Assembly: GCA_017452605.1 (NCBI GenBank)
Contig: JAFTMB010000047.1
Coordinates: forward strand, 1-54,598
From: Oscillospiraceae bacterium
Lineage (GTDB): Bacteria; Bacillota; Clostridia; Oscillospirales; Oscillospiraceae
DNA: 54,598 bases
Reading direction: 5' to 3'
The notes under the pieces are model-generated. The model had not been told where the DNA came from. It was given only the letters and a program-made list of their open reading frames with translations, and searched no databases. The position numbers were made by a program, and so were the translations under genes. This document shows positions 1-54,598 of the stretch, piece by piece (position 1 is the stretch's first letter; each line of letters begins with the position of its first letter).

Positions 1-330
1 GCGGCATACATCGCCCGTTACATGGCAAAGAATCTGGTAGCCGCAGGTCTTGCCACCCAGGTTCAGGTTCAGCTGGCTTACGCCATCGGCGTTGCCCAGC
101 CCGTATCGTTGCGGGTGGATAGCTACGGCACCGGCGTGGTTTCCGACGAAACCATGACCCAGCTTCTGCGAAAGACCGTGGATTTGACCCCCGCGGGCAT
201 TATCCGCCGACTGAATCTGCGTCAGCCCATTTACGCATCCACTGCGGCAAAGGGCCACTTTGGCGTGGAGGACAAGCCTTGGGAGGCCCTGGATTTGGCT
301 CCCGTTTTGAAGGAACTGGCTGGTATTTAA
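1..330 (+). CDS. metK: S-adenosylmethionine synthase, C-terminal part (5' end outside window)
   Basis: This is the last 109 codons of methionine adenosyltransferase, which makes S-adenosylmethionine from methionine and ATP in the cytoplasm. The frame is open from base 1 ([12 protein letters not shown]) and ends in TAA at 328-330. The C-terminal domain features are clear: [11 protein letters not shown], the DSYGTG turn, and the tail [11 protein letters not shown] before the last helix. The start and the ATP-binding motifs lie upstream of the window. It converges on trhP and shares a bidirectional terminator with it. Identification is by strong family resemblance; nothing odd is seen in the visible part. 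Confidence 0.96.
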
Positions 331-337
331 CAAAAAG

Positions 338-367
338 AACGCACCGATTGTAAATCGGTGCGTTTTT
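338..367. terminator. Bidirectional rho-independent terminator between metK and trhP
   Basis: A 10-bp perfect stem (340-349 with 353-362, loop GTA) has a T-run on the plus side and an A-run on the other. It can therefore end both metK (+) and the converging rsuA-to-trhP run (-). Confidence 0.9.
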
Positions 368-373
368 GTATAT

Positions 374-1594
374 TTAGGGTTTGGCAGATAAATCCACAGC
401 CCGGCGGATCATGGTGTGTGCCGGCACTTGCTGGGGAAGGGGAAGGTAGAACAGGGATTGGGGCGTTCTCGGCTCTGCAAGAGGAGCGCCCTCTGTGTCG
501 GTCATATTGTTGGCTGTGACAGAGAAAGGCTTTAAATCAGGGCCGACGATTTCCAGCTCGTCGCCTTCGTGGAACTTGTTTCGCAGGCTGCAAAGGGCGA
601 TGCCCTTTTCATCGCAGCTTTCCACAATGGCGCAAACCTGCCACTGGCGGATGTAGCGGGAGTTTTCCACATACTGACCGGGATAGCCATAGTAAAAACC
701 GGTGGAATACACCCGGTGGGAAACATGGTCCACCTCATCCCGCCAGACGGGGTCGATGGGCTTTCCGGCGAACACATCGTCAATGCAGTGCCGGTAAGCG
801 CCGGTGATAATGGCTGCGTAGTAGGCGGATTTTGCCCGACCCTCAATTTTGATGCAGTCGATACCTGCCTCCATCAAATCCTGCAAATGGTCAATGGTAC
901 ACATATCCCGGGAGTTGAGGATGTAAGTGCCTTTTTCGTCTTCAAACACGGGGAAGTATTCTCCCGGCCGCTTTTCCTCCATCAGGGCGTATTGATAGCG
1001 GCAGGGCTGGGCGCACTCGCCCCGGTTGGAATCCCGGCCGGTCATGTAGTTGCTCAAAAGGCAGCGGCCGGAATAGCTGACGCACATGGCGCCGTGACCA
1101 AAGGTTTCGATCTCCAACTCCTTGGGGACTTTTGCCCGGATTTCCCGGATTTCGTTAAGATTCAGCTCACGGGCAAGCACCACCCGCTGAGCGCCCAGGT
1201 TGTACCAGGCCTTGGCGCATTCGTAGTTGGCGATGGACTGCTGGGTGGAAATATGCCGCTGGCAGTGGGGCGCGTATTTACCCGCCAGGGTAAAAGCGCC
1301 CATATCCGCCAAAATCAGCGCGTCCACGTCGGCGCTGTCCAGCTGCTCCAAGTAAGGGGGCAGGGCGGCGATTTCTTCATTTCGGGGCATGGTGTTGACG
1401 GTGACATGAACCTTAACGCCGTGGCTGTGGGCAAATTCCACAGCCTTCGGCAGTTCTTCAGGGGTGAAGTTTCCGGCAAAGGAACGCATACCGAAAGCCG
1501 TTCCTGCCAGATACACCGCGTCAGCGCCATAGAGCACAGACATTTTCAGCTGCTCCATGTTGCCGGCAGGGCTAAGGAGTTCCAGCTTGTTCAT
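374..1594 (-). CDS. trhP: Peptidase U32 family protein, probable tRNA hydroxylation protein TrhP
   Basis: A 406-residue U32-family protein. U32 members of this type (TrhP; YrrN/YrrO in Bacillus) are needed for prephenate-dependent formation of 5-hydroxyuridine at tRNA position 34; older names call them collagenase-like proteases. The N-terminus LELLSPAGNMEQLK, the GADAVYLAG segment, the U32 signature around ETFGHGAMCVSYSGRC, and the cysteines in RGECAQPCRYQY are typical. The ATG lies 3 bases after the mltG stop, and its ribosome-binding site GGGAGG is inside the mltG 3' end, so the two are probably coupled. Only one U32 gene is present, and no trmR-type methyltransferase sits between it and mltG as in Bacillus. 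The exact role is inferred from the family. Confidence 0.85.
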   Translation of the reverse strand: MNKLELLSPAGNMEQLKMSVLYGADAVYLAGTAFGMRSFAGNFTPEELPKAVEFAHSHGVKVHVTVNTMPRNEEIAALPPYLEQLDSADVDALILADMGAFTLAGKYAPHCQRHISTQQSIANYECAKAWYNLGAQRVVLARELNLNEIREIRAKVPKELEIETFGHGAMCVSYSGRCLLSNYMTGRDSNRGECAQPCRYQYALMEEKRPGEYFPVFEDEKGTYILNSRDMCTIDHLQDLMEAGIDCIKIEGRAKSAYYAAIITGAYRHCIDDVFAGKPIDPVWRDEVDHVSHRVYSTGFYYGYPGQYVENSRYIRQWQVCAIVESCDEKGIALCSLRNKFHEGDELEIVGPDLKPFSVTANNMTDTEGAPLAEPRTPQSLFYLPLPQQVPAHTMIRRAVDLSAKP

Positions 1595-1597
1595 GGG

Positions 1598-3091
1598 TTA
1601 ACCTCCCAAGCTGTTGATGAAGTCCTTGTGCGCCTGGAAGGTTTCAAAGAACTTGTGCTGACGAATATCCTGGGTTGTATCCAAAGCGTAGAAGTAATAC
1701 TTGGTATCTGTGGGATCCAAAGCAGCCAGCATGCTGTATTCGCCGGGGTTGGCAATGGCTCCGGGAGGAAGACCCTTCTGCTTGTAGGTGTTGTAGGGGT
1801 GATCCATGGCCAGATCCTCGTCGGTCAGCTTGGTCTTGCCGCCCAGGGCGTAGACCAAGGTTGCGTCGATTTCCAGGTTGGGGTAGTTGTTGGGGTTGGT
1901 CAGACGGTTGTAGATAACCGAGGAAATGTTGCGGATTTCGCCGGTGTAGGCGGCTTCCTTTTCAATGAGGGATGCGACAATGATCATTTCCTTAACGGTA
2001 ATCTTGTGCTCATCGATATAGCTCTGGGGGATGCCGTTTTTCTTATACTTGGCGGCAAGGCGCTCGTTCAGGCTTGCCAGCTTGGCTTCAAAATCCTCAG
2101 GCAGATTCTCTTCAAAGGCGCCGAGGAACTTGATAAACACACGGCGGGGATCGTCGTTGGTGTAGAATTCGTAGGTGGAGGGGAACATGAAGCCTTCCAG
2201 ACAGTACTTGCTGCCCTTTTCCACATTTTCCAGGAACCAATAGGAATCAAACTGGCTTTCCGAGGCGTAGGCCTCCATATCCGCGGCGCTGCACACGCCC
2301 TTTTCTTCCAGCAGGGTGTAAATCTGCTGGCAGGTGTAGCCCTCGGGGATGATGACCTTCACCGTTTCCCGGTAAGAAGAGGTGGCGGACATACCGCCTA
2401 CCAGAGCATGGTAGTCGTACAGCGTATTCAGTTCAAAAGTGCCTACGCTGATTTTTTCCTTTTCCTCCACCTGAGCCAGCTTGGCGTACATCTTAAACAG
2501 GCTGGGGTACTGAATCAGGCCCGCGTTATACAGCTTGTTGGTGATGGAATCCAGATTGTCAGATGCAGTAATGGTGATGGAAACCGTGCTGTCCTGCCGG
2601 CCAAAGGCCAGTACATCCGTAGCGCATACCCACAAAAGGTTGCCCAGAGATACGCCGATGGCAACGGCTATCACGAGCCAAATGATGGTGGACAGAATGT
2701 GGGGGATGCCGAAAAAGCCATAGCCATCCTTGCGCTTGGGGCGCACCTTTCTGGGAACGCCGCCCTCATATTCGGGCTCGGCTGGCTGAACCTGCTCCTG
2801 AACCTGAGGCTCATATACGGGAGTGGGCTCAGGCTGGACATCCTGCGCAGGCTCCATATACACCTGAGGCATGGGTTCGGAGATTCCCTCCAGAGAATCC
2901 TCCAAATTCCAATCCTCGGAAAGCGCCTCTTTCAGAATCCGCTCCAGCTCCGCATCGGCCAGGTCGCTCATCTGATGAGGGGAAACGGCCTCCTCGTCAA
3001 TCTGAATTTCCTCGCTTTTCTTGGCGGGATTGATTAAATTCTCAAACCAGTCGTCATCCTGGTTTGGTGTTTGAAACTTATCCTTTTCCAT
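1598..3091 (-). CDS. mltG: Endolytic murein transglycosylase MltG
   Basis: A 497-residue YceG/MltG protein, a membrane-anchored lytic transglycosylase that cuts nascent glycan strands and sets their length. Residues 1-120 are cytoplasmic, acidic, and Pro/Glu/Gln-rich. One membrane helix lies at about 130-155, followed by a LysM-like region and the catalytic YceG domain. The catalytic glutamate is E377 in the motif ASLIEKEA, and the downstream DATLVYALGG and LPPGAIANPG motifs are also present. The long charged N-terminal extension is usual for Clostridia. It lies 14 bases after the PfpI gene and directly before trhP, a conserved Gram-positive neighbourhood. Confidence 0.95.
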   Translation of the reverse strand: MEKDKFQTPNQDDDWFENLINPAKKSEEIQIDEEAVSPHQMSDLADAELERILKEALSEDWNLEDSLEGISEPMPQVYMEPAQDVQPEPTPVYEPQVQEQVQPAEPEYEGGVPRKVRPKRKDGYGFFGIPHILSTIIWLVIAVAIGVSLGNLLWVCATDVLAFGRQDSTVSITITASDNLDSITNKLYNAGLIQYPSLFKMYAKLAQVEEKEKISVGTFELNTLYDYHALVGGMSATSSYRETVKVIIPEGYTCQQIYTLLEEKGVCSAADMEAYASESQFDSYWFLENVEKGSKYCLEGFMFPSTYEFYTNDDPRRVFIKFLGAFEENLPEDFEAKLASLNERLAAKYKKNGIPQSYIDEHKITVKEMIIVASLIEKEAAYTGEIRNISSVIYNRLTNPNNYPNLEIDATLVYALGGKTKLTDEDLAMDHPYNTYKQKGLPPGAIANPGEYSMLAALDPTDTKYYFYALDTTQDIRQHKFFETFQAHKDFINSLGG

Positions 3092-3105
3092 GTGGTGACC
3101 TCCTG

Positions 3106-3645
3106 TCAGCGGATTACAATTTGCTTACCAACAGAATCTGCATCATCTGTTCCTTTTAACGCGGCAATCAGCATCAGGCCAAAGGAAACCGCGCAGCCGG
3201 CGGATGCGCCGGTAATCAGCTTGCCGTCGCGCACGCAGGGCGCTTCCTGATAATGTGTGCCCGGCATATCTTCCTGACAGCCGGGGTAGCAGGTAACAGA
3301 TTTTCCTGCCGTGATGCCCAAATCGGAAAGTACGGTAGGGCCTGCGCAGATGGCGGCCACAAATTTATCATTTTCCCAGGCAAACCGGATGGCGTCCAGT
3401 GCCTCCCGACTGCCGCGGATAGAGGCCACGCCTCCCAAACCGCCGGGAAGAACAATCATATCCATTTGGGTCAAATCCATTTCCCCCAGGGTGATGTCGG
3501 CTACCACGGGTATTCCATGACCGCCCACCACGGTTTTGCCGCTGATGCCAACGGTCATCACCGAAACGCCTGCTCTGCGGAGCAGATCCAGGGGCGCAAT
3601 GGCTTCTGTTTCTTCAAAACCGGTTCCCAGCAGAATGTAAACCAT
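3106..3645 (-). CDS. DJ-1/PfpI family protein
   Basis: A 179-residue single-domain DJ-1/PfpI protein. Family members include glyoxalases/deglycases, chaperones and proteases, so the substrate cannot be read from sequence. The nucleophile elbow AAICAGP places the reactive cysteine at residue 100. The acidic residues of the GFEETE motif near residue 12 match the glutamate that activates the cysteine in DJ-1. Length fits the bacterial YajL/ThiJ group. It starts 3 bases after the tmk stop and is 14 bases from mltG, inside a five-gene minus-strand operon. No signal peptide. Confidence 0.88.
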   Translation of the reverse strand: MVYILLGTGFEETEAIAPLDLLRRAGVSVMTVGISGKTVVGGHGIPVVADITLGEMDLTQMDMIVLPGGLGGVASIRGSREALDAIRFAWENDKFVAAICAGPTVLSDLGITAGKSVTCYPGCQEDMPGTHYQEAPCVRDGKLITGASAGCAVSFGLMLIAALKGTDDADSVGKQIVIR

Positions 3646-3648
3646 AGC

Positions 3649-4317
3649 TTATGCCTCCAGACATTTTTTAACCAATTGGTAAATTTCCTCGTGAATGTCC
3701 TCGATAGAGCGCATCTGCTCACCCCGGACACATTGAATGACGTTCCAGCCGTAGAATTTCGCGGCGGCGCGGCCGGTTTCCCGGCAGGTGGCAAGATAGG
3801 CAGAGTCCTTTTCATGGATGTCTGCCTTGGTGTTGGTTTCCTGCTCTCTGTGGCGCATCAGCTTTTCCGTAAAGGCCGTGGGAACATCCAGATAAATAGT
3901 CAAATCCGGGCGGGGAAGGCCCAGCTTGTCGTACTCAAATTCATACAGCCACTTCAAAAATTCTCCCTGCTTTTCGGCAGGCTCTTTGGAGGTCTGATGA
4001 ACGGCGTTGGAGGTGGTGTAGCGGTCGGACACGATCAAGCCGCCATTTTCATACCAAGCGCCCCAATCCTTTTTGTAGGAGGCGTAGCGGTCTACCGCGT
4101 AGAAAGCGGAGGCGGCATAGGCGTTGACATCAGAAGGGTTTGTGCCGAATTCGCCGCCCAAATACATCCGAATCAGCGCAGAGCTGGGCTCAGAATACTG
4201 GGGGAATACCAGGGTCTTAAAATCGGTATTCTCTTCCTTAAGCCGCTGGGTCAAAAGACGGAACTGGGTGGATTTTCCGGAGCCGTCTGTTCCCTCGATC
4301 ACGATTATTTTACCCAT
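3649..4317 (-). CDS. tmk: Thymidylate kinase-like deoxynucleoside monophosphate kinase
   Basis: A 222-residue P-loop kinase expected to phosphorylate dTMP to dTDP. The Walker A is EGTDGSGKST at residues 8-17. The DRY motif (SDRYTTSNAVHQ) near residue 97 and a lid-like arginine-rich stretch (LMRHREQE) around residue 155 are visible. The DR motif followed by TTSN differs somewhat from the common ERY-DSS form, so this belongs to the divergent Clostridia branch; a broader deoxynucleoside kinase role is possible. Second gene of the minus-strand run, 45 bases after rsuA and 3 before the PfpI gene. Confidence 0.85.
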   Translation of the reverse strand: MGKIIVIEGTDGSGKSTQFRLLTQRLKEENTDFKTLVFPQYSEPSSALIRMYLGGEFGTNPSDVNAYAASAFYAVDRYASYKKDWGAWYENGGLIVSDRYTTSNAVHQTSKEPAEKQGEFLKWLYEFEYDKLGLPRPDLTIYLDVPTAFTEKLMRHREQETNTKADIHEKDSAYLATCRETGRAAAKFYGWNVIQCVRGEQMRSIEDIHEEIYQLVKKCLEA

Positions 4318-4362
4318 TTTCGGTTTCCTCCTGCCGTGGCAATACTATAATAGTATACAATA

Positions 4363-5073
4363 TCATAATTTAACGGATTTGTCCAGCAGTGCGATTTCTT
4401 CCTGGGTCAATTCCCGGACACTGCCCCGGTCAAGCCCGCCCAAGGTAAGAAAGCCTTCCTGCTGCCGTTCCAGATAAGTAACCTCCATGCCCCGGCTTGC
4501 CATCATCCGGCGCACCTGGTGGTACTTTCCCTCGCACACGGTAATCCGGCTTTCTCCCGGGCCTAAAGGCTCAAGAGTGGCGCTGAGGCACTGGGTACCG
4601 TCTTTTAAGGTAAGACCCTGCCGGAATGCGGAAACATCCTCCGCGGTTGCCTGCCCGGTGTGGCGGGCGTAGTAAATTTTCGGCACTTCGTTTTTCGGAG
4701 AAATCAGCCGGTGGAGCAATTCTCCGTCGTTGGTAAACAGCAAAAGGCCCTCTGTGGCCTTGTCAAGTCTGCCAACGGGCTTGACCTCCTGGACGGCATA
4801 TTCCCGGGGCAGAAGCGCCATAACAGTTTGCTCTTTGGCGTCCTCTGTGGCAGTGACATAGCCTTCGGGCTTGTTTAACATGATAACCACCCGGCGTCGG
4901 CCGGTGAGGATTTGCCCGTTAAAGGCAATCTCCGATGCGGCAGGGTCAATTTTCACAGATCCATCCCGGGTTACAACGCCGTTTACGGTGATTTGCCCGG
5001 CTTTCAGCATGGGCTTTACCTGACTGCGCGTGCCGATACCGCATTGGGAAAGAAATTTGTCCAGCCGTTCCAT
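4363..5073 (-). CDS. rsuA: RsuA/RluB family pseudouridine synthase
   Basis: A 236-residue rRNA pseudouridine synthase. An N-terminal S4 RNA-binding domain (MERLDKFLSQCGIGTRSQV) is followed by the catalytic domain, with the motif GRLDKATEGLLL carrying the catalytic aspartate D104. VCEGKYHQVRRM is the usual C-terminal family motif. The family acts on 16S or 23S rRNA; which site is modified here cannot be told. It is the first gene of the minus-strand run and is divergent from the DUF4830-like gene with about 70 bases between the starts. The start has GGAGG 5 bases upstream. Confidence 0.9.
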   Translation of the reverse strand: MERLDKFLSQCGIGTRSQVKPMLKAGQITVNGVVTRDGSVKIDPAASEIAFNGQILTGRRRVVIMLNKPEGYVTATEDAKEQTVMALLPREYAVQEVKPVGRLDKATEGLLLFTNDGELLHRLISPKNEVPKIYYARHTGQATAEDVSAFRQGLTLKDGTQCLSATLEPLGPGESRITVCEGKYHQVRRMMASRGMEVTYLERQQEGFLTLGGLDRGSVRELTQEEIALLDKSVKL

Positions 5074-5144
5074 AGTTCCTCCGTTCTAAGTGGGTCCAAG
5101 CTTGAATAGGGTATAGTGCGAATTCAAAATTGGAGGGATCCATC

Positions 5145-5657
5145 ATGATGGTAATGACCGCGAAGGTCGATAAGAAAAAAATAGCGATTATTCTGGCAGT
5201 GGTAATTGTTGCGGTGGCGGGTCTTATTATGCTTTTCAGCGGAGGTGGTTCTGAGCCCACTACATCCACCGGCGTAGCAAGCAACGATGACCGGGTGGAA
5301 TTTTTGAAAAGCTTTGGCTGGGATGTCACCACCTCGCCTGCTGAAAGCAGCCAGGTGAAGATTCCTCAGCAGTCTTCCGAGGTATATGACCGCTACAATG
5401 CTCTGCAAAAAAGCCAGGGATACGATTTGACCCAGTACGCCGGGAAGACGGTTATGCGCTATGTTTATAAAATCAACAATTATCCCGGCGCCACCGACCC
5501 TGTATATGCCACCTTGCTGATTTATCAAAATCAGGTGATTGGCGGCGACATCACCAACACATCGGCAAAGGGAAAAATCCAGGGCTTCAAAATGACCCAG
5601 ACCCTGCCGGAGACCACAGCTCCGTCTGTCACCGAAGCGACTGCTGTTACAGAGTAA
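5145..5657 (+). CDS. Membrane-anchored DUF4830-like protein
   Basis: About 170 residues. A basic N-terminus (KVDKKK) is followed by one membrane helix (AIILAVVIVAVAGLIMLF) and an extracytoplasmic domain starting with DRVEFLKSFGWDV, which resembles DUF4830; function unknown. The C-terminus is a short Thr/Pro-rich tail. A TTG at 5130 would extend the frame, but GGAGG at 5132-5136 lies 8 bases before ATG 5145, which makes that ATG (or the next one at 5148) the start. It stands alone before the FMN riboswitch of ribU. Confidence 0.7.
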   Translation: MMVMTAKVDKKKIAIILAVVIVAVAGLIMLFSGGGSEPTTSTGVASNDDRVEFLKSFGWDVTTSPAESSQVKIPQQSSEVYDRYNALQKSQGYDLTQYAGKTVMRYVYKINNYPGATDPVYATLLIYQNQVIGGDITNTSAKGKIQGFKMTQTLPETTAPSVTEATAVTE

Positions 5658-5687
5658 CCAAACATAGTTTAACACAAAAATGTCCGC

Positions 5688-5716
5688 TTGACAACACAAG
5701 CTATTCGTGCTATGGT
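5688..5716 (+). promoter_or_regulatory. Sigma-A-type promoter of ribU
   Basis: TTGACA at 5688-5693 and TATGGT at 5711-5716, 17-bp spacing, about 20 bases upstream of the FMN riboswitch. Confidence 0.7.
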
Positions 5717-5731
5717 CTAATTAATTCAATC

Positions 5732-5845
5732 GTTCTTCAGGGCAGGGTGCAATTCCCGACCGGCGGTAAAGTCCGCGAGCGTGAAACTTCATGCTGAATC
5801 GGTGCAATTCCGATACCGACAGTAAAGTCTGGATGGAAGAAGAGC
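5732..5845 (+). promoter_or_regulatory. FMN riboswitch (RFN element)
   Basis: The conserved RFN blocks occur in order: TTCAGGGCAGGGTG, ATTCCCGACCGGCGGTA, AGTCCGCGAGC, then ATTCCGATACCGACAGTA and AGTCTGGATGG. The ends pair as a P1 stem (TCTTC with GAAGA). It precedes a terminator hairpin and ribU, so FMN binding should switch off the riboflavin transporter. Confidence 0.97.
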
Positions 5846-5864
5846 TGCTTGACAGCCATACTTT

Positions 5865-5897
5865 ACGCCCTGAGTCTATGCTCAGGGCGTGTTTTTA
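5865..5897 (+). terminator. Riboswitch-controlled terminator before ribU
   Basis: A perfect 10-bp stem (5865-5874 with 5881-5890) followed by GTTTTT, 20 bases after the FMN aptamer and 20 bases before the ribU start. It is the off-state of the expression platform. Confidence 0.9.
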
Positions 5898-5917
5898 TGC
5901 AGAAAGAGGCGGTGTTT

Positions 5918-6628
5918 ATGAAGCTTTGGCAGGCGCTGAAAGAGAATATCAGCTTTGTGGCGGTGTGCATTTTAATTGTGGCGGCGCTGTCGGTGATTTC
6001 CCATTTGGCCGAGCGGTTTTTACCCAGCAGACGGAAGGTATCTGTCAGCCGGCGGGTGAGCATTGTGGGAATCTGTGGCGCATTGGCGGCGGTTGTGCAC
6101 ATGCTGGACTTTCCGCTGCTGTTTTTGGCGCCGGAATTTTACAAGCTGGACTTTTCCGAGGTTCCGGTTTTGCTGTGCGGCTTTTATCTGGGGCCCTCGG
6201 CAACGGTTGCCTGCGAGGGCGTGAAAATCCTACTGAAGCTGCTGCTGAAGGGCACTTCCACGGCTTTCGTGGGAGATTTCGCCAACTTCGTGGTGGGCTG
6301 CAGTTTGGTGCTGCCTGCAACGCTGATTTACCATATCAGGAAGACCCGCACGGGCGCCATTGTTGGTCTGGTGGCAGGCACGATGATCCTGGCAGTTTTC
6401 GGCTCGGCTTTTAATGCCGTGTACCTGCTGCCCCGGTTTTCGGAGCTTTTCGGCCTGCCCCTTGAAACCATCGTCTCCATGGGCGCTGCCATTCACCCGG
6501 GGGTTGCTGATGTCACCACCTTTGTGCTCTGGTGCGTTGCGCCGCTGAATTTATTGAAGGGCATTATCGTGTCTGTGCTGACGCTGCTGCTGTATAAGCG
6601 GGTGGAAAGGGCGCTGTTCCGCTTATGA
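5918..6628 (+). CDS. ribU: Riboflavin ECF transporter substrate-binding protein RibU
   Basis: A 236-residue hydrophobic protein with about six membrane helices, the riboflavin-specific S component of an energy-coupling-factor transporter. The motif EFYKLDFSEVPVLLCGFYLGP, with its LDFSEVP core, is typical of RibU. The frame is open further upstream, but the riboswitch terminator lies there; ATG 5918 has AGAGGCGG upstream. No ECF ATPase or T genes are adjacent, so it would use a shared module. Its stop overlaps the next gene (ATGA). The FMN riboswitch confirms the substrate. Confidence 0.93.
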   Translation: MKLWQALKENISFVAVCILIVAALSVISHLAERFLPSRRKVSVSRRVSIVGICGALAAVVHMLDFPLLFLAPEFYKLDFSEVPVLLCGFYLGPSATVACEGVKILLKLLLKGTSTAFVGDFANFVVGCSLVLPATLIYHIRKTRTGAIVGLVAGTMILAVFGSAFNAVYLLPRFSELFGLPLETIVSMGAAIHPGVADVTTFVLWCVAPLNLLKGIIVSVLTLLLYKRVERALFRL

Positions 6629-7509
6629 CGAAAATAAGAAACACGCTGTGGGCGGCAATCGTGGCCTTTCTAATCTGCATGCCGGCCTATGCGCTCACGC
6701 AGCCCACCATCTCCGGCCCGGATGAGGCGGTAGTGGGCGAAGAAGTTATGTTAACCATAAATTTTCCTGCAGGAAACTATGAAACGGTGTCCGGCAAGCT
6801 GGATTGGGACAGTAAAACCCTTCAGCTGCAAGGGTATGAAATTTCCCCTTGTTGGGAAGCTGGTTTTTTGGAAAAAGAGTTTACCCTGACGAAAGCCCAG
6901 CCCGGCGCCGGGGATAGTCCCTGGATTTGCCTGACCTATCGGGTGGAAAATGCGCCGGAGGGGACAAAGCTATCCCTATTCTGTTCGGATGTGGTGGCTG
7001 ACGGCGAAACAGAGTTTTCGGATGCTGTGTTTACCTTCACCGTGGGCAAGCGCCAATCCCAGGACAACACACTTACTCAGCTGATACTGGAAAACGGAAC
7101 CCTTTCTCCCCAGTTTCATCCGGAGATTATGGCGTATACCGCCAAGGTCAATCCGGGTCAGACCCAACTGAAGCTGCAGGCGGTTGCCGGGGAAAAGGCA
7201 GCGGTGGAAGTGGATGCGCCCCGGCTTTCCGGGGACGCTGTGACCCGGATAACCGTTACGGTTACGGCGGAAAACGGGGATAAGAGGGTTTACCGGATTG
7301 ATGTTGACCCGGTGGAAAGTCAGGGCGCAACGGAAGATTCCACCCAGGCGACGGAGCCTGCCACACAAAACAGTGACAAAGGAGCGCCGTCTGATTCCCA
7401 AGACTCCGGCTTTCCCTGGTGGGCTGCGGTGGCAGCCGTATTTGCTGGCAGCGCCCTGGGCGGCGGTGTCGTAATTGTTATAGAGAAAACGAAGAAAAAG
7501 AGCCGTTGA
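6625..7509 (+). CDS. Secreted, membrane-anchored protein with cohesin-like and cadherin-like beta-sandwich domains
   Basis: 294 residues. There is a signal peptide (about 1-23, ending MPAYA). A cohesin-like beta domain covers residues 25-135 (GPDEAVVGEEVMLTINFP; VSGKLDWDSKTLQL). A cadherin-like beta-sandwich (PF12733-type) domain covers about 150-235, starting DNTLTQLILENGTLSP. Then come a Thr/Ser/Gln linker, one membrane helix near 265-287, and a Lys-rich tail. Start and stop overlap ribU by 4 bases (ATGA), so it is translationally coupled to the riboflavin transporter and under the same FMN control. Function unknown; an envelope binding protein is plausible. A weak hairpin and T-rich stretch follow the stop. 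Confidence 0.75.
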   Translation: MTKIRNTLWAAIVAFLICMPAYALTQPTISGPDEAVVGEEVMLTINFPAGNYETVSGKLDWDSKTLQLQGYEISPCWEAGFLEKEFTLTKAQPGAGDSPWICLTYRVENAPEGTKLSLFCSDVVADGETEFSDAVFTFTVGKRQSQDNTLTQLILENGTLSPQFHPEIMAYTAKVNPGQTQLKLQAVAGEKAAVEVDAPRLSGDAVTRITVTVTAENGDKRVYRIDVDPVESQGATEDSTQATEPATQNSDKGAPSDSQDSGFPWWAAVAAVFAGSALGGGVVIVIEKTKKKSR

Positions 7510-7638
7510 CACGGTTCTTTTTCTTTTTTCGAGCAGGTCGACGAAAGAAAATGGCGCGATGAGGAGGAAAAAGTCTACGATATATGACAATACTTCCAAA
7601 AATATAGCGAACTTTTACAATAAAATGACAAGAGGCAC

Positions 7639-7667
7639 TTGCAAAATGCTTAAAAGTAATGTATAAT
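7639..7667 (+). promoter_or_regulatory. Sigma-A-type promoter of the PucR-like regulator
   Basis: TTGCAA at 7639-7644 and a perfect TATAAT at 7662-7667 with a 17-bp spacer, 57 bases before the start codon. Confidence 0.8.
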
Positions 7668-7723
7668 ACCAGTGCAATTTTGTGAAATGCGTATTTGTGC
7701 ATATTTCTAAGGAGGATGCAAAA

Positions 7724-8812
7724 ATGTCTAACAGTGTTTTTCAGAGTGTGATTGTGCAGCTTAGAGAAATCAGCGATCGCACTTTTGGTGTTATGGATTC
7801 GGAAGGCAGCGTTGTTTCCTGCACTGACCCTGCATGGCTGGGTGAGCGGTGGACGGATGCTGCGTTAAAGATGGCAAATTCGGCAGATGGTGTGGTTACC
7901 TTCGGTCAGAAGACCTTTAAGGGCATTTACAGCACCTCCAATTATCTGGAATACGCCGTTTTCTGCACCGGCGACGATGAGGCGGCCAAGAGCAGCTGTA
8001 TCATGGCTTATATTGCCCTGAACGATGCCAAGAAGTTCTATGAGGAAAAGCACGATCGGGGAACTTTTGTGAAGAATATCATCATGGACAACATTCTGCC
8101 CGGTGATATTTATATCCGCGCCAAGGAGCTCCATTTCGCCACCGATGCGCCCAGAGCCGTATTTTTGGTGCGTCAGCTGGGTCACAGCGATGTGGCAACC
8201 GTGGATGTGCTCTCTGGCCTGATGCAGGATAAGAGCCAGGACTTTGTGCTGAGCATCAACGAAACCGATATTGCCGTTGTTAAGCAGATCACATCTTCCA
8301 CCACCGCCGCTGACCTGGAAAAGCTGGCGCACACCATGGAAGATACCCTGAAAAACGAGCTGTTTATCAAGACCGTCATCGGCTTCGGTACGATTGCCGA
8401 GCATCTGCGCAACCTGGCAGATTCTTACAAGGAAGCCCAGACCGCCATTGATGTGGGCAAGGTGTTTGACACTGAAAAGAGCGTCATCAACTATGAAAAC
8501 TTAGGCATTGGCCGCCTGATTTATCAGCTGCCCACCACCTTGTGCGAGATTTTCCTCAGCGAAGTGTTCAAAAAGAATTCCATTGATTCTCTGGACCAGG
8601 AAACTCTGTTCACCATCAATAAATTCTTTGAAAACAACCTGAATGTATCTGAAACCTCCCGGAAGCTGTTTGTCCACCGGAATACCTTGGTGTACCGTCT
8701 GGAAAAAATCAAAAAGCTCACCGGCCTGGACCTGAGACAGTTTGACCATGCCATCGTGTTCAAAGTGGCGCTGATGGTTCGCAAGTATCTGTCCTCCCGG
8801 GAAACCAGATAA
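7724..8812 (+). CDS. PucR/CdaR-family transcriptional regulator
   Basis: 362 residues. An N-terminal sensor-like half (about 1-130) is followed by a middle GGDEF-like (CdaR-type) region. A C-terminal PucR-type helix-turn-helix lies at about 295-355, with the family motif NLNVSETSRKLFVHRNTLVY and YRLEKIKKLTGLDLR. The ATG at 7724 has TAAGGAGG upstream. It is monocistronic, with its own promoter and terminator, and lies directly upstream of ftsE. The effector cannot be inferred; relatives respond to purine catabolism or sugar diacids, but many in Clostridia are uncharacterised. Confidence 0.85.
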   Translation: MSNSVFQSVIVQLREISDRTFGVMDSEGSVVSCTDPAWLGERWTDAALKMANSADGVVTFGQKTFKGIYSTSNYLEYAVFCTGDDEAAKSSCIMAYIALNDAKKFYEEKHDRGTFVKNIIMDNILPGDIYIRAKELHFATDAPRAVFLVRQLGHSDVATVDVLSGLMQDKSQDFVLSINETDIAVVKQITSSTTAADLEKLAHTMEDTLKNELFIKTVIGFGTIAEHLRNLADSYKEAQTAIDVGKVFDTEKSVINYENLGIGRLIYQLPTTLCEIFLSEVFKKNSIDSLDQETLFTINKFFENNLNVSETSRKLFVHRNTLVYRLEKIKKLTGLDLRQFDHAIVFKVALMVRKYLSSRETR

Positions 8813-8824
8813 TTGTATACTTTC

Positions 8825-8856
8825 ACAGAGCCGTGGCTTCACGGCTCTGTTTTTTG
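8825..8856 (+). terminator. Rho-independent terminator after the PucR-like regulator
   Basis: A perfect 11-bp stem (8825-8835 with 8840-8850), loop GCTT, followed by T6. Confidence 0.93.
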
Positions 8857-8886
8857 CATTTTTATGTAAACGATTTGTTGCGTATA

Positions 8887-8916
8887 TTGACAAGGACAAT
8901 CGCAATGTGTTACAAT
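8887..8916 (+). promoter_or_regulatory. Sigma-A-type promoter of the ftsE operon
   Basis: Consensus TTGACA at 8887-8892 and TACAAT at 8911-8916 with an 18-bp spacer, 30 bases before the ftsE start. Confidence 0.8.
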
Positions 8917-8945
8917 TTGTATACACTATTTTGGAGTGGAATGCT

Positions 8946-9635
8946 ATGATTGAATTTACTGATGTAACCAAGGCATATTCTGTCGGCACCAAGGCTCTGC
9001 GCGGGGTTTCCATGCAGATTGAAGACGGCGAATTTGCTTTTTTGGTGGGCCCCTCCGGCAGCGGAAAGTCCACGATTATTAAGCTGATTACCGGTGAGCT
9101 GAAGCCCACCTCCGGCACGGTTCATGTTAACGGATACTCCTTAGAGCGTATCCGCAAACGGGAAATTCCGTATCTTCGCCGGACGGTCGGCGTTGTGTTC
9201 CAGGATTTTCGGCTCATTGAGAATATGACTGTGTATGACAATGTGGCGTTTGCCATGCGTGTGGTAGGCGCTCGGCACAAGGAAATCCGGGAGCGGGTGC
9301 CTTATGTGCTGAATCTGGTGGGCCTGGACACCAAGAGCCGCCGGCATCCCGGCGAGCTTTCCGGCGGTGAGCAGCAGCGTCTTGCCATCGCCCGGGCGCT
9401 GGTGAATAACCCCTCTACCATTATTGCTGACGAACCTACCGGCAACCTGGACCCTGCCCGGTCTTTGGAAATCATGAGCCTGCTGCAGGAAATCAACAAT
9501 TTGGGCACCACCATGCTGGTGGTTACCCACGCCAAGGATTTGGTGGAGCGTTTCCCCAAGCGGGTGATTGCCATCGACAACGGTTTGGTTATCCACGACG
9601 GAATGGACGGGTACTATCACTATGAGAATCAATAA
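8946..9635 (+). CDS. ftsE: Cell-division ABC transporter ATP-binding protein FtsE
   Basis: A 229-residue ATPase of the FtsEX complex, which couples ATP hydrolysis to activation of wall hydrolases at the division site. The Walker A GPSGSGKST is at residues 35-43. The signature LSGGEQQRLAIARAL and Walker B TIIADEPTGNLDP are intact, and VVFQDFRLIENMTVYDNV is the FtsE-type Q-loop. ATG 8946 follows TTTTGGAGTGG. The 3' end overlaps ftsX by 14 bases. First gene of a clear ftsE-ftsX-M23 peptidase-ctpA order. Confidence 0.97.
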   Translation: MIEFTDVTKAYSVGTKALRGVSMQIEDGEFAFLVGPSGSGKSTIIKLITGELKPTSGTVHVNGYSLERIRKREIPYLRRTVGVVFQDFRLIENMTVYDNVAFAMRVVGARHKEIRERVPYVLNLVGLDTKSRRHPGELSGGEQQRLAIARALVNNPSTIIADEPTGNLDPARSLEIMSLLQEINNLGTTMLVVTHAKDLVERFPKRVIAIDNGLVIHDGMDGYYHYENQ

Positions 9636-10509
9636 TATTGGATATTTGATGAAAGAGGGCATCCGGGGAATTTTCCTCCACGGATTCATGTCCTTTGCCG
9701 CCATTTGCGTGACGGTTGCCTGCCTGCTGATTGTGGGCACCTTCTCCTGCCTGGTTTATAACGTGAACCGCATGGTGGAGGATTTGAACAAAACCAGCGA
9801 GGTGCTGGTGTATATCGACACAGCGCTGACCGATGCGGAAGCCAAAAGCATCGGCACGCTTCTCAACGATGTGGACAATGTGTACAAGTCCACATTCAAA
9901 TCCCGGGAAGAGGCGCTGGAGGATTTTATCGCTGACCATGACGGCAACGATGCCTTTTCCGGCGTGGAAGCTGCTGACCTGCGCCACCGTTTCATCGTGG
10001 AGCTGGAAGACAACCGTCTGATGGAACAAACGGTGGACCAGATCCAGCAGATTTCCGGCGTGGCAAAGGTCAATGCCCCCTATGAGCTGGCAGAAGGCTT
10101 TTCCATGTTGCAGGATGTGCTGCAGATTGCGTCTGCCGCTGTGATTATTATCCTGCTGCTGGTCAGCCTGCTGATTATTTCCAACACCGTCAAGCTGGCT
10201 ATGCATGAGCGCAGAGATGAGATTGCCATTATGAAAATGGTGGGCGCTACCAATGGCTTTATCCGCCTGCCTTTTGTGGTGGAAGGCTTTACTTTGGGCA
10301 TGGTGGGCGCTGCCGCGGCCTTTGGTCTGCTGTGGCTGCTGTACAACACCATGATGGATCGGCTGGCAATTGTGGACACCTTGAAGCTGTTTACCTTCGA
10401 GCCCTTTGAAAATCTTATGCTGCCCATGGTAGTGACCTTCTTCGGCGCCGGATTGTTTGTTGGCGTGGTGGGCAGCTGGACCTCTATTCGCAAGTTTATG
10501 GATGTATAA
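9622..10509 (+). CDS. ftsX: Cell-division permease-like protein FtsX
   Basis: A 295-residue four-span membrane partner of FtsE. It has an N-terminal helix (GFMSFAAICVTVACLLIVGTF), a large extracytoplasmic loop (about 55-170) expected to contact the hydrolase, and three C-terminal helices with the FtsX motif HERRDEIAIMKMVGATNGFI between them. It starts inside ftsE; ATG 9622 gives MRINNIGYLMKEG, the usual FtsX N-terminus. It is followed 19 bases later by the coiled-coil LytM peptidase, its likely target. Confidence 0.97.
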   Translation: MRINNIGYLMKEGIRGIFLHGFMSFAAICVTVACLLIVGTFSCLVYNVNRMVEDLNKTSEVLVYIDTALTDAEAKSIGTLLNDVDNVYKSTFKSREEALEDFIADHDGNDAFSGVEAADLRHRFIVELEDNRLMEQTVDQIQQISGVAKVNAPYELAEGFSMLQDVLQIASAAVIIILLLVSLLIISNTVKLAMHERRDEIAIMKMVGATNGFIRLPFVVEGFTLGMVGAAAAFGLLWLLYNTMMDRLAIVDTLKLFTFEPFENLMLPMVVTFFGAGLFVGVVGSWTSIRKFMDV

Positions 10510-10528
10510 CGACCCCAAGGAGAAATGG

Positions 10529-11830
10529 ATGAAAAATAAGAAATTCTGGGTATCTTTGATCGCTCTGATTTTGGCAGGTATCATGGTTTTGGGCATTATC
10601 TTTATGATTATCCCCACGCCGGCCAGCGCAAAATCCTCCAGCGAGATCAAGGATCAGATCGCGGAAATGGAAAAGGAAAACGAGGATCTGCAAAATCAGA
10701 TCGACGATCTGAAAAATCAGCAGTCTTCCAACCTTTCCGAAATCAAGCAAATTGTCAAGCAGCGGAATCTGGTGGATCAGCAGGTGGGCTTGCTCCACGC
10801 GCAGATCAACAACATGAATCAGCAGATCGCCGCCTTTAATGTGCTGCTGGCTGACCAGCAGGAAGACCTTTCCGAGGCGGAGCAGCGCCTGAAAGAGCTC
10901 AATGAGAAGAACAAAGAGCGCATCCGCGCCATGGAAGAGGACGGCGCGCTGTCTTACTGGTCGGTGCTGTTCCAGGCCAACAGCTTTTCGGATTTGCTGG
11001 ACCGGCTGAACATGGTGGAAGAGATTGCCGCTTCCGACCAGCGCCGCCTGAAGGAAATGAGCGAGGCCGCCAAGGAAGTGGAAGAAGCCCAGCAGGCGAT
11101 GGTTGCGGAGCGGGAAGAGCTTCGCAAATCCAAAGAGGCTCTGGCTGCCACTCAGGCAGAGTTGGCGGTAAAAACCGCTGAAGCAGAGGAATTGCTCCGT
11201 CAGCTCATCGCAAAGGGCGATGAGTATAAGCAGCTGGAGCTGGAAATGGAAGAAGAGCTGGAAAAGCTGGAGCTGGAAATCGGCAAGATGGAAGTGGAGC
11301 TGGACGAGGCTCTTTACAGAGAGTACATGGCAACCGCCACCATTGCAGGCGGCTTTGATCCCGGCGACAATGCCGTTGCCGGTATCGGAGGTACCTTGGT
11401 AACAGACGCAGGCGGTATTCAGTGGATGGTTCCCTGCGACTACATAAAGGTTTCCAGTCCCTTTGGCTGGCGGATTCACCCGGTGTACAAGGATTGGCGT
11501 CACCACAACGGCGTTGACCTGGGCGCCTACTGCCTGATGAAAGATGACGGCACCACCGAGTCTCCCATTTACGCTACCAGAAGCGGCGTTGTTATTGCTT
11601 CCAAGTTTAACAGCTCTTCCGGCTGGTATGTTACCATCGACCATCTGGACGGCTTCCGCAGCTCCTATCTGCATATGTGCTGCAAGCCCTTTGTGGAAGA
11701 AGGCGACTTCGTTGTGGCCGGACAGTCTTTGGGATGTATCGGTAACACTGGCACATCTACCAATGACCATTTGCACTTTGGCATTTACTGGCAGGGAAAT
11801 CCTGTGAATCCCATGAACTATATTGGTTAA
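10529..11830 (+). CDS. EnvC/PcsB-like coiled-coil M23 (LytM) peptidase
   Basis: 433 residues. An N-terminal signal anchor (about 7-34) precedes a long coiled coil (about 36-265) rich in Glu, Lys, Gln and Leu, then an M23 domain (about 300-433). The zinc and catalytic residues of LytM are all there: H326 and D330 (HHNGVDLG), H382 (YLHM), and H414 and H416 (DHLHFG). It should therefore be an active endopeptidase, not a degenerate activator as in E. coli EnvC. The coiled coil would be moved by FtsEX. ATG 10529 has AAGGAG upstream; an earlier in-frame ATG (10502) lies inside ftsX. Third gene of the ftsEX operon. Confidence 0.9.
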   Translation: MKNKKFWVSLIALILAGIMVLGIIFMIIPTPASAKSSSEIKDQIAEMEKENEDLQNQIDDLKNQQSSNLSEIKQIVKQRNLVDQQVGLLHAQINNMNQQIAAFNVLLADQQEDLSEAEQRLKELNEKNKERIRAMEEDGALSYWSVLFQANSFSDLLDRLNMVEEIAASDQRRLKEMSEAAKEVEEAQQAMVAEREELRKSKEALAATQAELAVKTAEAEELLRQLIAKGDEYKQLELEMEEELEKLELEIGKMEVELDEALYREYMATATIAGGFDPGDNAVAGIGGTLVTDAGGIQWMVPCDYIKVSSPFGWRIHPVYKDWRHHNGVDLGAYCLMKDDGTTESPIYATRSGVVIASKFNSSSGWYVTIDHLDGFRSSYLHMCCKPFVEEGDFVVAGQSLGCIGNTGTSTNDHLHFGIYWQGNPVNPMNYIG

Positions 11831-11837
11831 AGATAAC

Positions 11838-11864
11838 TCCCACAGCTGTTTTTCAGCTGTGGGA
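11838..11864 (+). other. Intercistronic hairpin between the M23 peptidase gene and ctpA
   Basis: A perfect 11-bp stem (11838-11848 with 11854-11864, loop TTTTT) but no T-run after it. It may act as a partial terminator or an mRNA stabiliser. The ctpA ribosome-binding site follows 11 bases later. Confidence 0.6.
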
Positions 11865-11887
11865 AATCTCATAAGAGGTGGTTATTT

Positions 11888-13045
11888 GTGAAAAATAAGG
11901 TGCTTTTATTTTTAAGCTACGTGCTCACAGCGCTGCTGGCCTGCGTGATTACCACGTGGCTGATTTTGGGAAATCAGCTGGGAAGCTTCAGCAAGCTGGA
12001 GCAGCTGGAAATGCTGATTGACAAGAATTTCATCGGAGAAAAGGACAAAACGGAAATCCAGGATGCCGCCGCCGATGCAATGGTGGAGGCGCTGGGCGAC
12101 CGTTGGAGCTACTACATTCCGGCGGATGAATACGGCGCTTATCAGCAGCAGATGAAAAATGAATATGTGGGCATTGGCGTTACCGTTCAGGTAACCGAGG
12201 ATGGCGCAAGCCTGGAAATTGTGGAGGTAGCCCCAGACGGCCCTGCTGAGCTGGTTGGATTGGTACCCGGCGACTGCATCGTAGCGGTGGAAGGAGAGCT
12301 GGTTGCTGATTTGACCGCTGATCTGGCAAAGGAGAAAATCAAGGGAGAGGCCGGCACGGTTGTGGATATGACCGTGAAAAAGGGAATGGAAACCGTGGAA
12401 ATCAGCCTGAGCCGGACGGCGATCAAGACTCCGGTTGCCACCTATCAAATGCTGGAACACAACATCGGCCTTGTCACCATTGAAAATTTTGATTCCCGGT
12501 GCGCCGAGGAAACCATAGACGCCATTGAAAGCCTGCTTTCTCAGGGCGCGGATAAGCTGATTTTTGATGTACGGAACAATCCCGGCGGCTACAAGTCCGA
12601 GCTTGTAAAGGTGCTGGATTATTTACTGGCGGACGGCGTTCTGTTTCACAGCCTGTATGTAAACGGCGAGGAAGAAAAGGAATACGCCAAGGAAGACTGC
12701 CTTGACATTCCCATGGCGGTGCTGGTGAATAAAAACAGCTATTCCGCAGCGGAATTTTTTGCCGCGGCCCTCAGCGAGCATGAAGTTGCCTGCGTCGTGG
12801 GAGAAAAGACCGTGGGCAAGGGATATTTCCAGAATGTGTATCCCATGAGCGACGGCAGCGCGGTAGGTCTTTCTGTGGGAAAATACTTTACGCCCAATGG
12901 GATCAGCCTGGAGGGTGTGGGCATTACGCCGGAGTATCCGGTGGAGGTGGATGAAGAAACATTTGCCAAGATTCTGTACAATTCCCTGCAGCCGGAGGAT
13001 GACCCGCAAATCTTTGCGGCGGTGAAGGCGCTGCTTGGTCAGTAA
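11888..13045 (+). CDS. ctpA: Carboxy-terminal processing peptidase (S41, CtpA-like)
   Basis: 385 residues. An N-terminal membrane anchor (7-28) is followed by a PDZ domain (about 93-175, VGIGVTVQV and GLVPGDCIVAV) and an S41 protease domain. The catalytic serine is S286 (KNSYSAAEFF) and the lysine K311 (GEKTVGKGYF); the FDVRNNPGG motif at 226-234 is present. Translation starts at GTG 11888 after AAGAGGTGG. Its place after ftsEX and the LytM peptidase is typical in Firmicutes and suggests a role in processing or turnover of division hydrolases outside the membrane. Confidence 0.93.
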   Translation: MKNKVLLFLSYVLTALLACVITTWLILGNQLGSFSKLEQLEMLIDKNFIGEKDKTEIQDAAADAMVEALGDRWSYYIPADEYGAYQQQMKNEYVGIGVTVQVTEDGASLEIVEVAPDGPAELVGLVPGDCIVAVEGELVADLTADLAKEKIKGEAGTVVDMTVKKGMETVEISLSRTAIKTPVATYQMLEHNIGLVTIENFDSRCAEETIDAIESLLSQGADKLIFDVRNNPGGYKSELVKVLDYLLADGVLFHSLYVNGEEEKEYAKEDCLDIPMAVLVNKNSYSAAEFFAAALSEHEVACVVGEKTVGKGYFQNVYPMSDGSAVGLSVGKYFTPNGISLEGVGITPEYPVEVDEETFAKILYNSLQPEDDPQIFAAVKALLGQ

Positions 13046-13072
13046 AATCTATCAAAAACTTCCAAAAACACC

Positions 13073-13101
13073 TTGACTGACAGCAAATTTTCCACTATAA
13101 T
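13073..13101 (+). promoter_or_regulatory. Sigma-A-type promoter of greA-lysS
   Basis: TTGACT at 13073-13078 and perfect TATAAT at 13096-13101 with a 17-bp spacer, 41 bases before greA. Confidence 0.85.
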
Positions 13102-13142
13102 GTTTGGAGCTATCGAGTTTTTATCTAGAAAGGATTTTGAAT

Positions 13143-13619
13143 ATGGCTAGGGAATACAAAATTACAAGCCTCCGTCTGGCAGACCTGGAAAAGGAACTCA
13201 ACTATCTGAAGACCACCCGTGAGCGTGAAATCGCTGCGATGATTGCAGAAGCCCGCTCCTACGGTGACCTTTCCGAAAACTCTGAGTACGATGCTGCGAA
13301 GAATGAGCAGGCAAAGCTGTACGGCAGAATTGCAGAAATTGAGGACGTTCTGTCCCACGCTGTCATCATTGAAGACGAAAATGAAGAGACCGGCCGGGTA
13401 GGTTTGGGCTGCACTGTTGTGGTGGAAGACGCTGATGGCAACCGCACCCAGTACCGCATTACCGGTTCTCAGGAAGCAAACCCCATTGAACATAAGCTCT
13501 CCGATGATTCTCCCTTTGGCCGCGCCATTGTTGGCAAGTCCATCGGTGATACCTTCGTTGTAGTTGCTCCCTCCGGCTCTTATCAGATGACTGTCATCGA
13601 CGTTACGCGCGAGGGCTAA
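13143..13619 (+). CDS. greA: Transcription elongation factor GreA
   Basis: A 158-residue GreA, which rescues backtracked RNA polymerase by stimulating transcript cleavage. The N-terminal coiled coil carries the acidic tip in ARSYGDLSENSEYDAAK, with D and E at the loop. The C-terminal FKBP-like domain ends PSGSYQMTVIDV. ATG 13143 has AAAGGA upstream. It is followed 3 bases later by lysS, a common greA-lysS pair. Confidence 0.97.
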   Translation: MAREYKITSLRLADLEKELNYLKTTREREIAAMIAEARSYGDLSENSEYDAAKNEQAKLYGRIAEIEDVLSHAVIIEDENEETGRVGLGCTVVVEDADGNRTQYRITGSQEANPIEHKLSDDSPFGRAIVGKSIGDTFVVVAPSGSYQMTVIDVTREG

Positions 13620-13622
13620 GCT

Positions 13623-15116
13623 ATGGCAAAGTTTGTACCCCAGGGAGAGCTGCCGGTTTCCGAGCAGGCCCAGATTCGCCGGGATAAGCTGGCGGCGCTG
13701 CAGGCTGAGGGCAGAGATCCCTTTGTAATTACCAAGTTTGATTTTAATGCTGACTCTGCTTCCATCAAGGCAGACTACGATGCCTACGAGGGTAAGACAG
13801 TTAAGGTGGCTGGCCGTCTGATGAGCAAGCGCGGTCAGGGCAAGGTCATGTTCTGCGATTTGCAGGATGCCACCGGCCGCATCCAGCTGTTTGTCAAGAT
13901 TGACGAGCTGGGTGAGGAGGAGTACGCCCGTTTTAAGAAGAACGATATTGGCGATATTCTGGGCGTAGAGGGCGAGATTTTCAAGACCAAGACCGAAGAA
14001 ATCTCTGTCCGGGCCAAGGCTGTTACCCTGCTTTCCAAGTCTCTGCTCCCCCTGCCGGAGAAGTTCCACGGCCTTACCGATAAGGAAATGCGTTTCCGTC
14101 AGCGGTATGTGGACCTGATGGTGAATCCCGAAGTTAAGCGCAATTTTGTGATTCGCTCCCAGTTTATCAAGTTCATGCGTAATTATCTTGACAACATGAA
14201 CTATATTGAGGTAGAGACCCCGGTGCTGAACACCATCGCAGGCGGCGCTTCCGCCCGTCCCTTTGTTACCCACCACAACACCCTGGACATTGATATGTAC
14301 ATGCGAATTGCCACCGAGCTGCCTCTGAAGCGGCTGATTATCGGCGGCATGGACCGGGTGTATGAGATTGGCCGTATCTTCCGTAACGAGGGTATGGACC
14401 CCAAGCACAATCCGGAGTTTACCTCCGTTGAGCTGTACCAGGCTTATGCCGATTTCCACGATATGATGGACATTGCCGAGGGTATCATCTCCGGCGCTGC
14501 CAAGGAAATTCTGGGCACTTATGAAGTGGAGTGGATGGGCGAGAACATCGACCTGACCCCCGGCTGGCGGCGTATGACCATGGTTGAGGCGGTTAAGGAG
14601 TATGTTGGCATTGACTTTGGCGCCATTACCGATGATGCCGAGGCGGTTGCTGCCGCCAACGCCAAGGGTGTGGAGCTGGCAGATGCCGCAGAAAAGACCT
14701 GGGGCAACGCTCTGTATGCCTGCTTCGACCAGAAGGTGGAAGAGCATCTGATTCAGCCTACCTTTATTACCATGTATCCGGTGGAGGTTTCTCCTCTTAC
14801 CAAGCGCAGCCCCGAGGATTCCAGACTCACCGAGCGCTTTGAGCTGTTTATCTGCCACAGCGAGCTTGCCAACGCCTACTCCGAGCTCAATGACCCCATT
14901 GACCAGAGAGGCCGGTTTATGAAGCAGGTGGAACAGCGGGAGCGCGGCGACGATGAGACCGAAATGCTGGACGAGGATTTCCTGACCGCAATGGAATATG
15001 GTATGCCTCCCACGGGCGGTATGGGCATCGGCGTAGACCGGGCCGTGATGCTGCTGACTGGTAACGACACCATCCGGGAAGTCATCCTGTTCCCCACGAT
15101 GAAACCTGTCGATTAA
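13623..15116 (+). CDS. lysS: Lysyl-tRNA synthetase, class II, with element-replaced C-terminus
   Basis: A 497-residue class II LysRS. It has an OB-fold anticodon-binding domain (about 60-150), motif 1, motif 2 (FRNEGMDPKHNPEF) and motif 3 (GMGIGVDRAVMLLT), all intact. The last codons read FPTMKPVD. The 17 bases 15090-15106 are a repeat present again at 22372 and, diverged, at 24317, where the codons read PTMKPLD and are followed by a terminator. The present 3' end was therefore supplied by an inserted element. Enzyme function should be unchanged. Confidence 0.96.
   Translation: MAKFVPQGELPVSEQAQIRRDKLAALQAEGRDPFVITKFDFNADSASIKADYDAYEGKTVKVAGRLMSKRGQGKVMFCDLQDATGRIQLFVKIDELGEEEYARFKKNDIGDILGVEGEIFKTKTEEISVRAKAVTLLSKSLLPLPEKFHGLTDKEMRFRQRYVDLMVNPEVKRNFVIRSQFIKFMRNYLDNMNYIEVETPVLNTIAGGASARPFVTHHNTLDIDMYMRIATELPLKRLIIGGMDRVYEIGRIFRNEGMDPKHNPEFTSVELYQAYADFHDMMDIAEGIISGAAKEILGTYEVEWMGENIDLTPGWRRMTMVEAVKEYVGIDFGAITDDAEAVAAANAKGVELADAAEKTWGNALYACFDQKVEEHLIQPTFITMYPVEVSPLTKRSPEDSRLTERFELFICHSELANAYSELNDPIDQRGRFMKQVEQRERGDDETEMLDEDFLTAMEYGMPPTGGMGIGVDRAVMLLTGNDTIREVILFPTMKPVD
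15090..15106 (+). repeat. Attachment site 1 (lysS end, left junction of element 1)
   Basis: TTCCCCACGATGAAACC is identical to 22372-22388 and 14/17 identical to 24317-24333. It lies in frame at the end of lysS. It is read as attL of a 7.3-kb element that restored the LysRS tail with KPVD and a stop. Confidence 0.85.
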
Positions 15117-15170
15117 TGTCGAATTTTGTATCTTTTTATAACTTTTTAAGAGGTTAAAGTCGTTAAAAAG

Positions 15171-15188
15171 TACCACTTGGTAACCAAT
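15171..15188. other. Small palindromes inside the left end of element 1
   Basis: TACCA-NN-TGGTA (15171-15182) overlaps the palindrome TTGGTAACCAA (15178-15188). They lie 65-80 bases inside the element end and could be integrase or excisionase sites. Inferred only from position. Confidence 0.3.
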
Positions 15189-15212
15189 TTCAAAACAAAA
15201 AGATATAAAAAC

Positions 15213-15270
15213 TTATATAACCAAAAAGAGGTTCTACTGTTTTGAGTAGAGCCTCTTTTTGGTTATATAA
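15213..15270 (+). terminator. Long hairpin between lysS and xis
   Basis: A 24-bp stem with a single G-U pair (15213-15236 with 15247-15270, loop of 10) contains a T5 run in the descending arm. It can end lysS transcription in place of the displaced native terminator and insulate xis. The 10-bp arms at 15271-15280 and 15311-15320 form a further inverted repeat over the xis start. Confidence 0.75.
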
Positions 15271-15315
15271 TTCATGTGTCGAAAGACAGAATAATATAGA
15301 TTGGAGTCGAGACAC

Positions 15316-15513
15316 ATGAAAAAGGAAGTCCCTATTTGGGAGAAATCAAATCTGACCATCGAAGAGGCCGCTGCGTATTTCAACATTGGTGAGAACAAAT
15401 TGCGGAAACTGGCAGCTGATGAAAGTTGCACGTTTGTCTTATGGGTGGGCAGCAAGTGCCTAATCAAGAAGGCATGTTTTGAGGAATACCTAAGAAAACG
15501 GTATTCTATTTAG
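15316..15513 (+). CDS. xis: Excisionase (Tn916 Xis-like)
   Basis: 65 residues with the winged-helix MerR-like fold of Tn916-type excisionases: NLTIEEAAAYFNIGENKLRK, then a basic wing and a C-terminal FEEYLRKRYSI. Xis bends the element ends and favours excision by the integrase. ATG 15316 has GGAG 9 bases upstream. An inverted repeat (15271-15280 and 15311-15320) overlaps the start and could be an autoregulatory site. It precedes int by 13 bases, the standard xis-int order. Confidence 0.85.
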   Translation: MKKEVPIWEKSNLTIEEAAAYFNIGENKLRKLAADESCTFVLWVGSKCLIKKACFEEYLRKRYSI

Positions 15514-15526
15514 GGAGGTGATGTAT

Positions 15527-16750
15527 ATGGGTAAATCAGCGCGTTATGACAGTAACCGGGTAAAGCTCCGCACAGGTGAATACCAAAAACCTGACGGGCG
15601 ATATGAGTTTCGCTATACGGTGTTTGGAAAGAAGTATTCTGTTTATGCCAAGAGCCTGGACGAACTGCGAGATAAAGAAACTGAAATCTATTCGGTGAAA
15701 ACTGCAAACCAGACGAGGTTTGATAGCCGGACCACTACACTGAATGATGTGTTTGGATTGTGGAAGGAACTGAAGCGAGGCTTGCGTCCGAATACATTTC
15801 AAAACTATTGTTATATGTACCAACAATACGTGCAGGAAGGCCTGGGCCGGCAGTATATTGCTAGTATTAAGAAGTCTGATGTAAAGAGGTTCTTTAATCA
15901 CCTTGCTGATGAGCGCCGACTAAAGGAGGGGACCATTGAGGCAGTGCAGACCATTCTGCATCAGGTGTTCCAAATTGCTGTGGACGATGAATGGATCGAA
16001 AAGAATCCTTCTGACAATGCTGTTAAGGAGCTCAAACGATCACACCAAATGGACAGCAAGAAGCGCCAGGCATTGTCCAAGGCTGAACAGGATCTCCTAT
16101 TATCCTTCCTGTCACAAAACACACCGAATGCACGGTGGTATCCTATTACTGCCGTGCTGCTGGGTACCGGTATGCGTGTTGGTGAAGCAACTGGACTTAG
16201 GTGGTGCGATATTGACTTTGACGAAGGGATGATTGATGTGAACCACACTCTAGTATATTACAGCAACGGAAATCACCGGTGCAAATATGCCATTAACGAT
16301 ACTAAGACGCCTGCCAGTAAGCGGTTGATCCCTATGACAGAAACCGTCCGAGAAGTTTTCCTGATGGAAAAAGAAATGCAGGAGCAGGTAGGAGTTACTT
16401 GTGACGTTTCTATTGATGGATACACAGACTTCGTTTTTCTCAATCGCTTTGGTGGTTTGCATACTCAGGGAACACTGAACAAGGTGTACAAGCGCATTAT
16501 CCGGGATTGTAATGATGCCGAGTTTCTAAAGAGTGAGGATCCTCCGGTTCTGCTGCCCAACTTCAGTAGCCATAATCTGCGACATACCTTTGCCACAAGA
16601 CTGTGCGAATCCGGAATGAACATAAAATTGATCCAAGACATCCTGGGACATTCCGATATTTCTACAACGATGGATATATACACACATGTTACACAGGAAG
16701 CAAGGCTTCAAGCTCGGAAGTATATGGAGCAATATTGCAAAACATATTAA
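15527..16750 (+). CDS. int: Tyrosine recombinase/integrase (Tn916 family), copy 1
   Basis: 407 residues. An N-terminal arm-binding domain (about 1-60, YEFRYTVFGKKYSVYAKSLD) is followed by a core-binding SAM-like domain (about 70-165) and a catalytic domain. Catalytic residues are visible: R in TGMRVGEATGLRW, H-x-x-R in HNLRHTFATRL, H in LGHSDIST, and Y in MDIYTHV. The start is ATG 15527, 8 bases after GGGAGG. Base composition is more AT-rich than lysS. It belongs to the element inserted at lysS; a second family member lies at 20970-22202. Confidence 0.93.
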   Translation: MGKSARYDSNRVKLRTGEYQKPDGRYEFRYTVFGKKYSVYAKSLDELRDKETEIYSVKTANQTRFDSRTTTLNDVFGLWKELKRGLRPNTFQNYCYMYQQYVQEGLGRQYIASIKKSDVKRFFNHLADERRLKEGTIEAVQTILHQVFQIAVDDEWIEKNPSDNAVKELKRSHQMDSKKRQALSKAEQDLLLSFLSQNTPNARWYPITAVLLGTGMRVGEATGLRWCDIDFDEGMIDVNHTLVYYSNGNHRCKYAINDTKTPASKRLIPMTETVREVFLMEKEMQEQVGVTCDVSIDGYTDFVFLNRFGGLHTQGTLNKVYKRIIRDCNDAEFLKSEDPPVLLPNFSSHNLRHTFATRLCESGMNIKLIQDILGHSDISTTMDIYTHVTQEARLQARKYMEQYCKTY

Positions 16751-16766
16751 TAAACTGAATTGGCAA

Positions 16767-16799
16767 CGGGCTTGCTGATTGCATTAATCAGCAAGCCCG
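16767..16799. terminator. Hairpin between converging int (copy 1) and the 216-residue gene
   Basis: A perfect 14-bp stem (16767-16780 with 16786-16799, loop of 5) lies 16 bases after int and 17 bases from the opposing stop. It has no clear T-run, so termination is inferred from its position between convergent genes. Confidence 0.6.
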
Positions 16800-16816
16800 C
16801 GCTTGATTTAAGAATT

Positions 16817-17467
16817 TTATGAATCCGATGTACTAGCTAAGAAATTCACGATCTTGTCCAAAAATGGTTGCATACGCCAATAGCTGAGTTTTGCATGCTC
16901 AATTTCGAGTTCAATCTGCTTTTTGGCTTCGGTCTCTATGTGTGCCAGGTTTCTTAATGCATATATTTTCTTGATATCTTCAGCATACACGGCGTCGATA
17001 AATCCGATGCGTACGCAACAATCTACCTTATCGCTAAACGGTATGCTATTTTTTGGCGTTTTTTCATCTTTGTATACGCATGTGTAGATTTGTTCGTCAC
17101 CGTATTTAATGGTCGTTAAATTAGCCAATGCGCAAATAGGTTTATATGCTTTATGTGTTTGTAGCGTAACAACCTCTTTGTGATCTTTGAACTTATTCCA
17201 AAGCAAATGCGTAATTACTGCTTCATAAATGGATGCATACTGCATTACTTGGAATTTTATAAATGAGTGCAATTCATTATCTTGTACATAAAGTGCTTCC
17301 ATAAGTTTAGACATATACCGGGCGGCATAAAAAGCCCTACCCAGACGCTCTCGTAGTTCAATATCATCGATGAAGATAAACTGTTGAATATGCCAATTTA
17401 AATCACCGGGTAAATCTTTTGAACAATACAAGTGAATTTGATCTCGCAAAGTCTTTTCTAGTGACAT
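16817..17467 (-). CDS. Uncharacterised 216-residue cargo protein
   Basis: No family recognised with confidence. The sequence is mostly predicted helix, without signal or membrane segment. Near the C-terminus lies ALRNLAHIETEAKKQIELE (R172, H176). This recalls the R-N-x-x-x-H signature of HEPN nucleases, but has one residue too few between R and H, so a HEPN assignment is only a suggestion. It sits downstream of, and in the same direction as, the DUF4209-like gene (126-base gap), inside the lysS-inserted element. The two may act together. The start has GGAGG 6 bases upstream. Confidence 0.7.
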   Translation of the reverse strand: MSLEKTLRDQIHLYCSKDLPGDLNWHIQQFIFIDDIELRERLGRAFYAARYMSKLMEALYVQDNELHSFIKFQVMQYASIYEAVITHLLWNKFKDHKEVVTLQTHKAYKPICALANLTTIKYGDEQIYTCVYKDEKTPKNSIPFSDKVDCCVRIGFIDAVYAEDIKKIYALRNLAHIETEAKKQIELEIEHAKLSYWRMQPFLDKIVNFLASTSDS

Positions 17468-17593
17468 ATGACCGCCTCCTTGCCAGTGCTTCTAAATTAG
17501 TTATTGAATTTTATTAGCTAATAATTCTGTGACCTCAAGCTTATATGGGAGAATTCTACTAATGAAGTGCTTTGAGTAACCAATAGATGCTGG

Positions 17594-19408
17594 TTAGCTT
17601 TGGCTTTGATTGTCCGGTTTGTCAGCTCTCGACTCCTCACGCTTGGCAAGGTCCATTCGTATGGGACGAGCATGGGCTCCGTATAAACTCAACAAGAATA
17701 TGATAAGACTAACGAAATATAAAGAGGTAACGCTGTTGCCAACCTCGGGTTCAAGCAATCCATGACCGTTTAGATTCCGTAAGTTCTCGCCGGCAGGGTC
17801 GTCCATAATACTTTGGAAAGTGAAGATTAGATTCTCATCATAACACTCAAGCAGTTTTTCGGACTTGAACAAGCTTGAAAGAGGCTTGTATTCCTCAGAT
17901 CCGTCATCTTTCAAAAATGTAACGGTATCACCACAAATTTTAACCAGATTCCTAAAAATGTTTTCTGTTTGGGGTAGGAGGAGATGCATTGCCGCATATA
18001 GGTTTCCATTAAGAGCCATACAAAGGCCTTGTTGGATTATTTCAGCTCGCTTATCAGGAATAATCGCATTATCACGAACCAAAAAATCTAATGCATCTTC
18101 TGTGACCGGTCCGAATTTTTGCATCAACTGGAATGCTATTCTTACGGGAAGAGAATCTACCAATCTCCTTTGCTCAGCAACATATCGCACCATATGCTTT
18201 TTTATAGCATCCGGATTTTCGGAATCAGATGAATCTCTGACTGAGGGAAGTTCCAATACTGATTGCCCCTGTTCGTTCAGTAGACTACTTCGGAACAGTG
18301 ATGTGAAAACATATTTCTCTTGCTTTTCAAGCAGCTCCTTTTTTACATCTTCTATGTGATATATTTTTACAATTCTTCCAAACTGCACAATAGCTTCAGA
18401 AAGCGACAAACCGTCAAATAATTGCTCAACCGCATCATAGGTAGGCTTTAAATCAATCTCAAATTTATGAAAATGCATGTCTTTTATGGCAATCTTCTGC
18501 CACTCTTCTAGCAATTGCCGTAGTTCTAACAACTTTTCCTGATTTATGCCGGCGTATAAGGTGCATGCTTTTTTGAGCATGAACACTGCTCTAAAATAAT
18601 CGTTTTTCTGAGCCAGGGATTTCGCCTGAATTTCGTAGTAATTGGCATACTTACCTTTAAACGCTTTCAGTTCTGCATCATTCTTCAATCTGCTGTATAG
18701 TTTCTCTAGAACAGAGAAAGTTGTGTCAGCAAGGTTTGCGTTGTTGTTGGAAGGGTTCAGATTTTTGCCAGCCAGGATACTAATGATTGAGTCATACTTT
18801 GGCAAATCTTCTTTAGGAGCATCCTTTACTATAAGTCCAAGTAATTTTAGGGAAAGGAACGATGTATCAGAGCCGTTCATTTGCATCAGTTTTTCGTTGA
18901 TTGCAGCTCGGGTCTGTTTGAAACTATCTGACTTGTTACCCATCATAGACGAAATATGATATGCTGAACGAATTTGATCATAGCAGTCAACCCAATGTTC
19001 GGGGTTGAACTGCTTTTGGAATTCATCGACGTATCCTGCCACAGCTATTTTACCATAGCTATTGTCTCTGGTGAGCGACCACACAATGTGAGAAAACTTT
19101 GTGCGAAGATAAGTAGAACCGGTAAGTTGGATTGCATTACGTAGGATATCTAAATCATCTTCTTTAATGTCCTCGGGTGCAAACGACCTGCTTCCATCCT
19201 TCCATATTATAAGTGGACCAAATGTGCGCTCCTTTGACTTATAATACATTGTAGAAGCACCGGCAATAACATCCAGTATATGAGCCTCTGTTTTACTGGG
19301 TGCTTTCTCAGATGCTTCCCGGATAAGGGATATCGAGCCAGTATCGTGATCTTTTATTACAGGATCTACGGAAGCAATAACATCAAGAACGTATTGAGAA
19401 AAATCCAT
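17594..19408 (-). CDS. DUF4209-domain protein with HEPN-type RNxxxHG motif
   Basis: 604 residues. The body is a long, mainly helical region with no recognised catalytic site. Near the C-terminus is NLRNLNGHGLLEP (R544, N545, H549, G550), matching the RNxxxHG motif that defines DUF4209 and resembling the active site of HEPN ribonucleases. A hydrophobic segment (about 561-577) follows, then a basic, polar tail. The family's function is not established. Being cargo between two integrases and upstream of a small partner gene suggests a defence or toxin role, which is inference. The ATG has AAAGGAGG upstream. Codon use is AT-rich relative to the host. Confidence 0.75.
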   Translation of the reverse strand: MDFSQYVLDVIASVDPVIKDHDTGSISLIREASEKAPSKTEAHILDVIAGASTMYYKSKERTFGPLIIWKDGSRSFAPEDIKEDDLDILRNAIQLTGSTYLRTKFSHIVWSLTRDNSYGKIAVAGYVDEFQKQFNPEHWVDCYDQIRSAYHISSMMGNKSDSFKQTRAAINEKLMQMNGSDTSFLSLKLLGLIVKDAPKEDLPKYDSIISILAGKNLNPSNNNANLADTTFSVLEKLYSRLKNDAELKAFKGKYANYYEIQAKSLAQKNDYFRAVFMLKKACTLYAGINQEKLLELRQLLEEWQKIAIKDMHFHKFEIDLKPTYDAVEQLFDGLSLSEAIVQFGRIVKIYHIEDVKKELLEKQEKYVFTSLFRSSLLNEQGQSVLELPSVRDSSDSENPDAIKKHMVRYVAEQRRLVDSLPVRIAFQLMQKFGPVTEDALDFLVRDNAIIPDKRAEIIQQGLCMALNGNLYAAMHLLLPQTENIFRNLVKICGDTVTFLKDDGSEEYKPLSSLFKSEKLLECYDENLIFTFQSIMDDPAGENLRNLNGHGLLEPEVGNSVTSLYFVSLIIFLLSLYGAHARPIRMDLAKREESRADKPDNQSQS

Positions 19409-19579
19409 ACTACGGTCCTCCTTTGCTCTATTTTATTTTTGTGCTGTATTTTCGGTAGAAAGCAACGTTCTTGCTTAATTAGATAACTAAATTAAGCAAG
19501 AATGTCAGGCGGCGAAGAGAGGTTAGCGGTGTGATTAAGACTTTGACTGGCGGTTTGCTTAGGACATTGATGGGGATGA

Positions 19580-20572
19580 TTATACTTTCACATATCTTTG
19601 ATTTCTGCTATTTGGCTTATCTGGAATGGTCATACGGATCAGATTGAGTTCGATTGCCGGATGCAGGTAATTTCTGCGGAAGCCTTCCTTAGACTTCAAA
19701 CCCAGCTTTTCCATTAGTGCCAAACTGGAATAGGGGATATCATATTCCATAGCATCTAACAGCCGTTTGACATATTCCGAAAGCTGTTCACTATCTTCGC
19801 TGAGCTGAACAGAAATATCGTCCAGGATCTTATCAATCTGAGACAGCGTAAATACGATAAATGCTGTGGATTCTCCATCAATGTGGCATTTAGCAATTGC
19901 GTTATAGTAGTCCTCTTGGAATTTTTCTATCTGACTTTCAATGGGGATATATTCGAAAACAGGCTTCCACTTGGAAAGGATTGCGGTATGCCACAATCGT
20001 GCCATTCTTCCGTTGCCGTCAGAGAAGGGGTGGATGAAGACAAATTCATAATGGAATACGCTGCTGAGGATCAACGGATGTATCGTGGCCTTTGATGCAT
20101 TCAGCCATCCAAATAGATCGTCCATGAGTTGATGCACGAACTTAGCTGGTGGTGCCATGAAAATACACTGATCACCGTTAAAGACACCTTCTTCACCACG
20201 GCGAAATTCGCCGGACTCATCCAAAAGGTATTTTGTCATGATGCCATGGAACACTTTCAGGTCTTGGATACTGAAAGGATCAATCTCGGAGAGCTTTTCG
20301 TAGGCAGCGTAAGCGTTTTTAACTTCTTGAATTTCTTTCTGCTCGCCTAGGACGGTTTTGCCGTTGATAACATCTCTAACCTGTCCCAAAGAGAGGGAAT
20401 TAGCTTCGATCCGCAGGGAGGAATGAATTGATTTGATCCGGTTGTTTTTACGCAAATGGGGCTTTGATTCCAGATTGGTGGTGGCCGTGATACGGCCAAC
20501 TTTTTCTGAAATTGACGACACATAGGATAAGATCTCATTTGTAATTGTGAAAGGGGGCTTGTAGTCTTTCAA
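19580..20572 (-). CDS. Fic family protein (class II, self-inhibited)
   Basis: 330 residues. A Fic/DOC AMP-transferase domain carries HPFSDGNGRMARLW from H181, the complete HPFx(D/E)GNGRxxR active site. Upstream, SSLRIEAN (S52, E56) matches the inhibitory-helix motif (S/T)xxxE, so it is expected to be autoinhibited. A C-terminal winged-helix-like region follows. Family members transfer AMP or other groups to target proteins; the target here is unknown. Translation probably starts at TTG 20572, which has GGAGGTG upstream. It is cargo of the lysS-inserted element. Confidence 0.9.
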   Translation of the reverse strand: MKDYKPPFTITNEILSYVSSISEKVGRITATTNLESKPHLRKNNRIKSIHSSLRIEANSLSLGQVRDVINGKTVLGEQKEIQEVKNAYAAYEKLSEIDPFSIQDLKVFHGIMTKYLLDESGEFRRGEEGVFNGDQCIFMAPPAKFVHQLMDDLFGWLNASKATIHPLILSSVFHYEFVFIHPFSDGNGRMARLWHTAILSKWKPVFEYIPIESQIEKFQEDYYNAIAKCHIDGESTAFIVFTLSQIDKILDDISVQLSEDSEQLSEYVKRLLDAMEYDIPYSSLALMEKLGLKSKEGFRRNYLHPAIELNLIRMTIPDKPNSRNQRYVKV

Positions 20573-20756
20573 AATAACACCTCCAACAACTTGCGTACTA
20601 TCTTGCGTACTATCTGCCTTTATTATACACTATAGCAGGCAGAAATCAATCTTAAAATGAAAACTAAATTATTAAAATACGAAGGATTTCTAGCACTTAG
20701 GCTTGACTTTCTGTCTTACAATAATTATAATGTAAGTGTGTGGAGGTGGCAGTGCA

Positions 20757-20924
20757 ATGAGAACTGGAAGACCAAAGATGGAAAATGCGAAAAGGAAGAC
20801 GATTACAATTCGCTTATCGGAGGATCTTTACAAGAAAATCATTGAATACGCTACCGAGCACAAATTGTCAAAGACAGATGTTGCCCTGCAAAGCTTGGAG
20901 AAGTTTTTATCCAAGGAAAAGTAA
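20757..20924 (+). CDS. Small ribbon-helix-helix DNA-binding protein
   Basis: 55 residues. The basic N-terminus RTGRPKMENAKRK is followed by a beta strand and two helices (TITIRLSEDLYKKIIEYA; HKLSKTDVALQSLEKFL), the ribbon-helix-helix pattern of Arc/CopG regulators. ATG 20757 is 10 bases after GGAGG. It is 45 bases upstream of integrase copy 2 and divergent from fic, so it may regulate either, or serve as a recombination accessory factor. Confidence 0.7.
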   Translation: MRTGRPKMENAKRKTITIRLSEDLYKKIIEYATEHKLSKTDVALQSLEKFLSKEK

Positions 20925-20969
20925 GTGCTATGGAATCCTTCTTTATCATTACATAAAGGAGGAAATGAC

Positions 20970-22202
20970 ATGGCAAAAACACGTAGAGATAACCGAGGAA
21001 GGGTACTTAGGAAGGGAGAGGTTCAGAGAGCTTCCGACAAGCGCTATATGTACACTTACACCGACCCGCTGGGACGGCGCAGGTACATATATGCAAATGA
21101 TTTGACAGAGCTTCGTGAAAAGGAAAAGAAACTGATAAAGGACCAGATGGACGGCTTAGATCTGTACGTAGCCGGCAAGGCTACGGTCAATGATACTTTT
21201 GACCGTTATCTTTCAACCAAGTTTCAGCTGAGGGAAACCACTCGCAGCAATTACATCTATATGTACGATAAGTACGTTAGAGAAACTTTCGGTAAAAAGA
21301 AGATCGCAGAAATCAAGTATTCTCATGTCCTGCAGTTTTATCTTCACCTGCTTAACGAAGAAGAGTTGGCACTCAGCACACTGGATGTTATCAACACTTT
21401 ACTGCATCCAACATTTCAGCTGGCAGTACGGGATGAGATCATTCGCAAGAATCCCTCTGACGGTGTGATGAAGGAGATTTGCCGAGAGTCAGATAAAACC
21501 AGAGGAATGCGCAGAGCGCTGACACTTGAGCAGCAGCGGGCATTTATGGGCTATATAGAAAATCACCCGGTTTATTACCATTGGTGGCCCTTGTTCACTG
21601 TGTTGTTGGGCACCGGATGCCGGATTGGTGAGGCTCTTGGATTACGGTGGGATGATCTAGAGTTTGAAAACCGAGTCATCAACATCAACCATAGCATGGT
21701 ATATTACCCGGTGGGCGAATCCCGAACCTCTGTACAGAAAATCTCTAAACCGAAGACCGAGGCTGGCATTCGAACAGTTCCAATGCTTGATATGGTATAC
21801 GATGCCTTTATGTTCGAACGAGAAGAACAAGAAGAGAGCGGTTTCAACCAAACCGTCATTGATGGAATAAGCGGTTTCGTTTTTGTGAATCGGAACGGTG
21901 GCGTGCCTAACCCGCAGACCATTAACCGGACGATCAAACGAATCGCCCATAACTACAATTCGGAAGAGATTGTACAGGCTAAGAAAGAGCACCGCGATCC
22001 AATCATTCTTCCGGACTTCTCTTGCCATCATCTTAGGCATACCTTCTGTACCAGGCTTTGTGAACACGAAACCAATCTGAAAGTGATTCAGGCAATCATG
22101 GGTCATCGTAACATTGAAACGACGATGGACGTGTATGCAGAAGCCACAGAACGCAAGAAGCAACAAACCTTTGAAAACCTGTCGAAACTGGACATCTTCT
22201 AA
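20970..22202 (+). CDS. int: Tyrosine recombinase/integrase (Tn916 family), copy 2
   Basis: 410 residues, the same architecture as copy 1 but clearly diverged: arm-binding domain (YMYTYTDPLGRRRYIYANDL), core-binding domain and catalytic domain. Catalytic residues R (TGCRIGEALGLRW), H-x-x-R (HHLRHTFCTRL), H (MGHRNIETT) and Y (MDVYAEA) are present. ATG 20970 has AAAGGAGG 8 bases upstream. It lies 170 bases before attachment site 2, so it is at the right end of element 1. It could be the enzyme that recognised the lysS site, or a leftover of an older element. Confidence 0.92.
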   Translation: MAKTRRDNRGRVLRKGEVQRASDKRYMYTYTDPLGRRRYIYANDLTELREKEKKLIKDQMDGLDLYVAGKATVNDTFDRYLSTKFQLRETTRSNYIYMYDKYVRETFGKKKIAEIKYSHVLQFYLHLLNEEELALSTLDVINTLLHPTFQLAVRDEIIRKNPSDGVMKEICRESDKTRGMRRALTLEQQRAFMGYIENHPVYYHWWPLFTVLLGTGCRIGEALGLRWDDLEFENRVININHSMVYYPVGESRTSVQKISKPKTEAGIRTVPMLDMVYDAFMFEREEQEESGFNQTVIDGISGFVFVNRNGGVPNPQTINRTIKRIAHNYNSEEIVQAKKEHRDPIILPDFSCHHLRHTFCTRLCEHETNLKVIQAIMGHRNIETTMDVYAEATERKKQQTFENLSKLDIF

Positions 22203-22236
22203 GAAGGGTTCTCAGTGCGTAGGTCTGACAACAAAA

Positions 22237-22355
22237 TCCTGCAATGACAATATGTTGACAACAAAGTTTGCTATCAACCTGATGCAATATGATACGATAT
22301 GACAAAGGGTAAGTGTAGCAAAAGGAGCGATATGAGCGAATATGATGCAGTATGA
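22237..22355 (+). repeat. Repeat-rich right end of element 1
   Basis: TGATGCAATATGA (22280-22292) recurs as TGATGCAGTATGA (22343-22355), and the block contains further ATATGA steps. TCCTGCAATGA (22237-22247) recurs at 24238-24248, near the right end of element 2. These are probably integrase arm-type or accessory sites; inferred from position next to the attachment sites. Confidence 0.5.
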
Positions 22356-22371
22356 CGAGGCTTCAAACCAT

Positions 22372-22388
22372 TTCCCCACGATGAAACC
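22372..22388 (+). repeat. Attachment site 2 (junction of elements 1 and 2)
   Basis: Exact 17-base copy of 15090-15106. Read in the lysS frame it continues as FPTMKPLAE and stop (22399-22401), a second complete LysRS tail with no gene upstream. It fits attR of element 1, made by insertion into the attL of an older element 2. Confidence 0.85.
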
Positions 22389-22406
22389 CCTCGCAGAGTA
22401 ATATTA

Positions 22407-22445
22407 AGCCGAAAACGTTTATTTCTAAGCGTTTTCGGCTTTTTG
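22407..22445 (+). terminator. Terminator after the second lysS-like tail
   Basis: A perfect 11-bp stem (22407-22417 with 22430-22440) followed by TTTT, starting 6 bases after the KPLAE stop. It would have ended lysS when only element 2 was present. Apart from this, attachment site 2 and the flanking repeats, 22203-22665 holds no gene I can support. Confidence 0.85.
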
Positions 22446-22478
22446 TTTATCCAAATTATTGCTTAAAAATGTGGTTTC

Positions 22479-22498
22479 CGACAGATTTACGACGAATG
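22479..22498 (+). repeat. Left copy of a 20-21-base repeat bracketing element 2
   Basis: CGACAGATTTACGACGAATG matches 24184-24204 with one inserted base and one change. The copies are about 90 and 113 bases inside the two ends of element 2, in direct orientation, as expected for arm-type recombinase sites. Confidence 0.5.
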
Positions 22499-22665
22499 AG
22501 CAGGCCAACAGACCTTGGAGATTACGAAAATAATGCGTAGTAAACGCAATGTATCAACATGATTACCGCTTAAATAATAAATAGAACCGAATATATGAAA
22601 ATTGAGATTTTTCATAATTGATATGCTATAATTCAGTAAATGCATTCGTGGAAAGGTCAGATCGT

Positions 22666-23394
22666 ATGTATGCCATAAGGACTGCTAATCTAACTAAAAA
22701 GTATAAGGATATCATTGCGGTAGACCAATTAAATTTGCAGGTTAAAAAAGGCGAATTGTTTTCTCTGCTCGGCGTAAACGGAGCCGGCAAAACAACCACG
22801 ATTAAAATGTTGTCTTGCCTCACACAGCCCACAAGTGGCGATGCTTTTTTGAATGGAAAAAGCATTTGCAAAGATATTGCCGCTGTGAAATCGCTCATAG
22901 CCGTTTCTCCGCAGGAAACTGCGGTTGTACCCGGACTTTCGGTTCGAGAGAACCTTGAACTGATGTGCGGTGTTCACGGTTTTACAAAGGAAAAGCAAAA
23001 AGCGAAAATCGCAGAACTAACCGAACTTCTAGGACTGGAAGCTGTTATCAAGAAAAAAGCGGGCAAACTGTCCGGCGGCTGGCAACGCAGACTTAGTATT
23101 GCAATGGCACTGATCAGCGAACCGAAGATATTGTTTCTTGACGAGCCAACGCTTGGTCTTGATGTGCTTGCTAGAAGCGATCTGTGGGATTTGATTCGTT
23201 CTCTTAAAGGGAAAGTAACCATAATTCTTACAACGCACTATATGGAAGAAGCGGAAGCTTTGTCTGACCGTATCGCTATTATGAAAGACGGCAAACTTCT
23301 TATCTGTGACACTGCTGACAAGATAAAAGCAAGGGCAGGTACAGATGATTTTGAACAAGCATTTATCCATATTGTCAAGGGGGTGGCAAAATGA
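22666..23394 (+). CDS. ABC transporter ATP-binding protein (exporter type)
   Basis: 242 residues, CcmA/DrrA-like ATPase. Walker A is GVNGAGKTTT near residue 37. The signature is LSGGWQRRLSIAMAL, with Trp where most have Gln/Met. Walker B is ILFLDEPTLGLD, and the H-loop TTHYMEEAEALS is typical of drug or lantibiotic-type exporters. ATG 22666 follows GGAAAGG. The next gene overlaps it by 4 bases and encodes the permease. The pair is the only cargo of element 2. Substrate unknown. Confidence 0.92.
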   Translation: MYAIRTANLTKKYKDIIAVDQLNLQVKKGELFSLLGVNGAGKTTTIKMLSCLTQPTSGDAFLNGKSICKDIAAVKSLIAVSPQETAVVPGLSVRENLELMCGVHGFTKEKQKAKIAELTELLGLEAVIKKKAGKLSGGWQRRLSIAMALISEPKILFLDEPTLGLDVLARSDLWDLIRSLKGKVTIILTTHYMEEAEALSDRIAIMKDGKLLICDTADKIKARAGTDDFEQAFIHIVKGVAK

Positions 23395-24122
23395 GAATGC
23401 TCGCGTTTGCAAACAAAAATACAAAAGAAATACTACGAGATCCGCTGACACTTTTCTTTGGACTCGGTTTTCCTCTTGTTTTGATTTTACTGTTAAGCGC
23501 TATACAAGCCAATATCCCCGTAGAGCTGTTTGAAATACAGCATTTAACTCCGGGCATAACGGTTTTCGGCCTGGCATTTATGACATTGTTTTCGGCAACT
23601 ATAATCGCAAAAGACAGAGGCAGTTCGCTATTGCAGCGTTTGTATACAACGCCACTGACTCCAATGGATTACATTCTCGGCTATACGTTGCCAATCATTC
23701 CGATTTCTGTCGCTCAATGCGTTATCTGCTATATTGCTGCAATCTTTCTCGGGCTGGACATTACGGTAAATATTTTATATGCTGTGTTATTTATCATTCC
23801 TGTTTCCATCCTCTACATTGCCTTGGGACTTCTTTGTGGAAGCGTACTGAACGATAAGCAGGTAGGTGGTATCTGCGGTGCGTTGCTAACTAACCTTTCG
23901 GCGTGGCTGTCCGGCGTTTGGTTTGATCTTGACCTTGTAGGAGGTGCTTTTAAGAAGATTGCATATGCACTTCCGTTTGTACACGCAGTAGAGATGGAGC
24001 GGGCTGTGCTTGCAGGTGATTTTACAGGGATTTTCCCGCATCTGTGGTGGGTGATTGGATATGCTACTGTTCTGCTCGTGTTAGCTGTTTTGTTGTTCCT
24101 GCGGCAGATGAAAAAGCAGTAA
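23391..24122 (+). CDS. ABC-2 type permease
   Basis: 243 residues with six predicted membrane helices, ABC-2/DrrB type. It begins KEILRDPLTLFFGLGFPLVLILL, the usual cytoplasmic amphipathic helix and first span. The central AKDRGSSLLQRLYTTPLTPMDYILG is the family's coupling region. Start and ATPase stop overlap (ATGA). It forms an exporter with the preceding ATPase; the substrate cannot be inferred. Confidence 0.9.
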   Translation: MRMLAFANKNTKEILRDPLTLFFGLGFPLVLILLLSAIQANIPVELFEIQHLTPGITVFGLAFMTLFSATIIAKDRGSSLLQRLYTTPLTPMDYILGYTLPIIPISVAQCVICYIAAIFLGLDITVNILYAVLFIIPVSILYIALGLLCGSVLNDKQVGGICGALLTNLSAWLSGVWFDLDLVGGAFKKIAYALPFVHAVEMERAVLAGDFTGIFPHLWWVIGYATVLLVLAVLLFLRQMKKQ

Positions 24123-24183
24123 TTCTTCATATTGGAGAATATGTACTTCATTGTCGTACATAGTAAACACCTTCCTATTTTCA

Positions 24184-24248
24184 CGACAGATTTTACGACA
24201 AATGGGATAAACTTATGCTGTTTTATGACAGGTTATATCCTGCAATGA
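24184..24248 (+). repeat. Right-end repeats of element 2
   Basis: 24184-24204 repeats 22479-22498, and 24238-24248 (TCCTGCAATGA) repeats 22237-22247 at the right end of element 1. This indicates that the right ends of the two elements are related. No gene is seen between 24123 and 24450. Confidence 0.5.
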
Positions 24249-24316
24249 AAACACATTGGGTTAACAAATTAAGGAAAAGACAGCATAAATAAGGTTATAA
24301 GATTTGTCTCGTGGGA

Positions 24317-24333
24317 ATCCCCACCATGAAGCC
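24317..24333 (+). repeat. Attachment site 3 (ancestral lysS 3' end, right junction of element 2)
   Basis: ATCCCCACCATGAAGCC is 14/17 identical to sites 1 and 2. In the lysS frame it reads PTMKPLD and stop (24341-24343), the usual LysRS C-terminus, and is followed 12 bases later by a strong terminator. It is best read as the original chromosomal lysS tail. Confidence 0.8.
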
Positions 24334-24355
24334 TCTGGATTAACAAGCTACATTG

Positions 24356-24386
24356 AAAGGCCTGCGTTTTTACGCAGGCCTTTATT
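24356..24386 (+). terminator. Ancestral lysS terminator, displaced 9.2 kb
   Basis: A perfect 11-bp stem (24356-24366 with 24373-24383) with a T-rich loop and a weak T tail, 12 bases after the relict PTMKPLD stop. No gene ends just upstream today. Confidence 0.8.
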
Positions 24387-24450
24387 TTGCCGCTTTTCTT
24401 TTGACTAAGGATGTGCTATGATAGGAAAAACGAGGAAGAAGGAAGTTTTT

Positions 24451-24948
24451 ATGGAAGAAAAATACATATTCAGAAAAGCTACGCAGCAGGAGATTCCTGC
24501 GGTGTTTGCCCTGATTATGCGCCGGGTGGCGTGGATGGACACGGTGGGAATCCGTCAGTGGAACACCACCAAGTATGACCAGCGGTATCCTCTTGACTAT
24601 TATGAGCGCCGTCGGCAAATGGACGAGCTGTTCGTTTTGGAGGACGGGGAATCGGGAAAAATCCTGAGTGTGGGCGCGCTGTTTCACGATGACGAGCGCT
24701 GGCCTGACCCGGAGTCTGCCTATTATCTGCACCATTTGGCGTCGGATGTGGATGCCAAGGGCACGGGCAGCATCTTTTTAGCGATGGCGGAGCGCTACAC
24801 CGCCAGTCAGGGCAAGCAGTATTTGCGGTTGGATTCCGCTGTTGGCAACAAAACTCTGGAACACTACTATGCCAGCCGCGGCTATGTGGAAGCAGGAACC
24901 TGTGTAGACGGATTGTATCAGGGAATCCTGCGACAGAAAAAACTGTGA
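24451..24948 (+). CDS. GNAT family N-acetyltransferase
   Basis: 165 residues with the GNAT fold: N-terminal IFRKATQQEIPAVFALI, the central beta strands (LSVGALFHDDERW), the acetyl-CoA region around KGTGSIFLAMAERYTASQ, and the C-terminal LEHYYASRGYVEAG. The acceptor substrate is unknown. ATG 24451 follows AGAAGGAAG. It is the first resident gene to the right of the lysS insertions and is ended by a bidirectional terminator shared with the DUF4886-like gene. Confidence 0.85.
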   Translation: MEEKYIFRKATQQEIPAVFALIMRRVAWMDTVGIRQWNTTKYDQRYPLDYYERRRQMDELFVLEDGESGKILSVGALFHDDERWPDPESAYYLHHLASDVDAKGTGSIFLAMAERYTASQGKQYLRLDSAVGNKTLEHYYASRGYVEAGTCVDGLYQGILRQKKL

Positions 24949-24958
24949 TAAAAAAAGA

Positions 24959-24988
24959 AAAGCCGGATTTTATCCGGCTTTCTTTTTA
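24959..24988. terminator. Bidirectional terminator between GNAT gene and lipoprotein copy 1
   Basis: A 10-bp stem (24959-24968 with 24972-24981) flanked by A- and T-runs. Nearly the same stem recurs at 25984-26009 after lipoprotein copy 2. Confidence 0.88.
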
Positions 24989-24989
24989 T

Positions 24990-25955
24990 TTATGGACGCG
25001 TACCTTCGGTGAAGGCGGACTGGGTCACCTCGTAGGGATTGGCGACGGCGTTGGTTGCCGCCTCACGGGCAACCGCCAGCATTTCATCACTGATGTTTTC
25101 AGGAGAGGGGTTGTAGGTGATGTTATCCACGGGAGAGCCTGTAATGGCGGCATACCAGGTAAGGCCAGCGATATATCTGCCAATTTCCATATCCAGGTGG
25201 AAGCCGTCCCGGGTCAGGGTGTCGCCGATAAAAGAGGTACGGGCGTTCTGAATCGCCGTGCCTGCGGGAATGACAAAGGAAATTTGATCTTCTGTAAGGA
25301 CATAATCCTTTATACAGTCAAGGATCATATTATACATCTTCATTTGATCGTTGCCGTAGGCGGAAAACGAGCCCTCACGGTAGTCTGCCTGATAGGCCCA
25401 GGTCATGTGCCACACCAGCTTGGCGGAGGTGTTTCTTTCCCGGACATATTGGATGAGCTTGGGCAAGGCGTCTTCATAGGTATAATCCTTGCCGCTGGAG
25501 CCGGAGTTTTGCTGCATGGTGATGTAGTCCCAATCTTCATCTTCCAGCGCCTGGGAGAGTTTATAGTTGTCTGTTGCTTCCCAAGTGCCGGTGGTGTTTT
25601 TGTAATAGGTATAATTGGGAGCGTCGGAGATGGCAAAATTGACATGACGGCCAAGGGTTGCGCCGCCGTTGTAGAGATTACCCAGCACGATTTTCTTCAC
25701 GCCGCCGTCCTGGGCGATTTGGTATAAGTACTCCATGGCGTCAATGGAAAAGCTTCCGCCGATAGCCAGGATTTTCAGAGTGTCTGAATCGTCAGCAGCG
25801 CCGGTGGACTCGGTGGTGCCGGTAGATTCGCCTGCGCCGGTAGACTCACTGAAGCCGGTGGAATCAGAAGGATCGTTGGCGGGAGCGGTTGCCGGGCCGC
25901 AGCCGCTTAGTAGCGCAAGGCAGAGGAGCAGGCAAAGAATTTTTACAAGTTTCAT
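24990..25955 (-). CDS. DUF4886-like SGNH-type lipoprotein, copy 1
   Basis: 321 residues. A lipoprotein signal with lipobox LLSGC is followed by a Ser-Thr-Gly linker made of ESTG-type repeats (about 30-54) and a DUF4886-like SGNH-hydrolase domain: block I LKILAIGGSFSIDAMEYL, WDYITMQQNSGSSG, and C-terminal DTLTRDGFHLD, which holds the probable Asp-His pair. It should be anchored outside the membrane; an esterase or carbohydrate deacetylase role is possible but unproven. Block I reads GGSFS where many relatives read GNSFS. Last of four tandem paralogues on the minus strand, separated from copy 2 by a terminator. AGAAAGG lies before the start. Confidence 0.85.
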   Translation of the reverse strand: MKLVKILCLLLCLALLSGCGPATAPANDPSDSTGFSESTGAGESTGTTESTGAADDSDTLKILAIGGSFSIDAMEYLYQIAQDGGVKKIVLGNLYNGGATLGRHVNFAISDAPNYTYYKNTTGTWEATDNYKLSQALEDEDWDYITMQQNSGSSGKDYTYEDALPKLIQYVRERNTSAKLVWHMTWAYQADYREGSFSAYGNDQMKMYNMILDCIKDYVLTEDQISFVIPAGTAIQNARTSFIGDTLTRDGFHLDMEIGRYIAGLTWYAAITGSPVDNITYNPSPENISDEMLAVAREAATNAVANPYEVTQSAFTEGTRP

Positions 25956-25983
25956 AATCGACGCACCTTTCTTGTTTTATATA

Positions 25984-26009
25984 GAAAAGCCGGAATGAAT
26001 CCGGCTTTT
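25984..26009 (-). terminator. Terminator after lipoprotein copy 2
   Basis: Stem AAAAGCCGGA with TCCGGCTTTT, very similar to the hairpin at 24959-24988. It may have been duplicated together with the gene. Confidence 0.8.
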
Positions 26010-26025
26010 CCTGACAGCTTGTTTA

Positions 26026-27009
26026 TTATTTAGCGCTTTCTGTAAAGGCAGACTGGGTCACTTCGTAGGGATTGGCGACGGCGTTGATGGCGGCTTCCTT
26101 GGCAACCTTTATCATATCGTCGGTAATCGCGAGCTTGGCGGGGTTGAAAGAAATGTCATCAATAGAGGATTGGGTCAAAGCGGCGTACCAGACCATGCCG
26201 GCGATGTAACGACCGATCTGCTTGTTCAGGTGGAAGCCGTCCCGGGTCAGGGTATCTCCGATGAAGGAGGTACGGGCGTTCTGAATAGCCGTGCCTGCGG
26301 GAATGACGAAGGAGAAGCGGGGTTCGGTGAGGATGCACTCGTGGACACAGTCTACGATCATGTCGTACATCTTCTGCTGATTGCTCTCGTAGAGGGGGAA
26401 CTCAGAGTGGGTGCAATCTGCCTGATAAGCCCAGGTCATGTGCCAAACCAGCTGAGCGGTGGTGTTTCTTTCCCGGACATAGTCAATCAAGTTGGAAAGC
26501 GCGCCAAAGGTGTCGCTTTTGCCGCTGGAGCCGGAGTTCTGCTGCATAGTGATGTAGTCCCACTGCTCATCTACCAGAGCCTCGGACAAGCGGATCTTCT
26601 TGGGAGAAGGCCAGTTGCCTTCGGTGTTCTTATAGTAATCGTAGGTGGGTTCGTCTGCCTGGGCGAAGTCCCAATGGGCGTCGAGGGTGGCGCCGCCGGA
26701 GAAAAGGTTGGCAAGCACGATTTCTTCCACGCCTGCGTCCTCGGCGATTTGATATACATACTGCAAAGCGTCCTGAGAGAAGCTGCCGCCGATGGCAAGC
26801 ACCTTCAAGGACTTGGGAGTTTCTTTGTTGAGCACATCGGGCTTAGCAGCGCCGGTGGACTCGGTTGTACCGGTGGATTCGGTCGTGCCGGTGGATTCAG
26901 AAGAGCCGGTGGAGTCGGAAGGATCATCAGCCGGATCGCTGGCAGGCGCGCAGCCACACAGCAGCAGGGTTACGCACAGGAACAAGCACATAATTCTTAA
27001 AAGTTTCAT
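26026..27009 (-). CDS. DUF4886-like SGNH-type lipoprotein, copy 2
   Basis: 327 residues, same plan as copy 1: lipobox LLCGC, an ESTGTT-repeat linker (two perfect 6-residue units plus variants), then the SGNH-like domain (VLAIGGSFSQDALQYV; WDYITMQQNSGSSG; DTLTRDGFHLN). The final block has Asn after His instead of Asp. Block I again is GGSFS. The start has AGGAGG 9 bases upstream. Its downstream neighbour, copy 1, has its own ribosome-binding site and is separated by a terminator. It lies about 40 bases after copy 3 with a leader identical to that between copies 3 and 4. Confidence 0.85.
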   Translation of the reverse strand: MKLLRIMCLFLCVTLLLCGCAPASDPADDPSDSTGSSESTGTTESTGTTESTGAAKPDVLNKETPKSLKVLAIGGSFSQDALQYVYQIAEDAGVEEIVLANLFSGGATLDAHWDFAQADEPTYDYYKNTEGNWPSPKKIRLSEALVDEQWDYITMQQNSGSSGKSDTFGALSNLIDYVRERNTTAQLVWHMTWAYQADCTHSEFPLYESNQQKMYDMIVDCVHECILTEPRFSFVIPAGTAIQNARTSFIGDTLTRDGFHLNKQIGRYIAGMVWYAALTQSSIDDISFNPAKLAITDDMIKVAKEAAINAVANPYEVTQSAFTESAK

Positions 27010-27050
27010 ATTAAATTACCTCCTGAGAAGTTTTATTTTTCAACAAGAAC

Positions 27051-28040
27051 TTAGGGCCGTACGCCTTCTGTGAAAGCGGACTGGGTTACTGCGTAGGGGT
27101 TATTAACGGCGTTGGTGGCAGCTTCCCGGGCAACCTTAAGCATATCATCGGTAATCTTGAGCTTGGCGGGGTTGAACTTGATGCTTTCCACAGGGGAGTT
27201 GGTGATGGCTGCAAACCAGGTCAGGCTGGCAATGTAGCGGCCTATTTGCTTATCCAGGTGGAAGCCATCCCGGGTCAGGGTGTCACCGATGAAAGAAGTA
27301 CGGGCGTTCTGGATGGCGGTGCCGGAGGGAATGACGAAGGAGAAGCGGGGCTCGGTGAGGATGTGCTCGTTGACGCAGCCCACAATGCCGTTATACATCT
27401 TCATTTGGTCGTTGTCGTAGAGGGGGAACTCAGAATGGGTGCAGCCTGCTTCGTAGGCCCAGGTCATGTGCCAGGCCAGGGTGGCAGTGCTGTTTTTGCT
27501 CTGGACATAGTCAATCAGCTGGGAAAGCACACCCTTGTAGGTGTCGCTGCGGCCACTGGCGCCGGATTCCTGCTGCATGGTGATGTAATCCCACTCTTCG
27601 TCAAGTATGGCATCAGACATCTTGTATTTTGCATTCAGTTCCCAGGTACCTTCGGTGTTTTTGTAATAGTCGTAACTGGGGCTGTCATCTCTGGCGAAAT
27701 TCAAATGCTCGCTTAGACTGCAGCCGCCGTAGAAGAGGTTACCCAGGACGATTTCCTCCACCCCGGCCTCTTCCGCAATCTGGTAAAGGTATTGCATACC
27801 GTCAATGGAGAAGCTGTTGCCGATGGCAAGGACTTTCAGAGTCTTGGGAGGTTCTTTGGTGAGAACATCGGGCTTGGAAGTGCCGGTGGATTCCGTTGTG
27901 CCGGTGGACTCTGCAGAACCGGTGGACTCAGAAGAGCCGGTAGAATCGGCAGGATCATCAGCCGGATCGCTGGCAGGTGCGCAGCCACACAGCAGCAGGG
28001 CTGCGCAGAGGAACAGGCACATAATTTTTAAAAGTTTCAT
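27051..28040 (-). CDS. DUF4886-like SGNH-type lipoprotein, copy 3
   Basis: 329 residues: signal and lipobox LLCGC, ESTG-repeat linker, SGNH-like domain. This copy alone keeps the canonical GNSFS block I (VLAIGNSFSIDGMQYL), plus WDYITMQQESGASG and DTLTRDGFHLD. The start at 28040 has AGGAGG upstream; the frame remains open 12 codons farther but without a site. Roughly 45 bases covering the leader and 3' end junction (27023-27070) are repeated almost exactly at 28047-28095, a sign of recent tandem duplication. Confidence 0.85.
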   Translation of the reverse strand: MKLLKIMCLFLCAALLLCGCAPASDPADDPADSTGSSESTGSAESTGTTESTGTSKPDVLTKEPPKTLKVLAIGNSFSIDGMQYLYQIAEEAGVEEIVLGNLFYGGCSLSEHLNFARDDSPSYDYYKNTEGTWELNAKYKMSDAILDEEWDYITMQQESGASGRSDTYKGVLSQLIDYVQSKNSTATLAWHMTWAYEAGCTHSEFPLYDNDQMKMYNGIVGCVNEHILTEPRFSFVIPSGTAIQNARTSFIGDTLTRDGFHLDKQIGRYIASLTWFAAITNSPVESIKFNPAKLKITDDMLKVAREAATNAVNNPYAVTQSAFTEGVRP

Positions 28041-28080
28041 ATATAATACCTCCTGAGAAGTTTTATTTTTCAACAAGAAC

Positions 28081-28989
28081 TTAGGGCCGTACGCCTTCGG
28101 TGAAAGCGGACTGGGTCACCTCGTAGGGCGTCAGGATTGCGTTGGTTGCCGCTTCCCGGGCGGCGGAGAGCATATCGTCGCTGATCAAAGTGGCGTCGGG
28201 ATTATAGGTGATGCTATCCACAGGGGAATTGGTAAGGGCGGCGAACCAGGTAAGGCCTGCAATGTAGCGGCCGATGTGTAAATCAAGGTGGTAGCCGTCC
28301 CGGGTCAGGGTGTCGCCAAGGAAGGAGGTACGGGCGTTTTGGATTGCCGTACCGGCGGGAATAACGAAAGCAAAGCGGGATTCCGGCAAAATATGCTCGT
28401 TCAGACAGCTAAGAATCATTTCATACATCTTTTGCTGATTCTTCTCGTAGAGGGAGAATTCTGCATGGGTGGAATCTGCCTGATAAGCCCAGGTCATGTG
28501 CCAGACCAGCTTCGCGGAACTGTTCTTGCTCCGGACATACTCAATCAGCTGGGGCAGTACGCCCTTGTAGGTATCGCTGCGGCCGCTGGCGCCGGAGGTT
28601 TGCTGCAGGGTGATATAATCCCACTGCTCCTCGGCGAGGATGTCGGACATGCGGCACTTTTTTGTTTCCTCCCAGGTGCCTGCAGTGTTTTTAAAATAGG
28701 TGTAGCTGCGGCTGTCCTCTTTGGCAAAACCCAGATGCTTGCTGAGGCTGGCGCCGCCGGAGGAGAGGATGCCAAGGGTGATTTCTTTTACGCCGGCATC
28801 CCGGGCGATTTGGTATAGGTATTCCATAGCGTCAACGGAAAAGCTGCCGCCGATGGAAAGAACTTTCAGTGTTTGGGGAGGGGCAGATGTCAGCGGGGCA
28901 GGTGGCGGGGTGTCTGCAGCGCCGGCGCAGCCGCTTAAAAGCAGGGCAAGGCACAAAAACAAAGCCCAAACCAATTTCAGATGACGCAT
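28081..28989 (-). CDS. DUF4886-like SGNH-type lipoprotein, copy 4
   Basis: 302 residues. It has lipobox LLSGC but a short Pro/Ala/Thr linker (about 25-40) with none of the ESTG repeats of the other copies. The SGNH-like domain shows VLSIGGSFSVDAMEYL, WDYITLQQTSGASG and DTLTRDGYHLD. It is the first gene of the tandem set in the direction of transcription and the most diverged at the N-terminus. Start 28989 is favoured because AAGGAAG lies 6 bases upstream; the ATGs at 28995 and 29013 are badly placed. Confidence 0.83.
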   Translation of the reverse strand: MRHLKLVWALFLCLALLLSGCAGAADTPPPAPLTSAPPQTLKVLSIGGSFSVDAMEYLYQIARDAGVKEITLGILSSGGASLSKHLGFAKEDSRSYTYFKNTAGTWEETKKCRMSDILAEEQWDYITLQQTSGASGRSDTYKGVLPQLIEYVRSKNSSAKLVWHMTWAYQADSTHAEFSLYEKNQQKMYEMILSCLNEHILPESRFAFVIPAGTAIQNARTSFLGDTLTRDGYHLDLHIGRYIAGLTWFAALTNSPVDSITYNPDATLISDDMLSAAREAATNAILTPYEVTQSAFTEGVRP

Positions 28990-29113
28990 ATTCATCTTCC
29001 TTTTCAAAAACATGGGAAGAGGGGAAACAGATTGTCTGTTTTCTCCAAACTTCTACATATTAAGATACAAAAAACTGAACAATTTGTCAAGAAATTATCA
29101 GGCAATATTTACC

Positions 29114-29142
29114 TTGCTCCGGGCAATCTTGTGTGTTATAAT
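29114..29142 (+). promoter_or_regulatory. Sigma-A-type promoter of the glycosyltransferase pair
   Basis: TTGCTC at 29114-29119 and perfect TATAAT at 29137-29142, 17-bp spacer, 75 bases before the first start codon. Confidence 0.7.
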
Positions 29143-29216
29143 ACTTTTAACACAGGTCAGACGAATTGCCGGGCGGGTCAAATCAACCATTCCGGCTGTA
29201 AAGGAAGGGAATTGTT

Positions 29217-30164
29217 ATGGATAAAATTGCAGTATTGATTCCTTGTTATAATGAAAGTATGACGGTTGCAAAGGTGGTAACCGACTGGAAAAAGGCGCTG
29301 CCGGAGGCCACCATCTATGTCTACGACAACAATTCAACAGACGGAACAGATGAGCTGGCCCGGGCGGCAGGTGCCGTGGTGCGCTATGAATACCAGCAGG
29401 GCAAGGGCAATGTCATCCGCAGAATGTTCCGGGAGATTGACGCCCAGGTTTACCTGATGGTGGATGGTGACGACACCTATGGCGCTGATTGCGCCAGAGA
29501 AATGGCAGATTTGGTGTTAAACAAGCAGGTGGACATGGTCATTGGCGACCGGCTGTCCTCCACATACTTTACGGAAAACAAGCGCCGGTTCCACAATTTC
29601 GGCAACACCATCGTCCGCTGGAGCATCAACACGCTGTTCCGCTCCGATGTGCGGGATATTATGACCGGCTGCCGGGCATTCAGCTACGAGTTTGTCAAAA
29701 CCTTCCCGGTACTTTCCGCCGGCTTTGAAATTGAAACGGAAATGACCATTCACGCTCTGGATAAAAATATGTTTATCAGCCATGTGGTGATTCCCTATCA
29801 GGACAGACCTGCAGGCAGCGAGTCCAAGCTCAGCACGGTTACCGACGGTATCAAGGTGTTGAAAACCATTGTAAAGCTCCACCGCAATTATAAGCCCGCA
29901 TCCTTCTTTGGCTGGATTGGCGCAATTCTTTTGCTTTTGGCTACGGTGTTCTTTATTCCGGTGCTTGTTACCTATATCCGCACCGGGCAGGTGCCAAATT
30001 TCCCCACGCTGATCGTCTGCGGCTTTGCTGCCATCGCCGCGCTGCTTTCTTTCTTTACCGGCTTGCAGCTGCAAAACGCGGTGCAGAAGAACAAGCAGGA
30101 TTTTGAGTTGGAAAGAATCCGCGCAAACAGAGAGTTCAGAAGCATGAAGACGAAAACGGAGTAA
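29217..30164 (+). CDS. Family 2 glycosyltransferase, GtrB/DPM1-like, membrane-bound
   Basis: 315 residues. A GT-A family 2 domain (about 1-220) starts IAVLIPCYNESMTVAKVV, with DNNSTDGTDELA and the metal-binding MVDGDDTYG. Two C-terminal membrane helices follow (about 226-248 and 262-284), as in GtrB-type polyprenyl-phosphate glycosyltransferases. It probably loads a sugar onto undecaprenyl phosphate. The following gene encodes a GT-C-type membrane protein that could use such a lipid-linked sugar. ATG is preceded by GGAAGGGAA. Confidence 0.88.
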   Translation: MDKIAVLIPCYNESMTVAKVVTDWKKALPEATIYVYDNNSTDGTDELARAAGAVVRYEYQQGKGNVIRRMFREIDAQVYLMVDGDDTYGADCAREMADLVLNKQVDMVIGDRLSSTYFTENKRRFHNFGNTIVRWSINTLFRSDVRDIMTGCRAFSYEFVKTFPVLSAGFEIETEMTIHALDKNMFISHVVIPYQDRPAGSESKLSTVTDGIKVLKTIVKLHRNYKPASFFGWIGAILLLLATVFFIPVLVTYIRTGQVPNFPTLIVCGFAAIAALLSFFTGLQLQNAVQKNKQDFELERIRANREFRSMKTKTE

Positions 30165-30171
30165 CGAGGAT

Positions 30172-31590
30172 ATGAACAGACTGTCTGACAGCCGCCTGGG
30201 TTTTGTCCAAATTCTGTGTACGGTTTTGGTGGCGCTTATCACCATTGCGGCCTGCGTAATGCCCATGGCGGAGCTTCCGCTGTGGAACGGTGAGATTCCC
30301 GGCCACAGGAATCAGTATGAGCTGATGGCTGAGGCGATTCTTGATGGGCGGATTGATTTTGCCTATGGCGATGAAGGGGAGCTGGAAAAGCTTCAAAATC
30401 CCTACGACCCAAAGGAGCGGGATGAAGCCGGCGTGCGCTACCACTGGGATCATGCCTACTACAACGGCCACTATTATATGTATTTTGGCATTGTGCCGGT
30501 GTTTCTGGCCTTTCTGCCCTATCGGGTAATCACCGGAAGCGCTTTAACCACATTCCACGCCACCCAACTGTTCGCAGCACTGACCATAGCGGGCATCTTT
30601 GTGCTGTTCGGGGCGCTGAGAAAACAGTTTTTCCGGAAACTGCCCTTTGGGGTTTATCTGGCCCTTAGCGTTGCTTTCAGTGTGATGAGCGTTTGGTACA
30701 GCGCCGCAGAGCCGGCTCTTTATTGCACTGCCATCACAGCGGCGCTGGCGCTGGAGGTGTGGAGCATCTATTTCTTCATCCGGGGCGTTTACCTGGAAAA
30801 GAAAGAAAACCGGCAGATTCTCTTTGCAGGCATCGGCGCGCTTTTGGGCGCGCTGGCCTTTGGATGCAGACCGCCCATTGCCCTTGCCAATATTGTGGTG
30901 ATCCCATTGCTGTGGGTGTTTTTGCAGGGGCGGAAATTCACATGGAAGCTGCTTGCAAAGCTTGCTTTGGCGGCTGCTCCCTACGCTGTGGTGGGCGTGT
31001 GCCTGATGGTTTACAATTATGTCCGCTTTGACAATCCCTTTGAATTCGGGCAGGCCTATCAGCTGACGGTGGCAGACCAATCGAATTACCGCGTCACCTT
31101 GGACGCGGAGCAGCTTCTGCGAATTGTAAACGGCACCTGCTTAAACTTCTTCCAATTCCAGAATATTTCCGGCACGTTCCCTTATGTGCAGTCTGGCGGT
31201 GTGTTCTTTAATTTCCCGATTTTGGCCCTTTCTCTTGCCGGGATTGTATCGCCGGCGCGCGCGAAGGCCAAGGAACTGAAGATTTACCCGTTTATGGTTG
31301 GTCTGTTTGTTTCTGCGTTGGTGATTACAGCGGCGGATGTGCTCTGGTCTCCCTACCTTTTGGAGCGGTACAGAATGGACATCTATTTTCTTATGGGAAT
31401 CGGCTGCTTTATTTGCCTGGGACTGTGGCACAGCGTCAGCGGAGAAAACCAGAAAAAGGGTCTTTCCATTTTCTACGGCCTTTGCGCCGCAGTGACTCTT
31501 TTGCAGGCTTATTTGCTGTATGTCCGCACGGTTGGCGTTTACTATCCCGATAAGGTGACGGAAATTGCCGCCATGCTGGGGCTGATGTAA
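30172..31590 (+). CDS. Multi-span GT-C-like membrane glycosyltransferase
   Basis: 472 residues with about ten to eleven membrane helices and a first extracytoplasmic loop containing acidic residues ([38 protein letters not shown]), as in GT-C enzymes of the PMT/ArnT type that use lipid-linked donors. No exact family is recognised. It begins 8 bases after the family 2 transferase, with CGAGG upstream, so the two form an operon. A role in decorating wall polymers or proteins is inferred from the pair. Confidence 0.75.
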
Positions 31591-31600
31591 AAAGAATAAA

Positions 31601-31642
31601 AACCTGAGCTATGTTTTTTGGAAAACAGCTCAGGTTTTTTTG
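31601..31642 (+). terminator. Terminator after the glycosyltransferase pair
   Basis: A 10-bp stem (31601-31610 with 31627-31636) followed by a run of T, directly before the ald promoter. Confidence 0.85.
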
Positions 31643-31671
31643 TTGACAAATGCCACATCCTTGATTACAAT
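31643..31671 (+). promoter_or_regulatory. Sigma-A-type promoter of ald
   Basis: Consensus TTGACA at 31643-31648 and TACAAT at 31666-31671, 17-bp spacer. It overlaps the end of the preceding terminator. Confidence 0.8.
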
Positions 31672-31738
31672 AATCTGGAAAGATGTGCTGATTGCACAAA
31701 TTTTGTCAACAATTTACAAAAAGAAAGGAGCCATTACG

Positions 31739-32854
31739 GTGAGAATCGGATGTCCAAAAGAAATTAAAAATCAGGAGGGGCGCGTAGGCCTGACTCCTGC
31801 CGGCACGGATGTGCTGGTAAGAAACGGACATGAAGTTTACATTGAGCATAACGCCGGCATAAAAAGCGGATTCCCGGATGAGGAGTATGTTGCCGTAGGC
31901 GCAAAGATTCTCGATACCCCCAAGGAAATTTTTGATATTGCAGATATGATTATCAAGGTGAAAGAACCTCTGGAACCGGAATATGACCTTTTCCATGAAG
32001 GCCAGATTCTCTTTACTTATCTCCACCTTGCTCCCGACCGTCCTCAGACCGAGGCTCTGCTGAGAAAGAAAGTCATCGGCATTGCTTATGAAACTGTTCA
32101 GCCTGCCGATAAGTCCCTGCCTCTGCTTGCTCCTATGAGTGAAGTTGCCGGCCGTCTGTCTGTGCAGGTGGGCGCCCACCTGCTGGAAGCCAGCTGCGGC
32201 GGCCGCGGCGTGTTGATGGGCGGCGTTACCGGCGTAGAAAAGGCCAATGTCACCATTGTCGGCGGCGGTAATGTAGGCACCAATGCAGCCAGAGTGGCTG
32301 TGGGCATGGGCGCAAATGTCACTATTTTGGACATCAGCTCCAAGCGCCTGGCATACTTAGACGATATTTTCGACGGACGGGTGCAGACTCTGCTTTCCAA
32401 CCGTTATAATATCGCCCAGGCTGTTCGTAATTCTGACTTGGTAGTTGGCTGCGTGCTGATTCCCGGCGCAAAGGCTCCCAAGCTGGTAACTGAGGAAATG
32501 GTGAAGCAAATGAAGCCCGGCAGTGTGCTGGTGGACGTGGCCATTGACCAGGGCGGCTCTATTGAAACCATCGACCGGATCACCACCCATGACGACCCCT
32601 ATTTCGTAAAGCACGGCGTGATTCACTACTCTGTTGCCAATATGCCCGGAGCAGTTCCCAGAACCTCCACCATGGCGCTCACCGGCAACACCCTGCCTTA
32701 CGCTGTGAAGATCGCCAACATGGGAGCGGAAGCGGCCTGCAAGGCAGATCCCGCGCTGATGAAGGGCCTGAATACCTACAAGGGTTTCCTGACCTTTGAA
32801 GCAGTTGCCCGGGCTCACGGCATGGAATACACCGATCCTGCAACCCTTTTCTAA
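31739..32854 (+). CDS. ald: Alanine dehydrogenase
   Basis: 371 residues, the normal length. It converts L-alanine and NAD+ to pyruvate, ammonia and NADH. The N-terminus [20 protein letters not shown], the catalytic lysine/histidine regions ([18 protein letters not shown]), [18 protein letters not shown] and the NAD-binding [18 protein letters not shown] are all typical. Translation most likely starts at GTG 31739, 8 bases after AAAGGAG. The frame is open farther upstream, but that part is promoter DNA. Monocistronic. Confidence 0.97.
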
Positions 32855-32867
32855 TGAAATAAAATGG

Positions 32868-32898
32868 AAAGGAACCATGCATCTGCATGGTTCCTTTT
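32868..32898. terminator. Bidirectional terminator between ald and the ECF S gene
   Basis: A 13-bp stem (32868-32880 with 32885-32897), loop ATCT, A-run before and T-run after. It ends both convergent units. Confidence 0.9.
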
Positions 32899-32899
32899 G

Positions 32900-33607
32900 T
32901 TATGAAAGCATTCCGTATTTGGTTTGCAGCCGGGAGAGCTTACTGAGTAAGGGCTTGGAGAAAATCACTAAGGTTAAGGCGCAGGAGATGCCGTGGGTGA
33001 CATTGTGTGGAAGGCCTGCCGCCAGAACCGCCAGGGCGTATTTCCAGCTTAAGTGGCTGCTGGTGGCAAAGATAGTGGAGCAGTCCAGCAGCGGGCCGAT
33101 TACCACCACGATTCCCACAAAACCGAATACGCTCATCAGCCCCAGAAGAAGGGGCGGATTTTTTAGCAGCCTGGCACAGTGACGGTGGAAAATCAGGCCG
33201 GATAAAAAGCCTGCAATGCCGTAGGCCATCATCTGCCAGGGAGTCCAGGGACCCTGGCTGAAAAAGAAGTTGCTGGCAAAGGCGCTGACAGCGCCAATCA
33301 TAAATCCGGTTTCCGCGCCGAAAGCGATACCTGCAATCATGACAATGCCGGTGATTGCCTTAAAATTGGGCAGGGGAAAGGCCACCCGGCCTGCAACCGC
33401 CAGCGCGCACATCACGGCGATGGTAGCCAGCTCCCTTGCCTGGGGCTTCCGGGATTCAAAGCGGAAAAAGAAGGGGAGCATGGTTTCCAAAATCACCAGC
33501 GTACTGGTAATATAGTAGGCCTTGCCGGAAAGCTGGGTACCCAGATACAGCGTAGCAGGCAGCAGCAGAAAAATGGAAATCAGGGAAAAAAGGGTGGAGC
33601 GTTTCAT
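32900..33607 (-). CDS. ECF transporter substrate-specific (S) component, probably cobalamin
   Basis: 235 residues with about six membrane helices; MCALAVAGRVAFPLPNFKAI and the following Gly-rich helix fit S components of ECF vitamin transporters. The start has AGGAGGGG upstream. It is the last gene of a T-A-S operon, two bases after the ATPase gene. A cobalamin riboswitch heads that operon, which points to cobalamin (CbrT-like) as substrate. The specificity is inferred from the riboswitch, not from residues. Confidence 0.82.
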   Translation of the reverse strand: MKRSTLFSLISIFLLLPATLYLGTQLSGKAYYITSTLVILETMLPFFFRFESRKPQARELATIAVMCALAVAGRVAFPLPNFKAITGIVMIAGIAFGAETGFMIGAVSAFASNFFFSQGPWTPWQMMAYGIAGFLSGLIFHRHCARLLKNPPLLLGLMSVFGFVGIVVVIGPLLDCSTIFATSSHLSWKYALAVLAAGLPHNVTHGISCALTLVIFSKPLLSKLSRLQTKYGMLS

Positions 33608-33609
33608 TG

Positions 33610-35256
33610 TTACCCCTCCTGATTCTGCTTGTACAGGCTTACCACATCCTCCGCCGTCACAGCGCCCTGGAATACGCACCTGCTCATGCGGTTGGCGGCG
33701 GTGGTGTAAAAGCTGTTTTGGCTGAAGAAAGCCCGGGGAGTGTTGACGGTGATGATTTGTCCGTCGAAGAACATTCCGGTAAGGTCTGCGTATTCGGCGC
33801 AGAATTCCACATCGTGGGACACCATGAGAATGGTGACGCCGCTATCTTTCAGTTTTTGCAGAATAGCTGCAAACTGGATTTTGAAAAAGGGGTCAAGACC
33901 CTTGGTGGGTTCGTCCAACAGCAGAAGTCTGGGGTTTGTCAAAAGCACTTTTGCCAGGGCAAGGCGCTGCTGCTCGCCGCCGGATAAATCCCAGGGGTGG
34001 CGGTGCAAAAGGTGAGAAATCTCACAAAGAGCGGCAACCCGCTCCTGCTGAACGGTGTCTGTGTTCATTTCTGCCAGTTCTTCTTGGGCGGTTGCTTTTA
34101 CAAACAGACTTTTCGGGTCTTGGGGCAGCATGGCAACGCAGCCGGAAAACAGCCTCTTTTGCTTGTGGGCAGGCACGCCAAACAGCTCCACTTTTCCCCG
34201 GTAGGGCTTGCAAATCTGGCAAATGGCTTTGAGCATGGTGGATTTACCAGCGCCGTTAGCGCCCACCACCGCAAACAGACTGCCCTGGGGAACAGACAAG
34301 CTGACGCCCTTTAAGATGTCCGGGCTGTCCTTTTCGTAGCGATACCAGCACTCCCGGAGAGTAAGGGCGGGGGAAGCTTCGCTGACGGTTTCCTCTCCGG
34401 CAGGGGAGAGGGTGTGGGGAGGATGGTTTTGGAATGCGCGGCTGAGCCAGCTGCGGCCCTCCCGGACGGTCAAGGGGCACTTGCCTTCTGCGCCGGAGGC
34501 GTAAAACGCCCGCACCGGGGTGGGAAGCGCGGCAAACATGGGGTGATTCTCTTTCCACAGCACCTGGCTGACTTCTCCAGGCTCACCCTGGGCGATGATG
34601 CGTCCGCTGTCCATCACCAGAACCTTGTCGGCGGCGGGATAAATATCCTCCAGCCGATGCTCGGTGATGAAAATGGTAGTGCCCAGTTCGGTGTTGATCT
34701 TCCGCAGAGTAGATAAGAAATCCGAGGCGGCCAGCGGGTCAAGCTGGCTGGTAGGTTCGTCGAGAATGAGAATTTCCGGCTGCATGGCCATGATGGCAGC
34801 TAAATTGAGCAGCTGCTTCTGTCCGCCGGAAAGCTGGGAAACCTCCCGGTGGAACCAGTCCTGAATGCCAAAATAGCTGGCCATTTCCGCCACCCGCAGC
34901 CGCATGGTCTTTTGGTCACAGCCCAGACTCTCAAGCCCGAAGGACAATTCGTGCCAGACCTTGTCGGTTACAATCTGGTCGTCGGGATTTTGCATAACAA
35001 AGCCGATTTTCGCCGCTTGCTCCCGTAAGGACAGCTGCTCCAAAGGCGCGCCGTCCAAAAGAATTGCGCCCTGCTTTTCTCCGTGGGGGGCAAGGCAGGA
35101 TTTTAAGTGCCGCAGCAATGTGGTTTTGCCGCTGCCGCTTTGTCCGCACAGCAGGACATATTCGCCCTTTTCAATGGTGACGCTCACGCTGTCCAGACAG
35201 CGTTTATTTGCGCCGGGATAGGAAAAACTCAAATCCTCGATATGGATATGCGCCAT
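33610..35256 (-). CDS. ECF transporter ATPase, two ABC domains in one chain
   Basis: 548 residues, a natural fusion of two ECF ATPases. Domain 1 (about 1-240) has Walker A GQSGSGKTT, LSGGQKQL and Walker B ILILDEPTSQLD. Domain 2 (about 305-525) has GANGAGKST, LSGGEQQRL and LLLLDEPTKGLD. The usual ECF module uses two separate subunits. ATG 35256 has AAAGGAGG upstream and lies 28 bases inside ecfT, so the pair is coupled. It powers uptake with the adjacent T and S proteins. Confidence 0.93.
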   Translation of the reverse strand: MAHIHIEDLSFSYPGANKRCLDSVSVTIEKGEYVLLCGQSGSGKTTLLRHLKSCLAPHGEKQGAILLDGAPLEQLSLREQAAKIGFVMQNPDDQIVTDKVWHELSFGLESLGCDQKTMRLRVAEMASYFGIQDWFHREVSQLSGGQKQLLNLAAIMAMQPEILILDEPTSQLDPLAASDFLSTLRKINTELGTTIFITEHRLEDIYPAADKVLVMDSGRIIAQGEPGEVSQVLWKENHPMFAALPTPVRAFYASGAEGKCPLTVREGRSWLSRAFQNHPPHTLSPAGEETVSEASPALTLRECWYRYEKDSPDILKGVSLSVPQGSLFAVVGANGAGKSTMLKAICQICKPYRGKVELFGVPAHKQKRLFSGCVAMLPQDPKSLFVKATAQEELAEMNTDTVQQERVAALCEISHLLHRHPWDLSGGEQQRLALAKVLLTNPRLLLLDEPTKGLDPFFKIQFAAILQKLKDSGVTILMVSHDVEFCAEYADLTGMFFDGQIITVNTPRAFFSQNSFYTTAANRMSRCVFQGAVTAEDVVSLYKQNQEG

Positions 35257-36095
35257 TGGACAGCCTCCTTTATCTGTAAAATGATGGGGATAAAGCATAA
35301 CGCGCAGTAGCAAATCAAACCGACGCCAACGCGGTCAATTTCCACAGCAGGGGTGTAGGTTGCCGCGTTGCCGCCAAAGGCGAGGATGCCTGATGTCAGG
35401 GCGGCTATGATGGCGATCAGGATAAAATCCCGGGGTGTAAACCGGTAGATTTGAAAGCTGGTGCGTTTTCCAGAGCCGTAACCTCTGGAGCGCATGGAGT
35501 CGGCGGTGGTAATGCTGCCCTCCAGCGCGTGGTCTGTCAGGGCGGAGAGGATGGTCATGCCGGAAGCGACCTTTCCCCGGAAGCTTACGGCATCTCCGCT
35601 TTTGCCAATACATTTCCGGGCGCCGGTCAGCTGGGAGGTTTTCCGCATAAAGCTGGGAATCAGCCGCAGAACCATCACCAGCAGCAAGCTGAGAGTGGGG
35701 ATAAGCCGGCCAAACAGGCAGATGAATTTATCGCTGGTAAGCACTTGGCTGTAGCAGGCAAACCACAGCATCATAATCACAAAAATGCTGCCGGTGACCA
35801 TGCCGTGAAGCAGCGCCTCCAGAGTGTAAGGATTCGAGAAGACATAGCATAAAACAGTGCTGCCCCGGTGATTGAGCAGGGGGTTTACCAAAGAAACCAG
35901 CAAAAACAGAGGAATCAGCGCCGTAAGCCACCTGAAAACCTTTTTGCCAATGAGCAAGGAAAGGTAGATGCCCCCGCTTAAGACGCCTGCCAGCAAATAC
36001 GCCGGATGCTGTATGACCACGCCGAAGACAATGGTCAGCGCGAAAAACAGAAAGCTGACCAAGGGGTGGTATTTGGAAAAAGCATCGTGTTTCAT
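35229..36095 (-). CDS. ecfT: ECF transporter transmembrane component EcfT
   Basis: 288 residues with about six membrane helices and the cytoplasmic coupling region characteristic of EcfT (ALEGSITTADSMRSRGYG, containing the Ala-Arg-Gly-type motif SRGYG). An upstream extension of the frame overlaps the riboswitch and its terminator; ATG 36095 has TTAGGAGC upstream and begins MKHDAFSKYHPLVSFLFF. First gene of the operon, controlled by the cobalamin riboswitch. Confidence 0.9.
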   Translation of the reverse strand: MKHDAFSKYHPLVSFLFFALTIVFGVVIQHPAYLLAGVLSGGIYLSLLIGKKVFRWLTALIPLFLLVSLVNPLLNHRGSTVLCYVFSNPYTLEALLHGMVTGSIFVIMMLWFACYSQVLTSDKFICLFGRLIPTLSLLLVMVLRLIPSFMRKTSQLTGARKCIGKSGDAVSFRGKVASGMTILSALTDHALEGSITTADSMRSRGYGSGKRTSFQIYRFTPRDFILIAIIAALTSGILAFGGNAATYTPAVEIDRVGVGLICYCALCFIPIILQIKEAVQWRISISRI

Positions 36096-36117
36096 ATTGC
36101 TCCTAACCGGGGACAAT

Positions 36118-36143
36118 AAAAAAAGAGTCCCCGTGGGGACTCC
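36118..36143 (-). terminator. Riboswitch-controlled terminator before ecfT
   Basis: Stem GGAGTCCC with GGGACTC followed (minus strand) by T7, about 25 bases before the ecfT start. It is the expression platform of the minus-strand cobalamin riboswitch. Confidence 0.9.
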
Positions 36144-36189
36144 AAAAAGGAAAAAATCGGCAAACGCCTTACAGCCTGCAGACAGCCCC

Positions 36190-36345
36190 CAAGAGTCTGG
36201 CAGTTGTGTCAAAACGCTGTATTCCGGCTCCGGACGCCTGAATCGGCAGGTCTTCTCAGATTGCTCCAATGACCTTACCAGGCTATTATGTCCGTCTACG
36301 GCGGCTTGGTACCGCTGGGATTTAGTTCCCATTCCAATTACGTAT
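36190..36345 (-). promoter_or_regulatory. Cobalamin riboswitch controlling the ECF operon
   Basis: On the minus strand the conserved blocks occur in order: ATGGGAACTAAATCCC, CCAAGCCGCC, GTCATTGGAGCAATCTGAG with AAGACC, and AGACCTGCCGATTCAGGCG near the end. They match the B12-riboswitch core, and a terminator follows. The 20 bases at 36252-36271 are the exact reverse complement of 36541-36560 in the plus-strand riboswitch. The ends are approximate. Confidence 0.87.
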
Positions 36346-36356
36346 TTGACCCTGAT

Positions 36357-36385
36357 AGCATACCACATTTTTTAAGGATACGCAA
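36357..36385 (-). promoter_or_regulatory. Minus-strand promoter of the ECF operon
   Basis: On the minus strand TTGCGT (36380-36385) and TATGCT (36357-36362) with a 17-bp spacer, just upstream of the riboswitch. Confidence 0.6.
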
Positions 36386-36403
36386 TCAATTTTTCACTTT
36401 TTC

Positions 36404-36432
36404 TTGTAATTTCCAGATGGAAGTGGTACAAT
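36404..36432 (+). promoter_or_regulatory. Plus-strand promoter of the DUF4430 lipoprotein gene
   Basis: TTGTAA (36404-36409) and TACAAT (36427-36432) with a 17-bp spacer, back to back with the minus-strand promoter. Confidence 0.65.
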
Positions 36433-36439
36433 AAAGAAG

Positions 36440-36625
36440 CTTTGCGGGAAATCAGGTGCAAATCCTGAGCGAGTCCGTCGCCGTGAAATGCGTGAAGCCC
36501 TCTTCTTACCCTTTTCGCGCCGCAACGAAAGGGAACAGGCCATTGGAGCAATCTGAGAAGGCTGAAGATGGGCGCATTGAGCCGGAATATCTGCATGGCA
36601 GCGCCCTCATTTTATCCGCTGCGAG
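36440..36625 (+). promoter_or_regulatory. Cobalamin riboswitch controlling the DUF4430 lipoprotein
   Basis: Conserved blocks occur in order: GCGGGAAATCAGGTGCAAAT, CCTGAGCGAGTCCGTCGCCG, GTGAAGCCC, and GCCATTGGAGCAATCTGAG with AAGGC (36540-36562). No terminator with a T-run is seen before the gene. A stem GCAGCG/CGCTGC (36599-36622) lies close to the ribosome-binding site AAGGAG, so control could be at translation; this is inference. Ends are approximate. Confidence 0.85.
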
Positions 36626-36667
36626 ACTGGCGGCAAGGGGGAAAAACGTTATAAGGAGAAATGTCAA

Positions 36668-37162
36668 ATGAAAACGAACAGTATGAAAAAATGGCTGTCG
36701 TTGCTCCTTTGCATTGCGCTGATTGCGGCTACAGCGTTACTGGCAACGGGATGTAATGACGCACCTGCAAACACCGGTTCCGACGCGGAAAATCCGGATT
36801 CTTCCGCCAGCTCCGGCACGGAAAGTCAGGACACAACCGGCGCGGTCGGCCCCACGGTGAAAGGCGAGGGAAGCACCGTATTTACCTTCGTGACAGTGGA
36901 TAAAAACGGCGTAAAAACCGAGTTTGAAATCCACACCGATGAAAAAACGGTGGGCGCTGCCTTGACTTCCTTAAACCTGATTGCCGGTGAGATGGGCCCG
37001 TATGGTCTGTATATTCAGAGCGTATTGGGTCAGACCCTGGATTGGGACAAGGACGGTATGTATTGGGCGTTCTATATGAATGGCGAGTACGCCCTGACCG
37101 GCGTAGATGAAACGGACATTGTCCCCGGTACGGTTTATACCATTCAGGCAGATAAGGGCTAA
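36668..37162 (+). CDS. DUF4430 (transcobalamin-like domain) lipoprotein
   Basis: 164 residues: lipoprotein signal with lipobox LLATGC (Cys29), a Ser/Asp/Gly-rich linker (about 30-65), then a DUF4430 domain (about 70-164). The domain includes the strand-rich VKTEFEIHTDEKTVGAALTS, the LIAGEMGPYGLYIQSVLG segment and MYWAFYMNGEYALTGVDETD. DUF4430 is related to the C-terminal domain of intrinsic factor and transcobalamin. Together with its own cobalamin riboswitch and the divergent ECF uptake operon, this suggests a surface protein that captures cobalamin. The function is inferred. ATG has AAGGAG upstream. Confidence 0.85.
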   Translation: MKTNSMKKWLSLLLCIALIAATALLATGCNDAPANTGSDAENPDSSASSGTESQDTTGAVGPTVKGEGSTVFTFVTVDKNGVKTEFEIHTDEKTVGAALTSLNLIAGEMGPYGLYIQSVLGQTLDWDKDGMYWAFYMNGEYALTGVDETDIVPGTVYTIQADKG

Positions 37163-37174
37163 AAAGAAAAACCC

Positions 37175-37204
37175 GGGCACCCTGAAATCAGGGTGCCCTT
37201 TCTT
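37175..37204 (+). terminator. Terminator after the DUF4430 lipoprotein
   Basis: A perfect 11-bp stem (37175-37185 with 37188-37198) followed by a T-rich tract. Confidence 0.9.
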
Positions 37205-37273
37205 TACTCTTTACTATTTTGCGAAAATTTGATATACTTATATTAATTGTATCCTCACAAGGAGAAACATGCA

Positions 37274-38137
37274 GTGAAGAAACCGACCCGTTATATTTTG
37301 CTGGCAATCCTATTACTTGGACTGATCGTCTGGGGCGCTTGGGAAAACCAAGCCCTTGGCCGCACTGATTACACCCTGACCAGCCAGCGCCTGCCCGACA
37401 GCTTTGACGGCTACCGGATTGTCCAGATTTCCGATTTGCACAACACCCGGTTTGGCAAAAATAATGAAAAGCTTTTGCAGATGGTGGAAGACGCCCAGCC
37501 GGACATGATTGCCATGACAGGAGATTTGATTGACTCCCGCAGAACCGATTTGGAAATTGCTCTGGAATTTGTCCGCGCCGCAGTGAAAATCGCTCCGTGC
37601 TACTATGTCACCGGAAACCACGAGATTCGGGACAAGGAATATGGCGCGTTGGAGCAGGAAATGGAGAAGCTGGGAGTTACGGTGCTTCGGGGTGAAAAGG
37701 CGGAGGTTACCAGAGGAACAGACAAAATCTGCATTTTGGGTGTGGATGACTGCACCGAGGTAGTGACAGACAACCCCAAATATGAAAAGGACCGCCGGGA
37801 TTGGGACGAAATCCAGAATGAGGTAATGGAAATAATGCTTGAGCCCATTGCGGTTTCTGAGTTTAACATTTTGCTTTCCCACCGCCCGGACAGCTTTCCG
37901 GTGTTTTGCCGGTACGGCGTGGATTTGGCGCTGACCGGACATAACCACGGCGGCCAGATCCGCATTCCGGGACTTGGCGGCTTGTATGCCTCAGAAGATC
38001 TGTTTCCGGAGTATGACGAAGGTATGTTTTCTCAAGGAAACACCACCATGATTGTCAGCCGGGGTTTGGGAAACAGCTTGTTTCCTTTCCGGGTGAATAA
38101 CCGCCCGGAAATAGTAGTGGTGACCTTGCATAAATGA
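37274..38137 (+). CDS. Membrane-anchored metallophosphoesterase (YkuE-like)
   Basis: 287 residues: an N-terminal membrane anchor (about 6-24) and a calcineurin-like phosphoesterase domain. Metal-binding motifs are ISDLHNTRFG, MTGDLIDSR, VTGNHEIRD, LLSHRPD and LTGHNHGGQIRIPG. YkuE-like relatives are exported metal-dependent phosphodiesterases; the substrate is unknown. The start is GTG 37274, 9 bases after GGAG; the nearby ATG (37269) opens only a two-codon frame whose TGA overlaps the GTG. It lies 13 bases upstream of ktrB. Confidence 0.9.
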   Translation: MKKPTRYILLAILLLGLIVWGAWENQALGRTDYTLTSQRLPDSFDGYRIVQISDLHNTRFGKNNEKLLQMVEDAQPDMIAMTGDLIDSRRTDLEIALEFVRAAVKIAPCYYVTGNHEIRDKEYGALEQEMEKLGVTVLRGEKAEVTRGTDKICILGVDDCTEVVTDNPKYEKDRRDWDEIQNEVMEIMLEPIAVSEFNILLSHRPDSFPVFCRYGVDLALTGHNHGGQIRIPGLGGLYASEDLFPEYDEGMFSQGNTTMIVSRGLGNSLFPFRVNNRPEIVVVTLHK

Positions 38138-38150
38138 AGGAGGGAGAGAA

Positions 38151-39524
38151 ATGACAGGTAAATCCGACAGGCCCCGGAAAAAGAGGGGCAAGGTGAAGCT
38201 CAGCTCCATGCAAATCATTGCCATCGCCTTTCTGGGGATTATTCTGGCGGGAACGGCGCTGTTAATGCTTCCGGTTGCTTCCAGAAGCGGTGAGGCTTGC
38301 CCGTTTCTCCCGGCGCTGTTTACTGCAACCTCCGCCACCTGTGTGACAGGTCTGACCCCCTTTGACACCTGGGTTCAGTGGAGCGGCTTCGGCCAAATTG
38401 TGATTCTTTGCATGATCGAGCTGGGCGGCCTTGGCTTTATGTCGGCAGCATCACTGGTGGTATTCATGCTGCGCAAAAAAGTGGGCCTGCAGCAAAGAAT
38501 GCTGATTGCCCAGGCTTTCAGCCTTAATAATATGGACGGCGTGGTGAGATTGCAGAAGATGGTTCTGTGGGGCAGCCTTGCCATTCAAACCGCCGGCGCG
38601 CTTGTACTGTTTCTTCGTTTTCTGCCGGGTTACGGCGTAAAAACCGCAATCAAATGGGGTGTTTTCCACGCAGTATCCGCTTTTTGCAATGCCGGATTTG
38701 ATATATTAGGCGTTGTTTCTCCCGGAGGGAGCATATCCATTTTTTCCAATGACCCCATTGTTTGCTTTACTTTAATGGCGCTGATTGCGGTAGGCGGTTT
38801 CGGCTTCTTTGTGTGGGAGGAGGTCGCCCGGCTTCGCTCCTGGAAAAAGCTTAGCATCTATACAAAGCTGGTGCTGCTGATGTCCTTTGCTCTGATTATC
38901 GGCGGAGCGGTTATCGTTGGAGCGCTGGAGTGGAACAATCCCGCAACGCTGGGGGCAATGCCCCTGCCCCAAAAACTGCTGAATGCCCTTTTTCAGTCTG
39001 TTACTCTCCGCACAGCCGGCTTTGCGTCCTTTGACCAAGCGGCCATGACCGACGGAGGCAAGGCGGTGTCCATGGCGCTGATGTTTATTGGCGGTTCTTC
39101 TGGGTCCACTGCCGGCGGTATCAAAACCGTAACGGTTTTGGTGCTGGCGCTGTTCGTTTGGGCAAGAATTCGGGGCAGAAGCACAGTTTGCTCCCACAAG
39201 CGAACCATTCCGGAAAAGCAGGTAATGGATGCCATGACCATTGCCATGGTGATGATGGGGCTGGCGCTGTTTGGCGGCATTTTTATCTGCGCGACCTCTC
39301 CCGTGGGATTTACCGATGCTTTGTTTGAAGCGGTATCTGCCCTGGCAACGGTGGGACTGACCGCCGGTGTTACGGGAAGTTTGAGTGTCCCGGCCCAGAT
39401 TCTGGTGATTCTTTATATGTATTTTGGTCGTGTAGGCGTTCTTACCATCAGCCTGGGCTTTTTAATGGGCAACCGGGCAGGGGAGCGGTACCAGTACGCA
39501 GATACAAACCTTTTGATTGGATAG
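38151..39524 (+). CDS. ktrB: Trk/Ktr potassium uptake protein, membrane subunit
   Basis: 457 residues, KtrB/TrkH-type potassium channel-like transporter with four repeats of a helix-pore-helix unit. The filter sequences include TATSATCVTGLTPFDT, the AFCNAGFDILG segment, TLRTAGFASFD and ALATVGLTAGVTG, each with a pore-loop Gly. The length is usual for KtrB. AGGGAGAGA lies before the ATG. It is followed 11 bases later by the regulatory subunit KtrA. No c-di-AMP riboswitch is seen upstream. Confidence 0.95.
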   Translation: MTGKSDRPRKKRGKVKLSSMQIIAIAFLGIILAGTALLMLPVASRSGEACPFLPALFTATSATCVTGLTPFDTWVQWSGFGQIVILCMIELGGLGFMSAASLVVFMLRKKVGLQQRMLIAQAFSLNNMDGVVRLQKMVLWGSLAIQTAGALVLFLRFLPGYGVKTAIKWGVFHAVSAFCNAGFDILGVVSPGGSISIFSNDPIVCFTLMALIAVGGFGFFVWEEVARLRSWKKLSIYTKLVLLMSFALIIGGAVIVGALEWNNPATLGAMPLPQKLLNALFQSVTLRTAGFASFDQAAMTDGGKAVSMALMFIGGSSGSTAGGIKTVTVLVLALFVWARIRGRSTVCSHKRTIPEKQVMDAMTIAMVMMGLALFGGIFICATSPVGFTDALFEAVSALATVGLTAGVTGSLSVPAQILVILYMYFGRVGVLTISLGFLMGNRAGERYQYADTNLLIG

Positions 39525-39535
39525 GAGGAAACGCT

Positions 39536-40183
39536 ATGAAATCCTATGTTGTGATTGGCCTCGGACGGTTCGGTTCAGAGGTGGCAAAGCAGCTTTATAA
39601 GCATGGCTGTGAAGTGATGGCCATGGATGTCAGCAACAAGCTGGTGCAGGAAATATCCAACTATGTGACCCATGCAGTGGTCAGCGACTGCCGGGACAAG
39701 GAAGTGCTGAAGGCGCTGGGTGTGAAAGATTTTGACTGCGCCATTGTGGCCATCGGTGATGATTTGTCTGCATCTGTGCTGGCAACCATGAATTTGAAGG
39801 AGCTGGGTGTTCCTTACATTGTGTGTAAAGCCAAGGATGAAACCCATTGCCATGTACTGGAAAAACTGGGAGCAGACCGGGTTGTGGTACCGGAAAAGGA
39901 AAATGCCGCCCGTCTGGCAAAGAGCCTTTCCAGTCCCAATGTGCTGGATTATATTGAGCTTTCTGAGGATTACGGCATTGCCGAAGTGCCGGCGCCCAAG
40001 GTGTGGCAGAATAAGAGTCTGCGTGAATTGAATGTCCGGGCAAAGCTGGGCGTAAATATCATTGCAGTGCGCAGCGAAGGGGAGATTATCGTTTCTCCCG
40101 CAGCTGACTATGTCATTCGGGAAGGGAATGTCGTGGTGGTGCTGGGTGATACCAAGGCGTTGGAGGCGGCGCAGAAGCTATGA
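39536..40183 (+). CDS. ktrA: Potassium uptake regulatory subunit KtrA (RCK)
   Basis: 215 residues: an RCK-N Rossmann domain that binds ATP/NAD (VVIGLGRFGSEVAKQLYKHG; the acidic AMDVSNKLVQ) followed by an RCK-C domain (about 135-215). It forms a cytoplasmic ring gating KtrB. The RCK-C domain of Gram-positive KtrA binds c-di-AMP, which may apply here. AGGAGG precedes the ATG; the stop overlaps the next gene by 4 bases. Confidence 0.95.
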   Translation: MKSYVVIGLGRFGSEVAKQLYKHGCEVMAMDVSNKLVQEISNYVTHAVVSDCRDKEVLKALGVKDFDCAIVAIGDDLSASVLATMNLKELGVPYIVCKAKDETHCHVLEKLGADRVVVPEKENAARLAKSLSSPNVLDYIELSEDYGIAEVPAPKVWQNKSLRELNVRAKLGVNIIAVRSEGEIIVSPAADYVIREGNVVVVLGDTKALEAAQKL

Positions 40184-40932
40184 GCGAATTGGTGATTACC
40201 TCCCGGAAAAACCCGCTGATTCAGCAGGTGCGAAAGCTTCTTTCCTCCCGGAAAGAGCGGGAAGAAAAAGGACTGTTTGTATCGGACGGAACCAAGCTTT
40301 TGCAGGAGGCAGTGAAATACTGCCACGGATTGGACACCGTATTTTTAACCGAGGGTATTTCCGTAGAACTGCCGGATAAGGTGAAATGCTACCGGGTCAG
40401 CCCGGAGATTATGGCCTACGTTTCCCCCATGGAAACCCCTCAGGGCGCGCTGTTTGTGTGTCGGCTGCCGGAAAAAACTCCCCTGCAGGCCAAGCCGGGA
40501 ACGCTACTCTTGGACGGCATTCAAGACCCGGGAAATTTGGGCACGGTTTTGCGGACGGCGGATGCGCTCAATGTGCAGGTCGCGCTGCTGGAAGGCTGCG
40601 CAGATCCCTATAGCCACAAGGTGGTTCGCTCCTCCATGGGCGCTGTGTTCCGCACGCCGGTGGTTCGCTGCAGTTGGCAGGAGGCAAAGGCTGCTTTTGC
40701 TGCTGCCGGTATTCCCGTGGCGGTGACGGCCTTAAATGACAAAGCGGAGGATATTCGCGCGGCGCGCATAGGCGAGATGGCTGTGGTGATCGGAAGCGAA
40801 GGTCAGGGCGTCCGGCAGGAAATTCTCAATGGCGCAGACAAGGCGCTGGTGATTCCCATGAATCCCAGATGCGAATCGTTAAATGCGGCGGTGGCGGCAG
40901 CCATCGTTATGTGGCAAATGGTTACCCAGTAA
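40180..40932 (+). CDS. SpoU/TrmH family RNA 2'-O-methyltransferase
   Basis: 250 residues: an N-terminal substrate-binding domain (SRKNPLIQQVRKLLSSRKER, typical of 23S rRNA or tRNA 2'-O-methyltransferases) and a SPOUT knot domain. Motifs are LLLDGIQDPGNLGTVLRTAD, VIGSEGQGVRQEIL and the C-terminal IPMNPRCESLNAAVAAAI. The methylated nucleotide cannot be told. The start overlaps ktrA (ATGA), and dprA follows 20 bases after the stop. Confidence 0.9.
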   Translation: MSELVITSRKNPLIQQVRKLLSSRKEREEKGLFVSDGTKLLQEAVKYCHGLDTVFLTEGISVELPDKVKCYRVSPEIMAYVSPMETPQGALFVCRLPEKTPLQAKPGTLLLDGIQDPGNLGTVLRTADALNVQVALLEGCADPYSHKVVRSSMGAVFRTPVVRCSWQEAKAAFAAAGIPVAVTALNDKAEDIRAARIGEMAVVIGSEGQGVRQEILNGADKALVIPMNPRCESLNAAVAAAIVMWQMVTQ

Positions 40933-40952
40933 GACAGAAAGAAGGAAAAACC

Positions 40953-42212
40953 ATGCTGGTACACTGGATATGGCTTGCGACCCGGAACGAAATGTCAGAC
41001 CGGGAAAAGCAAATGGCGCTGCTTCATTTTCAGGACGCAGAGGCGGTTTACTATGCCTCGGAGGAAGACCTGAAGGCTGTGGAGGATTTAAGCGTTAAGG
41101 CAGCCAAGGCGCTGCTGGATAAATCCCTTACTCAGGCCAACGCCATTTTGCGTGATTGCGCCAATATGGGAATCCATGTTTGCACCTATCAGGATGCAGC
41201 CTATCCGGCAAAGCTTAAGAATATTGCTGACCCACCTTTGGTATTATACTATAAGGGTACGCTGCCGGATTTTGACAGTGTTCCGGTGATTGCTGTGGTG
41301 GGTACGAGAAAATGCACGCCCTACGGCATCCATGTATCCCGGAAAATGGGCGGCCAGATTGCCCGGTGCGGCGGTTTGATTGTGTCCGGCATTGCCAAGG
41401 GAAACGATGGCGCAGCCATGGAAGGGGCGCTCACTGCGGGCGGAATTGTGGTAGGCGTGCTGGGAAGCGGCGCGGATATTGTGTATCCGCCGGAAAACAA
41501 GGCGCTTTTCGCCGACACGGAAAAGTACGGGTGCCTGTTAACAGAGTTTCCTCCCAAAACACCGCCCTTCGGCTGGAATTTTCCCAAGCGAAACCGGATT
41601 ATCAGCGGCCTTGCCAACGGTGTTCTGGTTGTGGAAGCGCCCTATAAAAGCGGCGCGCTGATTACCGCCCGGCAGGCTGCGGAGCAGGGCCGGGATGTGT
41701 TTGTGGTGCCGGGAAACGTGGATATGGAAAGCTGCATGGGCAGCAACGCCCTGCTGCGCGAAGGCGCAATACCCGTCAGCCGGGGCTGGGATGTGATGTG
41801 CGAGTATCAGCATCTTTACCCGGATGCGGTGCGCCCGGATACCTCTGTAATCACCCCTTCGGGATACTCAGACCCGGTGATGAAGAATGCAGTCGCAGAA
41901 GAAAGAAGCCTGCCGAAAGTGGCGCAGGAGCCGGTTTTGCCTGCAAATAATCGACTTTTCCCCAAGAAAAAAGAGAGAAAACCCATTGACAACGGCTCGA
42001 AGCCGCCTTATAGTGACATACGTGATATTTTTCAGGGGCTTACCGAGCAGGAAAAAGCCATCGCATCGCTGCTGACCGAAGAAGACAAGCTGGTGGACGA
42101 TGTAATTGCCAAATCGGGCCTGGCGGCTGCCAGTGTGCTTGCCACGCTGACGGTTTTGGAAATCAAGGGCGTGATTAAGCGTTTGCCCGGAAAACGGATT
42201 GCATTAAAGTAG
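40953..42212 (+). CDS. dprA: DNA processing protein DprA
   Basis: 419 residues: an N-terminal SAM-like helical region, a central Rossmann-like DprA/Smf domain (VAVVGTRKCTPYG; GIAKGNDGAAMEGAL; FPPKTPPFGWNFPKRNRIIS; AGNVD-type VVPGNVDMESCMGSNAL) and a C-terminal winged helix (about 355-419). DprA protects incoming single-stranded DNA and loads RecA. ATG 40953 follows AGAAGGA. The order dprA-topA-trmFO matches Bacillus. Confidence 0.95.
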   Translation: MLVHWIWLATRNEMSDREKQMALLHFQDAEAVYYASEEDLKAVEDLSVKAAKALLDKSLTQANAILRDCANMGIHVCTYQDAAYPAKLKNIADPPLVLYYKGTLPDFDSVPVIAVVGTRKCTPYGIHVSRKMGGQIARCGGLIVSGIAKGNDGAAMEGALTAGGIVVGVLGSGADIVYPPENKALFADTEKYGCLLTEFPPKTPPFGWNFPKRNRIISGLANGVLVVEAPYKSGALITARQAAEQGRDVFVVPGNVDMESCMGSNALLREGAIPVSRGWDVMCEYQHLYPDAVRPDTSVITPSGYSDPVMKNAVAEERSLPKVAQEPVLPANNRLFPKKKERKPIDNGSKPPYSDIRDIFQGLTEQEKAIASLLTEEDKLVDDVIAKSGLAAASVLATLTVLEIKGVIKRLPGKRIALK

Positions 42213-42233
42213 TTTCAGAAACGGAGTATTTTC

Positions 42234-44432
42234 ATGGATAAATCCAGTCATCTTGTGATAGTGGAGTCGCCTTCCAAGGCTAAGACCATTGGTCGCTACC
42301 TTGGGCCGGAGTATACCGTAAAAGCCAGCATGGGCCACCTGCGGGATCTGCCCAAGAGCACCATGGGCGTGGATTTGGAACGCGGCTTTACCCCCAAATA
42401 TGTATCTGTGGCAGGCAAAGAGGATCTGATCAAGGAGCTGAAAAAGGCTTCCGCCGCCGCGGAGAAAGTGTATCTGGCAACCGACCCTGACCGGGAGGGC
42501 GAAGCCATCTCCTGGCACTTAAAGGAACTGCTGGAGCTGCCGGAGGAAAAGGCCCGGCGTGTGACCTTCAACGAAATCACCGAGCGGGTGGTAAAGGAGT
42601 CTATCGCCAACCCCCGGGATATTGACTATGCGCTGGTGGATGCCCAGCAGGCCCGGCGGATTTTAGACCGGATTGTGGGCTATCAGCTTTCTCCGCTGCT
42701 TTGGAAAAAGGTTCGCAGAGGCCTGTCTGCCGGACGGGTGCAGTCTGTTGCCACCCGGCTGGTGGTGGACAGAGAAAATGAAATCCGCGACTTTGTCGCC
42801 AAGGAATATTGGTCGCTGGATGTGGACTTGAGCCGCATGGGAAAGCCCGGCAGCTTCACTGTCCGCTATTACGGCGACGAAAAGAAGAAAGAGCTTACGG
42901 CTGAAGATCAGGTGGATGCCGTCATCCAGGACATCACCGGAAAGACCTTTACTGTAACCAATGTAAAAAAAGCGGAGAAAAAGCGGTCCGCCGCCCCTCC
43001 GTTTACCACCTCCACCTTGCAGCAGGAGGCATCCCGGAAGCTGGGCATGACACCCAAGCGCACAATGGCGGTTGCCCAGCAGCTGTATGAAGGCGTGGAT
43101 GTGGCAGGCGAGGGTACTACCGGTTTGATTACCTATATGCGTACCGACTCCCTGCGGCTGTCCAGCGAGGCTATGGATGCTGCAGCCAGCTTTATCAAGG
43201 CCCGCTACGGCAAGGAATATTACTACGGAAAGCACCATGTGTTTAAGTCCAAATCCAGCGCCCAGGATGCCCACGAAGCCATCCGCCCCACCCATGTGGA
43301 GCTGGACCCCGAAGAAATCCGGGGCAGCCTGACCAAGGAGCAGTACAAGCTGTATAAGCTGATTTGGAGCCGTTTCCTGGCATCCCAGATGGCAAACGCC
43401 CTGTATAGCGTGGTTTCTATTGACACTCAGTGCGGCGTTCACAGCTTCCGCTGCAGCCACCAGAGCATGCTGTTTTCCGGCTTTATTGCCGTCTATGAGG
43501 AAGGCAGAGATGACGAGGTGGAGGTAACCGGTTCGCCGCTGCCGGATTTGCAGGAGGGTGAGCAGGCTTCCATTTTGGACATTAAAAAAGAGCAGCATTT
43601 TTCCCAGCCTCCGGCAAGATACACGGAAGCAACCCTGGTGAAAGCCATGGAAGAAAAGGGCGTTGGCCGTCCTTCCACCTACGCTTCCATTGTGTCTACC
43701 ATTCAGGACCGGGAATATGTCATCAAGCAGGATAAGCGTCTGGCGCCTACCCCCTTGGGTGAGGTGGTCAACGGCCTGATGATGGAGCGGTTTACTGACA
43801 TCATTGATGTGGAATTTACCGCCAATATGGAAAACCAGCTGGACGATGTGGAAGCAGGAAGCCGGAACTGGAAGGATGTTCTTTCCCAGTTCTATGAGGG
43901 TTTCCATGCCCAGCTTGCCGACGCGGAAGAAGCTCTTGAGGGCAAGCGTTTAAAGGTTCCCGAGGAAGAAACGGAGGAAATCTGCGAGGTGTGCGGCAGG
44001 AAGATGGTGGTCAAGGTTGGCCGCTTTGGTAAATTCCTGGCATGCCCCGGCTGGCCCGAGTGCAAAAACACCAAGCCCATTGTGGAGCGGATGCCCGGTC
44101 GCTGTCCCAAGTGTGAAAGCGCCCTGCTAAAGCGCAAATCCAAGCGGGGTTATGCCTATTACGGCTGTGAAAAGGGCGCGGAATGCGGCTTTATGACCTG
44201 GGATGTGCCCACAGAGCTGGATTGCCCCGAGTGCGGCAAAACCATGTTTAAGAAGTCCGGCCGCGGCAGGATGAAGGCTTTCTGTATCAACGAAAGCTGC
44301 GGCAATTTCCTGCCGGAGGCCAAGCGGGGGTATTATAAGAAAAAAACGGATGAGGCAGAGGAAAAGCCTGCCAAGAAATCCGCAAAGAAACCTGCCAAGC
44401 GTTCAACCAAGAAGACAGGGGGAAGCAAATGA
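42234..44432 (+). CDS. topA: DNA topoisomerase I
   Basis: 732 residues, type IA topoisomerase that relaxes negative supercoils. The TOPRIM domain (VIVESPSKAKTIGRYLG; ATDPDREGEAISWHL) and the active-site region GLITYMRTDSLRLSSEA, with the catalytic tyrosine in YMRTDS, are intact. Zinc-ribbon repeats follow in the C-terminus (CEVCGRKMVVKVGRFGKFLAC; CPKCE; CPECGK). A Lys/Ala-rich tail (about 710-732) ends the protein. The stop overlaps trmFO by 4 bases. Confidence 0.97.
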   Translation: MDKSSHLVIVESPSKAKTIGRYLGPEYTVKASMGHLRDLPKSTMGVDLERGFTPKYVSVAGKEDLIKELKKASAAAEKVYLATDPDREGEAISWHLKELLELPEEKARRVTFNEITERVVKESIANPRDIDYALVDAQQARRILDRIVGYQLSPLLWKKVRRGLSAGRVQSVATRLVVDRENEIRDFVAKEYWSLDVDLSRMGKPGSFTVRYYGDEKKKELTAEDQVDAVIQDITGKTFTVTNVKKAEKKRSAAPPFTTSTLQQEASRKLGMTPKRTMAVAQQLYEGVDVAGEGTTGLITYMRTDSLRLSSEAMDAAASFIKARYGKEYYYGKHHVFKSKSSAQDAHEAIRPTHVELDPEEIRGSLTKEQYKLYKLIWSRFLASQMANALYSVVSIDTQCGVHSFRCSHQSMLFSGFIAVYEEGRDDEVEVTGSPLPDLQEGEQASILDIKKEQHFSQPPARYTEATLVKAMEEKGVGRPSTYASIVSTIQDREYVIKQDKRLAPTPLGEVVNGLMMERFTDIIDVEFTANMENQLDDVEAGSRNWKDVLSQFYEGFHAQLADAEEALEGKRLKVPEEETEEICEVCGRKMVVKVGRFGKFLACPGWPECKNTKPIVERMPGRCPKCESALLKRKSKRGYAYYGCEKGAECGFMTWDVPTELDCPECGKTMFKKSGRGRMKAFCINESCGNFLPEAKRGYYKKKTDEAEEKPAKKSAKKPAKRSTKKTGGSK

Positions 44433-45733
44433 CCAGGGTAAAAGTGATTGGCGCGGGACTTGCCGGCTCGGAAGCAGCCTGGCAGCTGGCCCAGCGGGGT
44501 ATTCAGGTGGCACTTTATGAAATGAAGCCCCACAAGATGAGTCCTGCCCACCACAGCGAATACTTTGCAGAGCTGGTTTGCTCCAACTCCATGCGGGGCG
44601 ACCGACTGGAAAACGCTGTGGGTCTTTTGAAAGAGGAGCTGCGCCGCTGCGGCAGTCTGATTTTAAGCTGCGCCGAGCAGACCCGGGTGGAAGCAGGCGG
44701 CTGTCTGGCGGTTGACCGGGAGGGCTTTGCCAAGCTGGTCACGGAAAAAATCCGCAGCCACCCCAATATTGAAATTATTTCCGAAGAGGTCACCCAGGTT
44801 CCCGAAGGCCCGGTCATCATCGCCACCGGGCCGCTGACGGCGGATGCCTTATCCCAGGCCATCGGAGAATACTTCGGAACGGGCCATCTCCACTTTTTTG
44901 ATGCCGCCGCGCCCTTGGTGACCGCGGAATCTGTGGACATGAGCCTTGCCTGGTGGCAGAGTCGCTATGACCGGGGAACGCCGGATTATGTAAACTGCGC
45001 CATGAACAAGGAAGAGTATGAAGCCTTTGTGGCAGAGCTTGTCAAGGCGGAGGAAGCGCCGGTTCATGGATTTGAGGACAAAAATGTATTTGAAGGCTGT
45101 ATGCCCGTAGAGGTTATGGCCCGCCGAGGCGTGGACACCCTGCGCTACGGCCCGCTAAAGCCTGTAGGTCTTATTGACCCCAACACGGGAAAAGAGCCCT
45201 ACGCAGTGGTTCAGCTGCGCCTGGATAATGCCCAGGGAAGCATTTACAATCTGGTGGGTTTCCAGACTCACCTGAAATTCCCGGAGCAGAAACGGATTTT
45301 CTCCATGATTCCCGCCTTGAAAAACGCGGAATATGTTCGCTACGGCGTGATGCACCGCAACACTTTCCTGCAAAGTCCCAAGCTGCTGGATAAATACTAT
45401 GCCGACAGAAACAATCCCTTGGTTGCCTTTGCCGGACAGATGACGGGTGTGGAAGGATATGTGGAGTCTACCGCTTCCGGCTATTTGGCAGCGGTTGCTA
45501 TGGCGGCCAAGGTGTTAGGAAAACCCCTGCCGGAATTCCCCAAGACCACTGCCATCGGCGCGCTGGGAATGTATGTCAGCGACGAAAGCGTAGTTAATTT
45601 CCAGCCGATGAATATCAATTTCAGCATTATCCAGCCGCTGGAGCAGCGGATTCGTAAAAAAGCTGAGAAGAACCTGGCTATCGCCAACCGCTCCCTTGCT
45701 GTGATTGAGGAGCTGCTGGCGGCAGGTGTGTAA
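44429..45733 (+). CDS. trmFO: Methylenetetrahydrofolate-tRNA-(uracil-5-)-methyltransferase TrmFO
   Basis: 434 residues, a flavoprotein that makes 5-methyluridine at position 54 of tRNAs using methylenetetrahydrofolate. The FAD-binding N-terminus VIGAGLAGSEAAWQLAQRGI is followed by the family signature LVCSNSMRGDRLENAVGLLK, and the C-terminal FQPMNINFSIIQPLE is typical. It starts inside the topA stop (ATGA), the usual topA-trmFO pair. Confidence 0.97.
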   Translation: MTRVKVIGAGLAGSEAAWQLAQRGIQVALYEMKPHKMSPAHHSEYFAELVCSNSMRGDRLENAVGLLKEELRRCGSLILSCAEQTRVEAGGCLAVDREGFAKLVTEKIRSHPNIEIISEEVTQVPEGPVIIATGPLTADALSQAIGEYFGTGHLHFFDAAAPLVTAESVDMSLAWWQSRYDRGTPDYVNCAMNKEEYEAFVAELVKAEEAPVHGFEDKNVFEGCMPVEVMARRGVDTLRYGPLKPVGLIDPNTGKEPYAVVQLRLDNAQGSIYNLVGFQTHLKFPEQKRIFSMIPALKNAEYVRYGVMHRNTFLQSPKLLDKYYADRNNPLVAFAGQMTGVEGYVESTASGYLAAVAMAAKVLGKPLPEFPKTTAIGALGMYVSDESVVNFQPMNINFSIIQPLEQRIRKKAEKNLAIANRSLAVIEELLAAGV

Positions 45734-45751
45734 GCAGAAAGAAGGTACATG

Positions 45752-46789
45752 ATGAAAATTATTCTGGATGCAATGGGCGGCGACAATGCGCCCGAAGCGC
45801 CTGTACTGGGTGCGATTGCAGCAGCCGGGGATTTTGGCAGCCAAATCACTCTGGTTGGCCGGGGAGAAGAAATCCTGGCGGTTCTGAAAAAGAATAACAT
45901 TGCCGATTTGCCCAAGGGCCTGGAAATTGCCAACGCCGACGATGTGGTGGACATGCACGACGACCCCGCTGCAGTGATTCACAAGCGGAAAAACTCTTCC
46001 ATGGTCATTGGCTTGAAAATGCTGGCAGAGGATGCCGGCGACGCCTTTATTTCTGCCGGCTCTACCGGCGCGCTGCTGACCGGCGCTACTCTGCTTGTCA
46101 AGCGGGTAAAGGGAATCCGCCGGGCTGCTATGGGCCCTGCTATGCCCAACAAAGCCGGCGGCAAGACGGTGATTGTAGACTGCGGCGCAAACGCGGAATG
46201 TACGGCGGAATTTTTGCTTCAGTTTGCCCTGGTGGGCAGCTTGTTTGCCAAGAAGTCCTTTGGTGTGGAAAATCCCAAGGTAGGACTTTTGAACATCGGC
46301 ACCGAGGATTCCAAGGGTACGCCCCTGCAAAAAGAGGCCTACGTCCTTTTGAAGGACGCGGCTGACCAGGGCCTTATTAACTTTGTGGGCAATGTAGAGG
46401 CCCGGGATGTTCCTCTGGGCGCAGTGGATGTGGTTGTTTGTGACGGTTTTTCCGGCAATGTATTGCTCAAAACCATCGAAGGCACAGCCATGTTTATGGG
46501 CAGTGTGATGAAGAAGATGTTCAAGAAGAACATTTTCACCATGATTGGCTACTTATTCAGTAAATCCGGCGTGAAGGATTTGGTAAAGCTCCTTGACTAC
46601 CGGGAAATCGGCGGCACCCAGTTTTTGGGCATTCGCAAGCCGGTGATTAAAGCCCACGGTTCTTCCGATGTGCTGGCGTTCCGCAATGCCATCCGGCAGG
46701 CAGAGGATGCCGCCCGGTGCAATATCGCGCAGGAACTGGAGGAAGGCCTCAAAGCTCTGTCCGCAGCAAAGGAGCCTGCCAATGATTAA
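45752..46789 (+). CDS. plsX: Phosphate acyltransferase PlsX
   Basis: 345 residues. PlsX converts acyl-ACP to acyl phosphate, the first step of phospholipid synthesis in Gram-positive bacteria. MKIILDAMGGDNAPEAPV is the standard N-terminus; SAGSTGALLTGAT, NIGTEDSKGTPLQKEAY and CDGFSGNVLLKTIEG are family motifs. ATG 45752 is preferred to the adjacent ATG 45749 because of spacing to GAAGG. Its stop overlaps rnc. The common acpP gene between plsX and rnc is missing. Confidence 0.96.
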   Translation: MKIILDAMGGDNAPEAPVLGAIAAAGDFGSQITLVGRGEEILAVLKKNNIADLPKGLEIANADDVVDMHDDPAAVIHKRKNSSMVIGLKMLAEDAGDAFISAGSTGALLTGATLLVKRVKGIRRAAMGPAMPNKAGGKTVIVDCGANAECTAEFLLQFALVGSLFAKKSFGVENPKVGLLNIGTEDSKGTPLQKEAYVLLKDAADQGLINFVGNVEARDVPLGAVDVVVCDGFSGNVLLKTIEGTAMFMGSVMKKMFKKNIFTMIGYLFSKSGVKDLVKLLDYREIGGTQFLGIRKPVIKAHGSSDVLAFRNAIRQAEDAARCNIAQELEEGLKALSAAKEPAND

Positions 46790-47462
46790 GAAGCTGGAAC
46801 AGGCCATTGGCTATACTTTTCAGGATATCAGTCTTCTGCAAAATGCCCTGGCCCACTCCTCCTACGCCAATGAAAGATGGCACAACAGCCTGAAAAGCAA
46901 CGAGCGGCTGGAATTTTTGGGTGACAGCGTGTTGGGTATGCTGGTGGCGGATTATCTGTACCGCTCCTTTCCCGATCGGCCCGAAGGCGAGCTGACCCGG
47001 ATGCGGGCGGACATGGTGTGCGAAAAGACTTTGGCTGTGGTTGCCAGGCGTCTTGACCTTGGGGAGCATCTGCTCCTGGGAAAAGGCGAGGAGCAGGGCG
47101 GCGGACGCACCAGAGAATCCATTTTGGCGGACGCCGTGGAGTCTGTGATTGCCGCCTGCTATTTGGACGGCGGTATGGACGCTGCCAAGGCGTTTGTGGA
47201 GAAGTTTATTCTGGTGAATGTACCGCTGCGCAAGCTGAACAATGCGGACTATAAAACGGCTCTGCAGGAGCTGGTGCAGCAGAAAAAGAACCAGACCATC
47301 ACTTACCGTCTGGCAGGGGAGTCCGGCCCGGATCACGACAAGCAGTTCGTGGTGGAGCTGACCCTGAACGGCGAGCTGTTTGGCACCGGCGAGGGTTCCA
47401 GCAAAAAACGGGCAGAGCAGGATGCCGCCCGGCAGGCGCTGGAAAAGCTGACCGGAAAGTAA
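46782..47462 (+). CDS. rnc: Ribonuclease III
   Basis: 226 residues: an RNase III domain with signature NERLEFLGDSVLGMLVADYL (catalytic Glu and Asp), the second acidic motif ILADAVESVIAACYLDGG, and a C-terminal dsRNA-binding domain (about 155-225, NYKTALQELVQ-type start and GEGSSKKRAEQDAARQAL). It processes rRNA precursors and structured mRNAs. ATG 46782 overlaps the plsX end by 8 bases and has AAAGGAG upstream. Confidence 0.96.
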   Translation: MIKKLEQAIGYTFQDISLLQNALAHSSYANERWHNSLKSNERLEFLGDSVLGMLVADYLYRSFPDRPEGELTRMRADMVCEKTLAVVARRLDLGEHLLLGKGEEQGGGRTRESILADAVESVIAACYLDGGMDAAKAFVEKFILVNVPLRKLNNADYKTALQELVQQKKNQTITYRLAGESGPDHDKQFVVELTLNGELFGTGEGSSKKRAEQDAARQALEKLTGK

Positions 47463-47468
47463 AACACA

Positions 47469-47497
47469 AAATCGGCGCTTTGAAAGCGCCGATTTTT
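47469..47497 (+). terminator. Terminator after rnc
   Basis: A perfect 13-bp stem (47469-47481 with 47483-47495) and T-run. Confidence 0.9.
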
Positions 47498-47542
47498 CAT
47501 ATTCTGAAAGAAATTGGGCAAACTGGCTGCGGAGGGGTTTGC

Positions 47543-47980
47543 ATGACAGAACGGGAATATGGAAAATTAGTAAAACAGCTGAGTCCGGCTTCGCCTATAA
47601 AAACCGATGTATTAAAGGCGTTTTTGGTAGGCGGCTTTATCTGCCTTTTGGGGCAGCTGGCAGTAAACGGCTATCAGGCCTTGGGGTTAGAGGAGCAGGA
47701 TGCTTACACAGCCGCGTCCATGAGCCTTGTGGCGATTTCCGCCCTTTTGACGGGGCTGAGTCTGTACGATGACATTGCCAAGCACGCCGGGGCAGGCACG
47801 CTGGTGCCCATTACCGGCTTTGCCAATTCCGTCGCCGCCCCGGCAGTGGAGTTTAAGACAGAGGGCTTTATTTTAGGCGTCGGCGCGAAGATGTTTACCA
47901 TCGCCGGCCCGGTTATTGTTTACGGTGTGTCCGCATCCGTAGTCTATGGCTTGATTTATTGGATAACAACATTGTTCTAA
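47543..47980 (+). CDS. spoVAC: Stage V sporulation protein AC
   Basis: 145 residues with four membrane helices, a SpoVAC-type protein (KLVKQLSPASPIKTDVLKAF; SVAAPAVEFKTEGFILGVGA). SpoVAC is part of the channel that moves dipicolinic acid in and out of the spore, and behaves as a mechanosensitive channel. ATG 47543 has GGAGG 5 bases upstream. The usual partners spoVAD and spoVAE are not adjacent, so this is a solitary copy. It indicates a spore-forming lineage. Confidence 0.92.
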   Translation: MTEREYGKLVKQLSPASPIKTDVLKAFLVGGFICLLGQLAVNGYQALGLEEQDAYTAASMSLVAISALLTGLSLYDDIAKHAGAGTLVPITGFANSVAAPAVEFKTEGFILGVGAKMFTIAGPVIVYGVSASVVYGLIYWITTLF

Positions 47981-48048
47981 CTGGCGATCACAGATCACCC
48001 CTACGAATTCTATCGTATATGACTGTAGGGGCGAACTGTGTTCGCCAG
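47981..48048. repeat. 68-base palindromic repeat after spoVAC
   Basis: The outer arms CTGGCGA-CACAG and CTGTG-TCGCCAG and inner arms ACCCCTACG and TGTAGGGGCG form a nested inverted repeat that starts at the base after the spoVAC stop. The GTAGGGGCG core resembles small interspersed palindromes seen between genes in gut Clostridia; a MITE or REP-like element is inferred. A normal terminator follows it. Confidence 0.6.
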
Positions 48049-48050
48049 AA

Positions 48051-48079
48051 AAACCGGACACCATCACGGTGTCCGGTTT
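48051..48079. terminator. Hairpin after the palindromic repeat
   Basis: A perfect 12-bp stem (48051-48062 with 48068-48079) with loop ATCAC. It can end spoVAC transcription on the plus strand and the kinase transcript on the minus strand. Confidence 0.75.
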
Positions 48080-48102
48080 AATGCATATTTTGGAGGATTA
48101 TT

Positions 48103-48207
48103 CTCAATCCCAAATCTCGTCATAATCCTGCTGATTGCGAATGCCGTGGTCATAAAAGGTTTCTGCCAAATCGGTCTGCCAACCTGCTTGGCAATCGTGG
48201 TATTGAC
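48103..48207 (-). pseudogene. Possible gene remnant downstream of the kinase
   Basis: On the minus strand, directly after the ancestral kinase stop, an open frame without a start ends in AETFYDHGIRNQQDYDEIWD and stop (48103-48105). It reads like the C-terminus of a protein, but I cannot name it. There is no other gene in 48080-48207. Confidence 0.25.
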
Positions 48208-49478
48208 TTACAAAACAACGCGCAGAACAAAGATATTATTTTGCACGGCAAACTGGCATTTGCCACCGAGCTTTTCTGTTAGATACAGGATGCTCTGTGT
48301 GCCGTATCCGTGCCCGGCTTTTGCAGACATGGGAATGCCAGTTGTAGGATCCAGAGAAATCGTTTCAACAAAGGGGTTTTTACAGAAAGAAGCAGCTTTC
48401 CGTTGGAATTCTTCAACATCAGCTTAATCTGCCGCTCCGCTTCGGGCAGTTTCATTTGGGCGTTTAAGGCATTGTCCAATGCGTTGGATAGGATAGATGA
48501 AAACATAACTTCATCTACAGACAGTGTTTCCAACTCCAGATCCACGCAGAACGCAACTCCCGCTTTTTGACATTTGCTTTCAAAATACGTGAGAATGTAA
48601 TTGACCGTATCATTTTGGCAATACCGATGCACAGAAGCAGATTCTATCTCGGAAATATAACCGGATATGAGACTAAGCGCATGTTTCTTGTCGCCCTGTT
48701 CAATATTTAGCGCCAGATTGTTCAGCAGCAGGCGCATATCATGACGCAAGAGTCTGGTTTCTAGATTGCTTTTGCGGATCGTTTCAATCTCTTTTGCTTG
48801 CTGTTTTACTGTAATCTCAACAATTTTGTTTTCTTGCTGGGCCAGCATCTTTTTTTCGTACTCCCGATAGTAGACAAAGCAGAATACCATAAAAACGATA
48901 CAAAGAAAGAACGCTAGAAATTCGGCAGCCAAGCGGTAATAGTCCTTCCACAGATCGGTATAGACCCCTACCACATAATCAAACAGATAATAAACAAACG
49001 GCACACTGCCGAATATTAGCACACTGCGATTATCTTTGGTGAATATCTCGGAAATAAAGCTGGCAAAGAAGCGAAGGAGCAAAACAAATACACTCAGTGC
49101 AACAACGATCCGTACACACCACACGATGGTAACATTATCTGTAAAGACTGCTGTCAGCATGCCGAGCCATTTGGAGGGTTGGCAGCACAGGTAGGCCAGT
49201 GTAATAGATGCAACAGCTGTTATGACCCGTTTCCGGAAGACTGTGCATAATAAGGCACCCAGTAACGCATGGACAATCAATGGATAAAGTTCCCAGACCC
49301 GCTGCTCGCCGAACAAAAGAAAGGCAGCCAATTGCGAGCTCGCGCAGACAGCAAAAATGGCAGAAACAACGCAAATATTCTTTTTTGTAAACCGTACGCC
49401 GGAAAAAGCGGCAGACAGAATAACACCGGCAAGCAATGTCAGGCCGTGATGTATGTAGAAAAGAATCGTATCGATCAT
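48208..49478 (-). pseudogene. AgrC-like sensor histidine kinase, frameshifted near the 3' end
   Basis: The frame from 49478 runs 399 codons to a stop at 48279. It contains six to seven membrane helices (about 1-205), a coiled linker, the phospho-acceptor H246 in RLLRHDMRLLL, and the N-box SSILSNALDNALNA near 335. At 48377-48381 (five T on the plus strand) the frame breaks. In the next frame the sequence continues as a normal kinase end, including AKAGHGYGTQSILYLTEKLG (the G-box), to a stop at 48208. One missing base restores the whole protein. The current product lacks the last ATP-binding box. The start overlaps the regulator stop (ATGA). Confidence 0.85.
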
Positions 49479-50203
49479 ATGTTATCGCCCACCTTTCCGA
49501 AAATCACACGAAAGTAGGAATCTGCGAAATTCTTTTGACAACTGCGAGAGATCGGGATACAGAATCCGGAACGCATAACGATCTGGGTATGGGAAAACTT
49601 ATCGATATGGTGGATATTTACGATGTAGCTGCGGTGACATTTGAAAAATCCGTCATCCAGCACAAGTATATTTTCGTAGGTGTAAAAAGACGCTGCAGAT
49701 TCGATCTTCTGATTTTCTTTCAAGAAAAACACAGTGTGCTTAAGCTGTGCTTCCACATGTTCAATGTCGGAAAGAACGATTCTGTGGGTAGCGTCTGTAC
49801 CTTTTACAACGATACTTTTTGCGACGCTTTGGAGGTCGCAGATCAGCTCGCCCAAGCAAGCGAACAAACTGTCCGGATTTACGGGCTTTAACAGATAATT
49901 GCTTGCTTTGACAGCATAGCTGTCGATTGCAAACTCCGTTGAGGTGGTAAGGAAAATGATTTTAACGGTCTTATCCTTTTCTCGGAGCTCTTTGGCCGCG
50001 TCGATGCCGTTTAACAGTGGCATAACAATATCCAGAAGAATAATGTCAAAGGGTTTTTGCCTGTGGGCAGACAAGAGTGCATCTGCGTCCTCAAACAGTT
50101 CTGTGACAATGCTGCGGGCAGCAGGCGCATCCCAATGCTCGATCAAAAACTTAGCCTGATGCAAAAATGCAGAAGAATCATCGCATATTGCGATCCGGAT
50201 CAT
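49475..50203 (-). CDS. LytTR-family response regulator (AgrA-like)
   Basis: 242 residues: a receiver domain (about 1-120) with the acidic pair in ICDDS, phospho-acceptor D58 (IILLDIVMP) and Lys in LLKPVNPDS. A LytTR DNA-binding domain follows (about 140-240; VLDDGFFKCHRSYIVNIHHI). ATG 50203 has GGGGGGTGG upstream. It is the first gene of a two-gene operon with the AgrC-like kinase. No agrB or agrD gene is seen nearby, so the signal is unknown. Confidence 0.92.
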   Translation of the reverse strand: MIRIAICDDSSAFLHQAKFLIEHWDAPAARSIVTELFEDADALLSAHRQKPFDIILLDIVMPLLNGIDAAKELREKDKTVKIIFLTTSTEFAIDSYAVKASNYLLKPVNPDSLFACLGELICDLQSVAKSIVVKGTDATHRIVLSDIEHVEAQLKHTVFFLKENQKIESAASFYTYENILVLDDGFFKCHRSYIVNIHHIDKFSHTQIVMRSGFCIPISRSCQKNFADSYFRVIFGKVGDNI

Positions 50204-50240
50204 ACTGCCACCCCCCTGTTGTTTATTTTTTGTCATTCTA

Positions 50241-50269
50241 ATTATAGCATAAAGAAAACAACAATTCAA
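50241..50269 (-). promoter_or_regulatory. Sigma-A-type promoter of the two-component operon
   Basis: On the minus strand TTGAAT (50264-50269) and perfect TATAAT (50241-50246), 17-bp spacer, 37 bases before the start. Confidence 0.8.
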
Positions 50270-50284
50270 CGGAAGCAGTTTACC

Positions 50285-50318
50285 GTTCATTCCTTAAAAC
50301 ACGCAATTCATACCCTAA
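50285..50318 (-). promoter_or_regulatory. Candidate LytTR binding site (two direct repeats)
   Basis: GTTCATTCCTTAA (50285-50297) and ATTCATACCCTAA (50306-50318) match at 10 of 13 positions and are 21 bases apart, two helical turns. They lie just upstream of the -35 box. This spacing is typical for LytTR regulators, so autoregulation is likely. Confidence 0.5.
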
Positions 50319-50441
50319 GTCAAAAATGCGCCGGATATTTTGCTATAGTAATGTCGTCCTGGTTGGAAATCTCCGGATGGAAACAATTATCGGTATGGAC
50401 ACAAAACAGTATACAAAAAATCGTTCGAGGCAAAAAGAAAA

Positions 50442-50475
50442 ACACCTCAAAATAGTATCTGAGGTGTCCTTTTGA
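50442..50475 (-). terminator. Terminator of the XRE regulator gene
   Basis: An 8-bp stem (50442-50449 with 50460-50467) with a T-rich run on the minus strand after it. The rest of 50204-50481 holds only the two-component promoter and its repeats. Confidence 0.75.
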
Positions 50476-50481
50476 ATCAAT

Positions 50482-50769
50482 TTATTGCTTCTTGCTGCGG
50501 AGACTGTCAGCCAATGCACGCAGGAGCGCAATATCGTGGTTGTCAAGTCCCGTAACATCAATGGTTTCGCGATTTTCCAAGCACAACAGATAATCCGTAC
50601 TTACATGAAAAATCTTGGCAATTCGAATCAAAACATCCGGCGATGGTGCGCGCTCACTGAGCTCGTAAAATGAAATGACGCTTTTTGTGATCCCCAAACG
50701 CTGCGCTAATTGCAGTTGTGTAAGACCAGCCTGTGTCCGAAGTTCTCTTAAACGACTACTAAAATACAC
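50482..50769 (-). CDS. XRE-family helix-turn-helix regulator
   Basis: 95 residues: a helix-turn-helix of the Cro/C1 type (LTQLQLAQRLGITKSVISFY, with YELSERAPSPDVLIRIAKIF following) and a short C-terminal helix. GTG 50769 is preferred, 10 bases after AAAGGAG; a GTG at 50790 overlaps that site. It is divergent from the TasA-like cluster, and an imperfect palindrome (50799-50815) lies between them, so it may control that cluster. Confidence 0.88.
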   Translation of the reverse strand: MYFSSRLRELRTQAGLTQLQLAQRLGITKSVISFYELSERAPSPDVLIRIAKIFHVSTDYLLCLENRETIDVTGLDNHDIALLRALADSLRSKKQ

Positions 50770-50843
50770 TAATCCGACACTCCTTTCCACACTTATTATG
50801 TATACACAGTGTACAAAGATGGTGGAGGCAGGTATTAAAATAG

Positions 50844-50872
50844 TTGACTTTTAAAATATGTTGTTATACAAT
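50844..50872 (+). promoter_or_regulatory. Sigma-A-type promoter of the TasA/SipW cluster
   Basis: TTGACT (50844-50849) and TACAAT (50867-50872) with a 17-bp spacer, 82 bases before the first gene. Confidence 0.75.
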
Positions 50873-50954
50873 GACAAACAAATTCTTTGGATAGTATTGC
50901 CGTTGGCTTTGGTCGACGGAAACTATAATTTTTCAAGAAAGGAGGAAGATTTGT

Positions 50955-51443
50955 ATGAAGAACAGAAGAAATGTGGTTATCGCGCTTCTGCTGATTGCCG
51001 TTCTGTGCGTTGGCATCGGTTATGCTGCTTTGAATGACACCATCGATTTCACCGGTAAGATCAGCTATACTCCTGATTTCCAGATTGTTTGGGGTACCGC
51101 AACTGACCTTGACAGCATCCTGACAAACTCTGAGGGCACCGACACCGATAAATTCACTGTTTCTATGAATACCAGTGAATGGGTGGTTGGCGAAACCAAG
51201 ACCTTCACTGTAACAGTAAAGAATGCAAGCCGGTATGATGCTGAAAATGTTGCAGTAAAGGCTCTCACCACCACTGCGGTGGAAGACAACTACACCGTTA
51301 CCGCAGAGGTCACAGGTGCATATACCATCGCTGTTGGCGGAACGACCACCGTTACCGTTACTGTTACTATGGACAGCTACCCCACAGATACCGTGACCAA
51401 TGCTGAGTTCACCTTCCAGGTCTACGCAGATCAGGTCGCCTAA
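50955..51443 (+). CDS. TasA/camelysin-like secreted protein with SipW-type signal peptide
   Basis: 162 residues. It starts KNRRNVVIALLLIAVLCVGI, then GYAALNDTIDFTG, the typical SipW-dependent signal seen in TasA and camelysin, with cleavage expected after GYA. The rest is a Thr/Val-rich beta-sandwich (TVSMNTSEWVVGETKTFTVT; TVTVTVTMDSYPTD) like TasA-fold fibre subunits. ATG 50955 follows AAAGGAGG. It lies 44 bases before the SipW-type peptidase, which would process it. A fibre or matrix role is inferred. Confidence 0.85.
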   Translation: MKNRRNVVIALLLIAVLCVGIGYAALNDTIDFTGKISYTPDFQIVWGTATDLDSILTNSEGTDTDKFTVSMNTSEWVVGETKTFTVTVKNASRYDAENVAVKALTTTAVEDNYTVTAEVTGAYTIAVGGTTTVTVTVTMDSYPTDTVTNAEFTFQVYADQVA

Positions 51444-51487
51444 GGACATGAGTTCTCTTATAAAACGGCAAGAAGGAGCATACATAT

Positions 51488-52600
51488 ATGAGATTTGATA
51501 AAAAGCTGTATGTATGTACGGCGGTATTCTTGCTGTCATGCCTTCTTGTCAGTTTTATAGGGGAAAAGATCACGCAAAATTTCGCTCTGGCGATCCTGGT
51601 AGGTATCGAGACGGTCCTCTTGTCTCTGTTTCTGAAAAAGAGGACTGTCCCCAATTTCCACAAAAGGCAGGTGGCCTTGGTTATGGCTGCCATTGCCACC
51701 ATTATGATAGCCCTGTATTTGATGACCGGCATCAAATATGGATATATCAAAACAGAATTTAAGTTTGCATATCTGACGAATTTCCTTCTACCCTACGGCG
51801 TTACCATCGTAGCAACGGAAATTCTGCGAAGTGTATTTCTTGCGCAGAAAAGCAAGATAATTACAGTCGTCACGTATTTTCTGTTTGTTTGGATCGACTT
51901 TCTCGTCCTGTGTGATACCAATGTTTTTGCAAACTACGATTCTTTTATGGCAGCGGTAGGCTTTGCACTGCTGCCTGCGCTGACTTCCAATTTCCTTTAT
52001 CACTATCTTGCCGGGAAGTTCGGTGCGCTGCCAAATATCGTTTATAAACTCATTATTTTTTTGTTCCCCTATATTATCCCCATAAAGCCAGATATGTCCG
52101 AGGCACTGGTTTCGTTTTTGCGGATCGTGATGCCTGTGGGCATTTATCTGCTGATTCATACGCTCTATACCCCCAGAACATTTGCGGTTGCAAAACGCAA
52201 CACAGTTCTGCAGGCTGTTTTTACCACGATTATCGTTATTTTTTCCGCTATTTATATTATGTTGGTCTCTATGCAATTTCAGTATAAGCTGATCGTTGTT
52301 GCTACTGAGAGTATGTCCGGAGAGATCGACAAGGGAGATGCAGTTATCTTTGAAGAATACGACAAACAGATCATTCAAGTCGGTGATGTGATCGTTTTCA
52401 ATCATGACGATAACCGGATCATTCACCGTGTGGTCGATATTAAGAAGATCAACGGTCAGTATCGTTACTTCACCAAAGGTGACGCAAACGAAAGCAGAGA
52501 CTCCGGATATATCACAGATACGGATGTACTCGGTATTGTTAACTTGAAAATAAAGTATGTGGGCTATCCTACGCTATGGCTCCGATCACTATTTGAATAA
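51488..52600 (+). CDS. SipW-type signal peptidase fused to a multi-span membrane domain
   Basis: 370 residues. The first ~260 contain about nine hydrophobic helices, unlike standard SipW with one or two. The C-terminal part is a signal peptidase I of the S26B (ER/SipW) type: catalytic S275 in ATESMSGEI, H313 in NRIIHRVV replacing the lysine of bacterial SPase I, and Asp in TKGDANESRD. The SMxP box reads SMSG. No family was recognised for the membrane part. The gene sits between two TasA-like genes, its likely substrates. ATG 51488 follows AGAAGGAG. Confidence 0.85.
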   Translation: MRFDKKLYVCTAVFLLSCLLVSFIGEKITQNFALAILVGIETVLLSLFLKKRTVPNFHKRQVALVMAAIATIMIALYLMTGIKYGYIKTEFKFAYLTNFLLPYGVTIVATEILRSVFLAQKSKIITVVTYFLFVWIDFLVLCDTNVFANYDSFMAAVGFALLPALTSNFLYHYLAGKFGALPNIVYKLIIFLFPYIIPIKPDMSEALVSFLRIVMPVGIYLLIHTLYTPRTFAVAKRNTVLQAVFTTIIVIFSAIYIMLVSMQFQYKLIVVATESMSGEIDKGDAVIFEEYDKQIIQVGDVIVFNHDDNRIIHRVVDIKKINGQYRYFTKGDANESRDSGYITDTDVLGIVNLKIKYVGYPTLWLRSLFE

Positions 52601-52639
52601 AAATGTGCAGAACAAATTTCGAGAAAGGAGGGGCTTTTC

Positions 52640-53755
52640 TTGTCTGAACTGGAAAAAGCTAGACGCGAACAACACGAAAAATGGCGCAAAAAATGGATTA
52701 GATTCCTTTCAATTATCATCTGTATTTTTGCAGTTTCGTCTTTACTGTCTTTCTGCGCTTTTAACAATATTAAGAAAAACACCTACGTACCTTATGCCGA
52801 AGACGGAAGTGTGATTCATCGCGCGTATCTTGCCGATAACAAATTTTACGATGAAAACTATCTGAACGGCAGCCACGCTTATGTGGCATCTTTGATCGAC
52901 AAAATGACAGCGGATTTCAGCTACGATCTGGAAATGGCAGTAGACAATGTTCACTTCCAATATACCTATCGTATCGATGCGCAAATTGAGATTAAAGATA
53001 AGGCCAGCGATTCCCCAATCTATAACCCGGTCGAAAACCTTCTTCCGCCAACCAGCAAAGAAGCGCGAGGAAAATGCCTCTCCATCAATGAACTGGTAAC
53101 ATTAGATTATAATGCATATAACAAAATTGCACGGGACTTCGTAACCTCCTACAATGTTGAAAATACGGGCAACAACCTGATCGTCAGAATGCATGTGGAT
53201 GTGGTGGGCATCAGCGAATCTTTCGCCGAGGATAATACCGGCGAATATGTCATTGAACTGTATATTCCTTTGCTGGAAAACACAGTCAAGCCCGTTGTAC
53301 ATACCACAATTCCCGCAGGTGTGCAGATGATCGTTGCAAAAGACACAAAAATACAGAGCGTGTTTTTGTTATTTACGATTATTCTGGGCGCCTTGACGCT
53401 GCTGTGCCTGAGTGGTTTAGGTCTGTTTGTCCTGCTTAGCAGAAACAAGCATATCGACTATGCCCGCAAGGTTCAGATGCTGGTATCCAACTACAAATCT
53501 TATATCCAAAAAATCCTCGATGAGTACGATACCACAGATTATCAGGTGATTCGTGTGGAGGAATTCACGGAACTTCTTGAAATCAGAGACACGATTCGTC
53601 AACCTATTTTTATGTATGAAAACGCAGACAAGACTTCTACAAAATTCTTCGTTGTAACTTGCCTAAAAACAATCTACAGCTACGAAATCAAAGTTGAAGA
53701 TGAGGAGAATGCGTACAACACGCATAAATCCGGCGGCGCATATTTGGCAAAATAA
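52640..53755 (+). CDS. DUF5305-like membrane protein
   Basis: 371 residues. A charged N-terminus (KARREQHEKWRKKW) precedes a membrane helix (about 22-42), an extracytoplasmic beta-rich domain (about 50-235), a second helix (about 240-265) and a cytoplasmic tail. The plan and HTTIPAGVQMIV-type ending of the outer domain resemble DUF5305 proteins, which occur next to SipW peptidases; I am only moderately sure of the family. Translation starts at TTG 52640, about 8 bases after AAAGGAGG. Probably part of the secretion or assembly of the TasA-like proteins. Confidence 0.7.
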   Translation: MSELEKARREQHEKWRKKWIRFLSIIICIFAVSSLLSFCAFNNIKKNTYVPYAEDGSVIHRAYLADNKFYDENYLNGSHAYVASLIDKMTADFSYDLEMAVDNVHFQYTYRIDAQIEIKDKASDSPIYNPVENLLPPTSKEARGKCLSINELVTLDYNAYNKIARDFVTSYNVENTGNNLIVRMHVDVVGISESFAEDNTGEYVIELYIPLLENTVKPVVHTTIPAGVQMIVAKDTKIQSVFLLFTIILGALTLLCLSGLGLFVLLSRNKHIDYARKVQMLVSNYKSYIQKILDEYDTTDYQVIRVEEFTELLEIRDTIRQPIFMYENADKTSTKFFVVTCLKTIYSYEIKVEDEENAYNTHKSGGAYLAK

Positions 53756-53780
53756 TATCAATTAAAAAGGGAGCGTTTAT

Positions 53781-54598
53781 ATGAAAACAGCAAAAGTCTT
53801 ACTTTGTATAGCGCTCTCTTTTTCTGTGCTTTTTGTGGGCATAGGATTTGCGGCGGTCAGTAAAACATTATCTTTTTCCGGTTCTCTGGATTTTCAACAT
53901 ACAGGCCTATATATTTCAAACATAACAGCCGGTGACGGTGTAGCTGTACAAGGCTATTCCGGTACGCTGATCAATCTGACGGCTACCAAAGGCAGCACTA
54001 TGACCGTTACCGTTGCCAACCCCACGGAGAATGTCTATTATTACCTGAACTATACGGCCGGAGACCATACACTTGAACTCAAGGATATTACGCTGGGCAG
54101 TGCGGTAAATCCTCACAGAACGATCACTTTTACCGTCACATTTTCTGACGAGATCGATCATGCCCATGCGGTGAAAATCAATTTCACCCTGGTCCCTCCC
54201 TATATTCCGCCCGAAGAACCGGATGAGCCAGATCCAACTGATCCCACAGACCCAACTGATCCTGAACCTACAGATCCCGTTACCCCTCCCGGTGGCGGTA
54301 CTACAAATGCAACGGCTGCCATTGAGTTTGTTCTCAATCACATCGAGCGTGGTCTGAATTCGGATGCGAATAAACACACCTTTGAACAGTGGTGCGATGA
54401 AGGTGACAGAGTTCTTCATTGTAGGGACAATATGATATCAGGTGGTAATCTGAACAATGAATTTGCAGCCATAGGTGCGCAGGACGTGTTCTTTACGCTG
54501 CAATGGGTCAGTGAAACGAAATATGACCTCTATTTGTACTATTCAGTGGATGCCACAAGAGAAAACGAAGAAAACGGCGTATATATCACCACGTATAA
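53781..54598 (+). CDS. Second TasA-like protein with SipW-type signal and long C-terminal region (3' end outside window)
   Basis: The frame stays open from ATG 53781 (AAAGGGAG upstream) to the window edge, 272 codons. It begins KTAKVLLCIALSFSVLFVGI, then GFAAVSKTLSFSG, a SipW-type signal, followed by a TasA-like beta domain (about 30-140; TMTVTVANPTENVYYYLNY). A Pro/Glu/Asp/Thr linker follows (about 147-172), containing repeated PTD units, then Gly-Gly-Gly and a new globular region (AAIEFVLNHIERGL onward) of unknown type. The linker plus added domain suggests a fibre-tip or surface-anchored variant; inference. Confidence 0.8.
   Translation, partial: MKTAKVLLCIALSFSVLFVGIGFAAVSKTLSFSGSLDFQHTGLYISNITAGDGVAVQGYSGTLINLTATKGSTMTVTVANPTENVYYYLNYTAGDHTLELKDITLGSAVNPHRTITFTVTFSDEIDHAHAVKINFTLVPPYIPPEEPDEPDPTDPTDPTDPEPTDPVTPPGGGTTNATAAIEFVLNHIERGLNSDANKHTFEQWCDEGDRVLHCRDNMISGGNLNNEFAAIGAQDVFFTLQWVSETKYDLYLYYSVDATRENEENGVYITTY

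Follow-up and report, generated by a model that had tools for sequence, protein, structure and literature searches.

Two site-specific elements likely entered one lysS site in turn, each leaving its own gene end

Why should the 3' end of an essential gene recur twice, in frame, within the 9.2 kb that follow it? The question is raised by a window of 54,598 nucleotides (the whole stretch of DNA analysed here) from an Oscillospiraceae bacterium, the source being a MAG of 83 contigs that is 83.8% complete. Searching the window with a 17-base lysS-end query, at up to three mismatches, returned three matches against a chance mean of 0.17; three matches were reached in none of 100 shuffles, and we reject a chance origin of the repeats on that basis. 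Copies 1 and 2 (both TTCCCCACGATGAAACC) are identical at 17/17 bases and copy 3 (ATCCCCACCATGAAGCC) agrees with them at 14/17, as a sequence-only reading of this DNA had described; followed in frame to the stop, the three encode FPTMKPVD, FPTMKPLAE and IPTMKPLD. A degenerate version of this core, run over the whole genome of the window, matched at these three places only, its reversed control matching once. We conclude that the 9.2 kb very probably comprises two site-specific elements, E2 (7.3 kb) and E1 (1.9 kb), which likely arrived successively at one lysS site, each leaving its own end (Table 1).

Table 1. Features of the lysS locus, in window coordinates.
Feature	Position	Strand	Basis
lysS	13623..15116	+	Pfam tRNA-synt_2 and tRNA_anti-codon; identity step at core vs SIG483
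Core copy 1, E2 left end	15090..15106	+	17-base search
E2 left end, with the two final lysS codons, the stop and a 26-nt inverted repeat	15107..15300	+	
Excisionase	15301..15513	+	Pfam Tn916-Xis 2.7e-22; NCBIfam excise
Tyrosine integrase int1, Tn916-type arm-binding N-terminus	15518..16750	+	Pfam; R, HxxR, H, Y motif
216-aa ORF, no family	16817..17467	-	Profile scans
DUF7380/DUF4209 protein, candidate defence PDC-S39	17594..19408	-	Profile scans
Fic protein (SoFic-like)	19580..20572	-	Profile scans
62-aa ORF preceding int2; by eye resembles ribbon-helix-helix	20736..20924	+	No family match
Tyrosine integrase int2	20925..22202	+	Pfam; kin loci
Repeated TGACAACAAA (22226-22235, 22256-22265), likely integrase arm sites	22226..22265	+	
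Core copy 2, E2 right end and E1 left end	22372..22388	+	17-base search
E1 left end, with codons LAE and stop, a hairpin resembling a terminator, and arm-like repeats at 22475-22496 (by eye)	22389..22496	+	
ABC transporter ATPase	22618..23394	+	Pfam, NCBIfam
ABC-2 permease	23391..24122	+	Pfam, NCBIfam
E1 right end, repeats TTTCACGACAGA/TTTTACGACAAA (24179-24202)	24139..24316	+	
Core copy 3, E1 right end	24317..24333	+	17-base search
Likely older lysS tail (LD, stop), now displaced, with a hairpin resembling a terminator	24334..24386	+	Sequence
Likely host-side GNAT gene	24418..24948	+	G471 neighbourhood

Comparison with relatives indicates where the successive tails come from. In another MAG, SIG483, the body of lysS is 68% identical to that of the window (947/1387), while the KPVD tail and the adjoining element, about 1.5 kb, are 92% identical (1363/1474). 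In genome G188 the body agrees at 59% (767/1294) and an E1 left end lying directly after the core, with the tail KTLAE, at 89% over 110 bp (97/109). Because diverged lysS genes are joined in both cases to similar tails, the elements supply the tails; these identity steps at the core support the earlier proposal that each element brings its own replacement end, and by the same comparison the last lysS codons of the window (VD, stop) are supplied by E2.

The KPVD tail of E2 is the one that touches lysS, which makes E1 (22389-24316) the likely first arrival at the site and E2 (15107-22388) the second. At each step a tyrosine integrase would recombine the core of an element circle with the core in lysS; the 5' part of the gene would keep its reading frame and take its new end from the element, the old end being moved to the far side. 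Serial insertion, an older element followed by a second at the same spot, had been put forward from the window sequence, and the SIG483 and G188 junctions argue for it. On a second SIG483 contig, 5810 bp match the window at 95.7%; the match begins in the last part of int1, takes in int2 and ends at window position 22391, and E1 does not follow it. The occurrence of the right part of E2 without E1 disfavours a single 9.2-kb element. The matches on the two SIG483 contigs meet at window position 16583/16584, with 113 and 29 bases beyond them unmatched, suggesting that int1 of SIG483 may be interrupted there.

Within E2, an excisionase and two tyrosine integrases accompany candidate defence genes; the integrases, both of the lysS type and one near each end, flank the candidate phage-defence cargo. 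Both share the R, HxxR, H, Y motif. int1 starts about 410 bp past copy 1, and 170 bp separate the end of int2 from copy 2. A homologue of the 62-aa ORF precedes int2 in loci L034 and L041, and kin carry repeats similar to the TGACAACAAA pair at a similar distance from the core; repeat matching found no clear copy of the int2 arm repeats at the left end of E2. No relaxase or conjugation genes, the mark of an ICE or IME, appear among the Pfam and NCBIfam matches of the seven E2 ORFs scanned. It does have a tyrosine integrase adjoining the core, as expected of a lysS-site element, whereas E1 alone has none.

The presence of two integrases raises the question of whether E2 is itself composite, and we give roughly even weight to the idea that two lysS elements in tandem, one with int1 and one with int2, became fused when the core between them disappeared. 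The integrases are 40% identical to each other; int1-type and int2-type genes stand in the same order in G264 with a core still between them; a Fic gene and an int2 remnant follow lysS in G033 with no int1 between; and the repeats at the left end of E2 look, by eye, unlike those at the right end beside int2. Against this, G022 has the int1...int2 layout of E2 around other cargo, with no core found between, and in SIG483 the end of int1, the cargo and int2 are contiguous at 96%. These two genomes suggest that E2, whatever its origin, now moves as one unit.

The cargo of E1 is an ABC transporter. Arm-like repeats of one type lie at both its ends but it has no integrase, so it is likely a remnant, moving only with help. 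As in a CIME, attL and attR are kept (cores at 22372 and 24317, both ends homologous to element ends) and integration and transfer genes are lost, the scanned ORFs being the ABC pair. Homologues of its right end lie just past integrase genes or fragments in G083 (weakly), G144, G213, G216 and G339; these kin have an integrase at that place. Transfer of accreted tandems is described in the available portion of PMC5704250, and E1 and E2 might accordingly have come together in a single insertion in the lineage of the window; we consider this improbable, given the right part of E2 without E1 in SIG483 and the E1-type left ends that abut lysS in G188, G049 and G216. Faulty assembly or binning of the MAG is very unlikely to have produced the array of cores: repeated att cores can break assemblies, contigs of several relatives stop at or just past the lysS core (G011, for example) and the SIG483 assembly is broken near the end of int1, but like layouts recur in independent assemblies, including large isolate contigs and the complete Blautia parvula genome. 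That 22389-24316 is host DNA, with copy 2 or 3 a chance match or gene-fragment duplication, is hardly credible and we reject it, since the 14/17 agreement of copy 3 is outweighed by the shuffles, by the G188 lysS junction and by both E1 ends being element ends in other genomes.

Sequential insertion by two elements would also predict relatives in which lysS ends in KPLD and runs straight into 24334-24386, as the sequence-only reading had anticipated. That prediction held in part. In G471, lysS ends in KPLD and a stop, and a 79% homologue of the window GNAT gene is a near neighbour; another GNAT gene and another terminator lie between the two. The exact empty site was found in no relative, G471 being the closest seen, and the hairpin at 24356 was not found directly 3' of lysS among the relatives.

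The integrase family is present in many Clostridia. A core lies within 700 bp past the integrase in 56 of 80 int2-family loci; the strict search was empty in the other 24, at least three of which do have a core (L219, and L231 and L244, where Leu replaces Met), while none was seen by eye close to the integrases of L215 and L216 or the second integrase of L210. Across 25 chosen genomes the core pattern matched 50 times, against 5 for its reverse. Both elements with scanned cargo, E2 of the window and that of G022, carry candidate phage-defence genes.

Some relatives have a LysRS that ends in a tRNA-binding domain (PF01588, which we take to be the Trbp111-type OB-fold), and in those examined the core coincides with the junction to this domain. 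An integrating element would there either cut LysRS short, the domain persisting as an ORF of its own, or exchange the domain for one that it carries. PF01588 was detected in one fused LysRS and two orphans, all those scanned, and 30 of 31 core-adjacent orphan domain ORFs are open to their ends, the remaining one being frameshifted; most of the divergence among orphans could be older than their separation from LysRS. Blautia sp. Marseille-P3201T and Dorea phocaeensis agree at 77% over the lysS body (1002/1300) and are identical over core and domain (490/490) and the next 1023 bases (1023/1023). Insertion thus appears either to truncate LysRS and leave an orphan ORF or to bring a replacement domain. 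In G497 and G503, fused lysS and orphan domain occupy different contigs, and in Blautia parvula, whose LysRS is short, the orphan domain is 292 kb away.

That lysS serves as an integration site is already known from Streptococcus ICEs and vanD islands, as are integrase-less tandem remnants from CIMEs; what is new is the att site at the LysRS domain junction in relatives with PF01588. As far as the available text of the cited papers goes, the vanD islands in Enterococcus lysS (Tn6711-Tn6713, ICEVREfm_vanD; PMC8301612, PMC10765050), for which a Clostridiales origin is inferred and circles are reported (PMC8301612), share with the window elements the lysS site and the 13-bp repeat TTCCC[g/a/c]AC[a/g]ATGA, which copies 1 and 2 fit exactly and copy 3 (ATCCCCACCATGA) misses at two positions. 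The islands are 112-143 kb and carry vanD, in contrast to 7.3 and 1.9 kb here; no vanD-type genes were seen in E1 or E2, and the same text mentions no effect on a tRNA-binding domain. The comparison suggests that the vanD-island lysS site is part of a far larger family in Clostridia. Streptococcus lysS ICEs, by the available account, resemble the window in their tyrosine integrase, lysS 3' end, 13-17 bp repeats and small change to the protein end, but are conjugative (PMC4701971). They modify LysRS very little, and integration at gene ends is usually said to do the protein almost no harm (PMC4701971); in the relatives here, by contrast, a whole LysRS domain can be lost or replaced. The CIMEs in the accessible part of PMC5704250 are, like E1, integrase-less between att sites and adjoin an integrase-bearing element; unlike those described, the site here is a protein gene with each tail readable, and E2 has two integrases. 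Fusions of Trbp111-type OB-folds are named, in the text available, for MetRS, PheRS and TyrRS, with Entamoeba LysRS cited (PMC11286949); the domain sits at the synthetase end in both settings, but the bacterial LysRS domain here travels on an element or is severed by one.

In many gut Clostridia one att site falls where two domains of this essential enzyme meet, and mobile DNA has apparently stripped LysRS of a whole domain, or supplied another, on repeated occasions. This offers a natural experiment on the role of the C-terminal tRNA-binding domain. We tentatively raise the possibility, somewhat less probable than its converse, that lysS elements constitute a recurrent domain switch in which LysRS is fused, truncated with a free domain, or hybrid, with effects on tRNA charging. 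On a tree of 57 rows (quick method, with a long-branch warning), 19 of them genomes picked for their integrase locus, the fused and short forms of LysRS are intermingled. Label changes numbered 13 against a shuffled mean of 15.4, counts as low arising in 39 and 64 of 500 shuffles; given the picked genomes and these shuffles, the tree counts indicate scatter and turnover rather than frequency. A free domain protein would start at the att-core ATG or at a start brought by the element. Ribosome-binding sites of the orphan domains followed no general pattern, with a few candidates seen by eye (L175, L115), and in-frame ATGs lie upstream of the orphan domains in L115, L220, L223, L224, L283 and L286, among others.

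The sequence-only reading described three in-frame copies of the lysS 3' end, and these are real: a 17-base core near the end of the gene recurs at two downstream sites, the first two copies being identical and the third matching at 14/17 positions, and each is in frame with a short tail and a stop codon. Chance would give a mean of 0.17 such matches in the window, and none of 100 shuffles reached three; a pattern scan of the entire genome, a MAG of 83 contigs that is 83.8% complete, returned these three sites only. The copies bound two elements, E2 and E1 (see table).

Features of the window
Feature	Coordinates (strand)	Content or remark
FMN riboswitch	5729-5848 (+)	
lysS	13623..15116	
Core copy 1	15090	near lysS end
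E2	15107-22388	excisionase (Tn916-Xis), int1, 216-aa ORF, DUF7380/DUF4209 protein, Fic, 62-aa ORF, int2
int1	15518..16750	tyrosine integrase
int2	20925..22202	tyrosine integrase
Core copy 2	22372	
E1	22389-24316	ABC transporter pair
Core copy 3	24317	
GNAT gene	24418	
Lipoprotein-like genes	24990-25955 and 26026-27009 (-)	two similar, adjoining, right of GNAT gene
Cobalamin riboswitches	36198-36385 (-), 36387-36612 (+)	two, back to back

By score, the DUF7380/DUF4209 protein of E2 is the PADLOC candidate defence PDC-S39 and its Fic protein is SoFic. The two E2 integrases are 40% identical and have in common the R, HxxR, H and Y residues; among the E1 ORFs scanned there is no integrase.

Junctions in relatives bear out the earlier proposal that each element carries its own lysS end. 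In SIG483, another Oscillospiraceae MAG, window 16583-22391 recurs at 95.7% identity over 5810 bp and is followed by KPLD, a stop and DNA without any window match, E1 being absent there; on another contig lysS ends KPVD and continues into the E2 left end. Identity between SIG483 and the window is 947/1387 over the lysS body and 1363/1474 from 15107 on. For E1, the left end follows lysS directly in the relative G188 (97/109 identical, tail KTLAE), where lysS itself matches the window at 767/1294 positions, and E1-type left ends also follow lysS in G049 and G216 (72-bp matches). Judged by these junctions, each tail is the element's own. The two SIG483 matches to E2, on separate contigs, meet at window 16583/16584, and int1 may be interrupted there, perhaps by an insertion, because the bases beyond that point do not match the window: positions 1-113 of L219 on one contig and, on the other, the final 29 of L306 in the direction leading away from lysS. 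The E1 right end has homologues just 3' of integrase genes or gene fragments in G083 (weak, E 7e-5), G144, G213, G216 and G339; E1 is therefore likely an integrase-less member of a group sharing this end.

We infer integration and excision of both elements. As the sequence-only reading had it, E1 most likely inserted before E2, because the E2 tail touches lysS while the E1 tail lies past E2; tail positions favor this order, although the two may have come jointly. That reading also predicted relatives with lysS running straight into 24334-24386. The exact junction was not found, but G471 offers a near-empty site: its lysS ends KPLD and a stop, and a 79% homologue of the window GNAT gene lies shortly 3', separated from lysS by a second GNAT gene and a different terminator-like hairpin. 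GNAT homologues occur in 6/101 genus genomes, the window's own counted.

Repeats that resemble integrase arm sites lie near the element ends, in many right ends around -146 to -115 relative to the core and in many left ends some 70-100 bp past it. By eye, E1 has one repeat type at both ends, whereas no clear copy of the int2-type repeat was seen at the E2 left end, so E2 may descend from a fusion. A layout like that of E2 (xis-int1 left, int2 right, core after int2) is found in G022 with different cargo, comprising candidate defence genes (GajA/OLD-like, AbiEi, SoFic), and G264 has int1-type and int2-type integrases with a core after each. Two lysS genes that differ in their tails also occur in the G022 bin (C35 and C43), an integrase element lying 3' of the C35 copy.

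Among 394 genomes of the order, int1-type matches occur in 29 and int2-type in 35 (E up to 1e-60), sets that overlap because the two integrases are related; among 101 genus genomes the figures are 19 for int2 (E up to 1e-60) and 7 for int1 (E up to 1e-100). By a strict search, 56 of the 80 int2-family loci retained from named genomes, out of at least 477, have the core no more than 700 bp past the integrase. Two genes closely related to int2 are broken (L219 4457-5721, frameshift; L208 13677-14951, in-frame stop). In 25 genomes picked for lysS loci, the core pattern gave 50 matches against 5 for its reverse, a raw count individually examined in part.

In many relatives LysRS is about 640-670 aa long, with a C-terminal PF01588 tRNA-binding domain in the one scanned, and the fused lysS genes that were retrieved have the core at the domain junction. 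In 31 core-adjacent loci the domain instead lies 3' of an element right end as an orphan, apart from LysRS: 27 are open from the core Met to the end, three are open with Leu for Met and one is frameshifted. These 31 leave out L176, a 32nd locus that begins at a contig end; L176 3-346 and L174 16439-16911 are broken domains with a frame change at the same residue. Of the 19 named genomes with a core-adjacent domain, 11 have a short lysS (lacking the domain) and 7 a fused one; in the remaining genome a contig end interrupts the gene. Fused and orphan domains within one genome are identical at 115-154 of 155-166 residues (six compared), with lysS and orphan on one contig in G494, G495, G498 and G506 and on separate contigs in G497 and G503. 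A fused LysRS alongside an orphan implies that the domain was newly supplied, apparently by the element. Arm-like repeats follow the domain stop in five of six fused loci examined (of seven); none was seen there at the G498 fused locus. The complete Blautia parvula genome has two core matches 292 kb apart, in lysS and before an orphan domain. What appears to be an element-supplied domain is seen in Blautia sp. Marseille-P3201T and Dorea phocaeensis: identity is 1002/1300 over their lysS bodies, 490/490 over core plus domain and 1023/1023 over the next DNA.

Published work already covers lysS as an integration site, its 13-bp repeat and the probable origin of vanD islands in clostridia (PMC4701971, PMC8301612, PMC10765050), as well as accretion and CIMEs (PMC5704250). 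No title or abstract found in the open-licence literature describes a LysRS domain lost or replaced through integration.

In a tree built from 57 LysRS bodies (six duplicate loci, three partial genes and two contig-end cuts dropped), the fused and short states require at least 13 changes, nine of them forced by well-supported branches, against a mean of 15.4 for shuffled labels; six changes fall within the 33 genus rows. All 14 rows of the window's clade have short LysRS, and the single tRNA-binding domain match in the window genome is a 697-aa open frame, presumably MetRS. Elsewhere, the lysS match at G036:C71:6705-8164 falls into two parts that overlap and differ in frame (residues 1-245 and 247-493), and Blautia schinkii has two cores only 192 bp apart (G492:C4:112699 and 112891), of which the first lies within lysS; this may be a minimal remnant.
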